A stretch of 64,000 bases of DNA from Paludibacteraceae bacterium (GTDB lineage Bacteria > Bacteroidota > Bacteroidia > Bacteroidales > Paludibacteraceae): contig JAQVJY010000004.1 of NCBI GenBank assembly GCA_028694915.1, positions 62,001 through 126,000 of the forward strand, given 5' to 3'. This document shows positions 1 through 64,000 of this stretch, in pieces (within the stretch, counting starts at the first letter, position 1; every line of letters starts with the position of its first letter). The notes beneath the pieces are model-generated. The model saw only the letters and a list, made by a program, of their open reading frames with translations, was not told the origin of the DNA and did not search any database. Both the position numbers and the translations under genes were made by a program.

Positions 1-969
1 GGTAAAAGCAACGATCATAATTGCGAATACAAAATTATACCAAAAACTGGTATTATCCATGAAAACTCGCATAAAGTTACTAACACCTTCTGCATTAAAT
101 CCAGCGAGCATAATTGGCACCATCATAATGGCTTGCGCAAAGATGATAGGCATTACACCTGCAGCATTTACTTTCAATGGAATATACTGACGTACACCAC
201 CGTATTGTTTGTTACCAACTACTCGTTTTGCATATTGCACAGGCACTTTACGAGTACCTTGTACTAATAAAATACTAGCAGCAATAACCAATAGCAATAC
301 AACTATTTCACCAAGGAACATAATCAAACCACCACCAGCGTCGCCTGAACGAGAGATGAACTCTTGAATAATAGCAGCAGGGAAACGAGCGATGATACCA
401 ATCATAATGATCATGGAAATACCATTACCAATACCTTTATCAGTCATACGCTCACCAAGCCACATCACAAACATAGAGCCAGCACAAAGAATTACTGTTG
501 AAGAGATGCTAAACCACAAACCCGAAGGTAGTGCAGCACCTGCTTGTCCCAACTGAACGCTTAGGTTAATTAAATAGGAAGGACCTTGTAACAAAAGAAT
601 CGCAACTGTTAGATAACGAGTTAATTGATTCATTTTGCGACGTCCACTTTCTCCATCTCGTTGCATCTTTTGGAAATAAGGAACTGCTATAGTTAGCAAT
701 TGAATAACAATAGAGGCTGAGATGTAAGGCATAATTCCTAACGCAAAAATTGAAGCGTTAGAGAACGCACCTCCAGAGAACATATCTAACAACGAAAGCA
801 ACCCACCGCTTGTTTGTGATTTCAAAGCGGTAAGTGCACTCGGATCAATACCTGGAAGAACGATAAACGAACCAAAACGATAAATTAAAATAAATAAAAT
901 TGTCGTTAAGATTTTTGAGCGTAAATCCTCAATCTTCCAAATATTTTTAAAAGTCTCTAGTAATTTCAT
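1..969 (-). CDS. secY: Protein translocase subunit SecY (partial, C-terminus beyond window)
   Basis: Channel subunit of the Sec translocon in the inner membrane. The 323 visible residues start MKLLETFKNIWKIEDLRSKI and contain hydrophobic segments separated by typical SecY loops such as GVMPIIFAQA and LGERMTDKGIGNG. About 120 C-terminal residues lie outside the window. The gene starts 4 bases after rplO, the usual end of the spc ribosomal operon, so it is almost certainly cotranscribed with it. Confidence 0.96.
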   Translation of the reverse strand, partial: MKLLETFKNIWKIEDLRSKILTTILFILIYRFGSFIVLPGIDPSALTALKSQTSGGLLSLLDMFSGGAFSNASIFALGIMPYISASIVIQLLTIAVPYFQKMQRDGESGRRKMNQLTRYLTVAILLLQGPSYLINLSVQLGQAGAALPSGLWFSISSTVILCAGSMFVMWLGERMTDKGIGNGISMIIMIGIIARFPAAIIQEFISRSGDAGGGLIMFLGEIVVLLLVIAASILLVQGTRKVPVQYAKRVVGNKQYGGVRQYIPLKVNAAGVMPIIFAQAIMMVPIMLAGFNAEGVSNFMRVFMDNTSFWYNFVFAIMIVAFT

Positions 970-973
970 TGTA

Positions 974-1420
974 TTACAATTTTACTACACTTCCACCAAC
1001 TGCAACGATAGCGTCTTCAGCAGCTTTAGAAAATGCGTGTGCTTCTACTTCTAGTTTAGCAGTCAATGAACCTTTAGCTAAAATTTTAACTAATTGGCTT
1101 TTTGTAATAAAGCCAGCTTGGATTAAAGCCGCTAAATCGATTTTAGTTGCTTTTGTAGCTTCAGCTAATGTTTGAAGGGTATCCAAATTAATAGCTTTGT
1201 ACTCTACACGATTAATATTGTTAAAACCAAACTTAGGCAAACGGCGTTGCAAAGGCATCTGACCGCCTTCGAAACCAATTTTACGTGAGTAACCTGAACG
1301 CGATTTTGCGCCCTTGTGACCACGTGTAGAAGTACCGCCTTTACCAGAACCAGTACCACGACCTAAACGTTTATTGGTTTTTACAGAACCCATTGCGGGT
1401 GTAATGTTACTTAAATTCAT
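974..1420 (-). CDS. rplO: 50S ribosomal protein L15
   Basis: uL15, 148 residues, normal family length. The N-terminus carries the family's glycine- and basic-rich stretch (RLGRGTGSGKGGTSTRGHKG), which threads into 23S rRNA. It sits between rpmD and secY as in most bacteria. The 33-base gap to rpmD shows no promoter-like element. Confidence 0.97.
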   Translation of the reverse strand: MNLSNITPAMGSVKTNKRLGRGTGSGKGGTSTRGHKGAKSRSGYSRKIGFEGGQMPLQRRLPKFGFNNINRVEYKAINLDTLQTLAEATKATKIDLAALIQAGFITKSQLVKILAKGSLTAKLEVEAHAFSKAAEDAIVAVGGSVVKL

Positions 1421-1453
1421 ATCTTTTTTTGTTTAAAGATTTTACCAATGTTA

Positions 1454-1630
1454 TTAGTCTACTATTTTTACCAAGTGTTTCACTTTTTGCACCATTCCTA
1501 AAATAGAAGGTGTAGCTTCGTGCTCAACTACGGCATTCATCTTTTTTAGTCCAAGTGCATCTAAAGTCAATTTTTGAACTTTAGGACATTTGATTCTGCT
1601 TTTTACTTGTTGAATTTTTATTGTTGCCAT
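1454..1630 (-). CDS. rpmD: 50S ribosomal protein L30
   Basis: uL30, a small 58-residue protein of the large subunit. Translation from 1630 gives MATIKIQQVKSRIKCPK at the N-terminus and ends KHLVKIVD before TAA at 1454-1456. Length and position between rpsE and rplO match the family. The start is 12 bases after the rpsE stop. Confidence 0.95.
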   Translation of the reverse strand: MATIKIQQVKSRIKCPKVQKLTLDALGLKKMNAVVEHEATPSILGMVQKVKHLVKIVD

Positions 1631-1642
1631 AATTATCTAGTT

Positions 1643-2161
1643 TTAACCTTTAAACACTTTTTCCATAGAAACACCTCTGTTCTGTGCTACTGTATAAGCA
1701 TCACGCAATTCGCCTAAAGCCGAAAATGTTGCTTTTACCAAGTTGTGAGGGTTAGAAGAACCTTTTGACTTAGCCAAAACGTCTGTTACACCAACACTTT
1801 CAAGAACAGCACGCATAGCACCACCAGCTTTAACACCGGTACCTTGAGATGCAGGGTGAAGAAAAACTTCAGCACCTCCAAAACGAGCGATTTGTTCGTG
1901 AGGGATTGTTCCTTTGTGAACTGGGACACGAATCAAGTTTTTCTTTGCAGCTTCAACGCCTTTAGCGATAGCAGCAGTTACTTCACCAGCTTTACCAAGT
2001 CCCCAACCAACGATGCCATTTTCATTACCTACCACTACGATAGCAGAGAAGCTAAATGCACGTCCTCCTTTTGTAACTTTTGTAACACGATTAATGGCTA
2101 CCAAACGATCTTTTAATTCGATATCGTTTGTTGTTTTTACTCTGTTATTATTTTCTGACAT
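1643..2161 (-). CDS. rpsE: 30S ribosomal protein S5
   Basis: uS5, 172 residues. The dsRNA-binding-like N-terminal domain ([21 protein letters not shown]) and the C-terminal domain ([19 protein letters not shown]) are both present. S5 helps form the mRNA entry site and affects decoding fidelity. It follows rplR by 9 bases in the spc operon order. Confidence 0.97.
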
Positions 2162-2170
2162 AGTTGTTTA

Positions 2171-2515
2171 TTAAAATTTAAGTCCACCTTTACGAGCAGC
2201 ATCTGCCAATTCTTTCACTCTACCGTGATACAAATAACCATTACGGTCAAAAATCACTGTGGTTACACCACTTTCTTGTGCTTTTTTAGCAACAAGTTCT
2301 CCAACTTTGGCAGCTTGTTCTTTTTTGGTCATTTTATCTTTAATGCCCAATGAAGAAGCCGAAGCCAAGGTTTTGCCTGCAACATCGTCAATGACTTGTG
2401 CATAAATTTGCGCGTTGCTACGGAATACCGTTAAACGTGGTAATTCAGCAGTACCACTCACTCTGTGACGAATGTGTGCTTTTATCTTTAATCTTCTTTC
2501 TAATTTTCCAGTCAT
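2171..2515 (-). CDS. rplR: 50S ribosomal protein L18
   Basis: uL18, 114 residues; binds 5S rRNA together with L5. Recognised from [24 protein letters not shown] sequence (here [20 protein letters not shown]) and the C-terminal [20 protein letters not shown] block. Complete, with normal length and neighbours. Confidence 0.97.
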
Positions 2516-2536
2516 AATCTTACTAGTTTACGTAAA

Positions 2537-3088
2537 TTATTTACCTGCTGTTTTACCAGCTTTTCTACGAATAACTTCGCCTTTGAATTTAACACCTTTT
2601 CCTTTGTAAGGTTCTGGTTTGCGGAACGAACGAATCTTAGCGCAAACTTGTCCGATTAATTGTTTATCAGCACTTTCGAATACAATTAAAGGGTTTTGGT
2701 TACGTTCAGAAACAGTTTGAACTTTTACTTCATCAGGCAAGCCTAAGAAGATGTTGTGTGTATAACCAAGAGCAAGTTCTAACACTTGTCCATTGTTTGA
2801 AGCGCGGTAACCCACACCTACCAGTTCTAATGTTTTTTTGTAACCTTCTGAAACTCCTACAACCATGTTGTGAATCAAAGAACGATACAAACCGTGCATG
2901 GCACGATTTTCTTTTTCATCATCAGGACGAGTTACATGGCATACGCCATCTTCCACTGCAACAGTGATAGCTGGATTAACCACTTGTTTTAACTCACCTT
3001 TAGGACCTTTTACTGTCACTTCACCGTTATTTACGGTAATAGTAACACCAGCAGGTAATTCGATTGGTAATTTTCCTATTCTTGACAT
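2537..3088 (-). CDS. rplF: 50S ribosomal protein L6
   Basis: uL6, 183 residues from the chosen start MSRIGKLPIELPAGV at 3088. An in-frame ATG at 3136 would add 16 residues unlike any L6 and overlap the end of rpsH. The inner start is also preceded by a strong AAGGAGG at a 7-base spacing, which settles the choice. The C-terminal motif EPYKGKGVKFKGEVIRRKAGK is diagnostic. L6 lies near the factor-binding site of the 50S subunit. Confidence 0.96.
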   Translation of the reverse strand: MSRIGKLPIELPAGVTITVNNGEVTVKGPKGELKQVVNPAITVAVEDGVCHVTRPDDEKENRAMHGLYRSLIHNMVVGVSEGYKKTLELVGVGYRASNNGQVLELALGYTHNIFLGLPDEVKVQTVSERNQNPLIVFESADKQLIGQVCAKIRSFRKPEPYKGKGVKFKGEVIRRKAGKTAGK

Positions 3089-3095
3089 TATTATT

Positions 3096-3102
3096 CCTCC
3101 TT
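3096..3102 (-). promoter_or_regulatory. Strong Shine-Dalgarno site of rplF
   Basis: AAGGAGG on the - strand, 7 bases before the rplF ATG at 3088. Bacteroidota mRNAs usually lack such a site, so this one both fixes the rplF start and stands out among its neighbours. Confidence 0.75.
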
Positions 3103-3104
3103 CA

Positions 3105-3500
3105 TTAATAGATGTAACATAAAACTTCGCCGCCAATCTTTTGTTCGCGAGCTTCTTTGTCGGTCATTACACCTTTCGATGTAGAAAGAATAGCAATACC
3201 TAAGCCGTTCAATACGCGTGGCATGTCTTTGTAGCCAACATATTTACGTAAACCAGGAGTCGATACTCTAATCATTTTTTTCACCGCATTAACTTTGTTA
3301 ATCGGATCATACTTCAAGGCAATTTTAATTGAACCTTGAGGGCCTTCTTCTACAAACTTGTAGTTTAAGATGTAGCCTTTGTCAAAAAGAACTTTTGTAA
3401 TTTCTTTTTTCAAATTAGATGCAGGAACTTCAACCACTCTATGATTAGCTTGAATGGCGTTTCGCAATCTAGTTAAATAATCTGCAATTGGATCTGTCAT
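3105..3500 (-). CDS. rpsH: 30S ribosomal protein S8
   Basis: uS8, 131 residues, starting MTDPIADYLTRLRNAI and ending with the family signature STSKGVMTDKEAREQKIGGEVLCYIY. S8 is a primary 16S rRNA binder and, in Escherichia coli, the repressor of the spc operon. Unusually for this tightly packed operon, 117 bases with three inverted repeats separate it from rpsN upstream. Confidence 0.97.
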   Translation of the reverse strand: MTDPIADYLTRLRNAIQANHRVVEVPASNLKKEITKVLFDKGYILNYKFVEEGPQGSIKIALKYDPINKVNAVKKMIRVSTPGLRKYVGYKDMPRVLNGLGIAILSTSKGVMTDKEAREQKIGGEVLCYIY

Positions 3501-3519
3501 AAAATTAAATTTAAATTGA

Positions 3520-3604
3520 TCCCGACAATCGGGACAATATTTAGTTAATATCTCTATCTGATATTGAAACGGCGAATTACTCCTTCATAAAAAAAGAGTA
3601 ATTC
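3520..3604 (-). promoter_or_regulatory. Three inverted repeats between rpsN and rpsH
   Basis: In the 117-base gap the sequence shows GAATTACTC/GAGTAATTC (3574-3582 with 3596-3604, 13-base loop), AATATC/GATATT (3547-3552 with 3560-3565) and TCCCGA/TCGGGA (3520-3525 with 3529-3534). No T-run follows the stems, so termination is unlikely. An RNA element for feedback by S8 or for mRNA processing is an inference from position only. Confidence 0.45.
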
Positions 3605-3617
3605 ATCGTTATAAATA

Positions 3618-3887
3618 CTACCAACTAGCTTTCTTTACACCTGGTATCAAGCCGGCTGAAGCCATTTCGCGGAACTGAATACGCGAAATTCCGAATTGAC
3701 GCATGTAACCTTTTGGACGACCGGTGATTTTACAACGGTTGTGTAAACGTACATACGAAGCATTTTTAGGTAAAAGCTGAAGTGATTCATAGTCGCCAGC
3801 AGCCAATAACGTTTTACGTTTTTCAGCATATTTAGCCACCATTTTAGCGCGTTTTACCTCGCGAGCTTTCATTGATTCTTTTGCCAT
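3618..3887 (-). CDS. rpsN: 30S ribosomal protein S14 (zinc-free long form)
   Basis: uS14, 89 residues, the long form that lacks the CxxC zinc ribbon. It begins [20 protein letters not shown] and ends [20 protein letters not shown] followed by KASW, matching the family C-terminus. It lies between rplE and rpsH, the standard spc position. Confidence 0.96.
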
Positions 3888-3902
3888 TTTTGTATCTCTT
3901 TA

Positions 3903-4448
3903 TTAGTTTTTCTTAAATGGTAATCCGAATTCTTTCAACAACGCAAAACCTTCTTCGTCAGTTTTAGCAGTTGTTACAAAGGTGATGTTCATACCTAACA
4001 ATTTTGAAATCCCATCGATATTGATTTCAGGGAAAATAATTTGTTCGGTAATACCCAACGTGTAATTACCACGTCCATCAAGTTTCGAGTCAATACCTTT
4101 GAAGTCACGAATACGAGGTAAAGCTACTCTTACCAAACGTTCCAAAAATTCGTACATTTTTTTATCTCTCAATGTTACGCGAACGCCAATAGGCATTTTT
4201 TTACGTAATTTGAAGTTAGCGATGTCTTTTTTAGAAATCGTTGGCACAGCTTTTTGACCAGTAATAGTAGTCATTTCTACGATTGCAGTATCGATAATTT
4301 TTTTATCGGCAACGGCAATTCCTAAACCTTGATTCAATACAATTTTTTCAAGGCGAGGCACTTCCATAACGGATTTGTAACCAAATTCCTTAGTCAAAGC
4401 AGGAACAATGCGTTCCAAATAATCTTGTTTTAAGCTATCTGTTGTCAT
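3903..4448 (-). CDS. rplE: 50S ribosomal protein L5
   Basis: uL5, 181 residues; binds 5S rRNA and contacts the P-site tRNA. Recognised by [35 protein letters not shown] and [19 protein letters not shown]. Its ATG overlaps the rplX stop by one base (TAATG), which suggests translational coupling. A GGGGAGG element lies 10 bases upstream, inside the end of rplX. Confidence 0.97.
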
Positions 4449-4768
4449 TATTTAATTTCCTCCCCTGATTTTTTTGAATAACGAACTAATTTGCCTTCAG
4501 CATTTTCGCGACGGCCAATGCGAGTTGGTTTTCCTGTTTTAGGATCCACTACATTTAAGTTCGAAATATGCAAAGCAGATTCTTGTTTTACAATACCACC
4601 TTGTGGATTTTTAGCGTTAGGCTTGGTACTTTTTGATACCATATTCACACCTTCAACAATAGCACGGTTTTTGTCAACTAGCACTTCCAATACACGACCG
4701 GTTTTGCCTTTGTCTTCACCTGCATTTACGTAAACGGTGTCGCCTTTTTTTATGTGTAACTTACTCAT
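4448..4768 (-). CDS. rplX: 50S ribosomal protein L24
   Basis: uL24, 106 residues, an assembly initiator of the large subunit. The KOW motif is visible at the start ([20 protein letters not shown]), followed by [20 protein letters not shown]. Gene order rplN-rplX-rplE is canonical. Confidence 0.97.
4459..4465 (-). promoter_or_regulatory. Shine-Dalgarno-like site of rplE
   Basis: GGGGAGG on the - strand, 10 bases before the rplE ATG and within the last codons of rplX. The spacing is slightly long, but the core GGAGG is complete. It is one of five such sites seen in this window. Confidence 0.55.
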
Positions 4769-4790
4769 TATTTTACTGTTTTACAATTTG

Positions 4791-5156
4791 TTAAAGCACT
4801 TCTGGTGCAAGTGAAATAATTTTCATATTGGTAGCACGTAATTCACGAGCTACAGGCCCAAAAATACGGCTGCCACGCATTTCACCACCGTTATTCAATA
4901 GCACACAAGCGTTGTCGTCGAAACGAATATAAGAACCGTCGGGACGACCTACTTCTTTTTTCGTACGTACTACTACTGCTTTCGATACGCTACCTTTTTT
5001 TACATCACCCGATGGGATGGCACTCTTAACAGCTACTACGATTACGTCACCAATAGAAGCGTAACGTTTTCCTGTTCCACCTAATACACGGATACACAAA
5101 ACTTCTTTTGCTCCGCTGTTATCGGCTACTCTAAGTCTGGATTCTTGTTGTATCAT
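4791..5156 (-). CDS. rplN: 50S ribosomal protein L14
   Basis: uL14, 121 residues, beginning [20 protein letters not shown] and ending [21 protein letters not shown]14 forms part of the intersubunit bridge B8 and contacts L19. It is complete and follows rpsQ by 2 bases. Confidence 0.97.
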
Positions 5157-5158
5157 AA

Positions 5159-5416
5159 TTACTTAGCTCTTTCGATAATTTCTACTAATCTCCATCTTTT
5201 GGTTTTACTCAATGGACGAGTTTCCATGATGCGTACGGTATCACCGATATTGCATTCATTTTTTTCGTCATGCGCATGGTATTTCTTCGTTTTATTAACG
5301 AATTTACCATAGATAGGGTGTTTCTCTTTCCATTTCACTGCAACGGTAATGGACTTATCCATTTTATTGCTGAAAACAACACCGATTCTTTCTTTTCTTA
5401 AATTTCTTGTTTCCAT
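5159..5416 (-). CDS. rpsQ: 30S ribosomal protein S17
   Basis: uS17, 85 residues from [20 protein letters not shown]. An in-frame ATG at 5428 overlaps the rpmC stop as TAATG and would add only MIIQ. Related Bacteroidales S17 proteins begin [10 protein letters not shown], so the inner start is preferred, though the coupled outer start cannot be excluded. The signature [20 protein letters not shown] is clear. Confidence 0.93.
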
Positions 5417-5427
5417 TTGGATAATCA

Positions 5428-5625
5428 TTATTGTTGTTGAAGTTCACGTTGACGCAATTCTGTCGCAAAACGCGCAATGGTTTTACGAGATTCTCTTATT
5501 TGAGCTGGATTGTCAATTGGAGAAATGGCGTGATTCAGGGTAAGACGAGATAAGTGTTCTTTTTCTGCGTCTAAACGTTCCCGAATTTCATTTGTTGTTA
5601 ATTCTTTTATTTCTCTTGTTTTCAT
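5428..5625 (-). CDS. rpmC: 50S ribosomal protein L29
   Basis: uL29, 65 residues, a small two-helix protein at the polypeptide exit tunnel. It begins [20 protein letters not shown] and contains the family's [20 protein letters not shown] region. It lies between rplP and rpsQ as expected. Confidence 0.96.
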
Positions 5626-5630
5626 AATCC

Positions 5631-6062
5631 TTAAACGTTTTGAGTTGGGTCATAATCACGTCTTACGACGAACTTAGTAGCAATTGGTAATTTTTGAGCT
5701 GCGAGGCGTAAAGCTTCTTTTGCAACTTCAAAAGGTACACCTTCTACTTCAATAAGCATACGGCCAGGGCTAACTGGTGCCACGAAACCTTCTGGAGCAC
5801 CTTTACCCTTACCCATACGTACGTCAGCAGGTTTTCTGGTTATTGGTTTGTCTGGGAAAATGCGGATCCAGATTTGACCTTGACGTTGCATGTAACGAGT
5901 TACTGCCACACGAGCTGCTTCAATCTGACGACCTGTAATCCATATCGTTCCTAACGATTTGATGCCAAAAGAACCGAACGCCAGCTGATTTCCTCGTTGA
6001 GCGATGCCTTTTGGATGGCCATCTTGCTGTCTTCTGTATTTTGTCTTTTTAGGTTGTAACAT
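5631..6062 (-). CDS. rplP: 50S ribosomal protein L16
   Basis: uL16, 143 residues, needed for the peptidyl transferase centre. Signatures: [35 protein letters not shown] and the loop [20 protein letters not shown], which reaches towards the A-site tRNA. Complete, with canonical neighbours rpsC and rpmC. Confidence 0.97.
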
Positions 6063-6092
6063 AATTTGTATAATTCAAATTCGTTCGATAAA

Positions 6093-6824
6093 TTATTTTT
6101 TTCTCTTTCTGAAGCTCTTACCGTTGTTGCTTCTTTCGTTATTGGCTGGACCACGACCGCTATCTTTAGAAGCAGCGAATTGTGGAGCTAAGTCTTTTTT
6201 ACCATAGATTTCGCCACGGCAAATCCAAACTTTAATACCAATAAGACCTACTTTTGTCAATGCTTCTGCATGACAATAGTCGATATCTGCGCGGAATGTG
6301 TGCAATGGAGTACGACCTTCTTTGTACATTTCCGAGCGAGCCATTTCAGCGCCATTCAAACGACCAGATACCATTACTTTGATACCTTCAGCACCCATAC
6401 GCATGGTAGAGGCTATAGCCATTTTTACAGCACGACGGTAAGCAATTTTGCCTTCCACTTGACGAGCGATGTTATTTGCAACAATCACAGCATCCAAGTC
6501 TGGACGTTTTACTTCGAAGATGTTGATTTGAACATCTTTGTCAGTAATTTTCTTCAGTTCTTCCTTCAACTTATCGACTTCTTGTCCACCCTTTCCGATG
6601 ATCATACCGGGGCGAGCAGTGCAGACAGTAATAGTAACAAGTTTAAGTGTACGTTCTATAATGATTCTTGATAAACTGGCTTTAGCAAGACGGGCATTGA
6701 GATATTTTCTGATTTTGCTGTCTTCGAGTAAAGTGTCACCATAATTGTTGCCACCATACCAGTTTGAATCCCAACCGCGAATAATACCAAGGCGGTTGCT
6801 AATCGGATTAATTTTCTGTCCCAT
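6093..6824 (-). CDS. rpsC: 30S ribosomal protein S3
   Basis: uS3, 243 residues, part of the mRNA entry channel and helicase activity of the ribosome. The KH domain GxxG loop is visible as [19 protein letters not shown], and the C-terminal domain as [21 protein letters not shown] basic tail ([10 protein letters not shown]) closes the protein. Normal length. Confidence 0.97.
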
Positions 6825-6829
6825 CTAGC

Positions 6830-7240
6830 TTAATTTTGATTATCGTTAGTATTCTTAGTGTCTACAAACAACGTTACGTGGTTGGAACGTTTACGAATAC
6901 GGTATCCACGTCCTTGTGGAGCGGTACGTAATCTTTTGAGCATGCGAGCAGAGTCTACATGCACTCCACTAACATATAAATTACCGTTTTCTGCTTTTTG
7001 CTCGGTTTTTTGTTCCCAGTTAGCAATGGCAGAACGAAGTAATTTTTCCATTCTTCCTGAAGCTTCTTTAGTTGAAAATTTCAAAACACTAAGTGCTTTG
7101 TTTACTTCCATACCGCGAATCATGTCAGCGACCAAACGCATCTTACGAGGCGAAGTTGGCACGTTGTTCAATTTCGCAAAGTAAATTGACTTCAGGGCTT
7201 CTTTTCTTTCTTCGGCAGATATTCTTTTTCTTGCACCCAT
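6830..7240 (-). CDS. rplV: 50S ribosomal protein L22
   Basis: uL22, 136 residues, lining the exit tunnel. Signatures: [20 protein letters not shown] near the N-terminus and the tunnel loop region [20 protein letters not shown] near the C-terminus, where macrolide-resistance changes occur in other species; no obvious alteration is seen. Between rpsS and rpsC as usual. Confidence 0.97.
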
Positions 7241-7285
7241 TTTTATTTCTGTTTTTTTTGTTTTACAAAATTAATGTGCAACGGA

Positions 7286-7552
7286 TTATTTCTTTTTACC
7301 ACCGTGACCGCGGAAATTACGTGTAGGAGAGAACTCACCGAGTTTATGACCTACCATATTTTCTGTTACGTACACAGGAATAAATTTATTACCGTTGTGA
7401 ACTGCAATTGTATGACCTACGAAATCAGGTGAAATCATCGAAGCACGTGCCCATGTTTTAACAACGGTTTTTTTGCCGCTCTCATTCATGTCGAGCACCT
7501 TCTTTTCGAGTTTCAGGTTGATATACGGTCCTTTTTTTAATGAACGACTCAT
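7286..7552 (-). CDS. rpsS: 30S ribosomal protein S19
   Basis: uS19, 88 residues, located in the head of the 30S subunit. It begins [20 protein letters not shown] and ends [19 protein letters not shown], both diagnostic. The S10 operon order rplB-rpsS-rplV is kept. Confidence 0.97.
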
Positions 7553-7574
7553 ATTATTTACTGTTCTTTAAGCG

Positions 7575-8399
7575 TTATTTTTTCTTTCTTTCAATAATAT
7601 ATTGGCTCGATTGCTTTTTAGGAGCACGGGTTTTCTTACCCTTAGCCAACAAGCCTTTGCGTGAACGTGGGTGACCACCTGATGCACGTCCTTCGCCACC
7701 ACCCATTGGGTGATCGACTGGGTTCATTGCTACACCGCGAACGCGAGGACGACGTCCAAGCCAGCGGCTACGACCTGCTTTACCTGATCTTTCGAGGGCA
7801 TGGTCAGCATTTCCTACGCTTCCTACTGTAGCTTTGCAAGTTCCAAGAATTTTGCGAGTTTCACCTGAAGGTAATTTTACGATAACGTATTTATCTTCAC
7901 GTGAAGTGATTTGCGCAAAAGTTCCTGCTGAACGAACCAAAGCAGCACCTTGACCTGGGCGAAGTTCAATATTGTGAACAATCGTACCAAGTGGAATGTT
8001 TTCCAAAGGAAGTGTATTTCCAACTTCAGGAGCGGCTTGCGCACCTGAGAGTAATGTTTGACCAACTTGCAATCCGTTTGGTGCAAGAATGTAACTTTTT
8101 TCACCATCAGCGTAATACAACAACGCAATACGAGCCGAACGATTTGGATCGTACTCGATACTTTTCACTGTTGCTGGAACGCCGTCTTTGTTACGTCGAA
8201 AATCAATTACTCTGTATTTTCTCTTGTGACCGCCACCAATGTAGCGCATGGTCATCTTACCGGTGTTATTACGACCGCCAGATTTTCCGAAACCACCTAC
8301 AAGAGATTTTTCTGGTGCACTGGCAGTAATTGTGTCGAATGCACCAATAATCTTGTGTCTCTGCCCCGGTGTTATGGGGTTTAATTTACGTACAGCCAT
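7575..8399 (-). CDS. rplB: 50S ribosomal protein L2
   Basis: uL2, 274 residues, essential for subunit association and peptidyl transfer. The family's invariant C-terminal loop is visible as [20 protein letters not shown], including the conserved histidine. Complete; begins [20 protein letters not shown]. Confidence 0.97.
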
Positions 8400-8408
8400 T
8401 TTTGTTTA

Positions 8409-8699
8409 TTAAGTGTTGCTATAAAAATCAATTGAATCTCCATCTTTCAAGGTCACAACAGCTCTTTTATAAGCTGATGAACGACCATTGATTACGCCAC
8501 TCTTTGTGTAGCGACTTTTTGCTTTACCCTTTACGTTAGAGGTATTTACGTCGACTACTGTTACGTTATAAAGAGTTTCAACGGCGTGTTTAATCTCTAA
8601 TTTATTGGCACTTGGTACTACCTGAAAGCCAACGCGATTAAACTTTTCGCCGATTTTATTCATCTTTTCTGTAACGATCGGTTTAATGATAATTGCCAT
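8409..8699 (-). CDS. rplW: 50S ribosomal protein L23
   Basis: uL23, 96 residues, at the tunnel exit, where it docks trigger factor and SRP. Starts MAIIIKPIVTEKMNKIGEKF and contains KLEIKHAVETLYNVTVVDVN. It is preceded by AAGGAGG at a 6-base spacing, overlapping the rplD stop. Confidence 0.97.
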   Translation of the reverse strand: MAIIIKPIVTEKMNKIGEKFNRVGFQVVPSANKLEIKHAVETLYNVTVVDVNTSNVKGKAKSRYTKSGVINGRSSAYKRAVVTLKDGDSIDFYSNT

Positions 8700-8705
8700 A
8701 TTTTA

Positions 8706-8712
8706 CCTCCTT
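8706..8712 (-). promoter_or_regulatory. Strong Shine-Dalgarno site of rplW
   Basis: AAGGAGG on the - strand, 6 bases before the rplW ATG and overlapping the rplD stop codon. It is optimal by Escherichia coli rules and rare in this kind of genome. Confidence 0.7.
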
Positions 8713-9340
8713 ATGCGTTAAAGTGTTGTTCGATTTCCGCAATTGCTGACTCAACTAGCACTAAAGCCGAACAGTTCAGAATTCCGTAAGTACTTAATTC
8801 TGAAACGTTTGAAACTTTTGCCTTTGGCAAATTACGAGCTGACAAATATACGTTTTTATTTGGTTCTGATAAAATTATAAGTGACTTTTTATCAGATATT
8901 TTCAAATTATTTGTCATTGCTATAAATTCCTTCGTTTTTGGAGCTTCGAAATTGATAGAATCAACTACTACAATTTCGCCTTTAGCTGCTTTGTACGACA
9001 AGGCAGATTTACGAGCTAATTGTTTTAGTTTTTTGTTCAATTTAAAGCTATAATCGCGTGGAACTGGTCCAAATACGCGAGCACCGCCAACCAACAATGG
9101 TGAATTGATATCACCACGACGAGCACCGCCACCGCCTTTTTGACGTCCTAATTTGCGGGTAGAACCCGACATTTCGCTACGTTGTTTTGCTTTGTGTGTG
9201 CCTTGGCGTTGATTAGCCAAATATTGTTTAACGTCCAAGTAAATAGCGTGGTCGTTTGGCTCAATACCGAAAACAGAATCGTTTAATGCAACTTTTCTTC
9301 CGGTGTCTTCTCCTTTGATGTTATATACACTCAGTTCCAT
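8711..9340 (-). CDS. rplD: 50S ribosomal protein L4
   Basis: uL4, 209 residues; its extended loop lines the exit tunnel. Seen: [20 protein letters not shown], the loop [20 protein letters not shown] and [20 protein letters not shown]. In Escherichia coli L4 represses the S10 operon. The start overlaps the rplC stop by one base (TAATG). Confidence 0.97.
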
Positions 9341-9957
9341 TATTTCTCAATTATTACGATTGAACCTTTAGCTCCAGGAACAGATCCTTTGATAAGCAAA
9401 AGATTGTGTTCTGGGATTACTTTAATTACTTGCAAGTTTTGTACAGTTACGCGATCGCCACCTGTGCGACCACCCATACGCATACCTTTGAATACTTTTG
9501 ATGGGTATGAAGATGCACCAAGCGAACCTGGAGCACGCAAACGGTTATGTTGACCGTGTGTTGCTTGTCCTACACCACCAAATCCATGACGTTTAACAAC
9601 GCCTTGGTGACCTTTTCCTTTTGAGGTTCCAACAACGTCTATCCAATCGTTTTCTTCAAACAATTCTACGGTTAAAGCGTCGCCTAATTTGAATTCTCCT
9701 TCGAATCCTTTGAACTCAACCAAGTGTCTCTTTGGAGCTACACCTGCAAGTTTACAGTGACCGATTTCAGCTTTGTTGGCATGTTTTTCTTTTTTGTCTT
9801 CAAAGCCTAATTGAACAGCACTATAACCATCTGTTTCGACAGTTTTAACTTGCGTAACTACACAGGGACCAACTTCGACAACAGTGCATGGTAAGTTTTT
9901 ACCCTCAGCACTGAAAACGGATGTCATTCCGATTTTTTTTCCAATTAATCCTGGCAT
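9340..9957 (-). CDS. rplC: 50S ribosomal protein L3
   Basis: uL3, 205 residues from [20 protein letters not shown] at 9957. An upstream in-frame ATG at 9984 adds a nine-residue extension (MITNNNLIE) not expected in the family, so it was not used. The conserved [20 protein letters not shown] loop reaches the peptidyl transferase centre. It follows rpsJ after about 70 bases with a small CGGG/CCCG hairpin near 9987-9999. Confidence 0.95.
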
Positions 9958-10026
9958 TTCAATTAAATTATTATTAGTTATCATTTACGGGATTTCCCCG
10001 CATTTTTTCTCTCTATAAGTTTAGAA

Positions 10027-10332
10027 CTACACTTTGATTTCTACTTCGACACCTGAAGGTAATTCAAGTTTCATCAAGGCATCAACGGTTTGAGCTGTTG
10101 AGCTATAGATGTCGATCAAGCGTTTGTAAGAAGATAATTCGAACTGTTCGCGTGATTTTTTGTTAACGAATGTAGAACGGTTCACGGTGAAAATACGTTT
10201 GTGTGTTGGCAATGGAATTGGACCACTTACTACAGCACCTGTAGCTTTCACTGTTTTCACGATTTTTTCAGCTGATTTGTCAACCAAATTGTGATCGTAA
10301 GATTTGAGTTTGATTCTAATTTTTTGACTCAT
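10027..10332 (-). CDS. rpsJ: 30S ribosomal protein S10
   Basis: uS10 (NusE), 101 residues, ribosomal protein and antitermination partner of NusB. Diagnostic: [20 protein letters not shown] and [20 protein letters not shown]. It follows fusA directly; EF-Tu is not encoded between them. A long inverted repeat occupies the 90-base gap to fusA. Confidence 0.97.
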
Positions 10333-10367
10333 GTCTTTTTGTTGTTTATAATTAATTTATATATAAT

Positions 10368-10413
10368 GAATAATATACGCATTAAGAGTCATTCGCTAAT
10401 GCGCATATTATTC
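10368..10413 (-). repeat. Long inverted repeat between fusA and rpsJ
   Basis: GAATAATAT+CGCATTA (10368-10376, 10378-10384) pairs with TAATGCG+ATATTATTC (10397-10403, 10405-10413), giving sixteen pairs with a single A/C mismatch and a 12-base loop. It begins 9 bases after the fusA stop. No T-run follows on the - strand, so it looks like a processing or regulatory hairpin rather than an intrinsic terminator. Confidence 0.7.
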
Positions 10414-10422
10414 AAAGTTTTA

Positions 10423-12540
10423 TTACAATAATTCTACGTGACCTTTAGCTTCTGCTACTACTTCTTTAGCAATTGAAGTAGAAACTTCGGCATAATGTGA
10501 GAATTCCATTGATGAAGTAGCACGACCTGATGAAATAGTACGTAAAGCTGTTACATAACCAAACATTTCTGACAATGGTACTTTAGCTTTTACGATACGT
10601 GCACCAGTACGGCTTGATTCCATACCTTCTACTTGACCACGACGTTTGTTTAAGTCACCAATTACATCACCCATGCTTTCTTCTGGAGTTACAACTTCCA
10701 ATTTCATGATAGGTTCCAATAATGTAGGACGTGCTTTGGCACAAGCATTTTTAAATGCAATTTGCGCACAAATTTCAAACGACAATTGATCCGAGTCAAC
10801 TGGGTGGAATGAACCATCGACCAAAACAACTTTCAAAGAATCAACTGGATAACCAGCTAAAACACCATTTTTCAAAGCTGCTGTGAAACCTTTTTGTACC
10901 GATGGGATAAATTCTTTAGGAATATTACCACCTTTTACTTCGTCAACAAATTGCAAGCCACCTTCAAAGTTTTCGTCTTTTGGACCAACTTTTACGATGA
11001 TATCAGCAAATTTACCACGACCACCCGATTGTTTCTTATAAACTTCACGTATTGTAACGGTTTGCGTGATAGTTTCTTTATAAGCTACTTGAGGACGGCC
11101 TTGGTTACATTCTACTTTAAACTCACGTTTCAAACGGTCGATGATGATTTCCAAGTGAAGCTCACCCATACCTTCGATTACTGTTTGACCAGATTGTTCG
11201 TCAGTGTGAACGGTGAACGTTGGATCTTCTTCAGCCAATTTGCTCAAACCAAGACCTAATTTGTCGATATCAGCTTGTGATTTTGGTTCGATTGAGATAC
11301 CAATAACTGGAGTTGGGAAGTCCATTGATTCAAGCACGATAGGTGCTTTTTCATCGCACAAAGTATCACCTGTACGAATATCTTTGAAACCTACACCAGC
11401 ACCAATATCACCAGCACCAATACCGTCAACTGGGTTTTGTTTATTTGAGTGCATTTGGAAAATACGTGAGATACGTTCTTTTTTCTCAGTACGAGTATTA
11501 TACACATAAGAACCTGCATCTAAACGACCTGAATACACACGGAAGAAACACAAACGACCAACATAAGGGTCAGTAGCAATTTTAAATGCTAATGCACATA
11601 ATGGTTCATCTTCGTCTGGTTTACGAGTTAATTTCTTTTCTGGATCGCGTGGATCTGTACCATCGATACTTGGGGTATCAACAGGAGAAGGCAAATAAGC
11701 ACAAACTGCATCAAGTAATGGTTGTACACCTTTGTTTTTGAAAGATGAACCCAAGATAACTGGGTTAATTTCCATAGCACAAGTGCCTTTACGAACAGCC
11801 GCACGAATTTCTTCTTCAGTGATGGTAGATGGATCGTCGAAATATTTTTCCATCAATGTATCGTCCAAGCTAGCAAGCGTTTCAAGCATTTTATCTCTCC
11901 ACTCTTCAGCTTCAGCTTTTACGTCAGCAGGAATTTCTTCAACATCGTACGCAGCGCCCATTGTTTCGTTGTGCCAGAAAATAGCTTTCATACCAATCAA
12001 GTCAACGATACCTTTAAAATGTTCTTCAGCACCGATTGGAATTTGAATAGGGCAAGGGTTTGCACCAAGAACTGTTTTGATTTGGCTTACTACATCGAAG
12101 AAGTTAGCACCAGAACGGTCCATTTTATTCACATAACAAATACGAGGAACATTGTATTTGTCAGCTTGACGCCATACTGTTTCCGATTGAGGTTCAACAC
12201 CACCAACGGCACAGAATGTAGCAACGGCACCATCCAAAATACGTAATGAACGTTCTACCTCAACGGTAAAGTCAACGTGTCCTGGGGTGTCAATCAAGTT
12301 AATTTTAAATTTGTTACCATCATAATTCCAGCTAGTAGTTGTAGCAGCTGACGTGATGGTGATACCACGCTCTTGTTCTTGCTCCATCCAGTCCATGGTA
12401 GCAGCGCCATCATGTACCTCACCAATTTTGTGAGTTAAACCTGTGTAGAACAAAATACGTTCAGAGGTAGTAGTTTTACCAGCATCAATGTGAGCCATGA
12501 TACCGATATTTCTAGTATAGTGCAAATCTTTTTTTGCCAT
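10423..12540 (-). CDS. fusA: Translation elongation factor G
   Basis: EF-G, 705 residues, the GTPase that drives translocation. The G-domain motifs are in order: G1 [19 protein letters not shown], switch [13 protein letters not shown]3 DTPGHVDF, G4 NKMDRSG. Domains II-V follow, with [20 protein letters not shown] in domain III and a C-terminus of normal length. It lies in the str block between rpsG and rpsJ, which supports the canonical elongation EF-G rather than a paralogue. Confidence 0.97.
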
Positions 12541-12572
12541 TTGTCTAAATCTTTATTACCTTGTATTAATAA

Positions 12573-13049
12573 TTAGAAACGGAAGTGAGCAAACGCACGG
12601 TTAGCTTCTGCCATACGGTGAATTTCTTCTTTACGTTTGAAGGCACCACCTTGGTTGTTATAAGCATCAACGATTTCTGCAGCTAATTTCTCAGCCATAG
12701 AACGACCTGCTCTTTTACGTGAATATAATATAAGGTTTTTCATCGAGATAGAATCTTTTCTATCTGCGCGAATTTCGGTAGGAACTTGGAAAGTAGCACC
12801 ACCAACACGACGAGATTTAACCTCAACTTGTGGTGTAATGTTTTCTAACGCTTTTTTCCAGATTTCGAGAGGAGCAACTTCTGCATTAGGAAGTTTTGCT
12901 TTTACTACATCAAGAGCACCATAGAAGATTTCAAAAGAGGTGTTCTTTTTGCCATCGTACATCAAATGGTTTACGAATTTCGTAACCATTACTTCATTAA
13001 AAATTGGATCTGGTAAAATGATCCGCTTTTTAGGTGTAGACTTTCTCAT
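12573..13049 (-). CDS. rpsG: 30S ribosomal protein S7
   Basis: uS7, 158 residues, the organiser of the 30S head. Starts [20 protein letters not shown] and ends [13 protein letters not shown], both family hallmarks. Its ATG overlaps the stop of a possible 23-codon reading frame upstream (ATGA). Confidence 0.97.
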
Positions 13050-13117
13050 TTTTTTGTAAAAATTTCGTTTTTGTTTTGGTTGTTTTCTTTGTCTTCAACG
13101 TATTCCACCGAATACAT
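13046..13117 (-). CDS. Possible small upstream ORF coupled to rpsG (23 aa)
   Basis: An ATG at 13117 opens a 23-codon frame ([15 protein letters not shown]..., hydrophilic and asparagine/lysine-rich) whose TGA overlaps the rpsG ATG as ATGA. It fills half of the unusually long 138-base gap between rpsL and rpsG, which also holds the small hairpin GTATTC/GAATAC (13100-13115). A frame of this length can arise by chance; the exact stop-start overlap is the only positive sign. Confidence 0.25.
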
Positions 13118-13187
13118 TTACTCAACCTTCATCGATAGCCAAAAATCAAAAACAGGTTTTAAAACTCTGTGAATAGAAACGGTTTAA

Positions 13188-13562
13188 TTACTTTTTAGGA
13201 CGTTTTGCGCCATATTTTGAGCGACGTTGTGTGCGTGATGAAACACCAGCAGTATCTAATGTACCGCGAACGATGTGATAACGTACACCTGGTAAGTCTT
13301 TAACACGACCACCACGTACCAAAACAATAGAGTGCTCTTGCAAATTGTGGCCTTCACCTGGGATGTAGGCATTGACTTCTTTTGAGTTAGTCAAACGCAC
13401 ACGTGCAACTTTACGCATAGCCGAGTTTGGCTTTTTAGGCGTAGTCGTGTAAACACGTACACAAACACCACGACGTTGTGGGCATGAAGCCAATGCTGGC
13501 GACTTGCTTTTGTCTTCCAGAGTAACCCTTCCTTTTCTAACTAATTGCTGAATTGTAGGCAT
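13188..13562 (-). CDS. rpsL: 30S ribosomal protein S12
   Basis: uS12, 124 residues, in the decoding centre. [20 protein letters not shown] carries the conserved lysines (K43, K44) whose changes give streptomycin resistance elsewhere, and [13 protein letters not shown] the second resistance loop; both look wild-type. First gene of the ribosomal block, 55 bases after a strong promoter. Confidence 0.97.
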
Positions 13563-13616
13563 TTTTTCTGATTTTTAATACTTAAAACTGTTAATTCTTC
13601 CCACTATTTGGGGCTG

Positions 13617-13647
13617 CAAAGGTACAACTTTTTTCGGAACTGACAAG
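13617..13647 (-). promoter_or_regulatory. Promoter of the rpsL ribosomal block
   Basis: On the - strand TACCTTTG (13617-13624) matches the Bacteroidota -7 box TAnnTTTG, with CTTG (TTG at 13644-13646) exactly 19 bases upstream. Transcription would start near 13610, leaving a leader of about 50 bases before rpsL. Nothing comparable is seen inside the block, so this promoter probably drives most of it. Confidence 0.8.
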
Positions 13648-13751
13648 GGGTTAATCAATTATTTTTCAGAAAATTTACGCTTCATTACTCGATGGCTAAA
13701 GCATCCAAAAAAAAGTCGCCAACTGAGGCGCTCTTTTTTATCCAAAATGGC

Positions 13752-13759
13752 TATCTTTG
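13752..13759 (+). promoter_or_regulatory. -7 box of the HAD phosphatase gene, almost leaderless
   Basis: TATCTTTG fits TAnnTTTG; the upstream element is only a T-run. Only 7 bases separate the box from the ATG at 13767, so transcription should begin at or next to the start codon. Confidence 0.6.
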
Positions 13760-13766
13760 CACCACG

Positions 13767-14420
13767 ATGAAAAAACTGATTATTTTTGACCTCGACGGTA
13801 CGTTGTTGAACACCATTGACGACTTGGCAATGGCTACTAATCACGCTTTAGCCGAAAATGGCTACCCTACGCATGCGGTGGAAGCGTACAATTTGTTTGT
13901 AGGAAACGGCATCAATAAACTCTTTGAACGCGCGCTGCCCGAAGAGGCACGTACGCCCGAAAACGTATTACGCATACGCGCTTCATTTATACCGTTTTAC
14001 GACGCTCACAAACGCGACCTCACACGCCCATACGACGGCATTCCAGCATTACTAAAACTACTCCACGACAACGGCTTACAACTCGCCATTGCTTCCAATA
14101 AATACCAACTTGCGACGGAAAAACTTGTAAATTATTATTTTGCAGACACGCCATTTATAGCCGTGTTTGGACAACGCGACAATGTGCCTATAAAACCAGA
14201 CCCAACGGTGGTGGAAGAAATTAGAAAACTGGCAAATGCAGAGCAAGCAGAAACGCTATTTGTAGGCGATTCGGGCGTAGATATGCTCACCGCCCAGCAC
14301 GCTGGCGTTACCGCGGTAGGTGTAACGTGGGGATTTCGCTCGGCAGAAGAACTACGCACCTATAACCCCGATTATTTGGTAGCAAAACCTGACGATATTC
14401 GGCTTTTATTGGGTTTATAA
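13767..14420 (+). CDS. HAD-family phosphatase, phosphoglycolate phosphatase-like
   Basis: 217-residue HAD subfamily IA hydrolase, cytoplasmic. All four motifs are visible: I FDLDGTLLNT (nucleophile D8, acid D10), II IASNK, the KPDP lysine (motif III) and IV GDSGVDM. A small helical cap lies between motifs I and II. The start MKKLIIFDLDGT at 13767 is chosen over an upstream ATG at 13692, because the promoter box lies inside that extension. The substrate is unproven: Gph, a pyrophosphatase PpaX-like role or another sugar phosphatase are all possible. Divergent from rpsL. Confidence 0.9.
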   Translation: MKKLIIFDLDGTLLNTIDDLAMATNHALAENGYPTHAVEAYNLFVGNGINKLFERALPEEARTPENVLRIRASFIPFYDAHKRDLTRPYDGIPALLKLLHDNGLQLAIASNKYQLATEKLVNYYFADTPFIAVFGQRDNVPIKPDPTVVEEIRKLANAEQAETLFVGDSGVDMLTAQHAGVTAVGVTWGFRSAEELRTYNPDYLVAKPDDIRLLLGL

Positions 14421-14594
14421 AAACCTTTTAAAAAAAAGCATTTATCTTCCAAAAAAGTGGTTGACACGAAGCCGTTTATTTTCGGGTAAATTCTAGTAAT
14501 AGAAAGAAACCAAACAAAATCTAATGACTTTATCATAGTTCTCAGATAAGGACAAAATATGCGCCGAGAATATACTAATTCCAATGCTCATAAA
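14421..14594. other. Gap between convergent genes, nothing recognised
   Basis: 174 bases between the HAD gene and the end of the TPR-DUF2971 gene. No hairpin with a T-run and no convincing reading frame was found. The A+T-rich composition of the region to the right begins here. Confidence 0.5.
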
Positions 14595-16127
14595 CTATTT
14601 GTAGGGCAAATGCGAAATAGCAATTTTGGGCATCCTCTTTTCTTTTTTGTAACTATAATATAAAGCTGAAGCCCATTCATTTGCCTTATCCACTTTGGGA
14701 CCTAAGGTGATTTGTTCTACACTCGTTCTTATTGGCATAAGCTCTATATAAACCCGAGGTGGATTGACAGATTTATCATCCTTGTTTTTCTCGCAAAATT
14801 TCTTTTCAAACTCAATACCATTCATTACTAGCCGCACTTCATTTTCATTTTCATAATCATCTCGTTTAAACAAAAAGGCGATATAATTTAGGTATTCTTC
14901 TAAGCTAGTTATATTTGCAGTTTCTTTATTTATATAAGCGTTTACACATTTTTTTAGGGTATTCATCATTCCTGCAAATTCACCAGCTTTGTCAGATTCT
15001 AATTTTGGAATTTTAAAGTTAGATGAGTTATGCGGTAAATAAACCACCCGATAAAAGTTTATATCACTTTCATCCTCTATACGGGCTTCTTCATTTTTTT
15101 CATTTGATAGAGAGTCTTTGATATCTTCAATATAATCTTTCCTTCTCAGAACAATGGCACATCCTTTGGCTTCTACTCCATCCTCTTTACCATAAAAACG
15201 CCACATATTTAAGTTATTACATTTATCTTTGGTAACGAAGCTACCAATAAAGGGTTTCGGCACAAAAGCTTCCATTTCAGTCGTTTCCACTTCTTTCTTT
15301 TTATACTCATCATATAAAAAGCTATAAAATTCTGTACCTTCGGAAGGATCATTCATAAAGTTTCCTTCAGATATTCTTAACTTGCTGTTATCCGCAAGAA
15401 TTAATATCTTCATAGAGGAAAGGCTGGTGTAATGTGTAATGCAGTCTTCGTTTAGACATAAACTTTCTTTTATCTTGAAAACCAAATTTTTAATTTCGGT
15501 TAGATCAGTATCATTTATCTCATCAAGTTTTTTTAAATAGTAGTTTGCATACCGAACACCAATATCATTTTCTTCAGAAGTAATATCCAAATATTTTTCG
15601 AGGTCATTTTTACTTCTTTGTATTGATTCAATATTATTTTCTTCGTTTATGGCTTTTTTATAGTATGTTAAACCTCTGTAATAGTAAGCATTTCTATCAC
15701 TTATACTTCGAATCATAGCTTGTGTGTAGTCCTCAATCGCCTTATCATAACTTTCATAAAACACTCTGTTAATATGTCCTCGACTAATGTATGCTTCGGC
15801 AAATTTTGGGTCTAAATTAATAACCTTATCCAAATATTTTATCGCTTCGCTATAATCCTTTCTAGTGATAAATATTTGGGCTTTGTTATATAATGCAAGT
15901 GTATAATTCTTATTAAGGTCTATTGCTTTGTCATAATCATTAATGGCTTTATTTTTACTTTGGTCATCTTTTTTATTATACCATGCATTTCCTCTCCACA
16001 CATACAATTCGGAATTCTTTAGTTGTTTTAGTAGTTCATCTGTAAGCAATGTAATAACATCATCAAACCTTTCTTGATTAAATAGTTCTTCTGCTTTTTT
16101 AATAAGCTCAGTTGTATTTTTTGCCAT
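14595..16127 (-). CDS. TPR repeat protein with DUF2971-like C-terminal domain
   Basis: 510 residues, no signal peptide. Residues about 1-200 are tetratricopeptide repeats (for example ALYNKAQIFITRKDYSEAIK and AEAYISRGHINRVFYESYDK), a protein-binding scaffold. From about 225 to 500 the pattern HYTSLSSMKILILADNSKLR ... NDPSEG ... NLNMWRFYG ... EVRLV resembles DUF2971, a family of unknown function. It starts 34 bases after the radical SAM gene and appears to be the last gene of that operon. The gene is clearly more A+T-rich than the flanking core genes. What it does for the peptide system is unknown. Confidence 0.75.
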   Translation of the reverse strand: MAKNTTELIKKAEELFNQERFDDVITLLTDELLKQLKNSELYVWRGNAWYNKKDDQSKNKAINDYDKAIDLNKNYTLALYNKAQIFITRKDYSEAIKYLDKVINLDPKFAEAYISRGHINRVFYESYDKAIEDYTQAMIRSISDRNAYYYRGLTYYKKAINEENNIESIQRSKNDLEKYLDITSEENDIGVRYANYYLKKLDEINDTDLTEIKNLVFKIKESLCLNEDCITHYTSLSSMKILILADNSKLRISEGNFMNDPSEGTEFYSFLYDEYKKKEVETTEMEAFVPKPFIGSFVTKDKCNNLNMWRFYGKEDGVEAKGCAIVLRRKDYIEDIKDSLSNEKNEEARIEDESDINFYRVVYLPHNSSNFKIPKLESDKAGEFAGMMNTLKKCVNAYINKETANITSLEEYLNYIAFLFKRDDYENENEVRLVMNGIEFEKKFCEKNKDDKSVNPPRVYIELMPIRTSVEQITLGPKVDKANEWASALYYSYKKEKRMPKIAISHLPYK

Positions 16128-16161
16128 AATTATAACAGATTGAAAATATTGTTTATTTACT

Positions 16162-17628
16162 TTAGGATTTCAATTCCACCTCTGCAATTTGTCTATTGAG
16201 TTTCGCAATATTACAAAAGAACTCATTCACCACCAATGGATCTCCCTGAGGGTTTTCATTTGCATTTCTAACCATACACATGGTACAATATTCCTTATCA
16301 GCACATTGAGTACATTTAGGAAAATCTTTATTACGCAAATTCCTTAAATATTGGACTTTTTGAGAATTATCCCAGATTTCTTTGAGCGAAGTCTCTTTTA
16401 CATTTCCAACAACATAATCCTGCCAGCCGGCACATGGATATACATTCCCATTATCTGAGATACAGATAGAAGAATGACAAACGCTACAAACAAAATCATC
16501 GGGTGTAATATATTCTTTCTTCTCCGCCTCCAGTCTCAGTTGCTCCAAATATTTTGAATCTGTGGCAACTTTTTTAATAATTACTTTTTTAATATCATTA
16601 ATTGATAGGCGGCAATTAAGGTTCTGCGTTGTATGATTATATTTCGCAATAATAACAGAATCTGCTCCGACATGAAGCTTGAATTCCCCTGCCCATTTTA
16701 TAACTTCATCGTAACAGTCTTTGTTTTGTTTCATGATTGGGCAGCTTATTTGTAAAGGGATATCATTATCAACTAGTTGCAAAATTGCTTTTTTGGTTTT
16801 CTCAAAACTCCCTTTCATTTGTGTTATCTCATCGTGAATTTTAGGATTCATTGAATATAATGAAGTTTGAACGCCTAAAAGTGGATTTCTCTTCATTTCT
16901 TGAAGAATTTCATCATTAAGTAACGTCAAATTACTAAGCACATTTACTGAGAAATTATATTCGTTGCATTTACTTAAAAAATCAGGAAAGCTTTTATGCA
17001 ACATAGGTTCACCACCGCTTATATTCAAATGCAACAACCGCATATTCTTACATTGTTCTAAAATATTATAAAACAAATCAGATTCCATATGATGCACTTT
17101 ATTTTCATGTGGAATATAACAATGTACACATCTTTCATTACATTTACTTGTAATTTCTAGGTGTAAATTAGTAAGCTGAGGGGTTCCTTTAAAATATTCT
17201 TCAAAAAAATCTTGCGTACCATTTTCTTTACGAACAACAATTGAAGAAGAACCCTTGTGGACTATTTCAGGGTTTGCTGTTTTATACGAAAATCTTGTAT
17301 CTTTATTATTGCATTCTTCAAAAGTGTCACCAGACACAACAAAGCCATCTTGTTCGAGTACACAATAAAATTCATTAGCGTCAGTCTCTATTGTTTTAAT
17401 GTCAACATCTAAAAATTGTGTATTAATTTTTTTTACAAGTTCATCAAGAGTTTGTGGTGTCCTGCCTAAAACAGACATAAAAACCGTCCCGCTTTCGGAA
17501 AGAATTTTATCCCCGATGTAATTTTCATCATCACCCGTTTGTTTATATCCAAAATTTCTATTGTCAGTTATATATCCAAAAGACTCATAGTTCCTGAATA
17601 TAACATTTGATTTTTGTTTAAAATACAT
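16162..17628 (-). CDS. Radical SAM/SPASM peptide maturase with PqqD-like N-terminal region
   Basis: 488 residues, cytoplasmic. Residues about 40-100 (GTVFMSVLGRTPQTLDELVK ... LEQDGFVV) have the pattern of a PqqD-like RiPP recognition element. The radical SAM core follows, with C163xxxC167xxC170 (SKCNERCVHCY) and GGEP at 205-208. The C-terminus is a SPASM domain with cysteines at 381, 384, 389, 399, 439, 442, 448, 451 and 472, enough for two auxiliary Fe-S clusters. Enzymes of this build modify ribosomal peptides (thioether, C-C or related crosslinks). The 38-residue peptide gene immediately upstream is the obvious substrate. The reaction type cannot be told from sequence. Confidence 0.9.
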   Translation of the reverse strand: MYFKQKSNVIFRNYESFGYITDNRNFGYKQTGDDENYIGDKILSESGTVFMSVLGRTPQTLDELVKKINTQFLDVDIKTIETDANEFYCVLEQDGFVVSGDTFEECNNKDTRFSYKTANPEIVHKGSSSIVVRKENGTQDFFEEYFKGTPQLTNLHLEITSKCNERCVHCYIPHENKVHHMESDLFYNILEQCKNMRLLHLNISGGEPMLHKSFPDFLSKCNEYNFSVNVLSNLTLLNDEILQEMKRNPLLGVQTSLYSMNPKIHDEITQMKGSFEKTKKAILQLVDNDIPLQISCPIMKQNKDCYDEVIKWAGEFKLHVGADSVIIAKYNHTTQNLNCRLSINDIKKVIIKKVATDSKYLEQLRLEAEKKEYITPDDFVCSVCHSSICISDNGNVYPCAGWQDYVVGNVKETSLKEIWDNSQKVQYLRNLRNKDFPKCTQCADKEYCTMCMVRNANENPQGDPLVVNEFFCNIAKLNRQIAEVELKS

Positions 17629-17645
17629 AACATTGTCTTTTAAAA

Positions 17646-17682
17646 TTAGACGACGAGTTTTTACTAAAACATCGTCGTCTAA
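17646..17682 (-). terminator. Perfect inverted repeat between precursor and maturase genes (attenuator-like)
   Basis: TTAGACGACGA (17646-17656) and TCGTCGTCTAA (17672-17682) form an 11-pair perfect stem with a 15-base loop, followed on the - strand by TTTTAAAAG. It lies 12 bases after the precursor stop and ends 17 bases before the maturase ATG. A partial terminator or 3'-protecting stem would let the peptide be made in excess over the enzyme, as in many RiPP operons. Confidence 0.65.
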
Positions 17683-17694
17683 CTCAATTGTAAA

Positions 17695-17811
17695 TTAACG
17701 CCCGCCAGGTGCTGGTGGGTTACAAGGTCTTCCACTTGGCTTACTATTTGGACGACATTCCGCCATCTGCATAGTACCTTGAGCCAAGATTGCTGGTTTT
17801 GTGTAAATCAT
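17695..17811 (-). CDS. Putative RiPP precursor peptide (38 aa)
   Basis: Small gene read ATG at 17811 to TAA at 17695-17697. The N-terminal part contains YTKPAILAQGTM (residues 3-14), which fits the YxxPx(L/I)xxxGx(F/M) leader pattern that lasso-type RiPP recognition elements bind. The C-terminal half has two cysteines (19 and 30) in CRPNSKPSGRPC and a proline/glycine tail ending GGR; the core contains no aromatic residue. It is preceded by GAGGAGG at a 7-base spacing and followed by a strong stem and a radical SAM enzyme. No protease or exporter gene is adjacent. Leader/core division near residue 18 is an inference. Confidence 0.8.
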   Translation of the reverse strand: MIYTKPAILAQGTMQMAECRPNSKPSGRPCNPPAPGGR

Positions 17812-17818
17812 AACAATA

Positions 17819-17825
17819 CCTCCTC
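17819..17825 (-). promoter_or_regulatory. Strong Shine-Dalgarno site of the precursor peptide
   Basis: GAGGAGG on the - strand, 7 bases before the ATG at 17811. It is the strongest such site in the accessory part of the window and supports the small gene being real and highly translated. Confidence 0.75.
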
Positions 17826-17849
17826 TTTAAAAAAATTATTAATACAATT

Positions 17850-17888
17850 AAGTATAAAATAGTGGGAAAAGAGTCTCTCACTATACTT
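17850..17888 (-). promoter_or_regulatory. Imperfect hairpin in the precursor leader
   Basis: AAGTAT (17850-17855) pairs with ATACTT (17883-17888) and AGTG (17861-17864) with CACT (17879-17882), with an AAAAT bulge. It lies in the presumed 5' leader of the peptide operon. Role unknown; mRNA stability is a guess. Confidence 0.35.
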
Positions 17889-18060
17889 TATCTTAACATT
17901 TATCCACTCCTATCAAACTATTACATATATCAAGGTTAACTATTATCCTCATTGAAAAAAAATATCCAGATTCCTAAAATTCACGCCACGAATATACCGT
18001 TTTATTTTTAGTATCACAACTTTTATACATATTTTTTTACATAGCGACTTTAGGTAATAC
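17889..18060 (-). other. Upstream region of the peptide operon
   Basis: A+T-rich sequence without a coding frame. The best promoter-like element on the - strand is TAACCTTG (17931-17938), one mismatch from TAnnTTTG, with only a T-run at the -33 position. No known operator is recognised. Confidence 0.3.
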
Positions 18061-18090
18061 AAAAAAGCCCTGCAAGTGGACTTACAGGGC
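18061..18090 (-). terminator. Terminator of queF
   Basis: GCCCTG...CAGGGC stem (18067-18072 with 18085-18090, extended by AAG/CTT) followed by six T on the - strand. It lies 24 bases after the queF stop. Confidence 0.85.
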
Positions 18091-18113
18091 TAAACATATC
18101 TAATTTGCTTTGG

Positions 18114-18566
18114 TTATTGGTGGTTGATAAGGCGCTGCGCCGCCATGGCTTCGTATGGGGTGCCAAGCTGTCCGTAGTTAGCAAACGGATAGATGGAAAT
18201 GCCGCCACGAGGCGTGAAAATGCCTGTTACTTCGATGTATTTGGGCTGCATCAAGGCGATGAGGTCTTTCATAATAATATTGACACAATCTTCGTGAAAG
18301 GCGCCATGATTACGAAAGCTGAACAAGTAGAGTTTCAAACTTTTGCTCTCTACCATTTTCACCGCTGGCAAGTAACTAATGCGAATTTCAGCAAAATCGG
18401 GTTGCCCCGTAATAGGGCACAAGCTGGTAAATTCGGGACAGTTGAACCGCACCCAATAGTCGTTGTCGGGATGTTTGTTATCGAACGCCTCGAGCACTTC
18501 GGGCGCATAAGTTTGTTTGTACTCGGTTTTGCGACCGAGCAAACTCAGTTGATCGTTTAGTTCCAT
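18114..18566 (-). CDS. queF: NADPH-dependent preQ0 reductase QueF
   Basis: 150 residues, the short (YkvM) type of the tunnelling-fold enzyme that reduces 7-cyano-7-deazaguanine (preQ0) to preQ1 in queuosine synthesis. The catalytic cysteine C50 sits in [13 protein letters not shown], with D57, and the QueF signature for NADPH binding is ESKSLKLY at residues 73-80. The terminus [13 protein letters not shown] is also typical. It starts 20 bases after yhhQ, so precursor uptake and reduction share one transcript. Confidence 0.96.
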
Positions 18567-18586
18567 ACTAGATTGAATAAACGTGA

Positions 18587-19267
18587 TTAAATGTCTTTGA
18601 TTTTCAACGGATTGTACGACACGCCCGCATCGAACGTATCAACGCCTTCTACTTTTTTAATGGCTTTCACCACGCGAATGGTGAGTGGCAACACCACGAC
18701 TTCGTAAAGCGATTTGAGCACAATTTGAACAGCCATCAGTTTGAGTAGTTCGATGCCTGGAATAATACCGCCAAAAGCAATGGGGAAAAAGATAATGGAA
18801 TCGGCCATTTCGCCCACGAGCGTACTCAACACCGCACGTAACGAGAAATGTTTGCCAGCGTGCAGCAATTTCATTTTACTCATAACAAACGCATTGAGGA
18901 ACGAACCGACTAAAAACGCCGCTAACGAAGCTACTACAATGCGTGGCGCCATGCCAAACACAAAGTTAAATCCTGCTTCACCATCCCAAAACGGAGCGGC
19001 TGGCAGCATAACGGCAATTTGCCCCATAGCCACCACAAAAAAGTTCATGGCAAAACCACTCCAAATGATAAGACGCGCCTTTTTGAATCCCCACACTTCG
19101 GCAATACAATCGTTGATGATGTACGAAATGGGAAACACTAACAAACCGGCAGTCATGGTAATTCCAAAAACTGTGATTACTTTGGTTTCGAGCAAATTAG
19201 CTGTGATAAGGCAGACATTAAACAGAATGCCCAACAGCATGAAGGGAACAGATACTTGTTGTTTCAT
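18587..19267 (-). CDS. yhhQ: Queuosine precursor transporter YhhQ
   Basis: 226 residues, an inner-membrane protein with about six hydrophobic segments. Family signatures include [36 protein letters not shown] and [14 protein letters not shown]. The family takes up preQ0/preQ1. Pairing with queF supports salvage of preQ0. The ATG overlaps the stop of a 22-codon frame (ATGA), and the preceding 35 bases can fold like a preQ1-I aptamer. Confidence 0.94.
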
Positions 19268-19332
19268 ATTTCTTGTTTTTTACGTGGTTGACCAAGCACA
19301 CGGCCCATCTCAGTACGAGACAAAGGCGCCAT
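19264..19332 (-). CDS. Possible small upstream ORF coupled to yhhQ (22 aa)
   Basis: ATG at 19332 opens a 22-codon frame starting MAPLSRTEMGRVLG, with a basic end, whose TGA overlaps the yhhQ ATG (ATATGA). The frame begins 12 bases after the -7 box. It occupies the same bases as the aptamer-like fold, so one of the two readings may be accidental. No homologue is known to me. Confidence 0.3.
   Translation of the reverse strand: MAPLSRTEMGRVLGQPRKKQEI
19272..19303 (-). promoter_or_regulatory. Candidate preQ1-I type riboswitch in the yhhQ-queF leader
   Basis: On the - strand, stem P1 CGTG (19302-19299) pairs with CACG (19286-19283). The 12-base loop contains CTTG (19296-19293), which can pair with CAAG (19275-19272) after an A-rich linker TAAAAAA, giving the preQ1-I pseudoknot layout. 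The Bacillus and Thermoanaerobacter aptamers have the same order (short stem, 10-12-base loop, A-rich tail, second pairing next to the start codon). The downstream genes import and reduce preQ0. Against it: P1 is only four pairs and the usual GG/CC closing pairs are not kept. Confidence 0.4.
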
Positions 19333-19344
19333 AAATTGAGGCTG

Positions 19345-19374
19345 CAAAGATACAAAAAAAGTGTAACACGACAA
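19345..19374 (-). promoter_or_regulatory. Promoter of yhhQ-queF
   Basis: TATCTTTG on the - strand (19345-19352) with TTG (19372-19374) 19 bases upstream, a full match to the Bacteroidota pattern. Start expected near 19338, giving a leader of about 70 bases. Confidence 0.75.
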
Positions 19375-19405
19375 TAGTAATAGTTCATCGTATAAAAAAA
19401 AGAGC

Positions 19406-19413
19406 TACTTTTG
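19406..19413 (+). promoter_or_regulatory. -7 box of mscS
   Basis: TACTTTTG fits TAnnTTTG; the upstream element is weak (GTTC). It lies 44 bases before mscS and back to back with the yhhQ promoter. Confidence 0.55.
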
Positions 19414-19457
19414 CAGTCTAAACCAATCAAAAAAATAATAGTTTAAATAAGACAATT

Positions 19458-20267
19458 ATGGATTCAATCGACAAAATTTTAGATCAATTGCTAGTGTCAG
19501 GCGTTGAACTAGGGAAAAGTATTTTAACGGCATTAGTCATTTATGTTATTGGACGCTATGTGATAAAAGGCGTCAACAAAGTAGTCGCACGTGTAGTGGC
19601 TAAACGCGATTTGGAACCGTCGGTACGCTCTTTTTTGGGCAGTTTGGTAAACATCACACTGACCATTTTCTTAATTATCGCAGTCATCAGTGCTTTGGGT
19701 ATTGAAACCACTTCATTTGCTGCATTATTAGCGTCGGCTGGTGTGGCCATTGGTATGGCGTTAAGCGGAAATCTCCAAAATTTTGCGGGAGGCTTAATCA
19801 TTCTGTTAATCAAACCGTTTAAAGTGGGTGATTACATCGAAGCACAAGGATTGAGCGGAACGGTGAAAGAAATTCAAATTTTTCACACCATTTTAACTAC
19901 CGCCGACAATAAAGTAAACTACATTCCCAATGGCGCGCTTAGCAATGGCGTACTAACCAACTACAGCAACCAAATTACCCGCCGCGTGGAGTGGATTATT
20001 GGCATTGAATATGGCGAAGATTATGAAAAAGCAAAAGCGGTTGTAGAACGTATTTTGGCGAACGAAAAACGCATTTTGAAAGAACCTACCACGTTGGTGG
20101 CTTTAGGTGCCTTGGCCGACAGCAGTGTAAATCTCACCGTACGTGCATGGGTAAACACCAGCGATTATTGGGATGTCTATTTTGATGTGAACAAAACTAT
20201 TTATGCTACATTTAATGAAGAAGGCATTGGTTTCCCATTCCCTCAACTCACTATTCATCAATCATAA
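19458..20267 (+). CDS. mscS: Small-conductance mechanosensitive channel MscS
   Basis: 269 residues, three N-terminal membrane helices followed by the beta domain, the usual size of MscS. The pore helix TM3 is the glycine/alanine-rich LLASAGVAIGMALSGNLQNF, followed by GGLIILLIKPFKVGDYIEAQ and the DNKVNYIPNGALSNGVLTNY segment. It releases solutes on hypo-osmotic shock. Stands alone; the next gene, lpxK, has its own promoter box. Confidence 0.95.
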   Translation: MDSIDKILDQLLVSGVELGKSILTALVIYVIGRYVIKGVNKVVARVVAKRDLEPSVRSFLGSLVNITLTIFLIIAVISALGIETTSFAALLASAGVAIGMALSGNLQNFAGGLIILLIKPFKVGDYIEAQGLSGTVKEIQIFHTILTTADNKVNYIPNGALSNGVLTNYSNQITRRVEWIIGIEYGEDYEKAKAVVERILANEKRILKEPTTLVALGALADSSVNLTVRAWVNTSDYWDVYFDVNKTIYATFNEEGIGFPFPQLTIHQS

Positions 20268-20298
20268 CGGAAATTTCTTAATACATCGTATTTATACC

Positions 20299-20306
20299 TA
20301 TCTTTG
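20299..20306 (+). promoter_or_regulatory. -7 box of lpxK, almost leaderless
   Basis: TATCTTTG lies only 5 bases before the lpxK ATG. Transcription should start at or within a base or two of the start codon. The -33 element is weak (TTCTTA). Confidence 0.6.
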
Positions 20307-20311
20307 CCGCC

Positions 20312-21382
20312 ATGAACCAATCACCACTTTGGAAACGCCTGCTACTATACTTGCCATCGCAACTCTTTGGCGGAGTTTCTTGGCTGCGCAACAAAGCATT
20401 TGATTGTCATCTGCTGGCAGCGAAACAATTTGACATTCCTACCATTTGCATTGGCAATATTTCGGTAGGCGGCACAGGCAAAACGCCACACACGGAATAT
20501 GTGATACGCTTATTGTCGGCTGAAAAACGACTAGCTGTGCTTAGCCGTGGTTACAAACGCAAAACGTCAGGATTTGTGTTGGCTGATAGTTCTGCCACCG
20601 CGCACACTATTGGCGATGAACCGTTTCAAATGCAGCATAAATTCCCAGAAGTGACGGTAGCCGTAGACGAAAAACGGGTTCATGGCATTGAACAACTACT
20701 CACATTGCCAGCACCACCCGAAGTGATTTTATTGGATGATGCGTTTCAACACCGCCACGTAACGCCAAGTTTTTCGGTGGTTTTGGTGGATTATAACCGC
20801 CCTATTTTTAACGATACGTATTTACCATTGGGACGTTTACGCGAATCAACGCAAGGAATTAACCGTGCGCACTGTGTGATTGTAACTAAATGTCCGCCGT
20901 CGGTAAAAATAGACGAAACAACTTGGCGAAAGGCGTTACAACTATCACCAAACCAAGCACTCTTTTTCTCGACTTTTGCTTACGAAGCACCGAAACCGTT
21001 ATTTATTGGAAAACCACTTATTTGGGAAACTGAAGTGCCCCCAAAACCACATGTTTTGGTGATAACAGGCATTGTGTCGGCTACGGGTTTATATAATTAC
21101 GTGACGCCATTTGCAGACACTTTACACACGCTTTCATTTGGCGATCATCACGACTTCACAAAAACGGATTTAGACACGATACAGAAGGAATTCGACCGTT
21201 TACCAGAACCAAAACTGATAATCACCACCGAAAAAGATGCTTCGCGTTTGTTGCACAATCCATTCGTGTCCGACGCCATGAAATCGTCGCTCTACACGGT
21301 AGGCATTCAGGTGGAATTTCTAAAGAATCAGGGAACAGAGTTTGATAAACTCCTATTAAACCACGTCAATCATCGAGCATAA
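20312..21382 (+). CDS. lpxK: Tetraacyldisaccharide 4'-kinase LpxK
   Basis: 356 residues, peripheral inner-membrane kinase that phosphorylates the lipid A disaccharide to lipid IVA. The P-loop GNISVGGTGKT occupies residues 48-58, followed by the LSRGYKRKTSGF region and LLDDAFQHRHV with the catalytic aspartates. It confirms an LPS-bearing cell. The 3' end overlaps the convergent GNAT gene by 17 bases. Confidence 0.95.
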   Translation: MNQSPLWKRLLLYLPSQLFGGVSWLRNKAFDCHLLAAKQFDIPTICIGNISVGGTGKTPHTEYVIRLLSAEKRLAVLSRGYKRKTSGFVLADSSATAHTIGDEPFQMQHKFPEVTVAVDEKRVHGIEQLLTLPAPPEVILLDDAFQHRHVTPSFSVVLVDYNRPIFNDTYLPLGRLRESTQGINRAHCVIVTKCPPSVKIDETTWRKALQLSPNQALFFSTFAYEAPKPLFIGKPLIWETEVPPKPHVLVITGIVSATGLYNYVTPFADTLHTLSFGDHHDFTKTDLDTIQKEFDRLPEPKLIITTEKDASRLLHNPFVSDAMKSSLYTVGIQVEFLKNQGTEFDKLLLNHVNHRA

Positions 21383-22364
21383 GGCTCACGTGTGGTTGTG
21401 CGTTTTCAAACAAAAATGCCGTTAATTGTTGAATGGTCCAAACAGGCATTTCTTGAGTCACTTCACTTTTAACACACATACCTTGCGACAACTTATAACA
21501 GCCGTTATTCTCTGGTAATTCCTCGTCAAGCAAGTTGATAGTCATACTGCAATCAAAATGCGTGGCAGCATACAATTTCAATAGTTTTTCAGCGGAAATC
21601 ACACGCAACATACCAAATGGCTTTTTAGCGGCACTCACAGGCTCTACTACACACGTCACAGTCTGCAATCGGTAACGCAAACCAACTTCTCGCAGCAAAG
21701 CGACACGTTCAGCAGGACTTTCGGACAACAATTCTAAAATTTTTCCTTCCGAAGTCACAAATGCCACACCCGAAAGATGATTTTCGGTAAACGCCACCAA
21801 CACTTGTCCATGTTCTAACGGCAACGCACCTAAAACCACTTTAAAATCTTCTTCGGTATGCAAAATGGCGTACGGTTTTTTCAATAATTGTTCGTTAAAG
21901 AAATCAAACACCGCAGACTCTAATTCGGGCGTTAAAGTATCAACTTTACAATGCGTTTCTGATTCACTTTGACCCACCGAAATAAGTTCCGTCTCTTGGT
22001 AAAAAACGGTCGCATATTGTTGTTTGGCGTACACATCGTAGAGCCACGGTTTGGCAGGAATAAGCCAAGCCGCAGCCACGCCACGTGCAGCCAATGTTTG
22101 GTGTGTTTGAGCCAATAAATCGCGCATTAACCCTTGATGACGATAATCGGGATGCGTACAAACCGCTGACAGATAAGCCGTCGCACACAATCGTCCTGCG
22201 AATAGCATCGGATACGACAGCGTTTGTAAAGCGGCTACAGGCTGCTCGTCGCGCAAAATATATTGCGTACGATCATCGGTATAACGCTGTTGAAAATAGT
22301 AGTCAACAAACGCCTCACTATCGTCAAAACAGTGTCTATAAAGTTGTTGTAGTTGTGCTCGCAT
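21366..22364 (-). CDS. GNAT N-acetyltransferase, Eis-like
   Basis: 332 residues from MRAQLQQLYRHCFDD at 22364. An ATG at 22406 would add 14 residues and overlap the upstream gene, so the inner start, 4 bases after that gene's stop, is preferred. Residues about 1-130 form the GNAT fold, with the acetyl-CoA loop CTHPDYRHQGLMRDLLAQTH. The C-terminal part resembles the second GNAT-like and SCP2-like segments of Eis-type enzymes. The substrate is unknown. Third gene of an HD-DUF2156-GNAT operon. Confidence 0.82.
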   Translation of the reverse strand: MRAQLQQLYRHCFDDSEAFVDYYFQQRYTDDRTQYILRDEQPVAALQTLSYPMLFAGRLCATAYLSAVCTHPDYRHQGLMRDLLAQTHQTLAARGVAAAWLIPAKPWLYDVYAKQQYATVFYQETELISVGQSESETHCKVDTLTPELESAVFDFFNEQLLKKPYAILHTEEDFKVVLGALPLEHGQVLVAFTENHLSGVAFVTSEGKILELLSESPAERVALLREVGLRYRLQTVTCVVEPVSAAKKPFGMLRVISAEKLLKLYAATHFDCSMTINLLDEELPENNGCYKLSQGMCVKSEVTQEMPVWTIQQLTAFLFENAQPHVSLMLDD

Positions 22365-22368
22365 AAGT

Positions 22369-23268
22369 TTATTTATTGGCAAGTAAAGTAACACGATGTT
22401 TTTCAAGAATTTCGTGCGGCTGATACGATAATTTGGCTTGACGTAAACCAGCGATACCTAAATCTTCTTCACGATTGATAAATTGATAGTGTTCTGGCAA
22501 ACGACGTGCAAATTCATAATTTATCATAGCGTAAGCACCTTCGATATTCGTATCGGCTTTTTCCACGCACACATCAAACGTGAACGCATTGATAGGTGTG
22601 CCGTAAGTAAAAGCGGCCATTTTACCAGCCACACACAGTACACCGCCAACTAAATCGAGTTCGTGGAAATTTTCTAACGCATAGGTCAGGGAACGTCGTT
22701 CAGATTCCAGAGCCGCCGTATTGGTCTGCTGAGTTTCGGCAGCCCACTGAGCCTCCAACGCCAAACATTCAGGAACCAATTCGGGCGTCAGTTCATAATA
22801 CGTAAAATCAGGATATAAACGTAAAAACTTATTCACATGGTTACGTTTGGCTTGAAATTTTTTACCACGCAACGTGGCTAAATCGTCTCGCAGATAAAGA
22901 TAATCGGCATAATCACGATTCGACTCAAACTGAAACTTATCGGGAAACGTTTGTTCTAAATCGGCACGCATGCGTACACTCACACCGCGCATCACAAAAG
23001 GTAAACCAAGCGATTCAGCATCGGCTATCATAGCCAAAATAACAGGCTGCAAATTGCCTTGACCAACGGGCATCATATACGACCATTCCTCATTCAACCG
23101 AAACCGTAAAAGAAGATAGCCATCCATTTCCGCAAATTCGGTCTGATACAAAAACCGCCAACTACACAGATTGGCAAACGACAAATCGCAATTACGTCGA
23201 TTACTCGTCAATGTATAACCTTGAATGGTCGCTTTGTCAGCCAGTGTTAATTCTTTAAATTGAAGCAT
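22369..23268 (-). CDS. DUF2156 domain protein
   Basis: 299 residues, no signal peptide or membrane segment. The sequence (GYTLTSNRRNCDLSFANLCS, ESNRDYADYLYLRDDLATLR, GKKFQAKRNHVNKFLRLYPD and the C-terminal YAMINYEFARRLPEHYQFIN) fits the DUF2156/COG4866 group, related to the GNAT-like aminoacyl-lipid and peptide transferases. The enzymatic target is unknown. Starts 3 bases after the HD-domain gene. Confidence 0.8.
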   Translation of the reverse strand: MLQFKELTLADKATIQGYTLTSNRRNCDLSFANLCSWRFLYQTEFAEMDGYLLLRFRLNEEWSYMMPVGQGNLQPVILAMIADAESLGLPFVMRGVSVRMRADLEQTFPDKFQFESNRDYADYLYLRDDLATLRGKKFQAKRNHVNKFLRLYPDFTYYELTPELVPECLALEAQWAAETQQTNTAALESERRSLTYALENFHELDLVGGVLCVAGKMAAFTYGTPINAFTFDVCVEKADTNIEGAYAMINYEFARRLPEHYQFINREEDLGIAGLRQAKLSYQPHEILEKHRVTLLANK

Positions 23269-23271
23269 ACA

Positions 23272-23898
23272 TTACGTCGTTAATTCTTCGTTAAAAATAG
23301 CTACGCAGGCCTTTTCGAGTGCCACTTTATCGGCTATCAATGCGCGTAACTCTGCCAAACCACGTTCATTTTTCGCACTGTTAAGATGCAGTTTGAGATA
23401 ACCGCCTGCGGCATATTTTTCGTTCAGATGCGCTACTGCGCGTTCAAAATGAAAGGCAAACGGCTCATTGGGAAACTGTTTGAGCCCAAACTGAATGGTA
23501 CGCCGCAAAATAACCAAAGCCACAATATCGCGATCGGCTTCCGCCACAATACAACCGTAAATAGTACGCGGCGCGTGTTTGCCCGATGCTCGATGATCTT
23601 CTATAGCATCACGCATAATTAACAACTGCTCCGGCGTAAACCATTCGTGCAAGCGGGTATCCGCTAGTAATTTTTCACCCGAAAATAGATGATGAAGCTC
23701 GCGCCCTTGAGGAATACCACTATCGTGATACGCCGCAATAACATACACCATATTTCGGTCAACATCGTACGATTGGGCAAGAATCAAACTTTCGTCAATC
23801 ACTTGCTGAATATGATGGCGATTATGACCTTTATCAAACGAATCGTACTGCGGTAAAATCTCGGTTTCTATGTAAGTCTGTAATGTTTCAGTTATCAT
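23272..23898 (-). CDS. HD domain phosphohydrolase-like protein
   Basis: 208 residues from MITETLQTYIETEIL at 23898. The HD motif is visible: H25 in GHNRHH and H58-D59 in AAYHDSG, with a further histidine in HHLFSGEK. The family hydrolyses phosphoesters or nucleotides; the substrate cannot be assigned. A longer frame would use TTG at 23913 inside the promoter box, so it was rejected. First gene of the operon with the DUF2156 and GNAT genes. Confidence 0.83.
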   Translation of the reverse strand: MITETLQTYIETEILPQYDSFDKGHNRHHIQQVIDESLILAQSYDVDRNMVYVIAAYHDSGIPQGRELHHLFSGEKLLADTRLHEWFTPEQLLIMRDAIEDHRASGKHAPRTIYGCIVAEADRDIVALVILRRTIQFGLKQFPNEPFAFHFERAVAHLNEKYAAGGYLKLHLNSAKNERGLAELRALIADKVALEKACVAIFNEELTT

Positions 23899-23902
23899 AC
23901 CA

Positions 23903-23910
23903 CAAAAATA
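23903..23910 (-). promoter_or_regulatory. -7 box of the HD-DUF2156-GNAT operon, leaderless
   Basis: TATTTTTG on the - strand, only 4 bases before the ATG at 23898. If used, the mRNA begins at the start codon. No convincing TTG lies upstream. Confidence 0.45.
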
Positions 23911-23975
23911 CAAAAGATATTCATGCTGACCTCTAATGACCGTTCATATTTTAGAATATAATCGTAAAATAGTTT

Positions 23976-23983
23976 TAACTTTG
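23976..23983 (+). promoter_or_regulatory. -7 box of the WYL regulator gene
   Basis: TAACTTTG fits TAnnTTTG, with a TTTTAG element at about the right distance upstream. The leader to the ATG at 24009 is about 20 bases. Confidence 0.55.
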
Positions 23984-24008
23984 CAGTCACACTTTCCAAC
24001 ACAGACAC

Positions 24009-24914
24009 ATGGACCAACCCAAATTAGAACGTTTGTTGCGTATTTTGATGATGCTTATCGAAAATACGACGTACACCATTCCACAACTAGCCAAACGGCT
24101 TGAGACTTCGGAACGCACTATTTACAGGTACATCGACACGTTTCGCGATGCTGGTTTTCTGATTAACCGCGAAGGCGATTATTTTCGTATCGACAAAGCA
24201 TCGAAACAACTCAAAGATATTAGCGACTTGATTCACTTTTCGGAAGAAGAAGCGTACATCCTAAAAAGTGCCATCGAAAGTATTGACGAAACCAATCTGA
24301 TTAAACAAAATCTCAAAAAGAAACTCGCAAGCGTCTATCAGCATAAAATGCTAGCCGATATTACGGTGCATCCGCAACATAAAAACAATGTGGAAAAGTT
24401 GGCGGAAGCCATCAACACAAAGCGCCAAATCGTTTTACACAATTACCAATCGGCCAACAGCAACAGCGTACAAGACCGTGTAGTAGAGCCGTTTAAATTC
24501 ACCACCAATTTGGTACAAGTTTGGTGTTTTGAGCCAGCGTCAAAAACTAATAAGCTATTTAACACGGCTCGCATTGGCGAAGTGAGTATCACAAATCAAA
24601 CATGGGAACACGAACCAGAACACGACGCTGGTTATATTGATATTTTTCGAATAGCGTCCAATCAAAAAATGCCGATAAAACTAATATTGAGTATGCGTGC
24701 GGCCAATTTATTGCGCGAAGAATATCCATTATCAGAACAAACTCTAACACAACAAGACAACCAAACTTGGCTACTACAAACTGAAGTGTGTAGCTACGAA
24801 GGCGTGGGACGTTTTGTATTAGGTTTATATGACGATATTCAAATTATCGAATCGCCGCAATTTCAAACATACATCGATAAACGAATCCACACATTCGCCC
24901 AAAAATCGAACTAA
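24009..24914 (+). CDS. WYL-domain transcriptional regulator
   Basis: 301 residues. An N-terminal winged helix-turn-helix (IPQLAKRLETSERTIYRYID) is followed by a linker and a WYL domain with the typical RVVEPFKFTTNLVQVWCFEP strand and C-terminal extension. WYL proteins sense small ligands or nucleic acids. It is divergent from the HD operon, and the 110-base shared region suggests it may control that operon as well as itself; this is inference. Confidence 0.88.
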   Translation: MDQPKLERLLRILMMLIENTTYTIPQLAKRLETSERTIYRYIDTFRDAGFLINREGDYFRIDKASKQLKDISDLIHFSEEEAYILKSAIESIDETNLIKQNLKKKLASVYQHKMLADITVHPQHKNNVEKLAEAINTKRQIVLHNYQSANSNSVQDRVVEPFKFTTNLVQVWCFEPASKTNKLFNTARIGEVSITNQTWEHEPEHDAGYIDIFRIASNQKMPIKLILSMRAANLLREEYPLSEQTLTQQDNQTWLLQTEVCSYEGVGRFVLGLYDDIQIIESPQFQTYIDKRIHTFAQKSN

Positions 24915-24930
24915 ATCTGATTCTTTCAAC

Positions 24931-24964
24931 AAAAAAAGGTTGCTAATTCTAGCAACCTTTTTCC
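24931..24964. terminator. Bidirectional terminator
   Basis: GGTTGCTA/TAGCAACC stem (24938-24945 with 24950-24957) flanked by A-run and T-run, between the convergent WYL and acyl-CoA ligase genes. Works on either strand by appearance. Confidence 0.85.
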
Positions 24965-25004
24965 TTTGTTCTGTTCAACAACTTTTTTTTGAATGACTAA
25001 ACGC

Positions 25005-26675
25005 TTATTTAAGCAGATTGGTGTATAAATAACGTTTAATACTTTTCTTCGGCGTTTTTTCAAATTCATTAGGATACAACTGCACCGCCACCACATTTTC
25101 GTAAGAAGCAACCATCTTATTCAAATTCTTACGATTTTCATCCATAATCAACTGCAATTCTTCTTCTGAAATTTTGGCTTCATCCACAGCATCATAGTCG
25201 GGATAAATAAACGCCACCAATTTATTATCAGCATTTTCGATAATCAAACTTTCCATAACAAACGGCATATTGTTTAGCTTTGCTTCTATCTCTTCTGGAT
25301 AAATGTTTTGTCCAGAGGCGCTTAACAACATACTCTTATTGCGACCACGGATATATATATGACCGTCAGCATCAATAGTTCCCATATCACCGGTGTGCAT
25401 CCAACCATCTGATTCAAGCACCAATTTAGTAGCTTCGTCGTTTTTGTAGTAACCCATCATCACGTGTTCACCACGTACCATAATTTCGCCCACTTCAGTG
25501 TAAGGATCTTTTGACTGAATTTTAACTTCCATGCCGCCTAAAATTTTACCTACAGAAGTCAATTTAAACTGTTCCCAAGGAGCATAACTAATCAAAGGTG
25601 CACATTCGGTCATACCATAACCAATGGTAAACTTAAATCCAATACGATGGAAAAATTCTTCCACTTCTGGATTTAGTGGTGCACCACCAATAATAACCTC
25701 TTTAAATTCACCACCAAATGCCGCACTTAATTTTTTACGAATAGTGCCTAATATAGTGCTATCAATCACTGGTATACTCAATGCCCAACGCATAGAACGA
25801 CTATTGAGCATGGGTTGAATCTGTTTGCGATATATTTTTTCGATAATCAACGGCACCGTAAAAATAACCGTTGGTTTCACCTCTGCAAATGCTTTTAATA
25901 AAATCTTTGGTGATGGCACTTTACCTAAATACGTGGTATGTGCACCCACACAAAAAGAAGTTAGGAAGTCGAACGCGCAACCATAAGCATGAGCTAATGG
26001 TAAAAAGGCTAACGTGCGATCACCTTTGCCAAGTAAACCTGTAGTAACACCAAATGCGATGTTGCCTGCTAAATTATTAGCTGTAAGCATTACGCCTTTG
26101 CTAAATCCTGTAGTTCCTGACGTATAACTAATACAAACCAATTCTGAATTAGGAATAGTTGGATATAGTACGTCGGCCGCCGTAAAGCCATTTGGATAGC
26201 GTTTTTCGAATGCTTTTGGTAGGGCTTTAGTAGCTTTTTGTATCGCTTCACCATCTTTCTGATGCAAGCAACGGAAGTCATTCAACGAAAAAACAGCACG
26301 CAAATCGGCCACTTTTTCCTCTTCCAACGTTTCCCAGATACTATCGCTAATAAACAACAATGTAGAATCAGAATGATTCACAATATGATGTACATCGTTT
26401 GGATTAAAATCCTGCAAAATAGGTACAATAACAGCTCCGTAAGTAACTACTGCTATGTACGTTACACACCAATTAGTACCATTTTTACCAATCAACGACA
26501 CCTTTGTTCCTTTTTCGATACCAATCGTGTCAAATAACAGATGTAATTTAGCCACTTCAGTACCTACTTCAGCATAGGTAAGCGTGTGTTCTTCAATATA
26601 ATCGGTAAAAGCAGGTTCATCCCAATTTGCTTTTATGCTATTCTCAAATAGTCGAATAAAATTTTCTTTTATCAT
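25005..26675 (-). CDS. AMP-dependent long-chain acyl-CoA ligase
   Basis: 556 residues from MIKENFIRLFENSIKAN; an in-frame ATG at 26714 would reach into the promoter region and was not used. Motifs of the adenylating family: CISYTSGTTGFSKGVMLT (P-loop), GYGMTECAPL (A5) and DGWMHTGDMGTIDADGHIYI (A7), then the C-terminal domain ending KTPKKSIKRYLY with the catalytic lysine. It activates a carboxylic acid, probably a fatty acid, to its CoA ester; chain length is not readable. Transcribed alone. Confidence 0.9.
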   Translation of the reverse strand: MIKENFIRLFENSIKANWDEPAFTDYIEEHTLTYAEVGTEVAKLHLLFDTIGIEKGTKVSLIGKNGTNWCVTYIAVVTYGAVIVPILQDFNPNDVHHIVNHSDSTLLFISDSIWETLEEEKVADLRAVFSLNDFRCLHQKDGEAIQKATKALPKAFEKRYPNGFTAADVLYPTIPNSELVCISYTSGTTGFSKGVMLTANNLAGNIAFGVTTGLLGKGDRTLAFLPLAHAYGCAFDFLTSFCVGAHTTYLGKVPSPKILLKAFAEVKPTVIFTVPLIIEKIYRKQIQPMLNSRSMRWALSIPVIDSTILGTIRKKLSAAFGGEFKEVIIGGAPLNPEVEEFFHRIGFKFTIGYGMTECAPLISYAPWEQFKLTSVGKILGGMEVKIQSKDPYTEVGEIMVRGEHVMMGYYKNDEATKLVLESDGWMHTGDMGTIDADGHIYIRGRNKSMLLSASGQNIYPEEIEAKLNNMPFVMESLIIENADNKLVAFIYPDYDAVDEAKISEEELQLIMDENRKNLNKMVASYENVVAVQLYPNEFEKTPKKSIKRYLYTNLLK

Positions 26676-26711
26676 GTCGAATAAAATATAAATTATACAA
26701 AATTTAGGGGA

Positions 26712-26719
26712 CAAAATTA
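26712..26719 (-). promoter_or_regulatory. -7 box of the acyl-CoA ligase gene
   Basis: TAATTTTG on the - strand fits TAnnTTTG, 36 bases before the ATG at 26675. The -33 element is not clear, so this is tentative. Confidence 0.4.
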
Positions 26720-26874
26720 CTCATTTTTTTTGAATTTGTGCATAATTATCAATTTAAATGCACATTTTAATAATTTTTGAGCAATAATCAACAGAGGGTC
26801 AGAGAGATAAACTGAAATAGAAGGTGTAACAATAACGCCCTGAAAAAAAATAAGTGAGTACATACATTAGCGCA

Positions 26875-26908
26875 AAAAAGGAGAATACGTTGGTATTCTC
26901 CTTTTTTG
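26875..26908 (-). terminator. Terminator of the cysS-mazG operon
   Basis: GGAGAATAC/GTATTCTCC stem (26880-26888 with 26893-26901) with six T after it on the - strand, directly following the mazG stop. Confidence 0.88.
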
Positions 26909-26912
26909 ATAA

Positions 26913-27713
26913 TTATAAACCTAGCGACTTGGCTTCGTCCCAAAAAACATCCATCTCTGCAAGACTCATTTGTCGTAAATCTTTTCCTTGTTTTATAGTG
27001 CGCTCTTCGAGGTAATTAAAGCGACGAATAAATTTTTTATTGGTTTTTTCTAACGCATTCTCGGGGTTGATTTTGTACAACCGTGCGGCATTTATCAAGC
27101 TAAATAAAACATCGCCAAACTCACCTTCCAAATCGGGAGACTGCTCCATTTTGGCTTCCGCTTCAAATTCAGCAATCTCTTCTTTCACTTTATCCCATAC
27201 CTGATCACGTTCTTCCCAATCGAATCCAACGCTACGAGCTTTATCCTGAATACGGTGCGCTTTAATCAAAGCTGGCAAAGCATCAGGAACGCCACTCAAC
27301 ACACTGGTATTACCATCCTTCTCTTTAAGTTTCAATTGCTCCCAATTTTGTTTCACGGCTTCAGGCGTATCTGCTTCAGCAGTGGCATAAATATGTGGAT
27401 GACGATAAATGAGCTTTTCAACCAAACCATCGCACACATCTTTAATATCAAAGTCGTTAGTTTCGCTTCCTATCTGTGCGTAAAACACAATATGCAATAA
27501 CACATCACCAAGTTCTTTTCTGATGTTTTTAAGGTCACTATTAGCAATGGCATCAGCCAATTCGTAAACCTCTTCGATCGTATTACAACGCAACGACTCA
27601 AATGTCTGCTTTTTATCCCACGGACATTTTTCACGCAATTCACTCATCACATCGAGTAGTCGCGAAAACGATTCTAATTGTTCAGCTCTTGTATGCATCG
27701 TTTGTATAGTCAT
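26913..27713 (-). CDS. mazG: Nucleoside triphosphate pyrophosphohydrolase MazG
   Basis: 266 residues, the two-domain form. The first MazG domain carries CPWDKKQTFESLRCNTIEEV with the metal-binding EExxE pattern, and the second EIAEFEAEAKMEQSPDLEGE followed by FGDVLFSLINAARL. It hydrolyses NTPs to NMP and PPi, cleaning damaged nucleotides and affecting (p)ppGpp levels. Its ATG overlaps the stop of the lipoprotein gene by one base (TAATG). Last gene of the operon started by cysS. Confidence 0.94.
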   Translation of the reverse strand: MTIQTMHTRAEQLESFSRLLDVMSELREKCPWDKKQTFESLRCNTIEEVYELADAIANSDLKNIRKELGDVLLHIVFYAQIGSETNDFDIKDVCDGLVEKLIYRHPHIYATAEADTPEAVKQNWEQLKLKEKDGNTSVLSGVPDALPALIKAHRIQDKARSVGFDWEERDQVWDKVKEEIAEFEAEAKMEQSPDLEGEFGDVLFSLINAARLYKINPENALEKTNKKFIRRFNYLEERTIKQGKDLRQMSLAEMDVFWDEAKSLGL

Positions 27714-28687
27714 TATCTTACATCCATCAAATTAAAATCACTATGATAAGTTCCTGTTATCGCATTATTTAATTGGTCTGTACAATTAAATTTGAATTCA
27801 TATACATCATTCGTTCTTGAAAATGCCACGGAATCGCGCATCACATAAGCTTTTTGATGAGCCACAGACGACAAATACTCCATCCAATACGTCCCCCAGT
27901 TAGCATTGCCATCTCTATGGCCATAAAGAGCCGTTTGAGCCTCATTTTTGCGACTAATTGGATAAACTCCTTCCGTGGGTAACGTTCCATTTTCTGATTG
28001 TAACCCCACCACAAACATCACGCCTTGTTTAATAGCTCCAGCATCATTATAACGCAGATTACACGAATAGAAATAAAATTCGTAATAGTGTAATTGAGAT
28101 CCAAAAATAGATCCCCAAAACATCAAATCACCTCGTTGTAATGGAATGATAGAGTCGCCAACAACCAGCGAACCTACTTGTACACCATCAATGTCGTGAC
28201 TATACGTTACAGAACCTTCATACGAACCGGTTACACGCACCGTACTATCCAATGTAAACGTATATTTTTGTCCATGTTCACTTTGCAATACTTGCAACGA
28301 ACCTGTTGAAAATTCTGTCTTCACCGTGTCTTTTTTATCACTCGAAATATGTAACAAATAAGATTCTGCCAGGACAATCTGACCAGAATTAGACTCGTAC
28401 GTTTGTGGCACTAATTGATTCGATTCAGTAGCAATAGTAATGCAGAGTAATTCGCCATAACCAGACATTTTTTCGTCAAGATAAGACATTGTAGATGAAC
28501 ACAGCACTAACTGAAAACGGTTGTCGCCCGTAGTAGTGTCTTTATAATGCTTTAGGCGTGCACTCTTGAGGGCATACGCCGTGCCATTATAGGACAATGA
28601 ACCCGAATTTTCAAATTGGCTCTGAGGCGTTTCGCAACTAACGCAAAGCACCAACAAAAAACCGAATAAAATATAAGCGTATTTCAT
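27713..28687 (-). CDS. Hypothetical lipoprotein
   Basis: 324 residues. The N-terminus MKYAYILFGFLLVLCVSC is a lipoprotein signal, with the acceptor cysteine at 18. The rest is rich in beta-strand-like alternation with many S/T/Y, and no known domain is recognised. It overlaps the endonuclease I gene by 4 bases (ATGA), which suggests a surface or periplasmic partner of that secreted nuclease, for example in nucleic acid handling; this rests on context only. Confidence 0.75.
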   Translation of the reverse strand: MKYAYILFGFLLVLCVSCETPQSQFENSGSLSYNGTAYALKSARLKHYKDTTTGDNRFQLVLCSSTMSYLDEKMSGYGELLCITIATESNQLVPQTYESNSGQIVLAESYLLHISSDKKDTVKTEFSTGSLQVLQSEHGQKYTFTLDSTVRVTGSYEGSVTYSHDIDGVQVGSLVVGDSIIPLQRGDLMFWGSIFGSQLHYYEFYFYSCNLRYNDAGAIKQGVMFVVGLQSENGTLPTEGVYPISRKNEAQTALYGHRDGNANWGTYWMEYLSSVAHQKAYVMRDSVAFSRTNDVYEFKFNCTDQLNNAITGTYHSDFNLMDVR

Positions 28688-30762
28688 CCTTGTTTGATTA
28701 ATTTAATCGGCATTTGGTTATTCACACGCAAGAAAAAAATGCCTTTAGCCAACAAGGGGATGTGCAATGTACTTCCAGCTGTATGGGATGTGGTGTAGCA
28801 AACACGTCCCACGGCATCTACGAGAGAGACGTTAGTATTAGGTTCTAAATTTTCCAACCAAAATCCATTAGCCGTTACACTACATTTGAATGGTGACTCG
28901 AAGGATGTATTCACACCTGTAGCACTGCCATTAGTGACAACCTGCTCTGGACCATAAACGGTATTATTAGCACCTCCTTGAGGTTGAACCGTATAATAAT
29001 ACGTTTGTCCTTTAGCGAGATTCAGCACCTCGTGATGTAACAACGTTGCTTGCTTTGGATAAGTAGGCAACATAACCGACGATTCTACCGACTGTTGAAA
29101 ATCAAGCTGTACGGCGTCAATAATTACGCGCTTCCCTGCAACAGCACTCAACTTGAACGTAACAGCGGAGTAAGCTGACGCTGCCAATTTAAGAACAAAT
29201 GTTTGATAAGTAGTACCGGTTGTAAACGTAGCAACCGTTACATCGTTACACGCGACGGTTAACTTGGCGCCATTATCGCTGCCATACTGTTTTGCACGTA
29301 CCAATAATTGAATACTATCACCTACCACATCTACTGAAGGTGAAGTTATAGAGCCTGGCTGGGCACCAGAAGCCAATCGAATTTCACTCAATTGACTCGT
29401 TTCTGTAAAACCAATAACTGTCCAGCCAGAAGGTAGATTTGGCGAACTCATAAAATCCTCGTTAAAGTGATTTATCCAAGCTTTTTCGCCAGCGTGGCTC
29501 ATGGTAAATACCGATACTTTATAAGACGACGCATCGGGCGAAGCATCCCAATTGATAGTAAAGCGGTCACTCCCAATAGTAGGATCGAGCAAAGAAAACG
29601 AATCGAATGCACGTGCCGTTAATTGTACACGCACCGTGTCTAAAATTTCATCGCTATATAATTGTAATTCTACTGTGTCTGATGCCATAATAGAAGAATT
29701 ATAAGTAACCATTAATGACGTACCAGATAACACCTCAGCAGCCGTAAACGAAGTACGTGATAGCGTGAATTTAGAAGCTGCTGAACCAGCCATTTTCGCC
29801 TTCAACGTTTTAGTAACGCTTTTACCTTGAATCGGGATGGTTACAAATTGGGCAAAACCAAGCGTATCAGGCGTAAAAGCAAGCGATTTACCTGTAATAG
29901 GAGCCGTTAAATAAGGTTGCCCAGAAATAAGGGCTGGCGTAAACAGTTCATCCTTTTTAGTACCCCAAATATATTCCGCCAAAACAGGACAATCAATAAA
30001 AGGATTTCTATTGCCCTGAATTTTATAGACTTCTTCGTTTCTATGTAATTCTTTAGCACTCACAGGATCGGCTCTATGCCACGCCAACAATAAATTGGCT
30101 GTCCAATCTTGAAACAAAGGATACGTATCGTGGTTATTCACATTTAACTGCATCGATGCGTCAGACGTCCACGTATCATTGGGCGAAAATTGTTCGTAAC
30201 ACGTTACCATGTACATGTAAATACGGGCAAAATCGCCTTTGTATTCATCGGCTGGCTCCCACACGATAATAGAGTTGAGTGGATCACGCAAAAATGAACG
30301 TCCCTTTTTAATCACACCATTATCAAAGAGTAATTCGCCATCCACCACGCCCATTGTCCAGTTACTTTTGGCATTATTAGCCGTAGCATCTGAAGGATTG
30401 AGATGATGTAAATCCTTATACGCTTGATTCACAGTCCCGCCCCACCAGCTTTTTGGTAAGGAGTGTTCTATATGCATGCCACTCACAGAATTAACGCCAT
30501 TAAATTGATAAATTTGATTGGAATACATGTCCCACACAGTGCCATCAGAACGCACATCGGTCTGTGCAAATCCAGACCACGTATAACCAGCACCACTTCC
30601 ATAATTTAGCACATTTGCATAACCAACAATTTGGTACAAAGCTGTCTTTAATTCGCCTTTATTCTTGCCATCAGTTGTATCGTAATAGCCCGCAGGAATG
30701 GCTGCCCACACTGAAATTGTAAGCAATAAAAAGCTATATGTAAGTAGTTTTTTTAACATCAT
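28684..30762 (-). CDS. Secreted endonuclease I with C-terminal T9SS sorting domain
   Basis: 692 residues with a signal peptide (KKLLTYSFLLLTISVWA). Residues about 20-260 are the EndA/endonuclease I family: MHIEHSLPKSWWGG and DLHHLNPSDATANNAKSNW contain the expected histidine and asparagine catalytic region. A long middle part has beta-sandwich and fibronectin-like segments. The last about 75 residues (ENLEPNTNVSLVDAVGRVCY ... GIFFLRVNNQMPIKLIKQG) are a type A sorting domain. It should cut external DNA/RNA for food or defence. It starts 3 bases after cysS. Confidence 0.88.
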   Translation of the reverse strand: MMLKKLLTYSFLLLTISVWAAIPAGYYDTTDGKNKGELKTALYQIVGYANVLNYGSGAGYTWSGFAQTDVRSDGTVWDMYSNQIYQFNGVNSVSGMHIEHSLPKSWWGGTVNQAYKDLHHLNPSDATANNAKSNWTMGVVDGELLFDNGVIKKGRSFLRDPLNSIIVWEPADEYKGDFARIYMYMVTCYEQFSPNDTWTSDASMQLNVNNHDTYPLFQDWTANLLLAWHRADPVSAKELHRNEEVYKIQGNRNPFIDCPVLAEYIWGTKKDELFTPALISGQPYLTAPITGKSLAFTPDTLGFAQFVTIPIQGKSVTKTLKAKMAGSAASKFTLSRTSFTAAEVLSGTSLMVTYNSSIMASDTVELQLYSDEILDTVRVQLTARAFDSFSLLDPTIGSDRFTINWDASPDASSYKVSVFTMSHAGEKAWINHFNEDFMSSPNLPSGWTVIGFTETSQLSEIRLASGAQPGSITSPSVDVVGDSIQLLVRAKQYGSDNGAKLTVACNDVTVATFTTGTTYQTFVLKLAASAYSAVTFKLSAVAGKRVIIDAVQLDFQQSVESSVMLPTYPKQATLLHHEVLNLAKGQTYYYTVQPQGGANNTVYGPEQVVTNGSATGVNTSFESPFKCSVTANGFWLENLEPNTNVSLVDAVGRVCYTTSHTAGSTLHIPLLAKGIFFLRVNNQMPIKLIKQG

Positions 30763-30765
30763 TAC

Positions 30766-32232
30766 TTATAAATTCCACTCAAAACCATCTTTCGTATCTT
30801 TGATAGTAAAACCGAGTGCGGTCAATTCATTGCGAATTTTATCCGAAGTCGCCCAATCTTTATTGTTTTTGGCATCAAGGCGCATTTGCAACAACAAATC
30901 AATGGCTTTTTTGTAAGCATCATTACTTTCACTAGCGACTTTTTCTGTTTGAAGACCTAAAACAGTTTCTATAAACAGTTTGAAAACAGCTTTTAATTCA
31001 GTCAAATCGGCTTCGGAAATTGTTCCTTTACCATCATGTACGGTATTAATCGCTTTGGCCGCATCAAAAAGATGCGAAATCACAATCGGCGTATTCAAGT
31101 CGTCGCACATGGCAGCCTCGCATTTATCGCGCAAGCCAGCTGTTTCCACTGTTGACGTAGCCGATGGCGTTAATTTTTGTAATCGTGTATACGCTTCCAT
31201 CAAACGTACCAATCCTTTTTCGCTAGCCACTAAAGCCTCGCTACTAAAATCGACGGTACTGCGATAATGCGCTTGCAAAATAAAGAAACGAATAGTCATA
31301 GGCGCAAACGGTTGCGACAACAACGGATGATTGCCCGTGAAAAATTCATCGAGCGTAATAAAATTACCTAACGATTTACCCATTTTTTGTCCATTGATGG
31401 TAATCATATTATTGTGCATCCAATATTTCACGGACTCTTTACCTAAAGCAGCACAACTTTGTGCAATTTCGCACTCGTGATGTGGGAACATCAAATCCAT
31501 GCCGCCACCGTGAATATCGAACTCTTCGCCCAAGTATTTGGTGCCCATAGCCGAGCATTCGAGATGCCAACCAGGAAAACCTTCACTCCACGGACTTGGC
31601 CAGTGCATAATATGTTCTGGCGACGCTTTTTTCCACAAAGCAAAATCCACGCTACGACGTTTTTCGCTTTGTCCGTCCAAATCGCGTGTGGTTTCTAATA
31701 GTTCATCAATATTACGTCCCGAAAGTTTGCCATAGTGAAATTTTTGATTGTATTTTTCGACATCGAAATAGATAGAACCTTCACTTTCGTAGGCATAACC
31801 TGCCTTCAAAATCTTTTTCACAAATTCAATCTGCTCAATGATATGTCCCGAAGCGTGTGGTTCAATGCTTGGTGGCAACACATTGAGTCGCTCCATCGCT
31901 TTATGATAACGCAACAAATAATGTTGCACCACTTCCATTGGTTCCAATTTTTCGAGGCGTGCTTTTTTAGCAATTTTATCTTCGCCCGCATCGGCATCGT
32001 GTTCCAAATGTCCCACATCGGTAATGTTGCGCACGTAACGCACTTTGTAACCCAAATGTGCGAGATAACGAAATAACACATCAAACGTAATGGCTGGACG
32101 CGCATGACCTAAATGACCATCACCATAAACGGTTGGTCCGCACACATACAAACCCACATTGGGCGCATGCAACGGTTTAAAATCCTCTTTTTTACGTGTT
32201 AACGTATTGTAAATAACTAATTTATTTTCCAT
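30766..32232 (-). CDS. cysS: Cysteinyl-tRNA synthetase
   Basis: 488 residues, class I enzyme charging tRNA-Cys. The HIGH-type motif is HLGH at 40-43, next to the zinc cysteine C31 in [17 protein letters not shown] second zinc region is [11 protein letters not shown], and the KMSKS motif is KMGKSLGN near residue 280. Full length. First gene of an operon that continues with endonuclease I, a lipoprotein and mazG. Confidence 0.97.
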
Positions 32233-32310
32233 TTAATACTCTATGTAAACGGTTATGTGTAATGACGTTTGACGTGACAAACGTACTTTAATGCTATGTT
32301 AATCAACTTA

Positions 32311-32340
32311 CAAAGGTAAGGTATTTTTCAGAAAAGACAA
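32311..32340 (-). promoter_or_regulatory. Promoter of the cysS operon
   Basis: TACCTTTG (32311-32318) with TTG (32338-32340) 19 bases upstream on the - strand. The leader before cysS is about 70 bases; no T-box or other riboswitch is recognised in it. Confidence 0.75.
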
Positions 32341-32366
32341 AACCACCAAACAGCTTCCTAAAAATA

Positions 32367-32397
32367 TTGGCAATTCGAGCGAAATCACGTACCTTTG
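32367..32397 (+). promoter_or_regulatory. Promoter of the UbiA-radical SAM operon
   Basis: TTG (32367-32369), 20-base spacer, TACCTTTG (32390-32397). It is back to back with the cysS promoter and 28 bases before the UbiA ATG. Confidence 0.75.
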
Positions 32398-32425
32398 TAC
32401 ACAAACAATTTAAACAATAAACACG

Positions 32426-33424
32426 ATGAATAAAATAGGATTTTGGATTAACAACGCACGACACATTGCCCTACCACAAAGTATTTTACCTGCCCTATTG
32501 GCGTTTGCCATGGCGGGCACACACCCCGATTTTTCGTGGTGGCTTGGCTTGGTAGCTTTATTTGGCATTATCTGTGCTCATTTAGGTATGAATTTGGCCG
32601 ACGATTATTTCGATTACAAAGTAAAAAGTGGTGAAAACCGTAACGAAATGGCAGCCGAAGGCATGCGTGCCCGGATTGCTAAATATCCCTATCTTACTTC
32701 AGGACAAGCTACCGTAAAACAACTCGCTGGTGCTATTGTGGTTTTTCTGCTTATTGCTAGCATTTGCGGCGCTATCATTTTGTATTTTAGAGGTATCAAT
32801 ATTCTCTACTTGGCTTTGATTGCTGGTTTCTTGGGCATTTCCTATTCGGGTTGGCCATTTCGTTTGTGTTATCAAGGCTACGGCGAACTCGTTATTGGAT
32901 TGATGTTTGGTCCACTACTTATGATTGGTATGCAATATGCAGCCGCTGCCGTTTTCGATGCCACCATTGTATTGGTAAGCGTTCCTGTTGGTTTATTAGT
33001 AACCAATATCGTCTATTCGCACTCGATTATGGATGCCATTCCCGACGAAAAAGTGGGAAAAATGACCTTTGCTCGTCTACTCGCAAAACCTAAGTGGATG
33101 ATTTTCTTTTCAGGCATATTCAATTTAGTGCCATTTGTTATCATCGCCGTTGGCGTAGCATTAGGTTTACTACATTGGGCGTATTTGAGTATTTTCATTT
33201 TATTACCAATGGCTATTTATCTGGTCAATTCACTGAATCAATTTGTGCATCACAAAACGGTCGACATCCAATTAAAACCTTGGATGGGACCGATGGGTGA
33301 ATTTGATAAATACCGTGAAGTTGGCATCGATTGGTTTATGTTGCGTTGGCTCATTGCACGTAACTTAGTGACCTTTTTCTGTCTTATTTTAGCTGTCGTG
33401 AATTTGATACTTATTTTGATTTAA
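32426..33424 (+). CDS. UbiA-family prenyltransferase
   Basis: 332 residues, about eight membrane helices. The first aspartate-rich motif is NLADDYFDYK (D59, D60, D63) and the second HSIMDAIPDEKVGK; both bind Mg-prenyl diphosphate. MenA-like enzymes have NDYFD at this place, so a menaquinone role is possible, but the sequence between is not specific enough. The radical SAM gene 17 bases downstream suggests a shared pathway with an unusual quinone or lipid product. Confidence 0.88.
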   Translation: MNKIGFWINNARHIALPQSILPALLAFAMAGTHPDFSWWLGLVALFGIICAHLGMNLADDYFDYKVKSGENRNEMAAEGMRARIAKYPYLTSGQATVKQLAGAIVVFLLIASICGAIILYFRGINILYLALIAGFLGISYSGWPFRLCYQGYGELVIGLMFGPLLMIGMQYAAAAVFDATIVLVSVPVGLLVTNIVYSHSIMDAIPDEKVGKMTFARLLAKPKWMIFFSGIFNLVPFVIIAVGVALGLLHWAYLSIFILLPMAIYLVNSLNQFVHHKTVDIQLKPWMGPMGEFDKYREVGIDWFMLRWLIARNLVTFFCLILAVVNLILILI

Positions 33425-33441
33425 CTTAGCAATTATAACAT

Positions 33442-34338
33442 ATGAAAATTAAACAATTTATATACCTCGGCTGGTGGTTTTTTGGAGCACGCGTTTTAGG
33501 ACGTAAGCGCCCATTACAAACCGTGTTATTTATTTCGGACAGATGTAACCTCGAATGCAAACATTGTAGCGTATACAACAAAACGAACCCACGCCAATTC
33601 AGTTATGAAGAAGTGCGCGAACAACTACAATACGCATACAACCAAGGCTCACGTTTTGTAGATTTAGAAGGCGGCGAAGTGATGATTTGGCGTGATGGTG
33701 ATTATCGCATCAACGACTTAATCGATTTGGCGAAAGAGATTGGATTTTTCTCGGCTACGATTACCACCAACGCACAATTACCTTTTACTGGAAGCCATGC
33801 GGATAGTATTTGGGTTAGCCTCGATGGTTACGGCGATTTTCACGAAGAAATTCGTGGAAAAGGAACGGTTAAACGCCTCGAAGCCAATATTGCCTCATCG
33901 AAACATCCACATTTAAGTGTGAATATGGTCGTCAATAAATTGAACTACACGAGTGTGGAACAAACCATTGAATATGCCAAAAACAATCCTGCTATCGAAA
34001 GTATTTCCATCAATTTCTACACACCATTTCCTGGTGCTGAAAATTTGATGATTGACCAAGAAACACGTTTGACAGTCATCGACAAAGTGATTGCGATGAA
34101 AAAAGCGGGTTATCCGATTATGAACAGCGTTTCAGGCTTGAAATTGATGAAACACAATCAATTCAAACGCCTCTGTTGGGTGACCAATTTTATTTATCCC
34201 GACGGCACACGTAGCGGTTGCGTAGGCGAAGAGTTAGGCATTTGCGACGATTGCGGACTTTGCATGGCTGGCGAAATGAATGCCGTGTTCAATTTTAAAC
34301 TCGACACGATTTTTGCAGGATTGAAACTGCGTTTGTAA
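33442..34338 (+). CDS. Radical SAM protein with C-terminal cysteine cluster
   Basis: 298 residues. The radical SAM motif is C35xxxC39xxC42 (SDRCNLECKHCSVY), followed by DLEGGEVMIW. The C-terminus has C245, C260, C268, C271 and C274 (GICDDCGLCMAGE), suited to an auxiliary Fe-S cluster, but shorter than a full SPASM domain. No precursor peptide is visible next to it, so a small-molecule or quinone target fits the UbiA neighbour better than a peptide. Function unknown. Confidence 0.82.
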   Translation: MKIKQFIYLGWWFFGARVLGRKRPLQTVLFISDRCNLECKHCSVYNKTNPRQFSYEEVREQLQYAYNQGSRFVDLEGGEVMIWRDGDYRINDLIDLAKEIGFFSATITTNAQLPFTGSHADSIWVSLDGYGDFHEEIRGKGTVKRLEANIASSKHPHLSVNMVVNKLNYTSVEQTIEYAKNNPAIESISINFYTPFPGAENLMIDQETRLTVIDKVIAMKKAGYPIMNSVSGLKLMKHNQFKRLCWVTNFIYPDGTRSGCVGEELGICDDCGLCMAGEMNAVFNFKLDTIFAGLKLRL

Positions 34339-34361
34339 AAAAAAACAGTTTTAGCATATTT

Positions 34362-34397
34362 AAAGCCCATCGTTTTTACAACAATGGGCTTTTTTTG
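34362..34397 (+). terminator. Terminator of the UbiA-radical SAM operon
   Basis: AAAGCCCAT/ATGGGCTTT stem (34362-34370 with 34384-34392) followed by seven T on the + strand, 24 bases after the stop. It may also act weakly for msrAB from the other side. Confidence 0.85.
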
Positions 34398-34415
34398 TGG
34401 TAATGAACCAGTCAA

Positions 34416-35477
34416 TTATTTCTTATCTTCTACCAAGTCAAGGTAATCGGCATAACCTTCAGCTGCCATTTTTTCTTTAGGAACAAAACGTAAAGATGCA
34501 CTATTAATACAATAACGCAAGCCACCAGCTTCGGCAGGTCCATCAGTAAATACGTGACCTAAATGGGAATCGCCAACCGAACTGCGCACTTCTACGCGTT
34601 CCATGCCATGGGACTTATCGGTACGTTCGGCAATACGAGAACCGTCAATCGGTTTTGAGAAACTTGGCCAGCCACAACCCGATTCAAACTTGTCGGACGA
34701 TACAAAAAGTGGTTCACCCGTTACAATATCGACATAGATACCAGGTCTAAATTCATCAAAATAGGCATTTTGAAATGGCGGTTCCGTACCATTCTTTTGA
34801 GTAACTTCGTATTGTAACGGCGTCAAAAGCGTGCGCAACTCTGCTTCGTCGGGCTTAGTTTGTTTTTTCGAGGGCTTAAATTCACGTGCCAATTGAAACA
34901 ATTTTGGGTTGATATGGCAATAACCTGTCGGATTTTTATCTAAATAATCCTGATGATAATCTTCGGCTGGATAAAAATTCTTCAACGGTTCCACTTCAAT
35001 TCGTAATGGGTTACTGTAACTTTTAGCCAACTTTGTCAATTCTGTCTTTATAATCTCCAAATCCGCCTTATCCGTGTAATAAATTCCCGTGCGATACTGT
35101 GTGCCAACATCACCGCCTTGACGATTTAACGTGGTGGGATCAATAGTTTTAAAATAGAGTTGCAATAAATCCGACAAGGCTATTTGTTCCTTATCGTAAA
35201 CTACTTGCACGGTTTCGGCAAAACCAGTAGCGCCACTACAAACCTGTTTATAGGTGGGGTTTTCCACCGTTCCATTGGCATAACCGGCTTGTGTGACATA
35301 TACGCCTGCAATTTGTTTCATAAAGTGCTCGGTACCCCAGAAACAACCGCCGGCAAAATAAATTTCTGCTTGTGTTTTCATAACTTCTTTCTCCTTTTGT
35401 GCATTTTGCGTACGACCGTTACAATTAACAGTCACTGGCAAAATTAAAAATAATCCGATTATTATATTGAATTTCAT
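34416..35477 (-). CDS. msrAB: Bifunctional methionine sulfoxide reductase MsrA-MsrB, lipoprotein
   Basis: 353 residues. A lipoprotein signal ends at about C19 (LPVTVNC), so the enzyme works outside the cytoplasm. The MsrA domain follows, with catalytic C45 in [10 protein letters not shown] and the [20 protein letters not shown] region. The MsrB domain has [21 protein letters not shown] and catalytic C323 in [11 protein letters not shown]. The MsrB part lacks both CxxC zinc pairs, as in some family members. It repairs both methionine sulfoxide epimers in envelope proteins. Confidence 0.95.
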
Positions 35478-35503
35478 AACTTTATTTTCTTTAAATAGTA
35501 TTA

Positions 35504-35511
35504 CAAAGATA
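35504..35511 (-). promoter_or_regulatory. -7 box of msrAB
   Basis: TATCTTTG on the - strand, 26 bases before the msrAB ATG. The -33 region is a T-rich stretch without a clear TTG. Confidence 0.55.
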
Positions 35512-35609
35512 TGGATTTTTTTCTAAAATAAAATTTGAATGAGAGGATTGTTATACATAATCGCTGAGCATTTTGCCGAAATTGTAAAATAAAGAGTCAC
35601 ACGTCAATA

Positions 35610-35625
35610 TATTTTTGTATTTTTG
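35610..35625 (+). promoter_or_regulatory. Two tandem -7 boxes before zwf
   Basis: TATTTTTG occurs twice in direct succession (35610-35617 and 35618-35625), both matching TAnnTTTG, 27 bases before zwf. Which is used cannot be told; upstream TTG elements are not well placed. Confidence 0.5.
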
Positions 35626-35652
35626 TACTAGAACAAATTTGTAAAATCGTTT

Positions 35653-37173
35653 ATGGAAAAATTTATATTAGTCATTTTTGGTGCCTCTGGCGATTTAGCT
35701 TGGCGTAAACTGATGCCAGCACTCTACACGCTACATCAGCAAAAGCTGTTGCCCGAAACCTTTAAAGTGCTTGGAGTGGGACGTATGGCGATGACCGACG
35801 AGACCTTTCGTGCTAAAACCATAGATGGATTAAGTCAATTTGTCCCTAAAAGCAAATATTCTGATGAGGACGCACGCAATTTCGCTACGAACTTACATTT
35901 TCAAAGTATGGACACGAGCGAAGTCAATGATTATGCGGAACTCAAAACGCGCCTTGAAAGCTTATCGGACAGTTTGGCGTGTGAAGCTAACTACCTTTTT
36001 TACTACGCTACACCGCCTTTGATGTACACCACCATCACACATCATTTGAAAGCGCACAATCTCACCTGTCAGGATTCAGGTTGGAAACGGGTGATTATAG
36101 AAAAACCTTACGGACACGATTTAGCCAGTGCGCTAGAATTAACCAAAGAGTTATCGCAAGCATTTGCCGAAGATCAAATTTACCGCATCGACCATTATTT
36201 AGGCAAAGAAACTGTACAAAATATTTTAGTAACACGCTTTTCGAACAGTATTTTTGAACCACTTTGGAATCATAATTACATCAAATATGTGGAAATTACC
36301 TCGTCCGAAGCGTTGGGCGTAGGTTCACGCGCTGGTTACTACGACACCGCTGGCGCCATGCGTGACATGGTACAAAATCACCTGCTTCAATTGTTGGCTA
36401 TTGTGGCTATGGAGCCACCAACCACCGCCGACGGTAACGCTATTCGGGACGAAATGGTGAAAGTATTCCAATCGCTACGCAAGATAAAAGAAGAAGAGGT
36501 GCCGCAATACGTGGTACGTGGTCAATATACCGAATCTCAGATTCATGGCGAAACCATTAAGGCCTATCGCCAAGAAGATGGCATTGCGCCGAACTCAAAG
36601 ACAGAAACCTACATGGCCATGGCTTGTTACATCGACAATTGGCGCTGGAGCGGCGTACCATTTTACATACGCACCGGTAAACGTCTACCCACACAAGTCA
36701 CCGAAATTGTAATTCACTTCAAATCGAATCCGCATCGTATTTTTGCGCAAAAAGACGGCTTAACCGATGCTGGTAATCAGCTTATTATACGCATTCAACC
36801 CGACGAAGGTTTACTGCTAAAAATTGGGATGAAAGTGCCTGGCGCAGGATTTCAAGTGGACAAGGTCGGATTAGATTTTCACTATTCATCACTGACCGAT
36901 CACTACATACCGCAGGCATACGAACGTTTGTTGTGCGACTGTATTCAGGGCGATTCCACGCTTTTTCAACGCAATGACGCTGTAGAAGCGACGTGGAAAT
37001 TTGTACAACCAATTATCGACGCATTTGCCAATCCACGTAAAAATCCAATCTATGGCTATGCAGCAGGCACTTGGGGTCCTGAACGCGCCAACCAATTACT
37101 CGCCAAAGATGGTTTTGAGTGGCGCTATCCATGTAAAAATTTAGCCAGCGATGGCGTTTATTGTGAATTATAA
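35653..37173 (+). CDS. zwf: Glucose-6-phosphate dehydrogenase
   Basis: 506 residues; oxidises glucose 6-phosphate to 6-phosphogluconolactone with NADP+. The dinucleotide fold begins IFGASGDLAWRKLMPAL, and the substrate motif RIDHYLGKE lies at residues 178-186 with the catalytic histidine downstream. Full length. First of three genes that make up the whole oxidative pentose phosphate pathway. Confidence 0.96.
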   Translation: MEKFILVIFGASGDLAWRKLMPALYTLHQQKLLPETFKVLGVGRMAMTDETFRAKTIDGLSQFVPKSKYSDEDARNFATNLHFQSMDTSEVNDYAELKTRLESLSDSLACEANYLFYYATPPLMYTTITHHLKAHNLTCQDSGWKRVIIEKPYGHDLASALELTKELSQAFAEDQIYRIDHYLGKETVQNILVTRFSNSIFEPLWNHNYIKYVEITSSEALGVGSRAGYYDTAGAMRDMVQNHLLQLLAIVAMEPPTTADGNAIRDEMVKVFQSLRKIKEEEVPQYVVRGQYTESQIHGETIKAYRQEDGIAPNSKTETYMAMACYIDNWRWSGVPFYIRTGKRLPTQVTEIVIHFKSNPHRIFAQKDGLTDAGNQLIIRIQPDEGLLLKIGMKVPGAGFQVDKVGLDFHYSSLTDHYIPQAYERLLCDCIQGDSTLFQRNDAVEATWKFVQPIIDAFANPRKNPIYGYAAGTWGPERANQLLAKDGFEWRYPCKNLASDGVYCEL

Positions 37174-37177
37174 TACG

Positions 37178-37873
37178 ATGCAAACAATCAACAAATACAA
37201 AACCGCCTCTGACGCTTGTTTTGAAGTAGCTAAACGTTTGGCAGAACTTGCCAAAACGGGCGGCAATGTAGCTCTTTCTGGTGGCGAAACGCCCAAACTG
37301 CTCTTCCGTATCATGGCAGAACAATTCAGTGATACCGATTGGAGTCGACTCAACTTCTTTTGGGGCGACGAACGCATGGTAGCGCTCGAAAATCCCGAAA
37401 GTAATTACGGCTCTTTTTTTCGTACCTTGATAAATACGAAACTCATCGACCAACAACAGGTCTTCCCGATTACCTATTTTGCTAACGAAGAAAAATCGTT
37501 AAACGATTATCGATTAAAACTCCAAGAAAAAATACCATTTCACAACGGTTTTCCGGAATTTGACGTGATTATTTTAGGACTTGGCGAAGATGGGCACGTC
37601 GCTTCCATCTTTCCGAACAATTTGGAATCGTTTACTACCTCTGAAATCGCAGAAATCGTAGTGCATCCACACGGACAACAACGACGCGTCACACTCACAG
37701 GCAGTACACTCAACGCAGCTAAAAACCTGTTTTTTCTAACCACAGGCGTTAGTAAAAGTCACATTATAAACGAAGTTATTACCCATAAAAACAAGGCGCT
37801 GCCAGCCACGTTGGTGAATAAACCCGCGAATATCACGTGGTTTATTGACGAAGCGGCAGCCTCAAAATTATAA
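37178..37873 (+). CDS. pgl: 6-phosphogluconolactonase
   Basis: 231 residues from MQTINKYKTASDACFEVAKR; an ATG at 37151 lies inside zwf and was not used. DevB-type family: NVALSGGETPKLLFRIM, FFWGDERMVALENPESNYG and ILGLGEDGHVASIFP match the sugar isomerase-like fold. It hydrolyses the lactone made by Zwf. Starts 4 bases after zwf and ends 5 bases before gnd. Confidence 0.94.
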   Translation: MQTINKYKTASDACFEVAKRLAELAKTGGNVALSGGETPKLLFRIMAEQFSDTDWSRLNFFWGDERMVALENPESNYGSFFRTLINTKLIDQQQVFPITYFANEEKSLNDYRLKLQEKIPFHNGFPEFDVIILGLGEDGHVASIFPNNLESFTTSEIAEIVVHPHGQQRRVTLTGSTLNAAKNLFFLTTGVSKSHIINEVITHKNKALPATLVNKPANITWFIDEAAASKL

Positions 37874-37878
37874 AAATT

Positions 37879-39318
37879 ATGAAACAAGACATTGGAGTTA
37901 TAGGACTCGCCGTGATGGGCGAAAATCTCGCACTCAATATCGAAAGTCGAGGTTATAACGTGTCGGTGTACAACCGTAGTGCCGACAAAACTACTAAATT
38001 TATGGAAGGACGAGCCGCTGGAAAACAGTTTCACGGAGCTCTGTCCATCGCCGATTTTTGTGAATCGTTGAGCGTTCCACGCAAAATTATATTGATGGTA
38101 AAAGCTGGCGAAGCCGTAGATAAAACCATCGAAGCGTTACTGCCGCACCTCACAGCAAACGACATTGTGATTGACGGAGGCAACAGCAACTACGAAGATA
38201 CCGAACGTCGTCTGACTACATTAGCCGAACACCACATTTTATTTGTTGGTAGTGGAATTTCAGGCGGCGAACTTGGTGCGCTTCACGGCCCATCGATGAT
38301 GCCAGGCGGTGCGCACGCAGCTTGGCCACACATCAAACCGATATTCGAAGCGATTACAGCCAAAGTGGGCAATAACCAAGAACCATGTTGCACATGGGTA
38401 GGAAATGGTGGCGCGGGCCATTTTGTAAAAATGGTACACAATGGCATCGAATATGGCGATATGCAAGTAATTTGCGAAGGTTACGACGTCGCCAAACGGT
38501 TATTACAATTGGATAATAAAACCATTGCCAAAGCGTTTGCCGATTGGAACGAACAACGCTTGCAAAGCTATTTGATGGAAATTACAGCCGCTATTTTGCG
38601 CTACGAAGAAAACGGACAATCAGTACTGGACGTGATTTTGGATACCGCTGGACAAAAAGGAACTGGCAAATGGACATCCATCAATGCGTTGAACGAAAGT
38701 ATTCCGCTCAATTTAATTACCGAATCCGTTTTTTCACGATTTATTTCGGCACAAAAAGAGTTGCGCACATTGTTGCACCAGAATTATCCACAGCCTGCTG
38801 TAAACAAAGCGATAAACTGCCAACTACACGATATTGAAGGCGCCATGTACGCTTCCAAACTCATTTCGTATGCGCAAGGATTTGAACTCATTGCCACCAA
38901 ATCGACCGACAAACAATGGGGCATAAATTTAGCCGCCATTGCTAAAATTTGGCGCGGCGGTTGCATCATCCGTTCCACGTTTTTGGATAATATTGCAGCA
39001 GCTTACGAACACGAAACCATTGACACCTTGTTGGCATCCAACTTTTACAAACACGTGTTGCCCGAAGCCATTGCATCGCTACGTAACGTGGTAGCAGCGG
39101 CGGCGCTCAACGGCATTCCGGTACCAGCTATGAGTGCCGCGTTAGCTTATTACGACGCCATGCGCACCGACCAATTGCCAGCCAACTTGCTACAAGCACA
39201 ACGCGACTATTTCGGCGCACACACCTATGAGCGAACGGACAAACCGCGTGGCGAGTTTTTCCACACCAACTGGACAGGCGAAGGTGGTGATACCATTTCG
39301 ACCACCTACAATAACTAA
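37879..39318 (+). CDS. gnd: 6-phosphogluconate dehydrogenase, decarboxylating
   Basis: 479 residues, the long NADP-type enzyme giving ribulose 5-phosphate, CO2 and NADPH. The Rossmann start is IGLAVMGENLALNIESRGYN, and the substrate site GGAGHFVKMVHNGIEYGDMQ contains the catalytic lysine. The C-terminus FFHTNWTGEGGDTISTTYNN is typical. Last gene of the zwf-pgl-gnd operon. Confidence 0.96.
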   Translation: MKQDIGVIGLAVMGENLALNIESRGYNVSVYNRSADKTTKFMEGRAAGKQFHGALSIADFCESLSVPRKIILMVKAGEAVDKTIEALLPHLTANDIVIDGGNSNYEDTERRLTTLAEHHILFVGSGISGGELGALHGPSMMPGGAHAAWPHIKPIFEAITAKVGNNQEPCCTWVGNGGAGHFVKMVHNGIEYGDMQVICEGYDVAKRLLQLDNKTIAKAFADWNEQRLQSYLMEITAAILRYEENGQSVLDVILDTAGQKGTGKWTSINALNESIPLNLITESVFSRFISAQKELRTLLHQNYPQPAVNKAINCQLHDIEGAMYASKLISYAQGFELIATKSTDKQWGINLAAIAKIWRGGCIIRSTFLDNIAAAYEHETIDTLLASNFYKHVLPEAIASLRNVVAAAALNGIPVPAMSAALAYYDAMRTDQLPANLLQAQRDYFGAHTYERTDKPRGEFFHTNWTGEGGDTISTTYNN

Positions 39319-39322
39319 AACC

Positions 39323-39357
39323 CAAAGCGATGAACCAAAAAATCATCGCTTTTTTTA
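39323..39357 (+). terminator. Terminator of zwf-pgl-gnd
   Basis: AAAGCGATGA/TCATCGCTTT stem (39323-39332 with 39343-39352) and a T-run, 4 bases after the gnd stop. Confidence 0.88.
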
Positions 39358-39368
39358 CGTCTATTTGG

Positions 39369-39399
39369 TTGATTATTATATATTTTTAAGTTACATTTG
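39369..39399 (+). promoter_or_regulatory. Promoter of the 39.5-kb envelope protein gene
   Basis: TTG (39369-39371), 20-base spacer, TACATTTG (39392-39399). The leader to the ATG at 39484 is about 80 bases. Confidence 0.65.
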
Positions 39400-39483
39400 C
39401 AGGTGTTTTAGCACTTGTCTTATGTGCTAAGAAATTAAAGATTAACAAAACAAATAGACAAATTAATAAATACATAATAATAT

Positions 39484-40653
39484 ATGAAACGAATAAGCCT
39501 TCTTGCCATTATCTGTACATTAACTAGTTTAACACTTGCTCAAAATTTTGATAATTTAATGAGCAAAAAGCAAATAGACTGTCGTGATATTTCTTATAAT
39601 AGCAGTATCTATTTTATCAAATATATGCAAGAGAACAAACTTGATTCTGCGAAGGCGTTGCTGCAATATTGGGAGAACAAATGCGGTGCTAGAGAGCCTA
39701 TTTATAGAGCAAAAATATTATTAGCGTTAATACAAAATGAATATAATGATACTCTATTACAAAAAGGCATACTGAATAACATTTTTAACTATCAAAGTCG
39801 CATGGATATGATAAAACACTCAAATTATTATCCCTACGACATGTACACTACTTATTTTGGTTTTATACCACCAGGACAAGAATTTGATAAATACACGCAG
39901 CATATAGCAAAATCGTTAATGCAAAGATATAAACCAGATCAGACAGAATATTTATTAACCGAATTCTATGGAGAGAACTGTGATACTTTATTGTATAAAC
40001 TTCAGACAAACTCTTATCATCAATCGGCACTTACAGAAGAATACGGGAATACATTAAAACATTATCTTGATCTGCCCGAATACCACATGTCATGGATTAC
40101 GGGTATGTGGATACCAACTGGAAAATTAAACAAACTCGGGATTCACCCAGAACTTGGATTTCAAATGGGAGTGAAGTATAAAAAAATGAATTATGATATC
40201 ATAATGGCAATCAAATTCCTTAATTCTCCTAATGCATATTATGCAAGACGCACAAACTCTGATAATTCACTTGAATTAACTAATCATTTTTTAGGTGGAC
40301 ATATTGGCATTGACGTCGGTCGAGATTTATATACCAATAATGGGCATGAATTTCAACTAGTTGGGGGTATTGCTTACGACGGATTTGATGCATTAGAAGA
40401 AGATAAAGATCGAAATTTAAACGGAGAATCAATTTCGACATATAATTTTAATATTGGATTAGGTTATAGATATTATATTACAAATACCTTTTACCTCGGA
40501 TTAAGAGCTAAATATAATGTCGTGGATTATTCATTAAATAATGTCATTGATTTCACAGGCAATCCTGTTACCATTCAATTTATAATTGGAGGCTTAGAAA
40601 ATGCGCTAAAACATGATAATTTAAAAGCTTTAGGCTATAAAGTGAGAAAATAA
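39484..40653 (+). CDS. Hypothetical exported protein, probable envelope/outer-membrane
   Basis: 389 residues with a signal peptide (MKRISLLAIICTLTSLTLAQ). Residues about 25-180 are mostly helical and contain two close cysteines; residues about 200-389 alternate like beta-strands (HIGIDVGRDLYTNNGHEFQL, NIGLGYRYYITNTFYLGLRA), as in a small barrel. No family is recognised. The gene is more A+T-rich than its neighbours and has its own promoter. It stands alone between the pentose phosphate operon and the stress cluster. Confidence 0.6.
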   Translation: MKRISLLAIICTLTSLTLAQNFDNLMSKKQIDCRDISYNSSIYFIKYMQENKLDSAKALLQYWENKCGAREPIYRAKILLALIQNEYNDTLLQKGILNNIFNYQSRMDMIKHSNYYPYDMYTTYFGFIPPGQEFDKYTQHIAKSLMQRYKPDQTEYLLTEFYGENCDTLLYKLQTNSYHQSALTEEYGNTLKHYLDLPEYHMSWITGMWIPTGKLNKLGIHPELGFQMGVKYKKMNYDIIMAIKFLNSPNAYYARRTNSDNSLELTNHFLGGHIGIDVGRDLYTNNGHEFQLVGGIAYDGFDALEEDKDRNLNGESISTYNFNIGLGYRYYITNTFYLGLRAKYNVVDYSLNNVIDFTGNPVTIQFIIGGLENALKHDNLKALGYKVRK

Positions 40654-40741
40654 AACAGATATGAAGTCGTAGATATTTCTTAACTATGGCTAAAATTATT
40701 CCCTATTGTGGACTAAACAAATCAAAAAAACAACGCAATTA

Positions 40742-40773
40742 TTTGGTAGTTTCAAAAAAAAGAATTTTCTTTG
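40742..40773 (+). promoter_or_regulatory. Promoter of the Rrf2-led stress cluster
   Basis: TTTG (40742-40745), 20-base spacer, TTTCTTTG (40766-40773), one mismatch from TAnnTTTG. The Rrf2 protein itself may bind here; no clear palindrome was found. Confidence 0.4.
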
Positions 40774-40802
40774 CACAAAATAATACAACAAGGTAGTATA
40801 TT

Positions 40803-41216
40803 ATGAAATTATCAAAAACATCGGAATACGCTCTACGAATATTGATCTATATGGCGAAAAAGCCAGCCGACTTATATACCGCCAAATATTTAATAGAACA
40901 GTTGCATGTTTCGGATAAATACTTGCGTCGGTTGATGACTGAATTATCGAAAGCTGGTTTTATTAAAAGTACACAAGGTCGTGATGGCGGTTACACGTTT
41001 GCTAAACCAATTAATGAGATTTCGTTGTACGACATTATCGACTCCGTTGAAAGCATGGATAAACTAAACGATTGCGTGTTGGGATTCAACGAATGCTCGT
41101 GTACGAACCCTTGCGCCATGCACGATGAATGGTTGGTTATTCGTCAAAAATTGAACAAAATATTCCACGAAACCAAGTTGTCGGATTTAGATTTTGAGCA
41201 CGTATTGCGCTATTAA
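40803..41216 (+). CDS. Rrf2-family regulator, NsrR/IscR-like
   Basis: 137 residues. An N-terminal winged helix (MKLSKTSEYALRILIYMAKK ... LHVSDKYLRRLMTELSKAGF) is followed by cysteines C91, C98, C100 and C104 (DCVLGFNECSCTNPCAMHDE). The spacing is close to that of NsrR, whose [Fe-S] cluster reacts with nitric oxide. The genes downstream are NO and Fe-S damage proteins, which supports a NsrR-type role. It probably regulates the operon it opens. Confidence 0.88.
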   Translation: MKLSKTSEYALRILIYMAKKPADLYTAKYLIEQLHVSDKYLRRLMTELSKAGFIKSTQGRDGGYTFAKPINEISLYDIIDSVESMDKLNDCVLGFNECSCTNPCAMHDEWLVIRQKLNKIFHETKLSDLDFEHVLRY

Positions 41217-41283
41217 TTTTTTTTACCAATAAATACTACTTATTTGTAGCATATTAAAAACATCCAAATATAAAAAAACAAGT

Positions 41284-41646
41284 ATGAAAACAATCACTTA
41301 TAACCAGTTAGAAACAACACAAAATCCACACGGTGTGGAGGCACGTAAATTACACGGAAACGACGATGTACAAGTAGTGCATATACGTTTAAAACCAGGC
41401 GAAAGTTTGAAAAAACATACGACTGCTGTCAACGTTTTTTTCTACGTATTAGAAGGCGAAGGAGTGATTGAAATAGGCGACGAGAAACAAACCGTCACGA
41501 AAGATTGGTTGATTGATAGTCCAAAAAACATTCCACATGCAGTATACAACGACAGCTCAGCCGATTTCCGCGTATTAGTGGTAAAAACGCCAGCTCCCAC
41601 GGCCAATCAAACTAAACAAGCTATAACAAACCTATTAAAACAGTAA
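41284..41646 (+). CDS. Cupin-domain protein
   Basis: 120 residues, single small beta-barrel. The metal-site pattern is only partly kept: HIRLKPGESLKKHTTAVNVF gives one histidine, and VLEGEGVIEIGDEKQTV is the second strand pair. No substrate can be named. Second gene of the stress cluster, 67 bases after the regulator and 5 bases before the hemerythrin gene. Confidence 0.8.
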   Translation: MKTITYNQLETTQNPHGVEARKLHGNDDVQVVHIRLKPGESLKKHTTAVNVFFYVLEGEGVIEIGDEKQTVTKDWLIDSPKNIPHAVYNDSSADFRVLVVKTPAPTANQTKQAITNLLKQ

Positions 41647-41651
41647 CTCAT

Positions 41652-42200
41652 ATGAAAGCTATCAACATGTTGGTTGTTGAGCACGACCATATTCTAAAAA
41701 TGATTGCCGTCACGCGGCAGTTACTAGCCAACAAGGCGACACTCAATATCGACCACGTTGAAAAAATCGTCGATTTCATTAAAAATTTTGCCGATAAATA
41801 CCACCATCTAAAAGAAGAAGATGTGCTGTTTATGGAGATGGAAAAACACGGTATGCAACGCGAAAGTGGCCCAATAGCGGTGATGTTGCACGAACACAAC
41901 CTAGGCAGAGGCTATATCAAACAGGTTGAAGAAGGAATTGCCCAATGGAAATCAGGCAATCACAAGGCTGTCAATCACATAGCCGATAATTTACTAAATT
42001 ACTGCAATTTACTTACCAATCACATCGACAAAGAAAACCGTATACTCTACCCCATGGCCGAAAAAATACTACCAAAAATAGTATTGGAATCCATGTCGGT
42101 AGATTTTGAAACCACCAACAAAACAACTGTCGATAACGAATACACCGACAAATACTTAAAAATGGTGGAACAGTTAAGCAGCCTCTATTTAAATAATTAA
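41652..42200 (+). CDS. Hemerythrin-domain protein
   Basis: 182 residues, a four-helix bundle. Iron-ligand candidates are H11 and H13 in VVEHDHILKM, the YHHLKEEDVLF segment, HEHNLGR and NHIDKENRILYPMAE, matching the H-HxxxE-H-HxxxD layout. It likely binds O2 or NO, or buffers iron. Placed in the same cluster as RIC, with which it shares the fold. Confidence 0.88.
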   Translation: MKAINMLVVEHDHILKMIAVTRQLLANKATLNIDHVEKIVDFIKNFADKYHHLKEEDVLFMEMEKHGMQRESGPIAVMLHEHNLGRGYIKQVEEGIAQWKSGNHKAVNHIADNLLNYCNLLTNHIDKENRILYPMAEKILPKIVLESMSVDFETTNKTTVDNEYTDKYLKMVEQLSSLYLNN

Positions 42201-42215
42201 TAAAACAACATAACA

Positions 42216-42911
42216 ATGAAAACGTACAAACAAAGTAGAATTGGCGACCTAGTAACGGAAGATTTTAGAGCCGCCGAAGTATTCAAAAAAGCAGGTATTG
42301 ATTTTTGCTGCGGTGGCAATCAAAGTTTAGAAGAAGCCTGTCGCGAAAAGCAATTAGATATTGAAAAACTCGAAACAGAACTAGCACAATTGTCCGTTTC
42401 AGGTCCTGACACTGGGCATAAATTCAACGAGTGGAATTTAGATTTTCTGTGTGATTATATTATGAATACGCACCATAAAACGGTATTACATCTGCTTCCA
42501 GAGTTGACTTTTTACACACAAAAAATTGCCGAAGTACATGGGGCTAATCACCCAGAATTACTACAAATAGCCGATTTATTCACTCAAATTGACATCGAAC
42601 TTCGTCAACATTTGAAAAACGAAGAAGAAGTATTGTTTCCAGCCATTAAAGCGGTTTTGCATACCACTTCAGAAACTTCCAAAGCTACCATTATTAGTGA
42701 AATTACGCGCATGACTGGCGAACACGAATTTGCTGGCGGTGCTATGGACAAAATAAATGTATTGAGCCATGGTTACGTGGTGCCAGCCGATGGTTGCAAC
42801 ACCTACCAAGTTGCCTACAAACTACTCGAACAGTTTGAAGACGACTTACATATTCATGTGCATTTGGAAAACAACATTCTATATCCAAAAGCTCTGAAAT
42901 TAGCCATTTAA
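42216..42911 (+). CDS. ric: Iron-sulfur cluster repair di-iron protein RIC (YtfE/ScdA)
   Basis: 231 residues. An N-terminal ScdA_N (DUF542) domain carries the paired cysteines C31-C32 in GIDFCCGGNQSLEEAC. The C-terminal hemerythrin-like domain provides the di-iron site, with YIMNTHHKTVLH, LRQHLKNEEEVLFPAI, GEHEFAGGAMDKI and IHVHLENNILYPKAL. RIC proteins repair Fe-S clusters damaged by NO or peroxide. Confidence 0.94.
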   Translation: MKTYKQSRIGDLVTEDFRAAEVFKKAGIDFCCGGNQSLEEACREKQLDIEKLETELAQLSVSGPDTGHKFNEWNLDFLCDYIMNTHHKTVLHLLPELTFYTQKIAEVHGANHPELLQIADLFTQIDIELRQHLKNEEEVLFPAIKAVLHTTSETSKATIISEITRMTGEHEFAGGAMDKINVLSHGYVVPADGCNTYQVAYKLLEQFEDDLHIHVHLENNILYPKALKLAI

Positions 42912-42932
42912 CAAATTATAAACAAACATATT

Positions 42933-44168
42933 ATGAGCGAATTAATCAACAATTCTCAAAGTAGAAAAGATAAACTCAAAGCGTTGATTCTAAAACTTCA
43001 CCACGGTGGAACTCAAGAATCGGTACGCAACGAACTACTGCTTTCACTCAGCCAAATACCTTACGGCGAAGTGGTAGAAGTGGAACAAGAACTGATTGGA
43101 GAAGGTTTACCCGAAGAGGAAATTATGAATTTATGCGATGCGCATTCAGCCGTGCTTGAGGGACGCGTGGACTTATCGGTACTAAAACCAATTCCTGATG
43201 GTCATCCAGTAGATGTCTTTCGCAAAGAAAACCAAGAAATACGTAACGTGGTAAATGCCATTTCTACGCTTATTGGTAATATGGTAGAACAAACGGACAG
43301 CGTTCTGACAGAAAACATCATCAAACTACGCGGTTTGTTCAACAATTTGTACGACGTAGATAAACATTATCAGCGCAAAGAATATTTATTATTTCCTTAT
43401 CTCGAAAAATTGGAAATAACTGGCCCGCCTAAAGTTATGTGGGGCAAACAGGATGAAATACGCGAACAAATCAAAGGCAGTATCGACGTGCTTCAAGTAG
43501 AAACGATGACGCCAGAAGAATTTAAAGCGGCTGCCGAAATGGTTTTAAAACCAGCCGCCAAAGGTGCTTGGGATATGATTACCAAAGAAGAGGAAATTCT
43601 ATTCCCGATGGCACTCGACGCCATTACCGAAGCTCAATGGTACGAAATAAGCAAACAATCCATCGAAATTGGTTTCTGCTTATACGATCCACAAATAGAA
43701 TGGCACCCTGAATGGGTGGTGAAACAATCGATTAATGAATCACAAAAAAGCGGTAGTCACATACAATTGCCCAGTGGTAGCTTTTCAGCCGAAGAGATTA
43801 TGGCCATTCTAAATACGTTGCCAGTGGACATTACCTTTGTGGATAAAGACGACAAGGTAAAATATTTCTCGCAAAGTGCCGAACGCATTTTTCAACGTAA
43901 TCGGGCGATACTCAATCGCGATGTACGCCACTGTCATCCGCCAGCAAGTGCGCATATCGTGGATAAAATTATCAACGATTTCAAAACTGGTCGTGAGTCG
44001 CGCGCTCCATTCTGGATAAACATGGGCGGCAAACTTATTCACATCGAATATTTTGCACTCCGCAATGAACAAGGCGACTATTTGGGCACGTTAGAAGTGT
44101 CGCACAACGTACAGCCTTACCGCGATTTGACTGGAGAACAACGTATTTTGTCTTATTCAAAACACTAA
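42933..44168 (+). CDS. DUF438/hemerythrin/PAS domain protein
   Basis: 411 residues, cytoplasmic. Residues about 1-80 fit DUF438, about 90-230 a hemerythrin-like bundle (YDVDKHYQRKEYLLFPYLEK, ITKEEEILFPMALDA), and about 285-400 a PAS domain (ILNTLPVDITFVDKDDKVKY ... GTLEVSHNVQ). No kinase or cyclase output is attached. In related genomes such proteins accompany RIC and are thought to sense or buffer NO/O2; the exact role is unknown. Confidence 0.88.
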   Translation: MSELINNSQSRKDKLKALILKLHHGGTQESVRNELLLSLSQIPYGEVVEVEQELIGEGLPEEEIMNLCDAHSAVLEGRVDLSVLKPIPDGHPVDVFRKENQEIRNVVNAISTLIGNMVEQTDSVLTENIIKLRGLFNNLYDVDKHYQRKEYLLFPYLEKLEITGPPKVMWGKQDEIREQIKGSIDVLQVETMTPEEFKAAAEMVLKPAAKGAWDMITKEEEILFPMALDAITEAQWYEISKQSIEIGFCLYDPQIEWHPEWVVKQSINESQKSGSHIQLPSGSFSAEEIMAILNTLPVDITFVDKDDKVKYFSQSAERIFQRNRAILNRDVRHCHPPASAHIVDKIINDFKTGRESRAPFWINMGGKLIHIEYFALRNEQGDYLGTLEVSHNVQPYRDLTGEQRILSYSKH

Positions 44169-44171
44169 ATT

Positions 44172-44690
44172 ATGGAATCACCAAAACTGATTATCAGCCC
44201 TAAAACAAAAGTACTCCAACTATTGGAGGCATACCCAGCACTCGAGGACCTATTAATAGATTATGTACCGGCTTTTAAGAAATTAAAAAATCCAGTGCTT
44301 CGCAACACCGTTGCCAAAATTGCCACGCTACAACAAGCGGCCGCCATTGGTCATGTGAAAGTAGAAGAACTTATTAATCTATTTCGAAAAGAAGTAGGAC
44401 AAGACGCCATTGAGGTAGCAGACAATGTAACACTCAACACCACAAAACCTGATTGGTACGACGAACACCGCATTATGAATTCGCTCGATATTAGAGCTTT
44501 ATTAAACGCTGGCGAGCATCCAGTGAATCAAGTGATAGCGGACTTAAATAAATTAAAAACAGATGATATCTATCAAGTGATTGCACCGTTTATTCCCGCT
44601 CCACTTATCGACAAAGCCACGAGCCTAAACATAGCTCATTGGATAGATAAAAAAGGGGAAGAATTATACCACGTCTATTTTCGACGCTAA
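44172..44690 (+). CDS. DUF1858-DUF2249 domain protein
   Basis: 172 residues. The N-terminal DUF1858 domain has the ISPKTKVLQLLEAYPALEDL pattern and the C-terminal domain resembles DUF2249 (NSLDIRALLNAGEHPVNQVI ... WIDKKGEELYHVYFRR). Both recur next to RIC and hemerythrin genes in anaerobes. It starts 3 bases after the PAS gene and closes the cluster. Function unknown. Confidence 0.85.
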   Translation: MESPKLIISPKTKVLQLLEAYPALEDLLIDYVPAFKKLKNPVLRNTVAKIATLQQAAAIGHVKVEELINLFRKEVGQDAIEVADNVTLNTTKPDWYDEHRIMNSLDIRALLNAGEHPVNQVIADLNKLKTDDIYQVIAPFIPAPLIDKATSLNIAHWIDKKGEELYHVYFRR

Positions 44691-44726
44691 ATAATCACCG
44701 AGAGTTTGGGTTGAATATGGCCAACA

Positions 44727-44767
44727 AAAATCCCCACTGAAACAATTGCAGTGGGGATTTTTTATCA
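44727..44767. terminator. Bidirectional terminator
   Basis: AATCCCCACTG/CAGTGGGGATT stem (44730-44740 with 44750-44760) with A-run and T-run on the two sides, between the stress cluster and the convergent GGGtGRT gene. Confidence 0.9.
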
Positions 44768-44785
44768 TCAACCGAAGAACGGTTT

Positions 44786-45796
44786 TTATTTGCTCAAAGC
44801 TTGTGATACACTTACAGCCACGGCCACAGTAGCACCAACCATTGGGTTGTTACCCATGCCTAAGAATCCCATCATCTCTACGTGAGCAGGAACCGATGAA
44901 GAACCAGCAAATTGTGCGTCAGAGTGCATACGACCCATGGTGTCTGTCATACCATAAGAAGCAGGACCAGCAGCCATATTATCTGGGTGCAATGTACGAC
45001 CTGTACCGCCACCTGAAGCTACTGAGAAATAGCGTTCGCCAGCCAATACGCGTTCTTTTTTGTACGTACCAGCTACTGGATGTTGGAAACGAGTTGGGTT
45101 GGTTGAGTTACCTGTGATTGATACGTCAACACCTTCTTTCCACATAATAGCTACACCTTCGCGAACATCGTCAGCACCATAGCAATTCACTTTAGCACGT
45201 GGGCCATTTGAATACGCTTTAGTTTTAACGACTTTCAATTCGCTAGTGTAATAATCAAATTCGGTTTGTACATAAGTAAAACCATTGATACGTGAAATAA
45301 TCATAGCTGCATCTTTTCCAAGACCATTTAAGATAACACGTAATGGTTGCGTACGTACTTTGTTAGCCATTTCAGCAATTTTGATGGCGCCTTCAGCTGC
45401 AGCAAACGATTCGTGTCCTGCCAAGAAAGCAAAACATTGTGTTTCTTCGCGCAACAACATAGCGGCCAAGTTACCATGACCAATACCTACTTTACGATCG
45501 TCGGCTACAGAGCCTGCGATACAGAAAGCTTGCAAACCTTCGCCAATAGCTTCAGCAGCATCAGCAGCATTTTTACAACCTTTTTTGATAGCGATAGCAG
45601 CACCTACTACGTAAGCCCATTTAGCGTTTTCAAAACTAATATTTTGTGTTTGTTCGCAGTCCAAATAAGGGTCGATACCCAATTTGTCGCAAATTTGATT
45701 TGCTTCTTCAATGGATGCGATACCGTAGGAGTTCAACACTTTTTTGATTGAAGCCTCACGACGGTTTTGGCTTTCAAATTTTACTTCTCTTATCAT
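44786..45796 (-). CDS. GGGtGRT family protein
   Basis: 336 residues, cytoplasmic. The name-giving motif GGGTGRT is at residues 262-268, near RLHPD-type sequence, followed by a small-residue-rich C-terminus (GFLGMGNNPMVGATVAVAVS). Several conserved cysteines (C36, C47, C74, C92, C121) are present. The family has no known activity. It follows a NifU-like scaffold gene by 20 bases, an arrangement seen in other anaerobes, so the two proteins probably act together. A strong AGGAGG precedes the start. Confidence 0.9.
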   Translation of the reverse strand: MIREVKFESQNRREASIKKVLNSYGIASIEEANQICDKLGIDPYLDCEQTQNISFENAKWAYVVGAAIAIKKGCKNAADAAEAIGEGLQAFCIAGSVADDRKVGIGHGNLAAMLLREETQCFAFLAGHESFAAAEGAIKIAEMANKVRTQPLRVILNGLGKDAAMIISRINGFTYVQTEFDYYTSELKVVKTKAYSNGPRAKVNCYGADDVREGVAIMWKEGVDVSITGNSTNPTRFQHPVAGTYKKERVLAGERYFSVASGGGTGRTLHPDNMAAGPASYGMTDTMGRMHSDAQFAGSSSVPAHVEMMGFLGMGNNPMVGATVAVAVSVSQALSK

Positions 45797-45805
45797 TGTT
45801 TATTT

Positions 45806-45811
45806 CCTCCT
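45806..45811 (-). promoter_or_regulatory. Shine-Dalgarno site of the GGGtGRT gene
   Basis: AGGAGG on the - strand, 9 bases before the ATG at 45796. It is one of few complete sites in this window. Confidence 0.65.
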
Positions 45812-45816
45812 ATTAA

Positions 45817-46518
45817 TTAGTCAATACGTGGGTCAATAAATTTAACGGCACCTTGTTCAGCTGTAAAACGACCGTAATGTGCAGTCGATTTTTTAAGCGC
45901 TTCGTTAGCATCTACGCCTTTTTTGATCAAGTCCATCATTGGGCCAACACGCACGAATTCGTAACCACAAACTTCGCCATCTTCGTCTAACGCAATTTTA
46001 GTTACATAACCTTCGGCCATTTCCAAATAACGAACGCCTTTAGCTTTAGTTGAGAACATGGTTCCAACTTGCGAACGCAAACCTTTACCCAAATCTTCCA
46101 AACCTGCACCAATTACCAAACCGCCTTCAGAGAAAGCTGATTGCGTACGACCGTAAACGATTTGCAAAAACAATTCACGCATCGCGGTGTTAATAGCATC
46201 ACAAACTAAGTCGGTATTCAATGCTTCAAGAATGGTTTTTCCAGGAAGAATTTCAGCAGCCATAGCAGCTGAGTGAGTCATACCTGAACAACCGATGGTT
46301 TCAATCAAAGCTTCTTCGATAAGACCATCTTTTACATTCAAGGTCAATTTACAAGCACCTTGTTGTGGTGCACACCAACCAATGCCGTGAGTCAAACCAG
46401 AAATATCTTTTATTTCTTTGGCCTTCACCCATTTTCCTTCTTCAGGGATTGGGGCTGGACCATGATTTGGCCCTTTTTTTACAACACACATGTGTTCTAC
46501 TTCGTGAGAGTAAATCAT
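45817..46518 (-). CDS. NifU/IscU-like iron-sulfur scaffold protein
   Basis: 233 residues. The IscU-like pattern is C49/C56 (GIGWCAPQQGACKL), C77 in ETIGCSGMTHSAAMAAEILP and C106 (TDLVCDAINTAM), the three positions that hold a transient Fe-S cluster. The C-terminal half (GYEFVRVGPMMDLIKKGVDA) is specific to the group that pairs with GGGtGRT proteins. It is not accompanied by a cysteine desulfurase here. It may feed a cluster to its partner; inference. Confidence 0.88.
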   Translation of the reverse strand: MIYSHEVEHMCVVKKGPNHGPAPIPEEGKWVKAKEIKDISGLTHGIGWCAPQQGACKLTLNVKDGLIEEALIETIGCSGMTHSAAMAAEILPGKTILEALNTDLVCDAINTAMRELFLQIVYGRTQSAFSEGGLVIGAGLEDLGKGLRSQVGTMFSTKAKGVRYLEMAEGYVTKIALDEDGEVCGYEFVRVGPMMDLIKKGVDANEALKKSTAHYGRFTAEQGAVKFIDPRID

Positions 46519-46557
46519 AATTTTATAATATTAATTAATCACTAAATTTTCGCAGCA

Positions 46558-46565
46558 CAAAGGTA
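46558..46565 (-). promoter_or_regulatory. -7 box of the NifU-like/GGGtGRT operon
   Basis: TACCTTTG on the - strand, 39 bases before the scaffold gene. The -33 region reads TTTA, so the match is partial. Confidence 0.55.
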
Positions 46566-46786
46566 CGATTTTTTTTGGTTAAATAAAGTACTCTGAAAAT
46601 GATTTTAAATGTTTTCCTACAGATTCGCATAATTGATTATTTATAAGCGAATTACAACCATAATAAACCCTAAAAACAGAACGTTCAAACAGGAACAAAA
46701 ACTAATTGAAAAGCACTCCTAAAAGAAAGATTAAAATTTATCAAATTGAATTATTGATTCTCGATTTTATTTTCATAAGAATTTTG

Positions 46787-46794
46787 TATCTTTG
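46787..46794 (+). promoter_or_regulatory. -7 box of the DUF5606-carboxyltransferase operon
   Basis: TATCTTTG fits TAnnTTTG, with TTTTAT at about the -33 distance. The leader to the ATG at 46915 is about 115 bases, long for this window. Confidence 0.55.
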
Positions 46795-46914
46795 CCACTC
46801 GCAAAACAGAAATTTCATGTTTTGAACACATCAAAAGTCGGCTAAACCATACCGAAACACTTGAAATAAAAAGAGAATCATTATTTAACACTTTATATCA
46901 ATACAGAATTAGTT

Positions 46915-47328
46915 ATGCTTAAAACAATTTTATCCATTTCTGGTAAACCAGGTTTATACAAACTCATTTCACAATCGAAAAACATGATTATCGTAGAGTC
47001 ACTTATCGACGGTAAACGCATTCCTTCTCATTCGCACGACAAAGTGGTGGCTCTTTCGGACATTGCCATGTTTACCGATGCTGGTGAAGTACCTTTGCAC
47101 GAAGTTTTAGCACAAATGTGTGCCAAAGAAAATGGTCAAAAAGCACCCATCGATCCTAAAGAAACGCCTGACAAATTGCGCGCCTATTTTGGTGAAGTTT
47201 TACCAACTTTCGATCGCGAACGCGTTTATCCTACCGATATCAAAAAACTAATTGTATGGTATAATCTGCTTATTCAAAATGGCATCACGGATTTCTCGGT
47301 AAAAGAAGAATCGGAACCAGCAAAATAA
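46915..47328 (+). CDS. DUF5606 family protein
   Basis: 137 residues, cytoplasmic. The start MLKTILSISGKPGLYKLISQ and the middle SHDKVVALSDIAMFTD are hallmarks of this Bacteroidota-restricted family of unknown function. A second, more helical half ends with a short acidic tail. It lies 21 bases before the carboxyltransferase gene and is likely cotranscribed. Confidence 0.87.
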   Translation: MLKTILSISGKPGLYKLISQSKNMIIVESLIDGKRIPSHSHDKVVALSDIAMFTDAGEVPLHEVLAQMCAKENGQKAPIDPKETPDKLRAYFGEVLPTFDRERVYPTDIKKLIVWYNLLIQNGITDFSVKEESEPAK

Positions 47329-47349
47329 ACCTCTAAACCTTAAACGGAC

Positions 47350-49116
47350 ATGAAAAAAGAGATCAAATTTAGTCTAGTTTACCGCGACATGTGGCAATCG
47401 TCGGGTAAATATGTCCCTCGTAAAGATCAATTGGCACAAGTAGCGCCAGTCATCATCGACATGGGTTGCTTTGCACGCGTCGAAACCAATGGCGGTGCTT
47501 CGGAACAAGTGAATTTACTTTATGGCGAAAATCCAAACGACGCTGTACGCACCTTCACAAAACCATTCAACGAAGTAGGCATACAAACACACATGCTCGA
47601 CCGTGGTTTAAATGGTTTACGTATGAATCCGGTTCCTGCCGACGTACGCGAATTGATGTACAAAGTCAAAAAAGCACAAGGTACTGATATCACACGCATT
47701 TTTTGCGGACTAAATGATGTAAGAAACATTGCGCCCTCTATCAAATGGGCGAAAGCCGCTGGCATGATTGCGCAAGCAACGATGTGTATTACCTATTCGC
47801 CGATTCACAATGCGGAATATTACATCAACATGGCCGAACAGTTGATTGCCGAAGGAGCTCAAGAAATTTGTTTAAAAGATATGGCGGGAATTGGTCGCCC
47901 AGACATGCTCGGCATCATTGTAAAATCAATTAAAACCAATCATCCCGACATTACCATTCAATATCATGGTCATTCAGGCCCAGGTTTCTCGGTAGCATCC
48001 ATGCTCGAAGTTGCCAAAGCTGGTGTCGATATTTTGGACGTAGCCATGGAACCACTTTCATGGGGTATGGTTCATCCTGATGTGATTACCATTCAAGCCA
48101 TGTTAAAAGATTCTGGCTTCCAAGTGGCCGACATCAATATGAACGCCTATATGGAAGCTCGCCGTTTGACACAAAGTTTTATGGACGATTTCTTAGGCTA
48201 TTTCATCGATCCACGCAATCGCTATATGACTTCGTTATTAGTTGGTTGTGGACTTCCTGGTGGTATGATGGGATCTTTAATGGCTGACCTCAAAGGCGTG
48301 CACATGGCCATTAACAACAACTTGAAAGCACAAGGAAAAGCGACTTTGAACGAAGACGAATTATTGGTTCAACTGTTCGACGAAGTGAAACATATTTGGC
48401 CAAAACTCGGTTATCCTCCATTGGTAACACCATTCAGTCAATATGTTAAAAACGTGGCACTTATGAATGTGTTTGCCATGAGTAAAGGCGATCAACGCTG
48501 GACAATGATTGATGGCAATACTTGGGATATGATTTTAGGTAAAGCTGGTAAACTGCCAGGTAAATTGGATCCAGAAATTATAGAATTAGCTAAATCAAAA
48601 AATCTCGAATTTTTCGACGGTAATCCTCAAGATAACTATCCAAATGCACTTCCAAAATACATCAAAGAGATGGAAGAATTGGGTTGGGACAGAGGACAAG
48701 ATGATGAAGAGTTGTTCGAATTTGCGATGCACGATAAACAATACCGCGATTTCAAATCGGGCGAAGCTAAAAAACGCTTTAATATAGAGTTGCACGAAGC
48801 GATGGAACAACAATTGCAATCATCGGGTAAAGACATCAAAATACCAGATTTGCGCGCACTTCGTCATCCAAATGCAGAACCTGTGACTGCACCTGTAAGC
48901 GGCCGCATTATGTGGGAATTCGACTTTGTAGATCGTTCTGTAAAACCAGCCATTGGCACGGTGTACGAAAAAGGCGATTTATTGTGTGCAATTCAAACAA
49001 ACGGACGTGGCTTGGAAGTTGTTCCTGCACTATTCCCAGGACAAATTGTGGAAGTAGTGGCAGACCAAGGTGCTTTAGTGAAAAAAGGCGATATTATTGC
49101 CTATATTGAAAAATAA
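47350..49116 (+). CDS. Oxaloacetate decarboxylase alpha / pyruvate carboxylase B-like carboxyltransferase
   Basis: 588 residues. The TIM-barrel carboxyltransferase has YRDMWQSSG, the carbamylated lysine motif CLKDMAG and the metal site YHGHSGPG. The conserved domain (LVGCGLPGGMMGSLMADLKG) and C-terminal lipoyl/biotinyl fold follow. In the latter the usual EAMKM biotin lysine is absent: residues 544-553 read LLCAIQTNGR. The enzyme may therefore use a separate biotin carrier, or the arm may be non-functional. It would interconvert pyruvate and oxaloacetate, feeding the succinate-propionate route with mutAB. Confidence 0.87.
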   Translation: MKKEIKFSLVYRDMWQSSGKYVPRKDQLAQVAPVIIDMGCFARVETNGGASEQVNLLYGENPNDAVRTFTKPFNEVGIQTHMLDRGLNGLRMNPVPADVRELMYKVKKAQGTDITRIFCGLNDVRNIAPSIKWAKAAGMIAQATMCITYSPIHNAEYYINMAEQLIAEGAQEICLKDMAGIGRPDMLGIIVKSIKTNHPDITIQYHGHSGPGFSVASMLEVAKAGVDILDVAMEPLSWGMVHPDVITIQAMLKDSGFQVADINMNAYMEARRLTQSFMDDFLGYFIDPRNRYMTSLLVGCGLPGGMMGSLMADLKGVHMAINNNLKAQGKATLNEDELLVQLFDEVKHIWPKLGYPPLVTPFSQYVKNVALMNVFAMSKGDQRWTMIDGNTWDMILGKAGKLPGKLDPEIIELAKSKNLEFFDGNPQDNYPNALPKYIKEMEELGWDRGQDDEELFEFAMHDKQYRDFKSGEAKKRFNIELHEAMEQQLQSSGKDIKIPDLRALRHPNAEPVTAPVSGRIMWEFDFVDRSVKPAIGTVYEKGDLLCAIQTNGRGLEVVPALFPGQIVEVVADQGALVKKGDIIAYIEK

Positions 49117-49133
49117 AGAATTCACATTCGAAC

Positions 49134-49168
49134 AAAAAGCCCGCCACCTCAGGTGGTGGGCTTTTTTA
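49134..49168 (+). terminator. Terminator after the carboxyltransferase gene
   Basis: AAAGCCCGCCACC/GGTGGTGGGCTTT stem (with one G-T pair) centred at 49150, then a T-run, 18 bases after the stop. Confidence 0.85.
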
Positions 49169-49173
49169 ATAGT

Positions 49174-49695
49174 ATGATAACTCTACAACCCATAACTACG
49201 GCGAACGACAGTTTGCTAACACCGCTCAAAGCACTGTACGAAAGTGCATTCCCATCGTGCGAACGACGTCAGACCGAAAAGCTCGTGCACTTAATTGCCA
49301 ACGAGCCACGATTTGTGTGCCTCGCCATCATGCACCAAAATGAGTTTGTTGGCTTTTTCACGAAATGGGATTTAGGAGCATTTTACTATGGCGAACATTT
49401 TGCTATTTCCGACGCTGTACGCGGTCAAAAAATGGGTTCCAAAGCCCTCCAAAAAATAGTTGAAACTGTTACCAAACCGTTGATTTTGGAAGTAGAACTG
49501 CCTACAGACAACGTAAGCACGCGGCGCATTGCATTTTACGAACGAGCAAACTTCCAACTTTGCCGAGAAACATACATCCAACCACCCTACGAAAAGGGAT
49601 TTGAACCAATTCCGATGTATCTGATGGAATATGGTGGCAATTTAACACAAACCCACTTCTCTACCATCGTCAAAACGCTACACACGGAAATTTAT
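49174..49695 (+). other. GNAT reading frame core (see full CDS entry)
   Basis: The acetyl-CoA-binding part of the GNAT gene lies in this interval: RGQKMGSKALQKIVETV, preceded by LGAFYYGEHFAISDAV. It is listed only to mark the region that supports the call in the next entry. Confidence 0.3.
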
Positions 49696-49713
49696 GGCAT
49701 AAAAATTGCTTGA
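49174..49713 (+). CDS. GNAT-family N-acetyltransferase
   Basis: 179 residues from MITLQPITTANDSLLTPLKA; a longer frame would start inside the terminator and was rejected. The acetyl-CoA loop is AVRGQKMGSKALQKIV, followed by LEVELPTDNVSTRRIAFYER, a common GNAT layout. Small cytoplasmic enzyme, substrate unknown. It is followed at 33 bases by an exported TPR-like protein gene. Confidence 0.83.
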   Translation: MITLQPITTANDSLLTPLKALYESAFPSCERRQTEKLVHLIANEPRFVCLAIMHQNEFVGFFTKWDLGAFYYGEHFAISDAVRGQKMGSKALQKIVETVTKPLILEVELPTDNVSTRRIAFYERANFQLCRETYIQPPYEKGFEPIPMYLMEYGGNLTQTHFSTIVKTLHTEIYGIKIA

Positions 49714-49746
49714 AACGAATTGTAAATCTTTCGTTTACATTTTATT

Positions 49747-50469
49747 ATGAAACACACCCTCACGGTCATTTTACTATTTATATCTTATCTTGTTCAAGCA
49801 CAAGTGAATCACGAAGTGCTCTACAATGCCTATTTAACTCAAAATTTTCAGGTGTGGAAAACCACCATCGACGAAGCTCAGAAGAGCAAAATGACGCTAA
49901 AAGAACTCGCAGAAGTTATCAATTACGAATACGGATACATTGGTGCCAGTTTAGGCGCTAACAAAACCGAAGAAGCCGCACGTGTGATGCGACTCATGGG
50001 ACGTCAACTAGCTATTTTAGAGCAACATCAATATCAACCAGCGGTGGTACACATGTACCGTTCTGCCTTATATGCATTTAAAATTGCATTCAATAAATGG
50101 GATGTTATTTCACTGGGGACGCAAAGTGTGAAATACGCCGACTTAGCTTACAGCGAAGCGCCTAAAAATCCTTTAATTGTCAGTTTCAAAGGGAATGTCG
50201 ATTTTTTTCGTCCACAGCTATTAGGCGGCTCCAAAAAAAATGCGCTTTATAATTACGAAAAAGCCGTGGAGTTATTTGAACAGCAGAACCAAACCACACA
50301 TAATTGGAATTACCTTGCCACCTTACTATCGATGGCACAAGCGTACGAAAAAACGGGTAATCTGAAAAAAGCAGACTTAGTCTGTCAAAAGATATTGCAC
50401 CTGGCTCCCAACTTCAAATATGTGAAAGAAATTTACTATCCTCAGCTGACCAAAAAACTAGCGGATTAA
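49747..50469 (+). CDS. Exported TPR-like protein
   Basis: 240 residues with a signal peptide (MKHTLTVILLFISYLVQAQ). The remainder is helical, with repeat-like segments such as SLGTQSVKYADLAYSEAPKN and NYLATLLSMAQAYEKTGNLK, suggesting tetratricopeptide repeats in the periplasm. No enzyme domain is seen. Partners unknown. Confidence 0.72.
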   Translation: MKHTLTVILLFISYLVQAQVNHEVLYNAYLTQNFQVWKTTIDEAQKSKMTLKELAEVINYEYGYIGASLGANKTEEAARVMRLMGRQLAILEQHQYQPAVVHMYRSALYAFKIAFNKWDVISLGTQSVKYADLAYSEAPKNPLIVSFKGNVDFFRPQLLGGSKKNALYNYEKAVELFEQQNQTTHNWNYLATLLSMAQAYEKTGNLKKADLVCQKILHLAPNFKYVKEIYYPQLTKKLAD

Positions 50470-50475
50470 TTTTGA

Positions 50476-50507
50476 TTTGGTCATGTGCCAATTAATGGCT
50501 ACTTTTG
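50476..50507 (+). promoter_or_regulatory. Promoter of the T9SS cargo gene at 50.5 kb
   Basis: TTTG (50476-50479), 20-base spacer, TACTTTTG (50500-50507), a full match to the Bacteroidota pattern; 36 bases before the ATG. Confidence 0.75.
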
Positions 50508-50543
50508 TGACGTGAAAATTACAGACTATCACTATCCAAATTT

Positions 50544-51251
50544 ATGAAAAAAATTACATTTCTTCTCTTGTTCGTGTGTAGCGCATGGGCTCTACAAGCT
50601 ACCGAATATGTTTATATCATGAGCGATTATGGAAAACCATCGTTCACCACGGCCGACGAACGTTTTCAAACATTAGGTAAAAAAGATGTTGGACTCACAG
50701 GCCCATCGTACAACGGAGGCGCAACTTCACTCGATGTTCGACTTTATGCCAAAAATACATACACCATCACTAGTTTAACTGGCGTAAAAATGACGCACAT
50801 TGCCTTTATCATTTCGCGTACAGGCAAATATAATTTAACCTCGTTAACCTCAACCAACGGGACATGCGAAGTAGTTGGCGCACCAAGTTACACCGCCACA
50901 TGGACTGGCGATGCCGCTGAAGTTACCTTTACCATTGGCGACAAAGCCATTTATGGTATCGAAGGCGAAACGGCTGCTGGTCAAATTGACTTTACGCAGC
51001 TCGTAATTGCCACCAATGACGCGTCTCCTGTAAAAACAGTGGAAAATTCATCTATTGAAATCGTGGCTAACAATGGCGCATTGATGATTGACGGCGTTAA
51101 TGATGGCACTATGGTGGAAGTCTTCAATTTGACAGGCTCACGCATCTTAGCACAACCATTGACGAACTCACAAGTCGTTACAGGCAACTTGCGAAAAGGT
51201 ATTTACATTGTTAAAATCAACAATAAAGCCACCAAGGTATTGATTCCATAA
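50544..51251 (+). CDS. Secreted protein with T9SS type A sorting domain
   Basis: 235 residues with a signal peptide (KKITFLLLFVCSAWALQA). A central about 130-residue beta-rich region has no recognised family. The final 75 residues (GTMVEVFNLTGSRILAQPLT ... LRKGIYIVKINNKATKVLIP) form a type A sorting domain, so the protein should be exported across the outer membrane by the type IX system. Monocistronic. Function unknown. Confidence 0.82.
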   Translation: MKKITFLLLFVCSAWALQATEYVYIMSDYGKPSFTTADERFQTLGKKDVGLTGPSYNGGATSLDVRLYAKNTYTITSLTGVKMTHIAFIISRTGKYNLTSLTSTNGTCEVVGAPSYTATWTGDAAEVTFTIGDKAIYGIEGETAAGQIDFTQLVIATNDASPVKTVENSSIEIVANNGALMIDGVNDGTMVEVFNLTGSRILAQPLTNSQVVTGNLRKGIYIVKINNKATKVLIP

Positions 51252-51275
51252 GCATTCTGGTAACCCTCTAAAATA

Positions 51276-51315
51276 CAAAATCCGCACTAACCAATGGTTA
51301 ATGCGGATTTTTTTG
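51276..51315. terminator. Terminator between T9SS cargo gene and mutB
   Basis: AAATCCGCA..TAACCA / GGTTA.TGCGGATTT stem centred at 51295 followed by seven T on the + strand; a shorter T-run on the - strand may serve mutB. Confidence 0.82.
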
Positions 51316-51354
51316 TTATCGAAACTGTAATAATTCGATATAAGAAACTGATGA

Positions 51355-53478
51355 TTACTCAGCCATTAAAATTTCCATAATAGTACAAGCGGCTTTAGCC
51401 ACTGGCGAGCCAGGACCAAAGATAGCTGCTACACCTGCTTTGTACAAGAAATCGTAATCTTGTGCAGGAATAACACCACCAGCAATCACAATGATATCTT
51501 CTCGACCGAGTTTTTTCAACTCTGCAATCACTTGAGGCACCAAAGTTTTATGACCAGCTGCCAACGAAGAGATACCCATAACGTGTACGTCGTTTTCAAC
51601 GGCTTGTTTAGCTGCTTCGGCAGGTGTTTGGAACAATGGTCCCATATCCACATCGAAACCGCAATCAGCATAGCCCGTAGCCACTACTTTAGCACCACGG
51701 TCGTGACCATCTTGCCCCATTTTGGCAATCATAATACGTGGTTGACGGCCCTCTTTTTTAGCAAAAGCAGCGGTCAACTCGCAAGCTTTTTGGAAAGCTG
51801 CGTCATTTTTTGTTCCTGCGCTATACACTCCTGAAATAGTTCTAATAGTTGCTTTATAACGGCCTACGACAACTTCGCAAGCATCTGAAATTTCTCCTAA
51901 AGTAGCACGTACACGAGCTGCCTCAACAGCCAATTCGAGCAAGTTACCTTTACCTGTTTTTACACATTCGGTAATAGCATCCAATGCTTTTTTCACAGCA
52001 GCATTATCACGATTGGCTTTCAACTGTTGTAAACGTTCAATTTGTTGTTTACGTACAGCGGTGTTATCCACTTCCAAAATATCAATTGGGTCTTCTTGTT
52101 CCAAACGATATTTATTAACGCCCACAATAATTTGAGAGCCAGAGTCGATGCGCGCTTGTGTGCGTGCAGCGGCTTCTTCGATACGCATTTTTGGCAAACC
52201 AGTTTCGATAGCCGCAGCCATACCGCCTAGTTTCTCAACTTCTTCAATCAACGCCCACGCTTTTTCAGCCAATTCGTTGGTTAAATTTTCAACGTAAAAC
52301 GAACCTGCCCAAGGATCAATTTCTTTACAGATTTGAGTTTCTTCTTGGATAAAGATTTGTGTATTACGAGCAATACGTGCCGAGAAATCGGTTGGTAAAG
52401 CAATGGCTTCGTCCAACGCATTGGTATGTAACGACTGTGTATGACCAAGAGCAGCGCCCATAGCTTCGACACATGTACGACCAATATTATTAAATGGATC
52501 TTGCTCGGTCAACGACCAACCAGAAGTTTGCGAGTGTGTACGCAATGCCAATGATTTTGGGTTTTTAGGATTGAATTGTTTTACAATTTTCGCCCACAAC
52601 ATACGAGCAGCACGCATCTTAGCTATTTCCATGAAATGGTTGGTACCAATAGCCCAGAAGAATGACAAACGAGGCGCAAAGGCATCGATATCCATACCAG
52701 CATTTACACCAGCACGCAAATATTCCAAACCGTCGGCCAACGTATAAGCCAATTCGATATCAGCCGTAGCACCAGCTTCTTGCATGTGATAACCCGAAAT
52801 AGAAATCGAGTTAAATTTAGGCATCTTTTGTGAAGTGTATTCAAAAATATCAGCGATGATTTTCATCGAGAATTTTGGTGGATAAATATAGGTATTACGC
52901 ACCATAAATTCTTTTAAAATATCATTTTGGATAGTTCCAGCCATTTCGTCCAAGCTAGCGCCTTGTTCCAAGCCAGCGTTGATATAAAACGCCAAGATTG
53001 GTAAAACACCACCGTTCATGGTCATAGAAACCGACATTTTATTCAATGGAATACCATCGAACAAGACTTTCATATCTTCCACTGAGCAGATAGACACACC
53101 CGCTTTACCAACGTCACCTACCACACGTTCATGATCGGCATCGTAGCCACGGTGTGTAGCCAAGTCGAACGCTACGGACAAACCTTTTTGACCAGCAGCT
53201 AAGTTACGGCGATAAAACGCATTGGATTCTTCGGCAGTAGAAAAACCTGCATATTGACGAATGGTCCAAGGGCGCATTGGATACATGCCGCTATAAGGAC
53301 CACGCAAAAATGGTGGTAACCCTGATGCGTAATTCAAATGTTCAAGACCTTCGAGATCTTCTTTCGTATAAACTGATTTTACTGGAATGAGCTCCGGAGT
53401 CAACCAATTTTCACCATTGCAGGTAGCTTTGCTAGCCGCAACGTTTTTAATATCAATATCATTAAAGTTTGGTTTCAT
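51355..53478 (-). CDS. mutB: Methylmalonyl-CoA mutase large (catalytic) subunit
   Basis: 707 residues; B12-dependent interconversion of succinyl-CoA and methylmalonyl-CoA. The TIM-barrel contains [20 protein letters not shown] and [20 protein letters not shown]. The cobalamin domain has the DxHxxG motif in [20 protein letters not shown] near residue 590, with the axial histidine. Starts with a one-base overlap (TAATG) after mutA. With the small subunit it forms the heterodimer of the propionate pathway. Confidence 0.97.
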
Positions 53479-55337
53479 TATTTCAGGAGTTGAGCGTTAA
53501 ACGATTTAAGAGTTTCCAATACGTTTGAACGTACGTTAATAAAGTTTTCTATTCCTTGTGCTTTCAAATCTTCCATACAAGCAGGAGCACCTGCTACAAT
53601 GAAAATCTGTTTGCCATTGATAGCTTTAAATGCTGCTGGAGCAAATTCAGCATATTCATCGTCGCTTGAACACAAGACAATAATATCGGCGCCAGCTTTT
53701 TGAGCAGCAGCCACACCAGCTTCTACAGTATCGAAACCTAGATTATCAACCACCTCGTAACCGGCACACGCCAAGAAGTTGCACGAAAATTGTGCACGAG
53801 CCAAACGCATAGCCAAGCTACCAATGGTCAGCATAAAGGCTTTAGGGCGTTTTGCTGCTTTTTCAGTAGCTAAGCGCAATGCTTCAAATTCTTGAGCGGC
53901 ACGTACTTGTGGCAATTTAGCCAATCCACTTTCGGTAGAGCAGCCACATTTGCACACGCAAGCCTCGTCGGTTATTTTTTGAGCAGCTTGTTCATTGAAA
54001 TTTGGGAATTGATTGGTACCAAGCAATACTTCTTTACGCACCGAAACATCTTTCAAACGTGCATTTGCTGTTGCTTCCATATCCGTTTGTACTTGACCGG
54101 CTTCTACAGCAGCAAAGAAACCACCTTTCGATTGAATATCCAAGAAACGTTTCCAAGCTTGTTCGGCAAGACTAGCCGTCAAGTTTTCGATATAATATGA
54201 GCCTGCACTTGGGTCAGTCACCTTATCGAAATGTGATTCTTCTCTCAACAACAATTGTTGATTACGTGCAATACGTTCTGAAAAATCATCGCCTTCTTTG
54301 AACGTTACATCAAATGGATTAACCGTTAATGATTCGACACCAGCCAATGTGGCGCTCATAGCTTCTGTTTGCGTACGCAATAAATTTACATGAGCATCGT
54401 ATACGGTTTTGTTAAAAGTAGAAGTTTCAGCATGGATATGCATTTTTGATGCACTTTCGGTAGTCGGATTGAACGCTTTCACCACCATGGCCCACAATAG
54501 ACGAGCCGCACGGATTTTGGCAATTTCCATAAAATAGTTACCACCAACACCCATATTAAACTTAATAGCATTCGCAGCTGCATCAGCTGAAACACCAGCA
54601 TCGGTAAGCATTTCGATATATTGTGCGCCCCAAGCTAAAGCATAGCCCAACTCTTGTGCACAATAAGCACCAGCATTATTTAAGCTGATAGAGTTAACAC
54701 CAAGTACGCGATAAGCAGGCAGTTGTTTTTGAGCATCCACCATGGCTTTAGCAAATTGGGCAACTACAGTTTTGTCAAGTTTTTTGCCTTTTAACAACAT
54801 ACGATTCATTGGATCGCAGTTGATAGAGCCATTCAATTTGGCAACATCGTAACCTTTTGATTTAAAGTAGTCGGCCAACAAACCTACCAACTCGGCTGAA
54901 CGACGAATACAAACCGTGAAATTGAGTTCCACGCAGTCTGCCGCAATTCCGTCGAGCAATGTAGCGATGTAAGCGCTACCTAATTCCGCTTTGTTCAGTT
55001 TGAAACCTAACGAGTCAACACCTTTGTTCAAAACGTCAAGCGCTTTGGTGTTGGCAACTTTGGCGTCTTTTGCATCAATATTTTGACGCACGTACCAACT
55101 GTTGTCGGTTTTAATGCCACGCACATAAGGAAATTCTCCAGGCGCTGATTCGGTAGTTTTTAAGGCTGCCACGTCTTCTGTGCGATAGAAAGGCATTACG
55201 TTAAACCCTTCATTGGTTCTCCAAACGAGCTTTTTGCTAAAATCAGCTCCTTTGAGGTCAGCCTCTATTTTCGCCATCCACTCTGCGGTGGTCACTGCGG
55301 GAAAATCGGCCAACAGATTTAATTTCTTTTCTGCCAT
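53478..55337 (-). CDS. mutA: Methylmalonyl-CoA mutase small subunit
   Basis: 619 residues from [20 protein letters not shown]; a longer frame (start 55412) adds 25 unlike residues and was rejected. It shows the mutase barrel ([40 protein letters not shown]) without the catalytic B12 histidine motif, as expected for the small subunit. Around residues 459-465 an unusual CVCKCGC cluster lies in the linker before the C-terminal Rossmann-like domain. Confidence 0.93.
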
Positions 55338-55500
55338 AAAATAAGTATTTATAAAATTGAAAGTATGTACTCTATTTTCAAAAACATACGACATAATAAA
55401 ATGCGCCAACAAGCTCTGTAAAGCCGATTAGCAACATGCAATTAGCGTATCATATTACACGTTTGATGACGTAATAAGTGATTTTTTAGGTTAAGCGCTG

Positions 55501-55508
55501 CAAAGTTA
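55501..55508 (-). promoter_or_regulatory. -7 box of mutAB
   Basis: TAACTTTG on the - strand, about 160 bases before the mutA ATG. No convincing upstream TTG. Confidence 0.45.
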
Positions 55509-55602
55509 CAATTTTTTGACGGAGATACCCACCATTTTAGCCGAAAAAACACACTAAAATAAAAGAATAAAACGAGATGTAACATCGTAATAAAAAAATA
55601 CA

Positions 55603-55610
55603 TATCTTTG
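55603..55610 (+). promoter_or_regulatory. -7 box of the amylase gene
   Basis: TATCTTTG fits TAnnTTTG, 52 bases before the ATG at 55663. Upstream element weak. Confidence 0.55.
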
Positions 55611-55662
55611 CTTCGTGACCATTCTCTAAAAATAAGCATAACCTTCTAATTTAATTACTATT

Positions 55663-58299
55663 ATGAAAACACTCCACTCGCATTGGCGACTCATAATTAC
55701 AGTGATTGCATGGTGCACTTTTCTACCAATAAACGCCGCTTCATTTGTTGGTGAAAGAACCGATTTTCGCGACGAAACGATATATTTTCTCATGACCACA
55801 CGTTTCTACGATGGCGACTTGACCAATAACGTACAATGTTGGGATGGCACGCAATACAATCAAGGTGATCCTGCGTGGCGTGGCGACTTTAAAGGATTAA
55901 TCGCTAAACTCGATTACATCAAAGCATTAGGTTTTACGGCTATTTGGATTACACCAGTAGTAGAAAACTGTTCTGGTTACGACTATCATGGTTATCACGC
56001 TATCAATTTTAGCAAAGTAGATCCGCGCTATGAATCGGAAGATTGCGATTTTCAAGATTTGATAGACGCCGTACACGCCAAAGGCATGAAAATTATTTTG
56101 GACGTGGTGTTTAATCATACAGGAAATTTTGGCGAAGAATTTTTATGTCCGATGTTCACAAAAACTGGTGATTTATCATCAACCGACTGCTTAACACCTC
56201 ACGCCCAAACAAAACTACCGGCTAATTATGCCAGTTTAAGTTCAGGCGAACAATATCAAGCGCGTTTGGCTTTGATGAAAAATACGGATGGCAAAAATCA
56301 CGATGCCAAAAACTATTGGCACCATTATGGTAATTTCAATTGGGACGACATCACCAGTCAATGGGCACAAATTGCAGGTGATTGCGTTGATTTAAACACA
56401 GAAAATCCAGCGGTATACAACTACATTGTTCGTGCTTATTCATCGTTTATCCGCATGGGTGTAGATGGCTTCCGTATCGACACAGGGAAACATATTTCAC
56501 GTTTGGTATTTAACAAAGTTTTTAACGATGCTTTCCATGCGGCAGCACAAGCAGCTGGCAAACCAAATTTCTTTATGTTTTCCGAAATTTGCACACGCGA
56601 CCGCAACTATTGGTATCGCAACACACCTGCCATTTCCACACCATTCTACACGTGGAAAGATTCAAAAAGTTACGCTTGGTCTGGCGATTCTACTGTTTGG
56701 GAAAACATCTCTATCATGAATGGTACCGAAGGTTTTACGGGCACAGTAAATCAAGCATCGTGCATTTCGAATTACAACGACAATAGCAGCGAAGGCGGAC
56801 AGCCATCGAGCACCAATACCAAATTGAATGGCAACGATTACCACGCACCCGATTGGTCGAGACATTCTGGATTAAATGTGATTGACTTCCCGATGCATTG
56901 GAATTTTGAAAATGCAGGTAGCGCTTACAACGTAGCCTTGAGTGGCGACTGGAGTTATAACGATGCCACTTTCAATGTAACTTACGTAGATTCTCACGAC
57001 TACGCGCCTGATGGAGCACCCGAAAGTCAACGTTTTGCGAAAGATCAATCTACGTGGGCTGAAAATCTATCATTAATATATACTTTTAGAGGGATTCCTT
57101 GTGTGTATTATGGTTCAGAAATTGAATTCAAAAAAGGTTGTATCATCGATAAAGGTCCAAACATGCCATTACGTGAAAGTGGACGCGCTTATTTCGGCGA
57201 CTACATTACAGGTTCGCTCAACGTCACTGATTTTGCCCAATATAATAATGCCAATGGCAATGTGGCGGTAACACTCAAACACCCTTTGGCTTTACATATT
57301 CAACGTTTGAGCAAACTTCGTATGGCTATACCAGCTCTTCGTAAAGGACAATATTCCACCGATAATTGTTCTGGCTCGTTTGCTTTTAAACGTCGCTATA
57401 CCGATGCCACCACCGACAGTTACGTGTTAGTATGTATCTCTGGAGGAGCTACTTTTAGCAATATTCCAAATGGCACATACACCGACGCTGTGACTGGCGA
57501 CACAAAGACAGTTACGAATAATTCCTTGACAGCTAGCTGTTCTGGCAAAGGTAATTTACGCGCTTACGTTCTTTCAACTGCCAAAACAACTGCCCCAGGA
57601 AAAGTGGGAACTGATGGTCAATACATCTACGGCAGTTCATCCGTGACTGTTCCGCAAGGCACTTACCCTGATCCAACAGAAGTTCTGTTAGAGGGCGAAG
57701 GCAGTGGTGAAACTGGTGGCGGTGGCACAGGCGAGATTATCACACCATGTGTTAGTACCGACGAACGTGCAGTGTTCTTGACCAAATCAAGCGATTTTGG
57801 TAGTAGCATCAACGCCTACATTTGGCACAAAACCACTGGATCGACAACACAAGTATGTGGCGGATGGCCAGGCAAAAAAATGACTGCATTAGGAAATAAC
57901 GTCTATAAATTCAGTATTCCAACTGAAGCTACAGCGGTCGACGGAACTTGGCAAATTATCTTCAATGATGGCAGTGGCAACCAAACAGCGGACTTAGCTT
58001 TTACATTGAACGGAATGTACTCTGGTGCCAATAAAGGCAGCATAACTTGTGCAAGTACAGTCACACTCAATTGTGCTGATGTGCCACAAGGCATTGACTA
58101 CGCAACTGCAAACAAACTCGTAATTTATAGTAATGACGGAACGTTAATAATTAGTAGTCCACAAGCTACCACACTGTACATTCACACCATAGACGGACGC
58201 TTATTACGCACCGTGGATATCGAATCTGGCATTACTACGCTCGAGGGCTTCCAACAAGGCGTATATCTCGTAAATGGTAAAAAAGCTATTGTATTATAA
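55663..58299 (+). CDS. Secreted GH13 alpha-amylase with CBM26-like module and T9SS domain
   Basis: 878 residues with a signal peptide. The GH13 barrel (about 35-540) has DVVFNHTG, GVDGFRIDTGKH (nucleophile D272), FMFSEI (acid/base E308) and YVDSHDYA (third acid). A beta C-domain, then a glycine-rich linker, precede a starch-binding module of CBM26 type (about 700-785; AYIWHKTTGSTTQVCGGWPG). The last 70 residues (LYIHTIDGRLLRTVDIESGI ... GVYLVNGKKAIVL) are a type A sorting domain. The protein should act on starch at the cell surface or outside. Confidence 0.93.
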   Translation: MKTLHSHWRLIITVIAWCTFLPINAASFVGERTDFRDETIYFLMTTRFYDGDLTNNVQCWDGTQYNQGDPAWRGDFKGLIAKLDYIKALGFTAIWITPVVENCSGYDYHGYHAINFSKVDPRYESEDCDFQDLIDAVHAKGMKIILDVVFNHTGNFGEEFLCPMFTKTGDLSSTDCLTPHAQTKLPANYASLSSGEQYQARLALMKNTDGKNHDAKNYWHHYGNFNWDDITSQWAQIAGDCVDLNTENPAVYNYIVRAYSSFIRMGVDGFRIDTGKHISRLVFNKVFNDAFHAAAQAAGKPNFFMFSEICTRDRNYWYRNTPAISTPFYTWKDSKSYAWSGDSTVWENISIMNGTEGFTGTVNQASCISNYNDNSSEGGQPSSTNTKLNGNDYHAPDWSRHSGLNVIDFPMHWNFENAGSAYNVALSGDWSYNDATFNVTYVDSHDYAPDGAPESQRFAKDQSTWAENLSLIYTFRGIPCVYYGSEIEFKKGCIIDKGPNMPLRESGRAYFGDYITGSLNVTDFAQYNNANGNVAVTLKHPLALHIQRLSKLRMAIPALRKGQYSTDNCSGSFAFKRRYTDATTDSYVLVCISGGATFSNIPNGTYTDAVTGDTKTVTNNSLTASCSGKGNLRAYVLSTAKTTAPGKVGTDGQYIYGSSSVTVPQGTYPDPTEVLLEGEGSGETGGGGTGEIITPCVSTDERAVFLTKSSDFGSSINAYIWHKTTGSTTQVCGGWPGKKMTALGNNVYKFSIPTEATAVDGTWQIIFNDGSGNQTADLAFTLNGMYSGANKGSITCASTVTLNCADVPQGIDYATANKLVIYSNDGTLIISSPQATTLYIHTIDGRLLRTVDIESGITTLEGFQQGVYLVNGKKAIVL

Positions 58300-58325
58300 T
58301 CACCATTTATCCAATAGTTAAGACT

Positions 58326-58352
58326 TTGAGGCGAACAATCGTTCGCCTCAAT
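58326..58352 (+). terminator. Hairpin after the amylase gene, weak terminator
   Basis: TTGAGGCGAAC/GTTCGCCTCAA stem, 11 pairs with a 4-base loop, 27 bases after the stop. The T-run after it is poor. Confidence 0.6.
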
Positions 58353-58407
58353 TCGTTTCCACACAAAATCTTTTAACATAATTTTTATCGAAAAACAATA
58401 AATATAT

Positions 58408-58438
58408 TTTGATATTCAAAAAATAATACCTTACTTTG
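58408..58438 (+). promoter_or_regulatory. Promoter of the M13 peptidase gene
   Basis: TTTG (58408-58411), 19-base spacer, TTACTTTG (58431-58438), one mismatch from TAnnTTTG; 49 bases before the ATG. Confidence 0.6.
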
Positions 58439-58487
58439 CAACCGATTTGATTTTGTTTGCTTCGTAAACACGTTTAATTTTATAGAT

Positions 58488-60533
58488 ATGAAAAAAGTAA
58501 TTTATGCAGCTATGATTACCACAGCTATCGTTGCTACTTCATGCGGCAACAACAAACCTGAACGAACCTCTGGTATTCGTTTTAGCGATTTAGACACAAC
58601 CGTGTCGCCAACAGAAGATTTCTACCAATACGCCTGCGGCGGTTGGATGAAAAACCACCCTCTCACAGCGGAATATGCACGCTATGGAAGTTTCGACAAA
58701 TTGGCCGAAGACAACCAAGAACAACTCAAAGGTTTAATCACAGACATTGCCAAGGACAACCACAAAAAAGGTTCTATCCCACAAAAAATTGGTGACTTAT
58801 ACAATCTTGGTATGGACAGTGCTACCATTGAAAAACAAGGCGCTGAGCCACTCAAAGCCGAATTGAAAAGCATTGCTGCCATGACAAAAAAAACGGAATT
58901 GACTAATAAATTGGCAGCATATGCACAAGAAGGTGGCAGTCCACTATTTTCCATATTTGGCGAAGCAAATCCAAACAACAGCAAAGAGTGTATAGCTTGG
59001 GTATGGCAAACAGGACTTGGCATTGGCGACCGCGATTATTACCTCGACAACAGTGCTAACATGGAAACTATCCGTAAAGAATATGTCACATTGTTAAGCA
59101 AATTCATGCAATTGTCAGGCTACGATAAAGAAGCGAAAATCGCTAACACGGACGAGATGGCAAAACGCATTTTGGCATTTGAAACCGAATTAGCAAAAGC
59201 CTTTATGGATAAAAATGACACACGTGACCCATACAAAACGTGTAACATTGTAAGCGTAGACGAATGGCAAAAAATGTTACCAATCATCGACCTAAAATCA
59301 TACATGAATACAATTGGTCTTGGTGCTATCAAATCAGTAAATATTGGTCAAGTAGAATACACAAAATCACTCAATAAAATTCTTGAAAAAACCGACCTCG
59401 AAGTACTCAAAGCTTATTTTGCTTGTAACTATGTAAATGGTGCAGCGAGTTATTTGAGCAGTGCCTTTGTAGATGCCAACTTCCATTTTTATGGACGTGT
59501 ACTGTCTGGACGCGAAGAACAACGTCCTCGTTGGAAACGTGTAGTTGGTACCGTAGACGAGTCATTGGGAGAAGCTGTTGGACAAATGTATGTGGAAAAA
59601 TATTTCCCTGCTGAAGCCAAAGAACGCATGCTTAAATTAGTATCAAATCTTCAGGCTGCTTTGCGCGAACGCATTGCACAAAACACGTGGATGACCGATT
59701 CGACAAAACAAAAATCGTATGAAAAACTGGACGCCTTCATTGTAAAAGTAGGTTATCCTGACAAATGGCGCGATTATAGCAATTTACAAATTGAAAAAGA
59801 TAGCTATTTTGCAAACATACAACGCGCTAGCCGTTTCGAAACCGCTTATCAAATGAGTAAAATTGGAAAAGCAGTAGATCCAACAGAATGGTTGATGACT
59901 CCACAAACAGTGAATGCTTACTACAACCCAACCACCAACGAAATTTGTTTCCCTGCCGGTATTCTGCAAGTGCCATTTTTCGATATGAATGCTGACGATG
60001 CAGTAAATTATGGCGCAATCGGTGTAGTGATTGGTCACGAAATGACACACGGATTTGACGATCAAGGACGCAATTACGACAAAACTGGTAATCTTAAAAA
60101 CTGGTGGGCTGAAAGTGATGCCACCAATTTTAAAGAACGTACAAACGTTTTGGTGAACTATTTCGATAAGATTGAAGTTTTACCAGGTACTTTCGCTAAT
60201 GGAACCTTTACATTAGGTGAAAACATTGCCGACAACGGTGGACTTAATATTTCGTATGTAGCACTTCAAAAAGCCAAAAAACAAGGTGACATTAAAGAAA
60301 ATATGGATGGTTTTACCGCTGACCAACGTTTCTTCATTGCTTACGCAGGTGTTTGGGCTGGCAACATTCGCGAAGCCGAAATGCTCCGTCGCACGAAAGA
60401 AGATCCACACTCTTTAGGCAGATTACGTGTAAATGCCACACTTCCACACATCGATGCATTTATCAAAACATTTGATGTAAAAGAGGGCGATAAAATGTAC
60501 CTAGCTCCAAATAATAGAGCAAAAATTTGGTAA
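58488..60533 (+). CDS. M13 family zinc metallopeptidase (PepO/neprilysin-like), lipoprotein
   Basis: 681 residues. A lipoprotein signal ends IVATSC. The long N-terminal helical domain is followed by the catalytic part: substrate strand VNAYYNPTTNEICFPAGILQ, HEMTH at residues 517-521 and the third zinc ligand E578 in GENIADNGG. It cleaves oligopeptides outside the cytoplasm, probably at the periplasmic or outer-membrane face. Transcribed alone. Confidence 0.95.
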   Translation: MKKVIYAAMITTAIVATSCGNNKPERTSGIRFSDLDTTVSPTEDFYQYACGGWMKNHPLTAEYARYGSFDKLAEDNQEQLKGLITDIAKDNHKKGSIPQKIGDLYNLGMDSATIEKQGAEPLKAELKSIAAMTKKTELTNKLAAYAQEGGSPLFSIFGEANPNNSKECIAWVWQTGLGIGDRDYYLDNSANMETIRKEYVTLLSKFMQLSGYDKEAKIANTDEMAKRILAFETELAKAFMDKNDTRDPYKTCNIVSVDEWQKMLPIIDLKSYMNTIGLGAIKSVNIGQVEYTKSLNKILEKTDLEVLKAYFACNYVNGAASYLSSAFVDANFHFYGRVLSGREEQRPRWKRVVGTVDESLGEAVGQMYVEKYFPAEAKERMLKLVSNLQAALRERIAQNTWMTDSTKQKSYEKLDAFIVKVGYPDKWRDYSNLQIEKDSYFANIQRASRFETAYQMSKIGKAVDPTEWLMTPQTVNAYYNPTTNEICFPAGILQVPFFDMNADDAVNYGAIGVVIGHEMTHGFDDQGRNYDKTGNLKNWWAESDATNFKERTNVLVNYFDKIEVLPGTFANGTFTLGENIADNGGLNISYVALQKAKKQGDIKENMDGFTADQRFFIAYAGVWAGNIREAEMLRRTKEDPHSLGRLRVNATLPHIDAFIKTFDVKEGDKMYLAPNNRAKIW

Positions 60534-60548
60534 GAATCATAATTCATA

Positions 60549-60584
60549 TAAAAAGCCCACAAGTTGTACTTGTGGGCTTTTTAT
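60549..60584 (+). terminator. Terminator of the M13 peptidase gene
   Basis: AAAAAGCCCACAAG/CTTGTGGGCTTTTT stem with a TTGTA loop, 17 bases after the stop, ending in a T-run. Confidence 0.88.
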
Positions 60585-60684
60585 ATATCCATCCAGAAAG
60601 AACTTGATGCTTTGATTTAAAACAAAAAGTCTATTTTATCTTACAATTCATTATAAAAATATAAGATTTTTAAGCTAAAAATAG

Positions 60685-60692
60685 TATCTTTG
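60685..60692 (+). promoter_or_regulatory. -7 box of gltB
   Basis: TATCTTTG fits TAnnTTTG, 27 bases before the chosen gltB start. The -33 element is a T-rich stretch only. Confidence 0.55.
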
Positions 60693-60719
60693 CGCTTTAT
60701 TTTGTAAAAATGAATGCAT

Positions 60720-63700
60720 ATGGCTACAAGTGACAAAAACAGACAAGGCTATCCACTAGCACAAGGATTATACAACCCCAAAAATGAACACGACGCATGC
60801 GGTGTAGGATTTGTGGTAAATATATCAGGCGATAAGTCGCACGATATTATTGAAAACGGATTAAATGTATTAGCCAATATGCAACATCGCGGTGCAGAAG
60901 GTGCCGACAAAAAAAGTGGCGATGGGGCTGGTATTATGACTCAGATTTCACATGAGTTTATTCTCTTACAAGGCATTCCTGTTCCTGAACGTGGGAAATA
61001 TGGAACAGGATTGGTATTTGTGCCTAAAGACAAAGCTTTACAAACTGCTTGCTTAGAGCTCATTCGTCGTCATGTGACCCAAGAAGGTTTAACCCTGATG
61101 CCAATACGCGACGTCCCTGTAAATAGCCACGTGTTAGGCGAAGCTGCGCTAGCTGTAGAACCTGCTATCAAGCAACTCTTTATCACAGGCGATAGTGGCG
61201 ATTCACTGGAATTACGTTTATTCAGAATCAGAAAACGCATTGAACAAGAAGTACTAAAATTGTATAATAGCCCAAGAACGTGTTACATCGTCAGCTTGTC
61301 TAGCAAACGTATTGTGTACAAAGGCATGTTGACATCAACACAATTGCGTGATTACTTCACCGATTTAACCAATCCCTATTATACCAGTGCACTCGCTTTG
61401 GTACATTCCCGGTTTTCTACCAACACCTTCCCTACTTGGGATATGGCACAACCATTCCGATTTCTTGGTCATAATGGAGAAATCAATACCATCGATGGCA
61501 ACCGAACTTGGGTAAGTGCTTGTGAAAACGTATTTAATCTTGAGAAAGCGGGTAATATCCACGAACTATCGCCCATCATTCAACCCAACATGAGCGACAG
61601 TGCCTCATTGGACAACACATTGGAATTTTTTGTAATGGCTGGTATGTCCTTACCACGCGCTTTAGCCATGTTACTTCCTGAAAGTTTTAACTCCAAAAAT
61701 CCAATTTCGCCAGAACTACGTGGATTTTATGAATATCATAGTATGTTCAAAGAGCCTTGGGATGGTCCTGCCGCACTCTTATTTTGCGACGGACGCTACA
61801 TTGGTGGTATGTTGGACAGAAATGGCTTACGACCAGCACGATATTTAATCACCACCGACAATATGATGATTGTGGCTTCTGAAACGGGTGTACTAGAAAT
61901 ACCTGCTGAACGCGTACGTGAAAAAGGACGATTTAAACCAGGGAAAATCTTAATTATCGATACTGAAGCTGGCACATTTAGAAACGATGCCGAAATAAAA
62001 GCCGAATTGGCGAACGAACATCCTTACACAGAATGGCTTAATAAAAGTCGTGTAACTTTGAGCAACATCACCTCTGGTCGAAAAATAACCAATGCTATTG
62101 ACGAACTTTATCCCAAGTTACGTGCGTTTGGTTATACCCAAGAAGATATTGATCGCGTGATATTACCAATGGTCATTAACTCCAACGAACCAATTGGTTC
62201 TATGGGCGACGATACACCGCTGGCTGTTTTCTCTCAAAAACCACAACGATTATTCAACTATTTCCGACAACGATTTGCACAAGTCACCAATCCGCCCATT
62301 GACCCGCTGCGCGAAGAAGCTGTGATGTCACTTACTGGCTACATTGGTTCGGTCAACAGTAATTTATTGATGCCTTCAGAAGGCGACTGTAAAGTTGTAC
62401 GTTTACCAAATCCGTTACTCACAAACCGTGATTTAGATATTTTATACCATCTAGAATACAAAGGTTTTAAAACCAATTCGTTAGATATTACCTTTGATGT
62501 AGAATTAGGCGAAAGAGGATTAGAAGAACGGTTAAAATCACTTTGTAAAGAAGCTGAAAAAGCAGTAGATAACGGCTGTAATTACATCATTTTGAGCGAT
62601 CGAAAAATAGATGCGAAAAAAGCACCAATTCCATCACTATTAGCGGTTTCGGCCATACATCATTACCTCATCCAGTGTGATAAACGTGTGCAAACGGCTT
62701 TAATTGTTGAGTCGGCAGAACCACGTGAAGTCGAGCATTTTGCGTTACTCATCGGCTTTGGAGCAAGTGCCGTGTGTCCTTATATGGCTTTTGCTGTTAT
62801 TGACGATTTGGTAACAAACAAAAAAGTACAACTCGATTACGACACCGCCGAAAAACATTATATCAAAGCATTAGATAAAGGTTTGCTAAAAATTATGTCG
62901 AAATCAGGTATTTCAACCTTGCGTAGTTATCGTGCTGCTCAGATGTTCGAAAGCATTGGTTTATCCTCTGAATTGTTAGGCGCCTATTTTAAAGGAATCA
63001 CCTCTCCTATTGAAGGTATTACCCTTAAAGAACTTGCCAAAAATACCATTACAGCTCTTAAATTAGGATTTCCTGACGAACCTCACCAAGTCAACAGCGA
63101 TTCCGAATTGGGAGATTGGGGTAATTTAATCTATCGCAAAGGTGGTGAAATACACGCTTGGTCACCCAGAACTGTCAGTTTGCTACGCAAAGCAGCTGTA
63201 CAAAATAACCCTGAATTATATCAGGAATTTACACAACACGCCGATGCGCCAGAAACGCCTATTTTTATTCGTAATTTAACGACATTAACACAAAGAACGC
63301 CTATTTCGATTGATGAAGTAGAACCAGCAGAAGCCATTTTTAAACGTTTTGTGGCAGGAGCTATGTCGTTTGGGGCTATCAGCAAAGAAGCGCATGAAAC
63401 AATTGCTATCGCCATGAACCGACTAGGCGGAAAAAGCAACACTGGTGAAGGCGGCGAAGATCCAGAACGCTACCAATGTGAAAGTAATCAGAACTGTCGT
63501 CGTAGCAGCATCAAACAAGTGGCATCGGGTCGATTTGGTGTCAATGCTGAATATTTAGTGAATGCTGACGAAATACAAATCAAAGTAGCACAAGGTGCAA
63601 AACCAGGCGAAGGTGGTCAATTGCCTGGTTATAAAGTGGACGAGCTCGTTGCAAAAACGCGTCATTCTATTCCGGGTATCACACTTATTTCACCGCCACC

Positions 63701-64000
63701 GCATCACGACATCTACTCCATTGAAGATTTGTCACAACTTATTTTTGATTTACGCAACGTCAATCCCGAAGCATCTATCAGTGTAAAATTAGTGTCTGGA
63801 AACGGTATTGGAACGATAGCCGCAGGTGTTGTAAAAGCGAAAGCCGATCGATTGGTAATTAGTGGTTACGATGGCGGTACGGGGGCGAGCCCAATCAGTT
63901 CTACACGCCACGCAGGCATGCCACTCGAAATAGGATTAGCCGAAGTACAACAAACGTTGATGCTAAATAATTTACGCCGGAAAGTACATTTACAAGCCGA
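60720..64000 (+). CDS. gltB: Glutamate synthase large subunit (partial, C-terminus beyond window)
   Basis: 1093 codons visible of about 1500. The start ATG at 60720 (MATSDKNRQGYPLAQGLYNP) is chosen; ATG at 60714 would add MH only. The class II glutaminase nucleophile is C27 in HDACGVGF, exposed after removal of the propeptide. The central domain and the FMN barrel follow, ending with SGYDGGTGASPISSTRHAG near the edge. The Fe-S cysteines and the C-terminal GXGXG helix lie outside. It makes two glutamate from glutamine and 2-oxoglutarate; gltD may follow. Confidence 0.97.
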   Translation, partial: MATSDKNRQGYPLAQGLYNPKNEHDACGVGFVVNISGDKSHDIIENGLNVLANMQHRGAEGADKKSGDGAGIMTQISHEFILLQGIPVPERGKYGTGLVFVPKDKALQTACLELIRRHVTQEGLTLMPIRDVPVNSHVLGEAALAVEPAIKQLFITGDSGDSLELRLFRIRKRIEQEVLKLYNSPRTCYIVSLSSKRIVYKGMLTSTQLRDYFTDLTNPYYTSALALVHSRFSTNTFPTWDMAQPFRFLGHNGEINTIDGNRTWVSACENVFNLEKAGNIHELSPIIQPNMSDSASLDNTLEFFVMAGMSLPRALAMLLPESFNSKNPISPELRGFYEYHSMFKEPWDGPAALLFCDGRYIGGMLDRNGLRPARYLITTDNMMIVASETGVLEIPAERVREKGRFKPGKILIIDTEAGTFRNDAEIKAELANEHPYTEWLNKSRVTLSNITSGRKITNAIDELYPKLRAFGYTQEDIDRVILPMVINSNEPIGSMGDDTPLAVFSQKPQRLFNYFRQRFAQVTNPPIDPLREEAVMSLTGYIGSVNSNLLMPSEGDCKVVRLPNPLLTNRDLDILYHLEYKGFKTNSLDITFDVELGERGLEERLKSLCKEAEKAVDNGCNYIILSDRKIDAKKAPIPSLLAVSAIHHYLIQCDKRVQTALIVESAEPREVEHFALLIGFGASAVCPYMAFAVIDDLVTNKKVQLDYDTAEKHYIKALDKGLLKIMSKSGISTLRSYRAAQMFESIGLSSELLGAYFKGITSPIEGITLKELAKNTITALKLGFPDEPHQVNSDSELGDWGNLIYRKGGEIHAWSPRTVSLLRKAAVQNNPELYQEFTQHADAPETPIFIRNLTTLTQRTPISIDEVEPAEAIFKRFVAGAMSFGAISKEAHETIAIAMNRLGGKSNTGEGGEDPERYQCESNQNCRRSSIKQVASGRFGVNAEYLVNADEIQIKVAQGAKPGEGGQLPGYKVDELVAKTRHSIPGITLISPPPHHDIYSIEDLSQLIFDLRNVNPEASISVKLVSGNGIGTIAAGVVKAKADRLVISGYDGGTGASPISSTRHAGMPLEIGLAEVQQTLMLNNLRRKVHLQA

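Follow-up and report, generated by a model that had tools for sequence, protein, structure and literature searches.

A widely scattered peptide and radical SAM/SPASM maturase pair of probable RiPP type, with an optional TPR-DUF2971 partner

Among the described systems closest to the locus considered here, SkfB is the nearest solved relative when the maturase profile is compared with solved structures, and it makes a killing factor. Bacteriocins usually diversify, and UvrA paralogues serve as self-resistance proteins against DNA-acting antibiotics. The PQQ precursor carries a Glu-Tyr pair and the mycofactocin precursor ends in a C-terminal Val-Tyr, while RiPP classes with aromatic cross-links act on residues of the Trp, Tyr and Phe type. 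Prokaryotic viperins are anti-phage radical SAM proteins that act on nucleotides, and RRNPP proteins are peptide-sensing TPR regulators. At least one published screen discarded many radical SAM clusters after a check for neighbouring transport or maturation genes (PMC4289311); a cassette of two genes is thus easily missed.

The peptide–maturase pair

The window, which is the whole 64,000-nucleotide stretch analysed, holds three genes on the minus strand: a 38-codon ORF for the precursor peptide MIYTKPAILAQGTMQMAECRPNSKPSGRPCNPPAPGGR (17695..17811), a gene for a 488 aa radical SAM/SPASM maturase (16162..17628) and one for a 510 aa TPR-DUF2971 protein (14595..16127), separated by 66 and 34 bases, respectively. 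The first-pass annotation had described this trio, its A+T-rich composition and a strong Shine-Dalgarno site before the peptide, and all three observations were borne out: G+C is 0.321 for 14595-17811, compared with 0.405 over the part of the window that lies outside 14421-18113, and AGGAGG lies 7 bases before the precursor ATG (17819..17824, minus strand). G-rich sites of the Shine-Dalgarno type also precede many of the homologous peptides. The genes sit in a 3.7-kb A+T-rich foreign insert between a HAD gene and queF (14421..18128, no strand assigned), recognized by its absence from a same-genus relative, in which the HAD and queF stop codons are about 60 bases apart and DNA similarity on the queF side starts near 18129. 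In the window, these genes do not lie within a defence island. A tRNA scan found none, an Rfam scan of 13500-18700 gave a single sub-threshold snoRNA match judged to be chance, and promoter-like sites were as numerous as in shuffled sequence.

A similar peptide is found upstream of the maturase at 79 of 83 loci, so the RiPP reading of the first-pass annotation, which was to fail if homologous maturases were never next to such a peptide, survives. The strict leader motif, with at least two cysteines, occurs at 64/83 maturase loci versus 0/1280 control stretches of 960 bases each, and the loose motif at 71/83 versus 41/1280. Peptide type follows the maturase tree with 2 label changes versus 30.2 when shuffled (L040 and L055 were excluded for stops inside the match). 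It is therefore very likely, judging by sequence, that peptide and maturase form a genuine RiPP-type pair. No NCBIfam or Pfam family covers the pair, and five peptides from clades A, B and C matched no NCBIfam family.

The leader Y-x-K-P-x-[IV]-x-A-Q occupies peptide residues 3-11 (17779..17805, minus strand; counts over 73 peptides) and is likely the RRE-bound part. Its A is present in 65/73 and its Q in 59/73 peptides, neither being demanded by the search motif, while the Y, K, P and [IV] positions partly were. The core, M-A-E-C-R-P-N-S-K-P-S-G-R-P-C-N-P-P-A-P-G-G-R, spans residues 16-38 (17698..17766, minus strand) and was examined over 34 type-A peptides, among which it is almost invariant across phyla. 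A17, C19, P25 and P35 are present in 34/34; GRPC is a requirement for the type-A call, and Cys30 is thus 34/34 by definition. The window peptide has two cysteines (19 and 30), 11 residues apart, and a third at position 26 is seen in 5/34 type-A peptides. Trp, Tyr and Phe are all absent from the core, a composition that disfavours the aromatic cross-link classes. Over the same 34 peptides, pN/pS is 0.25 for residues 2-38, 0.43 for leader residues 2-15 (0.245/0.571) and 0.09 for residues 16-30 (pN 0.060, pS 0.689), the last indicating strong purifying selection; for residues 16-38, pN is 0.098 and pS 0.646. An earlier estimate from 31 cores (pN 0.055, pS 0.679) was replaced, as the picking pattern had fixed ten of fifteen positions.

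The maturase contains a putative PqqD-like (RRE) region at residues 43-97 (17338..17502, minus strand), which at 18.9 bits falls below the PF05402 (PqqD) cut-off of 23.4; among the 120 homologues listed, which share 72–98% identity with the exception of two fusion proteins, 10 carry this annotation. The radical SAM core (16690..17157, minus strand; PF04055, 75.6 bits) and the SPASM region (16303..16488, minus strand; PF13186, 46.1 bits) both score above cut-off. C163-x3-C167-x2-C170 is kept in 81/81 aligned maturases. Of the cysteines in the SPASM region (381, 384, 389, 399, 439 and 442) and beyond it (448, 451 and 472), C384 is found in 57/81 and each of the others in at least 80/81. The CxxxCxxC motif and auxiliary-cluster cysteines place the protein among the SPASM radical SAM enzymes. 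In the proposed mechanism the leader would bind the PqqD-like region, and the radical SAM and auxiliary clusters would install Cys-based thioether links in the Cys-GRPC core.

A reading in which a chance small ORF stands beside genes that share no function could draw on the TPR-DUF2971 protein, which was not found at 31 of the 35 other clade-A loci. The co-occurrence, control and selection tests rule it out for the pair: the strict leader motif separates maturase loci from controls and the core pN/pS is low, leaving this reading refuted for peptide and maturase and vanishingly improbable in general.

The TPR-DUF2971 protein and clade-specific partners

Residues 2-222 of the TPR-DUF2971 protein (15462..16124, minus strand) are predicted to form a TPR superhelix, with TPR matches in the PDB, that may be a peptide-binding part. 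The DUF2971 domain (residues 223-510; 14598..15461, minus strand) belongs to PF11185 (26.8 bits, cut-off 22), and profile comparison matched generic DUF2971 members at 97% probability; 652 homologues were found at E<=0.001 among 7998 scored candidates. As TPR matches filled the search with the full-length model, the domain was folded alone (pLDDT 75.8), and DarT and Tpt1 head its structural matches, with weak scores. An ADP-ribosyltransferase fold like that of DarT or Tpt1 is thus weakly predicted. The conserved His232 and the pair Glu428/Glu430 are candidate functional residues of the domain. By sequence profile DarT is reached at a probability of 0.1–0.4%, although the DarT alignment has only 6 rows and is weak evidence either way. 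A testable function is now on offer for DUF2971, a domain mentioned by one paper in the library searched.

The first-pass annotation had treated the DUF2971 protein as a part of the operon, a view that holds in so far as the linkage is not confined to this genome but gives way as to its constancy. Among the 120 TPR-DUF2971 homologues listed, 26 match a listed maturase in the length of the longest contig, versus about 1.4 expected by chance, and this also argues against unrelated neighbours. Not counting the window itself or repeat copies of contigs already in the set, a domain profile finds an intact protein after the maturase at 2/35 other clade-A loci (L012 and L021); at L016 it is cut off by the contig end and L027 retains the TPR part only. 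The count is a lower bound, since less than 1.5 kb follows the maturase at 7/35 clade-A loci (L016, L020, L023, L026, L033, L089 and L093). TPR-DUF2971 as a fixed component is rejected, and it is an optional add-on to the pair.

Partners otherwise differ by clade, with a TatD/amidohydrolase in clade B and a UvrA-like protein plus a second radical SAM protein in clade C. Besides peptide and maturase, no gene cluster is common to more than 32/83 loci among ORFs of at least 70 aa, and the same clusters include no exporter or protease gene common to the loci. The product is therefore inferred to act inside the cell, where the modified peptide would serve as a ligand. In the window’s subtype the TPR-ADP-ribosyltransferase protein would be the effector, its activity set by peptide binding to the TPR superhelix; such peptide control is possible but rather doubtful.

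Mobility, defence setting and function

The pair is scattered over several bacterial phyla, often with an almost unchanged peptide, and behaves as a mobile cassette that is also carried on enterobacterial conjugative plasmids. In the four plasmid records examined of seven, four different genes follow the cassette, a recombinase gene lies beside it in 3/4, and the precursor peptide is missing from all four gene tables. One integrase-looking gene cluster recurs at 5 loci. The genome scan was limited to the best 80 out of 564 relatives. Phage genomes gave no match at E<=1e-30, 20 of 22 IMG/VR matches were dropped as pieces of 23–38% identity, and a comparison of the plasmid copy with complete E. 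coli genomes turned up nothing close at the DNA level. Occurrence on enterobacterial plasmids brings the cassette within easy reach of laboratory tests.

Anti-phage gene families are strongly enriched around the tested loci (32 of the 35 other clade-A loci) relative to control stretches. PADLOC was run on 134/211 flank proteins (12/18 loci) and 134/246 control proteins in the first set and on all 127 and 86 proteins in the second; for clade B, 143/168 proteins were used, a count that has no control of its own, and 25 clade-C proteins were left out. In PADLOC itself the TPR-DUF2971 protein had no match at E<=1e-5, and the maturase had generic viperin matches only. A defence-type role of the module is judged about evenly balanced. 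Defence-gene neighbours together with the toxin-like fold prediction mean that the peptide may belong to an unrecognised immunity-type system. The chain as a whole, in which a cross-linked peptide stays inside the cell and controls a TPR-ADP-ribosyltransferase effector in a module likely of the phage-defence type, protecting the cell or its mobile carrier, is put forward tentatively, at somewhat less than even chances. The broader proposal, speculative and on balance unlikely, casts a hardly varying, radical SAM-modified RiPP, carried through several phyla by plasmids and islands, as an intracellular immune component that serves phage-defence modules as signal or guard, with the effector exchanged from clade to clade (a TPR-fused DarT-like ADP-ribosyltransferase at this locus, a UvrA-like ATPase or TatD-type enzyme at others). 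A modified peptide kept inside the cell beside anti-phage genes would, if true, link RiPP chemistry with bacterial immunity.

The same loci can be read as producing an exported antimicrobial RiPP, probably a sactipeptide or ranthipeptide bacteriocin that kills competitors, with the partners giving immunity or assistance. Kinship to SkfB, a core rich in Cys, Pro and Arg and the UvrA-like protein of clade C all fit, yet the loci share no exporter or protease gene among ORFs of at least 70 aa, the four plasmid copies examined are each followed by a different gene and the type-A core hardly varies across phyla; this origin is improbable. An equally improbable explanation is an addiction module of the toxin-antitoxin kind, in which either the peptide in its modified form or the DUF2971 protein would harm the host unless checked and so stabilise the carrier. 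Conjugative plasmids, the adjacent recombinase and integrase-looking genes and the likeness of the DUF2971 model to DarT, a toxin of toxin-antitoxin pairs, speak for addiction; however, many loci show peptide and maturase only, with no recurrent candidate antitoxin among ORFs of at least 70 aa, and no separate DarG-like partner adjoins TPR-DUF2971 in the window.

Comparison with described systems

In an NCBIfam comparison that listed 25 of 57 families, the maturase reached none of the SkfB, AlbA and StsB family cut-offs (TIGR04403 for SkfB, 58.5 vs 300). SkfB-type and other sactipeptide systems, whose hallmark is a Cys-to-alpha-carbon thioether, resemble the locus in their SPASM enzyme, PqqD-like N-terminus and adjoining Cys peptide, but the gene clusters compared here include no exporter, protease or immunity genes common to the loci. 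Ranthipeptide/SCIFF systems of the PapB type likewise pair a SPASM maturase with a Cys peptide and suggest, by analogy, similar Cys thioether chemistry; they differ in that the window peptide has two cysteines, 11 residues apart, and PapB was rejected on score (NF047865, 61.7 vs 340).

PQQ and mycofactocin (PqqA/D/E, MftA/C) share with the locus a short peptide, a radical SAM/SPASM enzyme and a PqqD-like element. The module could on this model carve a small cofactor or signal from the peptide for enzymes elsewhere, as the short conserved core and PqqD-like region would allow, with the clade B-linked amidohydrolase/TatD-type enzyme as a candidate peptidase. Such a role is very unlikely, as the peptide has neither the Glu-Tyr pair nor a C-terminal Val-Tyr, no pathway genes adjoin it in the window, no user enzyme is common to the gene clusters of the loci and the distribution is sporadic and mobile; the family scores were also below cut-off (TIGR02109 for PqqE, 90.8 vs 381.35; TIGR03962 for MftC, 84.9 vs 265).

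A weak PADLOC match links the maturase to prokaryotic viperins, but it differs from them in its peptide partner and in its PqqD-like and SPASM regions, and scores 56.8 against the NCBIfam cut-off of 180 (NF038283). DarT and Tpt1 give the best, if weak, alignments of the predicted DUF2971 model; unlike them, the window protein is fused to TPRs and linked to a maturase, with no support from sequence profiles and no adjacent DarG-like gene. The RRNPP regulators offer an analogy for the other half of the protein, as its TPR superhelix might bind a short peptide encoded in its own operon; in the window protein, however, the opposite end is DUF2971 instead of a DNA-binding domain, and the peptide is likely a modified one.

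Gene content and genomic setting of the locus

The three genes that the first-pass annotation had proposed as a RiPP operon do lie on the minus strand, spaced as it stated, namely a 38-aa precursor (17695..17811), a 488-aa maturase (16162..17628) and a 510-aa TPR-DUF2971 protein (14595..16127); the strong ribosome-binding site and low G+C it reported were both found. The radical SAM and SPASM domains of the maturase score above the Pfam cut-offs and its PqqD match scores below; TPR repeats and DUF2971 are recognized by Pfam in the third protein. The peptide has no family match in NCBIfam or Pfam, and the maturase lies far below all cut-offs of the 25 of 57 NCBIfam families listed, the best score being 105.7 bits against a cut-off of 500. 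The Shine-Dalgarno sequence of the precursor is a perfect AGGAGG (17819-17824); sites of this strength are rare in Bacteroidota, and its presence would fit a foreign source or strong expression.

The three-gene locus is an insert in this genome (14421..18128). A same-genus relative (82% complete) carries fusA, rpsG, rpsL, HAD, queF, a transporter gene, an MscS-type gene and lpxK in identical order, with the stop codons of HAD and queF approximately 60 bases apart, compared to 3.7 kb in the window. The distribution of the maturase is sporadic: none of 11 other genomes of the family matches at E<=1e-30, 9 of 295 genomes of the order match at E<=1e-25 (four with at least 71% identity, counting that of the window), and 2 of 395 genomes of the phylum, again including the window's own, match at E<=1e-100.

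Spread of the peptide-maturase pair

Peptide and maturase form a widespread, mobile pair. Scanning species genomes yielded 80 loci, the best 80 of 564 relatives, assigned by record titles and lineages to Bacteroidota, Spirochaetota, Bacillota, Pseudomonadota, Thermodesulfobacteriota, Deferribacterota, Elusimicrobiota and a few others; many come from MAGs, and binning errors may affect some taxon labels. Records of Dysgonomonas, Segatella, Pectobacterium, Acerihabitans, Clostridium magnum, Blautia and Butyrivibrio carry no MAG mark. Two further good maturase loci lie on viral contigs; at L092, an IMG/VR viral contig, the maturase, with its precursor, is followed some 280 bases on by a holin-family gene. 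Among 72,556 plasmid records, seven, all typed conjugative, encode maturases 51-53% identical to the window's, and their carriers are Escherichia (five), Salmonella and Photobacterium (one each). All four plasmid records read (NZ_LT985265.1, as L180, and L181, L182 and L183) have, 75-77 bases upstream of the maturase, a 38-codon ORF encoding the same core, and in three of them a recombinase gene directly precedes the precursor. This ORF is absent from the distributed PLSDB gene table, which its makers describe as incomplete.

The first-pass annotation had proposed looking for a small peptide beside homologous maturases, and one is found at most loci. Among 83 loci (80 genome loci, the two viral-contig loci and the window), a short ORF bearing the leader motif occurs within 900 bases upstream at 71 and farther upstream at an additional eight. 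The remaining four are L024, L035 and L053, at or near contig starts, and L044, where no such ORF was found in 4 kb upstream. The loose form of the motif is present at 71 of 83 loci versus 41 of 1280 control stretches, and the strict form at 64 versus none.

Clade-specific partners and defence genes

In clade A of the maturase tree, to which the window belongs, TPR-DUF2971 is the only downstream neighbour seen to recur. Its link to the maturase, which would have told against the first-pass reading if confined to this genome, extends beyond it: the gene follows the maturase at L012 and L021 (L016 has a cut copy and L027 a reduced one), and 26 of the top 120 TPR-DUF2971 homologues have a longest contig equal in length to that of a maturase among the top 120, where about 1.4 are expected. 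Ten of these contigs are below 10 kb, and the two genes must therefore be close there, if not necessarily adjacent. The L015 genome encodes a TPR-DUF2971 protein (L116; 39% identity to that of the window) on a different contig from its maturase, and the 3.3 kb covered there contain no maturase. Downstream of another clade-A maturase, a 228-aa protein (L028:8693-9376) shows near its N-terminus the pattern Y-H-A-N-T, which by eye looks ADP-ribosyltransferase-like.

In clade B, a TatD/amidohydrolase-type protein occurs at 32 loci, all within that 40-locus part of the tree. This protein (TatD/amidohydrolase-2 type, ~250 aa), encoded after or near the maturase (e.g., L042, L049, L066), may work together with the peptide as a peptidase or nuclease. 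In clade C, a UvrA-like ATPase of ~780-800 aa follows the maturase at all seven loci (L068, L072, L074, L084, L088, L090, L091), and a second radical SAM protein of ~350 aa is present at six, none being seen in the remaining 2.5 kb of L088. Two homologous proteins, P0016 and P0024, are ~825-aa double radical SAM/SPASM fusions whose first unit begins directly with the radical SAM core and whose C-terminal unit resembles, by eye, the clade-B maturase.

The flanks of 12 clade-A loci match 80 PADLOC families versus 3 in stretches of those contigs at least ~18 kb away (134 proteins each, E<=1e-15), and in a second set of 20 clade-A loci the counts are 215 families for 127 proteins versus 7 for 86 control proteins, drawn from contigs of six second-set loci and one first-set locus; the 22 clade-B loci give 52 families for 143 proteins, without a control of their own, and all such counts are inflated because a single protein can match many models. 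Checked singly, five of six flank proteins match defence families: a type IIG restriction enzyme (L016), Lamassu LmuB and a TIR-type protein (L012), a PDC-M62 ATPase (L030) and a PrimPol-type protein (L014), with no match for the protein at L050. L015 has a TIR-STING protein by Pfam, cyclase and AbiE families appear in one tally of clade-A flanks, and type I restriction families in the second. The window's own site is not a defence island.

DUF2971 appears in a single paper, a genome re-annotation, in the literature searched, and its pairing with radical SAM was not found in that literature, which takes in few subscription journals. Of five peptide motifs, only 'cgrpc' occurs in the 18 of 19 matching papers listed, and no title among them concerns such a peptide. 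Among the papers listed for radical SAM RiPPs together with defence, Bacteroidetes, UvrA/TatD or plasmids, none describes this system in its title or in the opening of its abstract, subscription journals being mostly outside the search.

Core peptides and proposed mode of action

The peptide types track the maturase tree, with 2 changes on the 81-row tree versus 30.2 in shuffles. Type A, that of the window, is C-R-P-N-S-K-P-S-G-R-P-C; type B, mostly of Spirochaetes, A-A-G-C-P-A ... C-x-x-C-E-R-T-K; and type C, of Bacillota, C-G-x-G-P-C-G-R-P-C.

The leader, Y-x-K-P-x-[IV]-x-A-Q, probably binds the PqqD-like region of the maturase, which likely introduces Cys thioethers into the core. No exporter or protease common to the loci was found, so an intracellular site of action is probable for the product. 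For the window's subtype, the TPR superhelix would be a natural receptor for the peptide, with the predicted ART domain as effector; we infer a chain from leader docking through thioethers and an intracellular product to these two. Cyclophane, streptide-like and darobactin-like links belong to aromatic-residue classes and are disfavoured because the core is without aromatic residues.

In all 34 type-A peptides, whose assignment required GRPC, mean pN and pS are 0.060 and 0.689 for residues 16-30, 0.098 and 0.646 for residues 16-38, and 0.245 and 0.571 for leader residues 2-15. The core is thus hardly altered across type-A loci despite wide DNA divergence, which suggests one conserved target or partner and is unlike typical bacteriocins.
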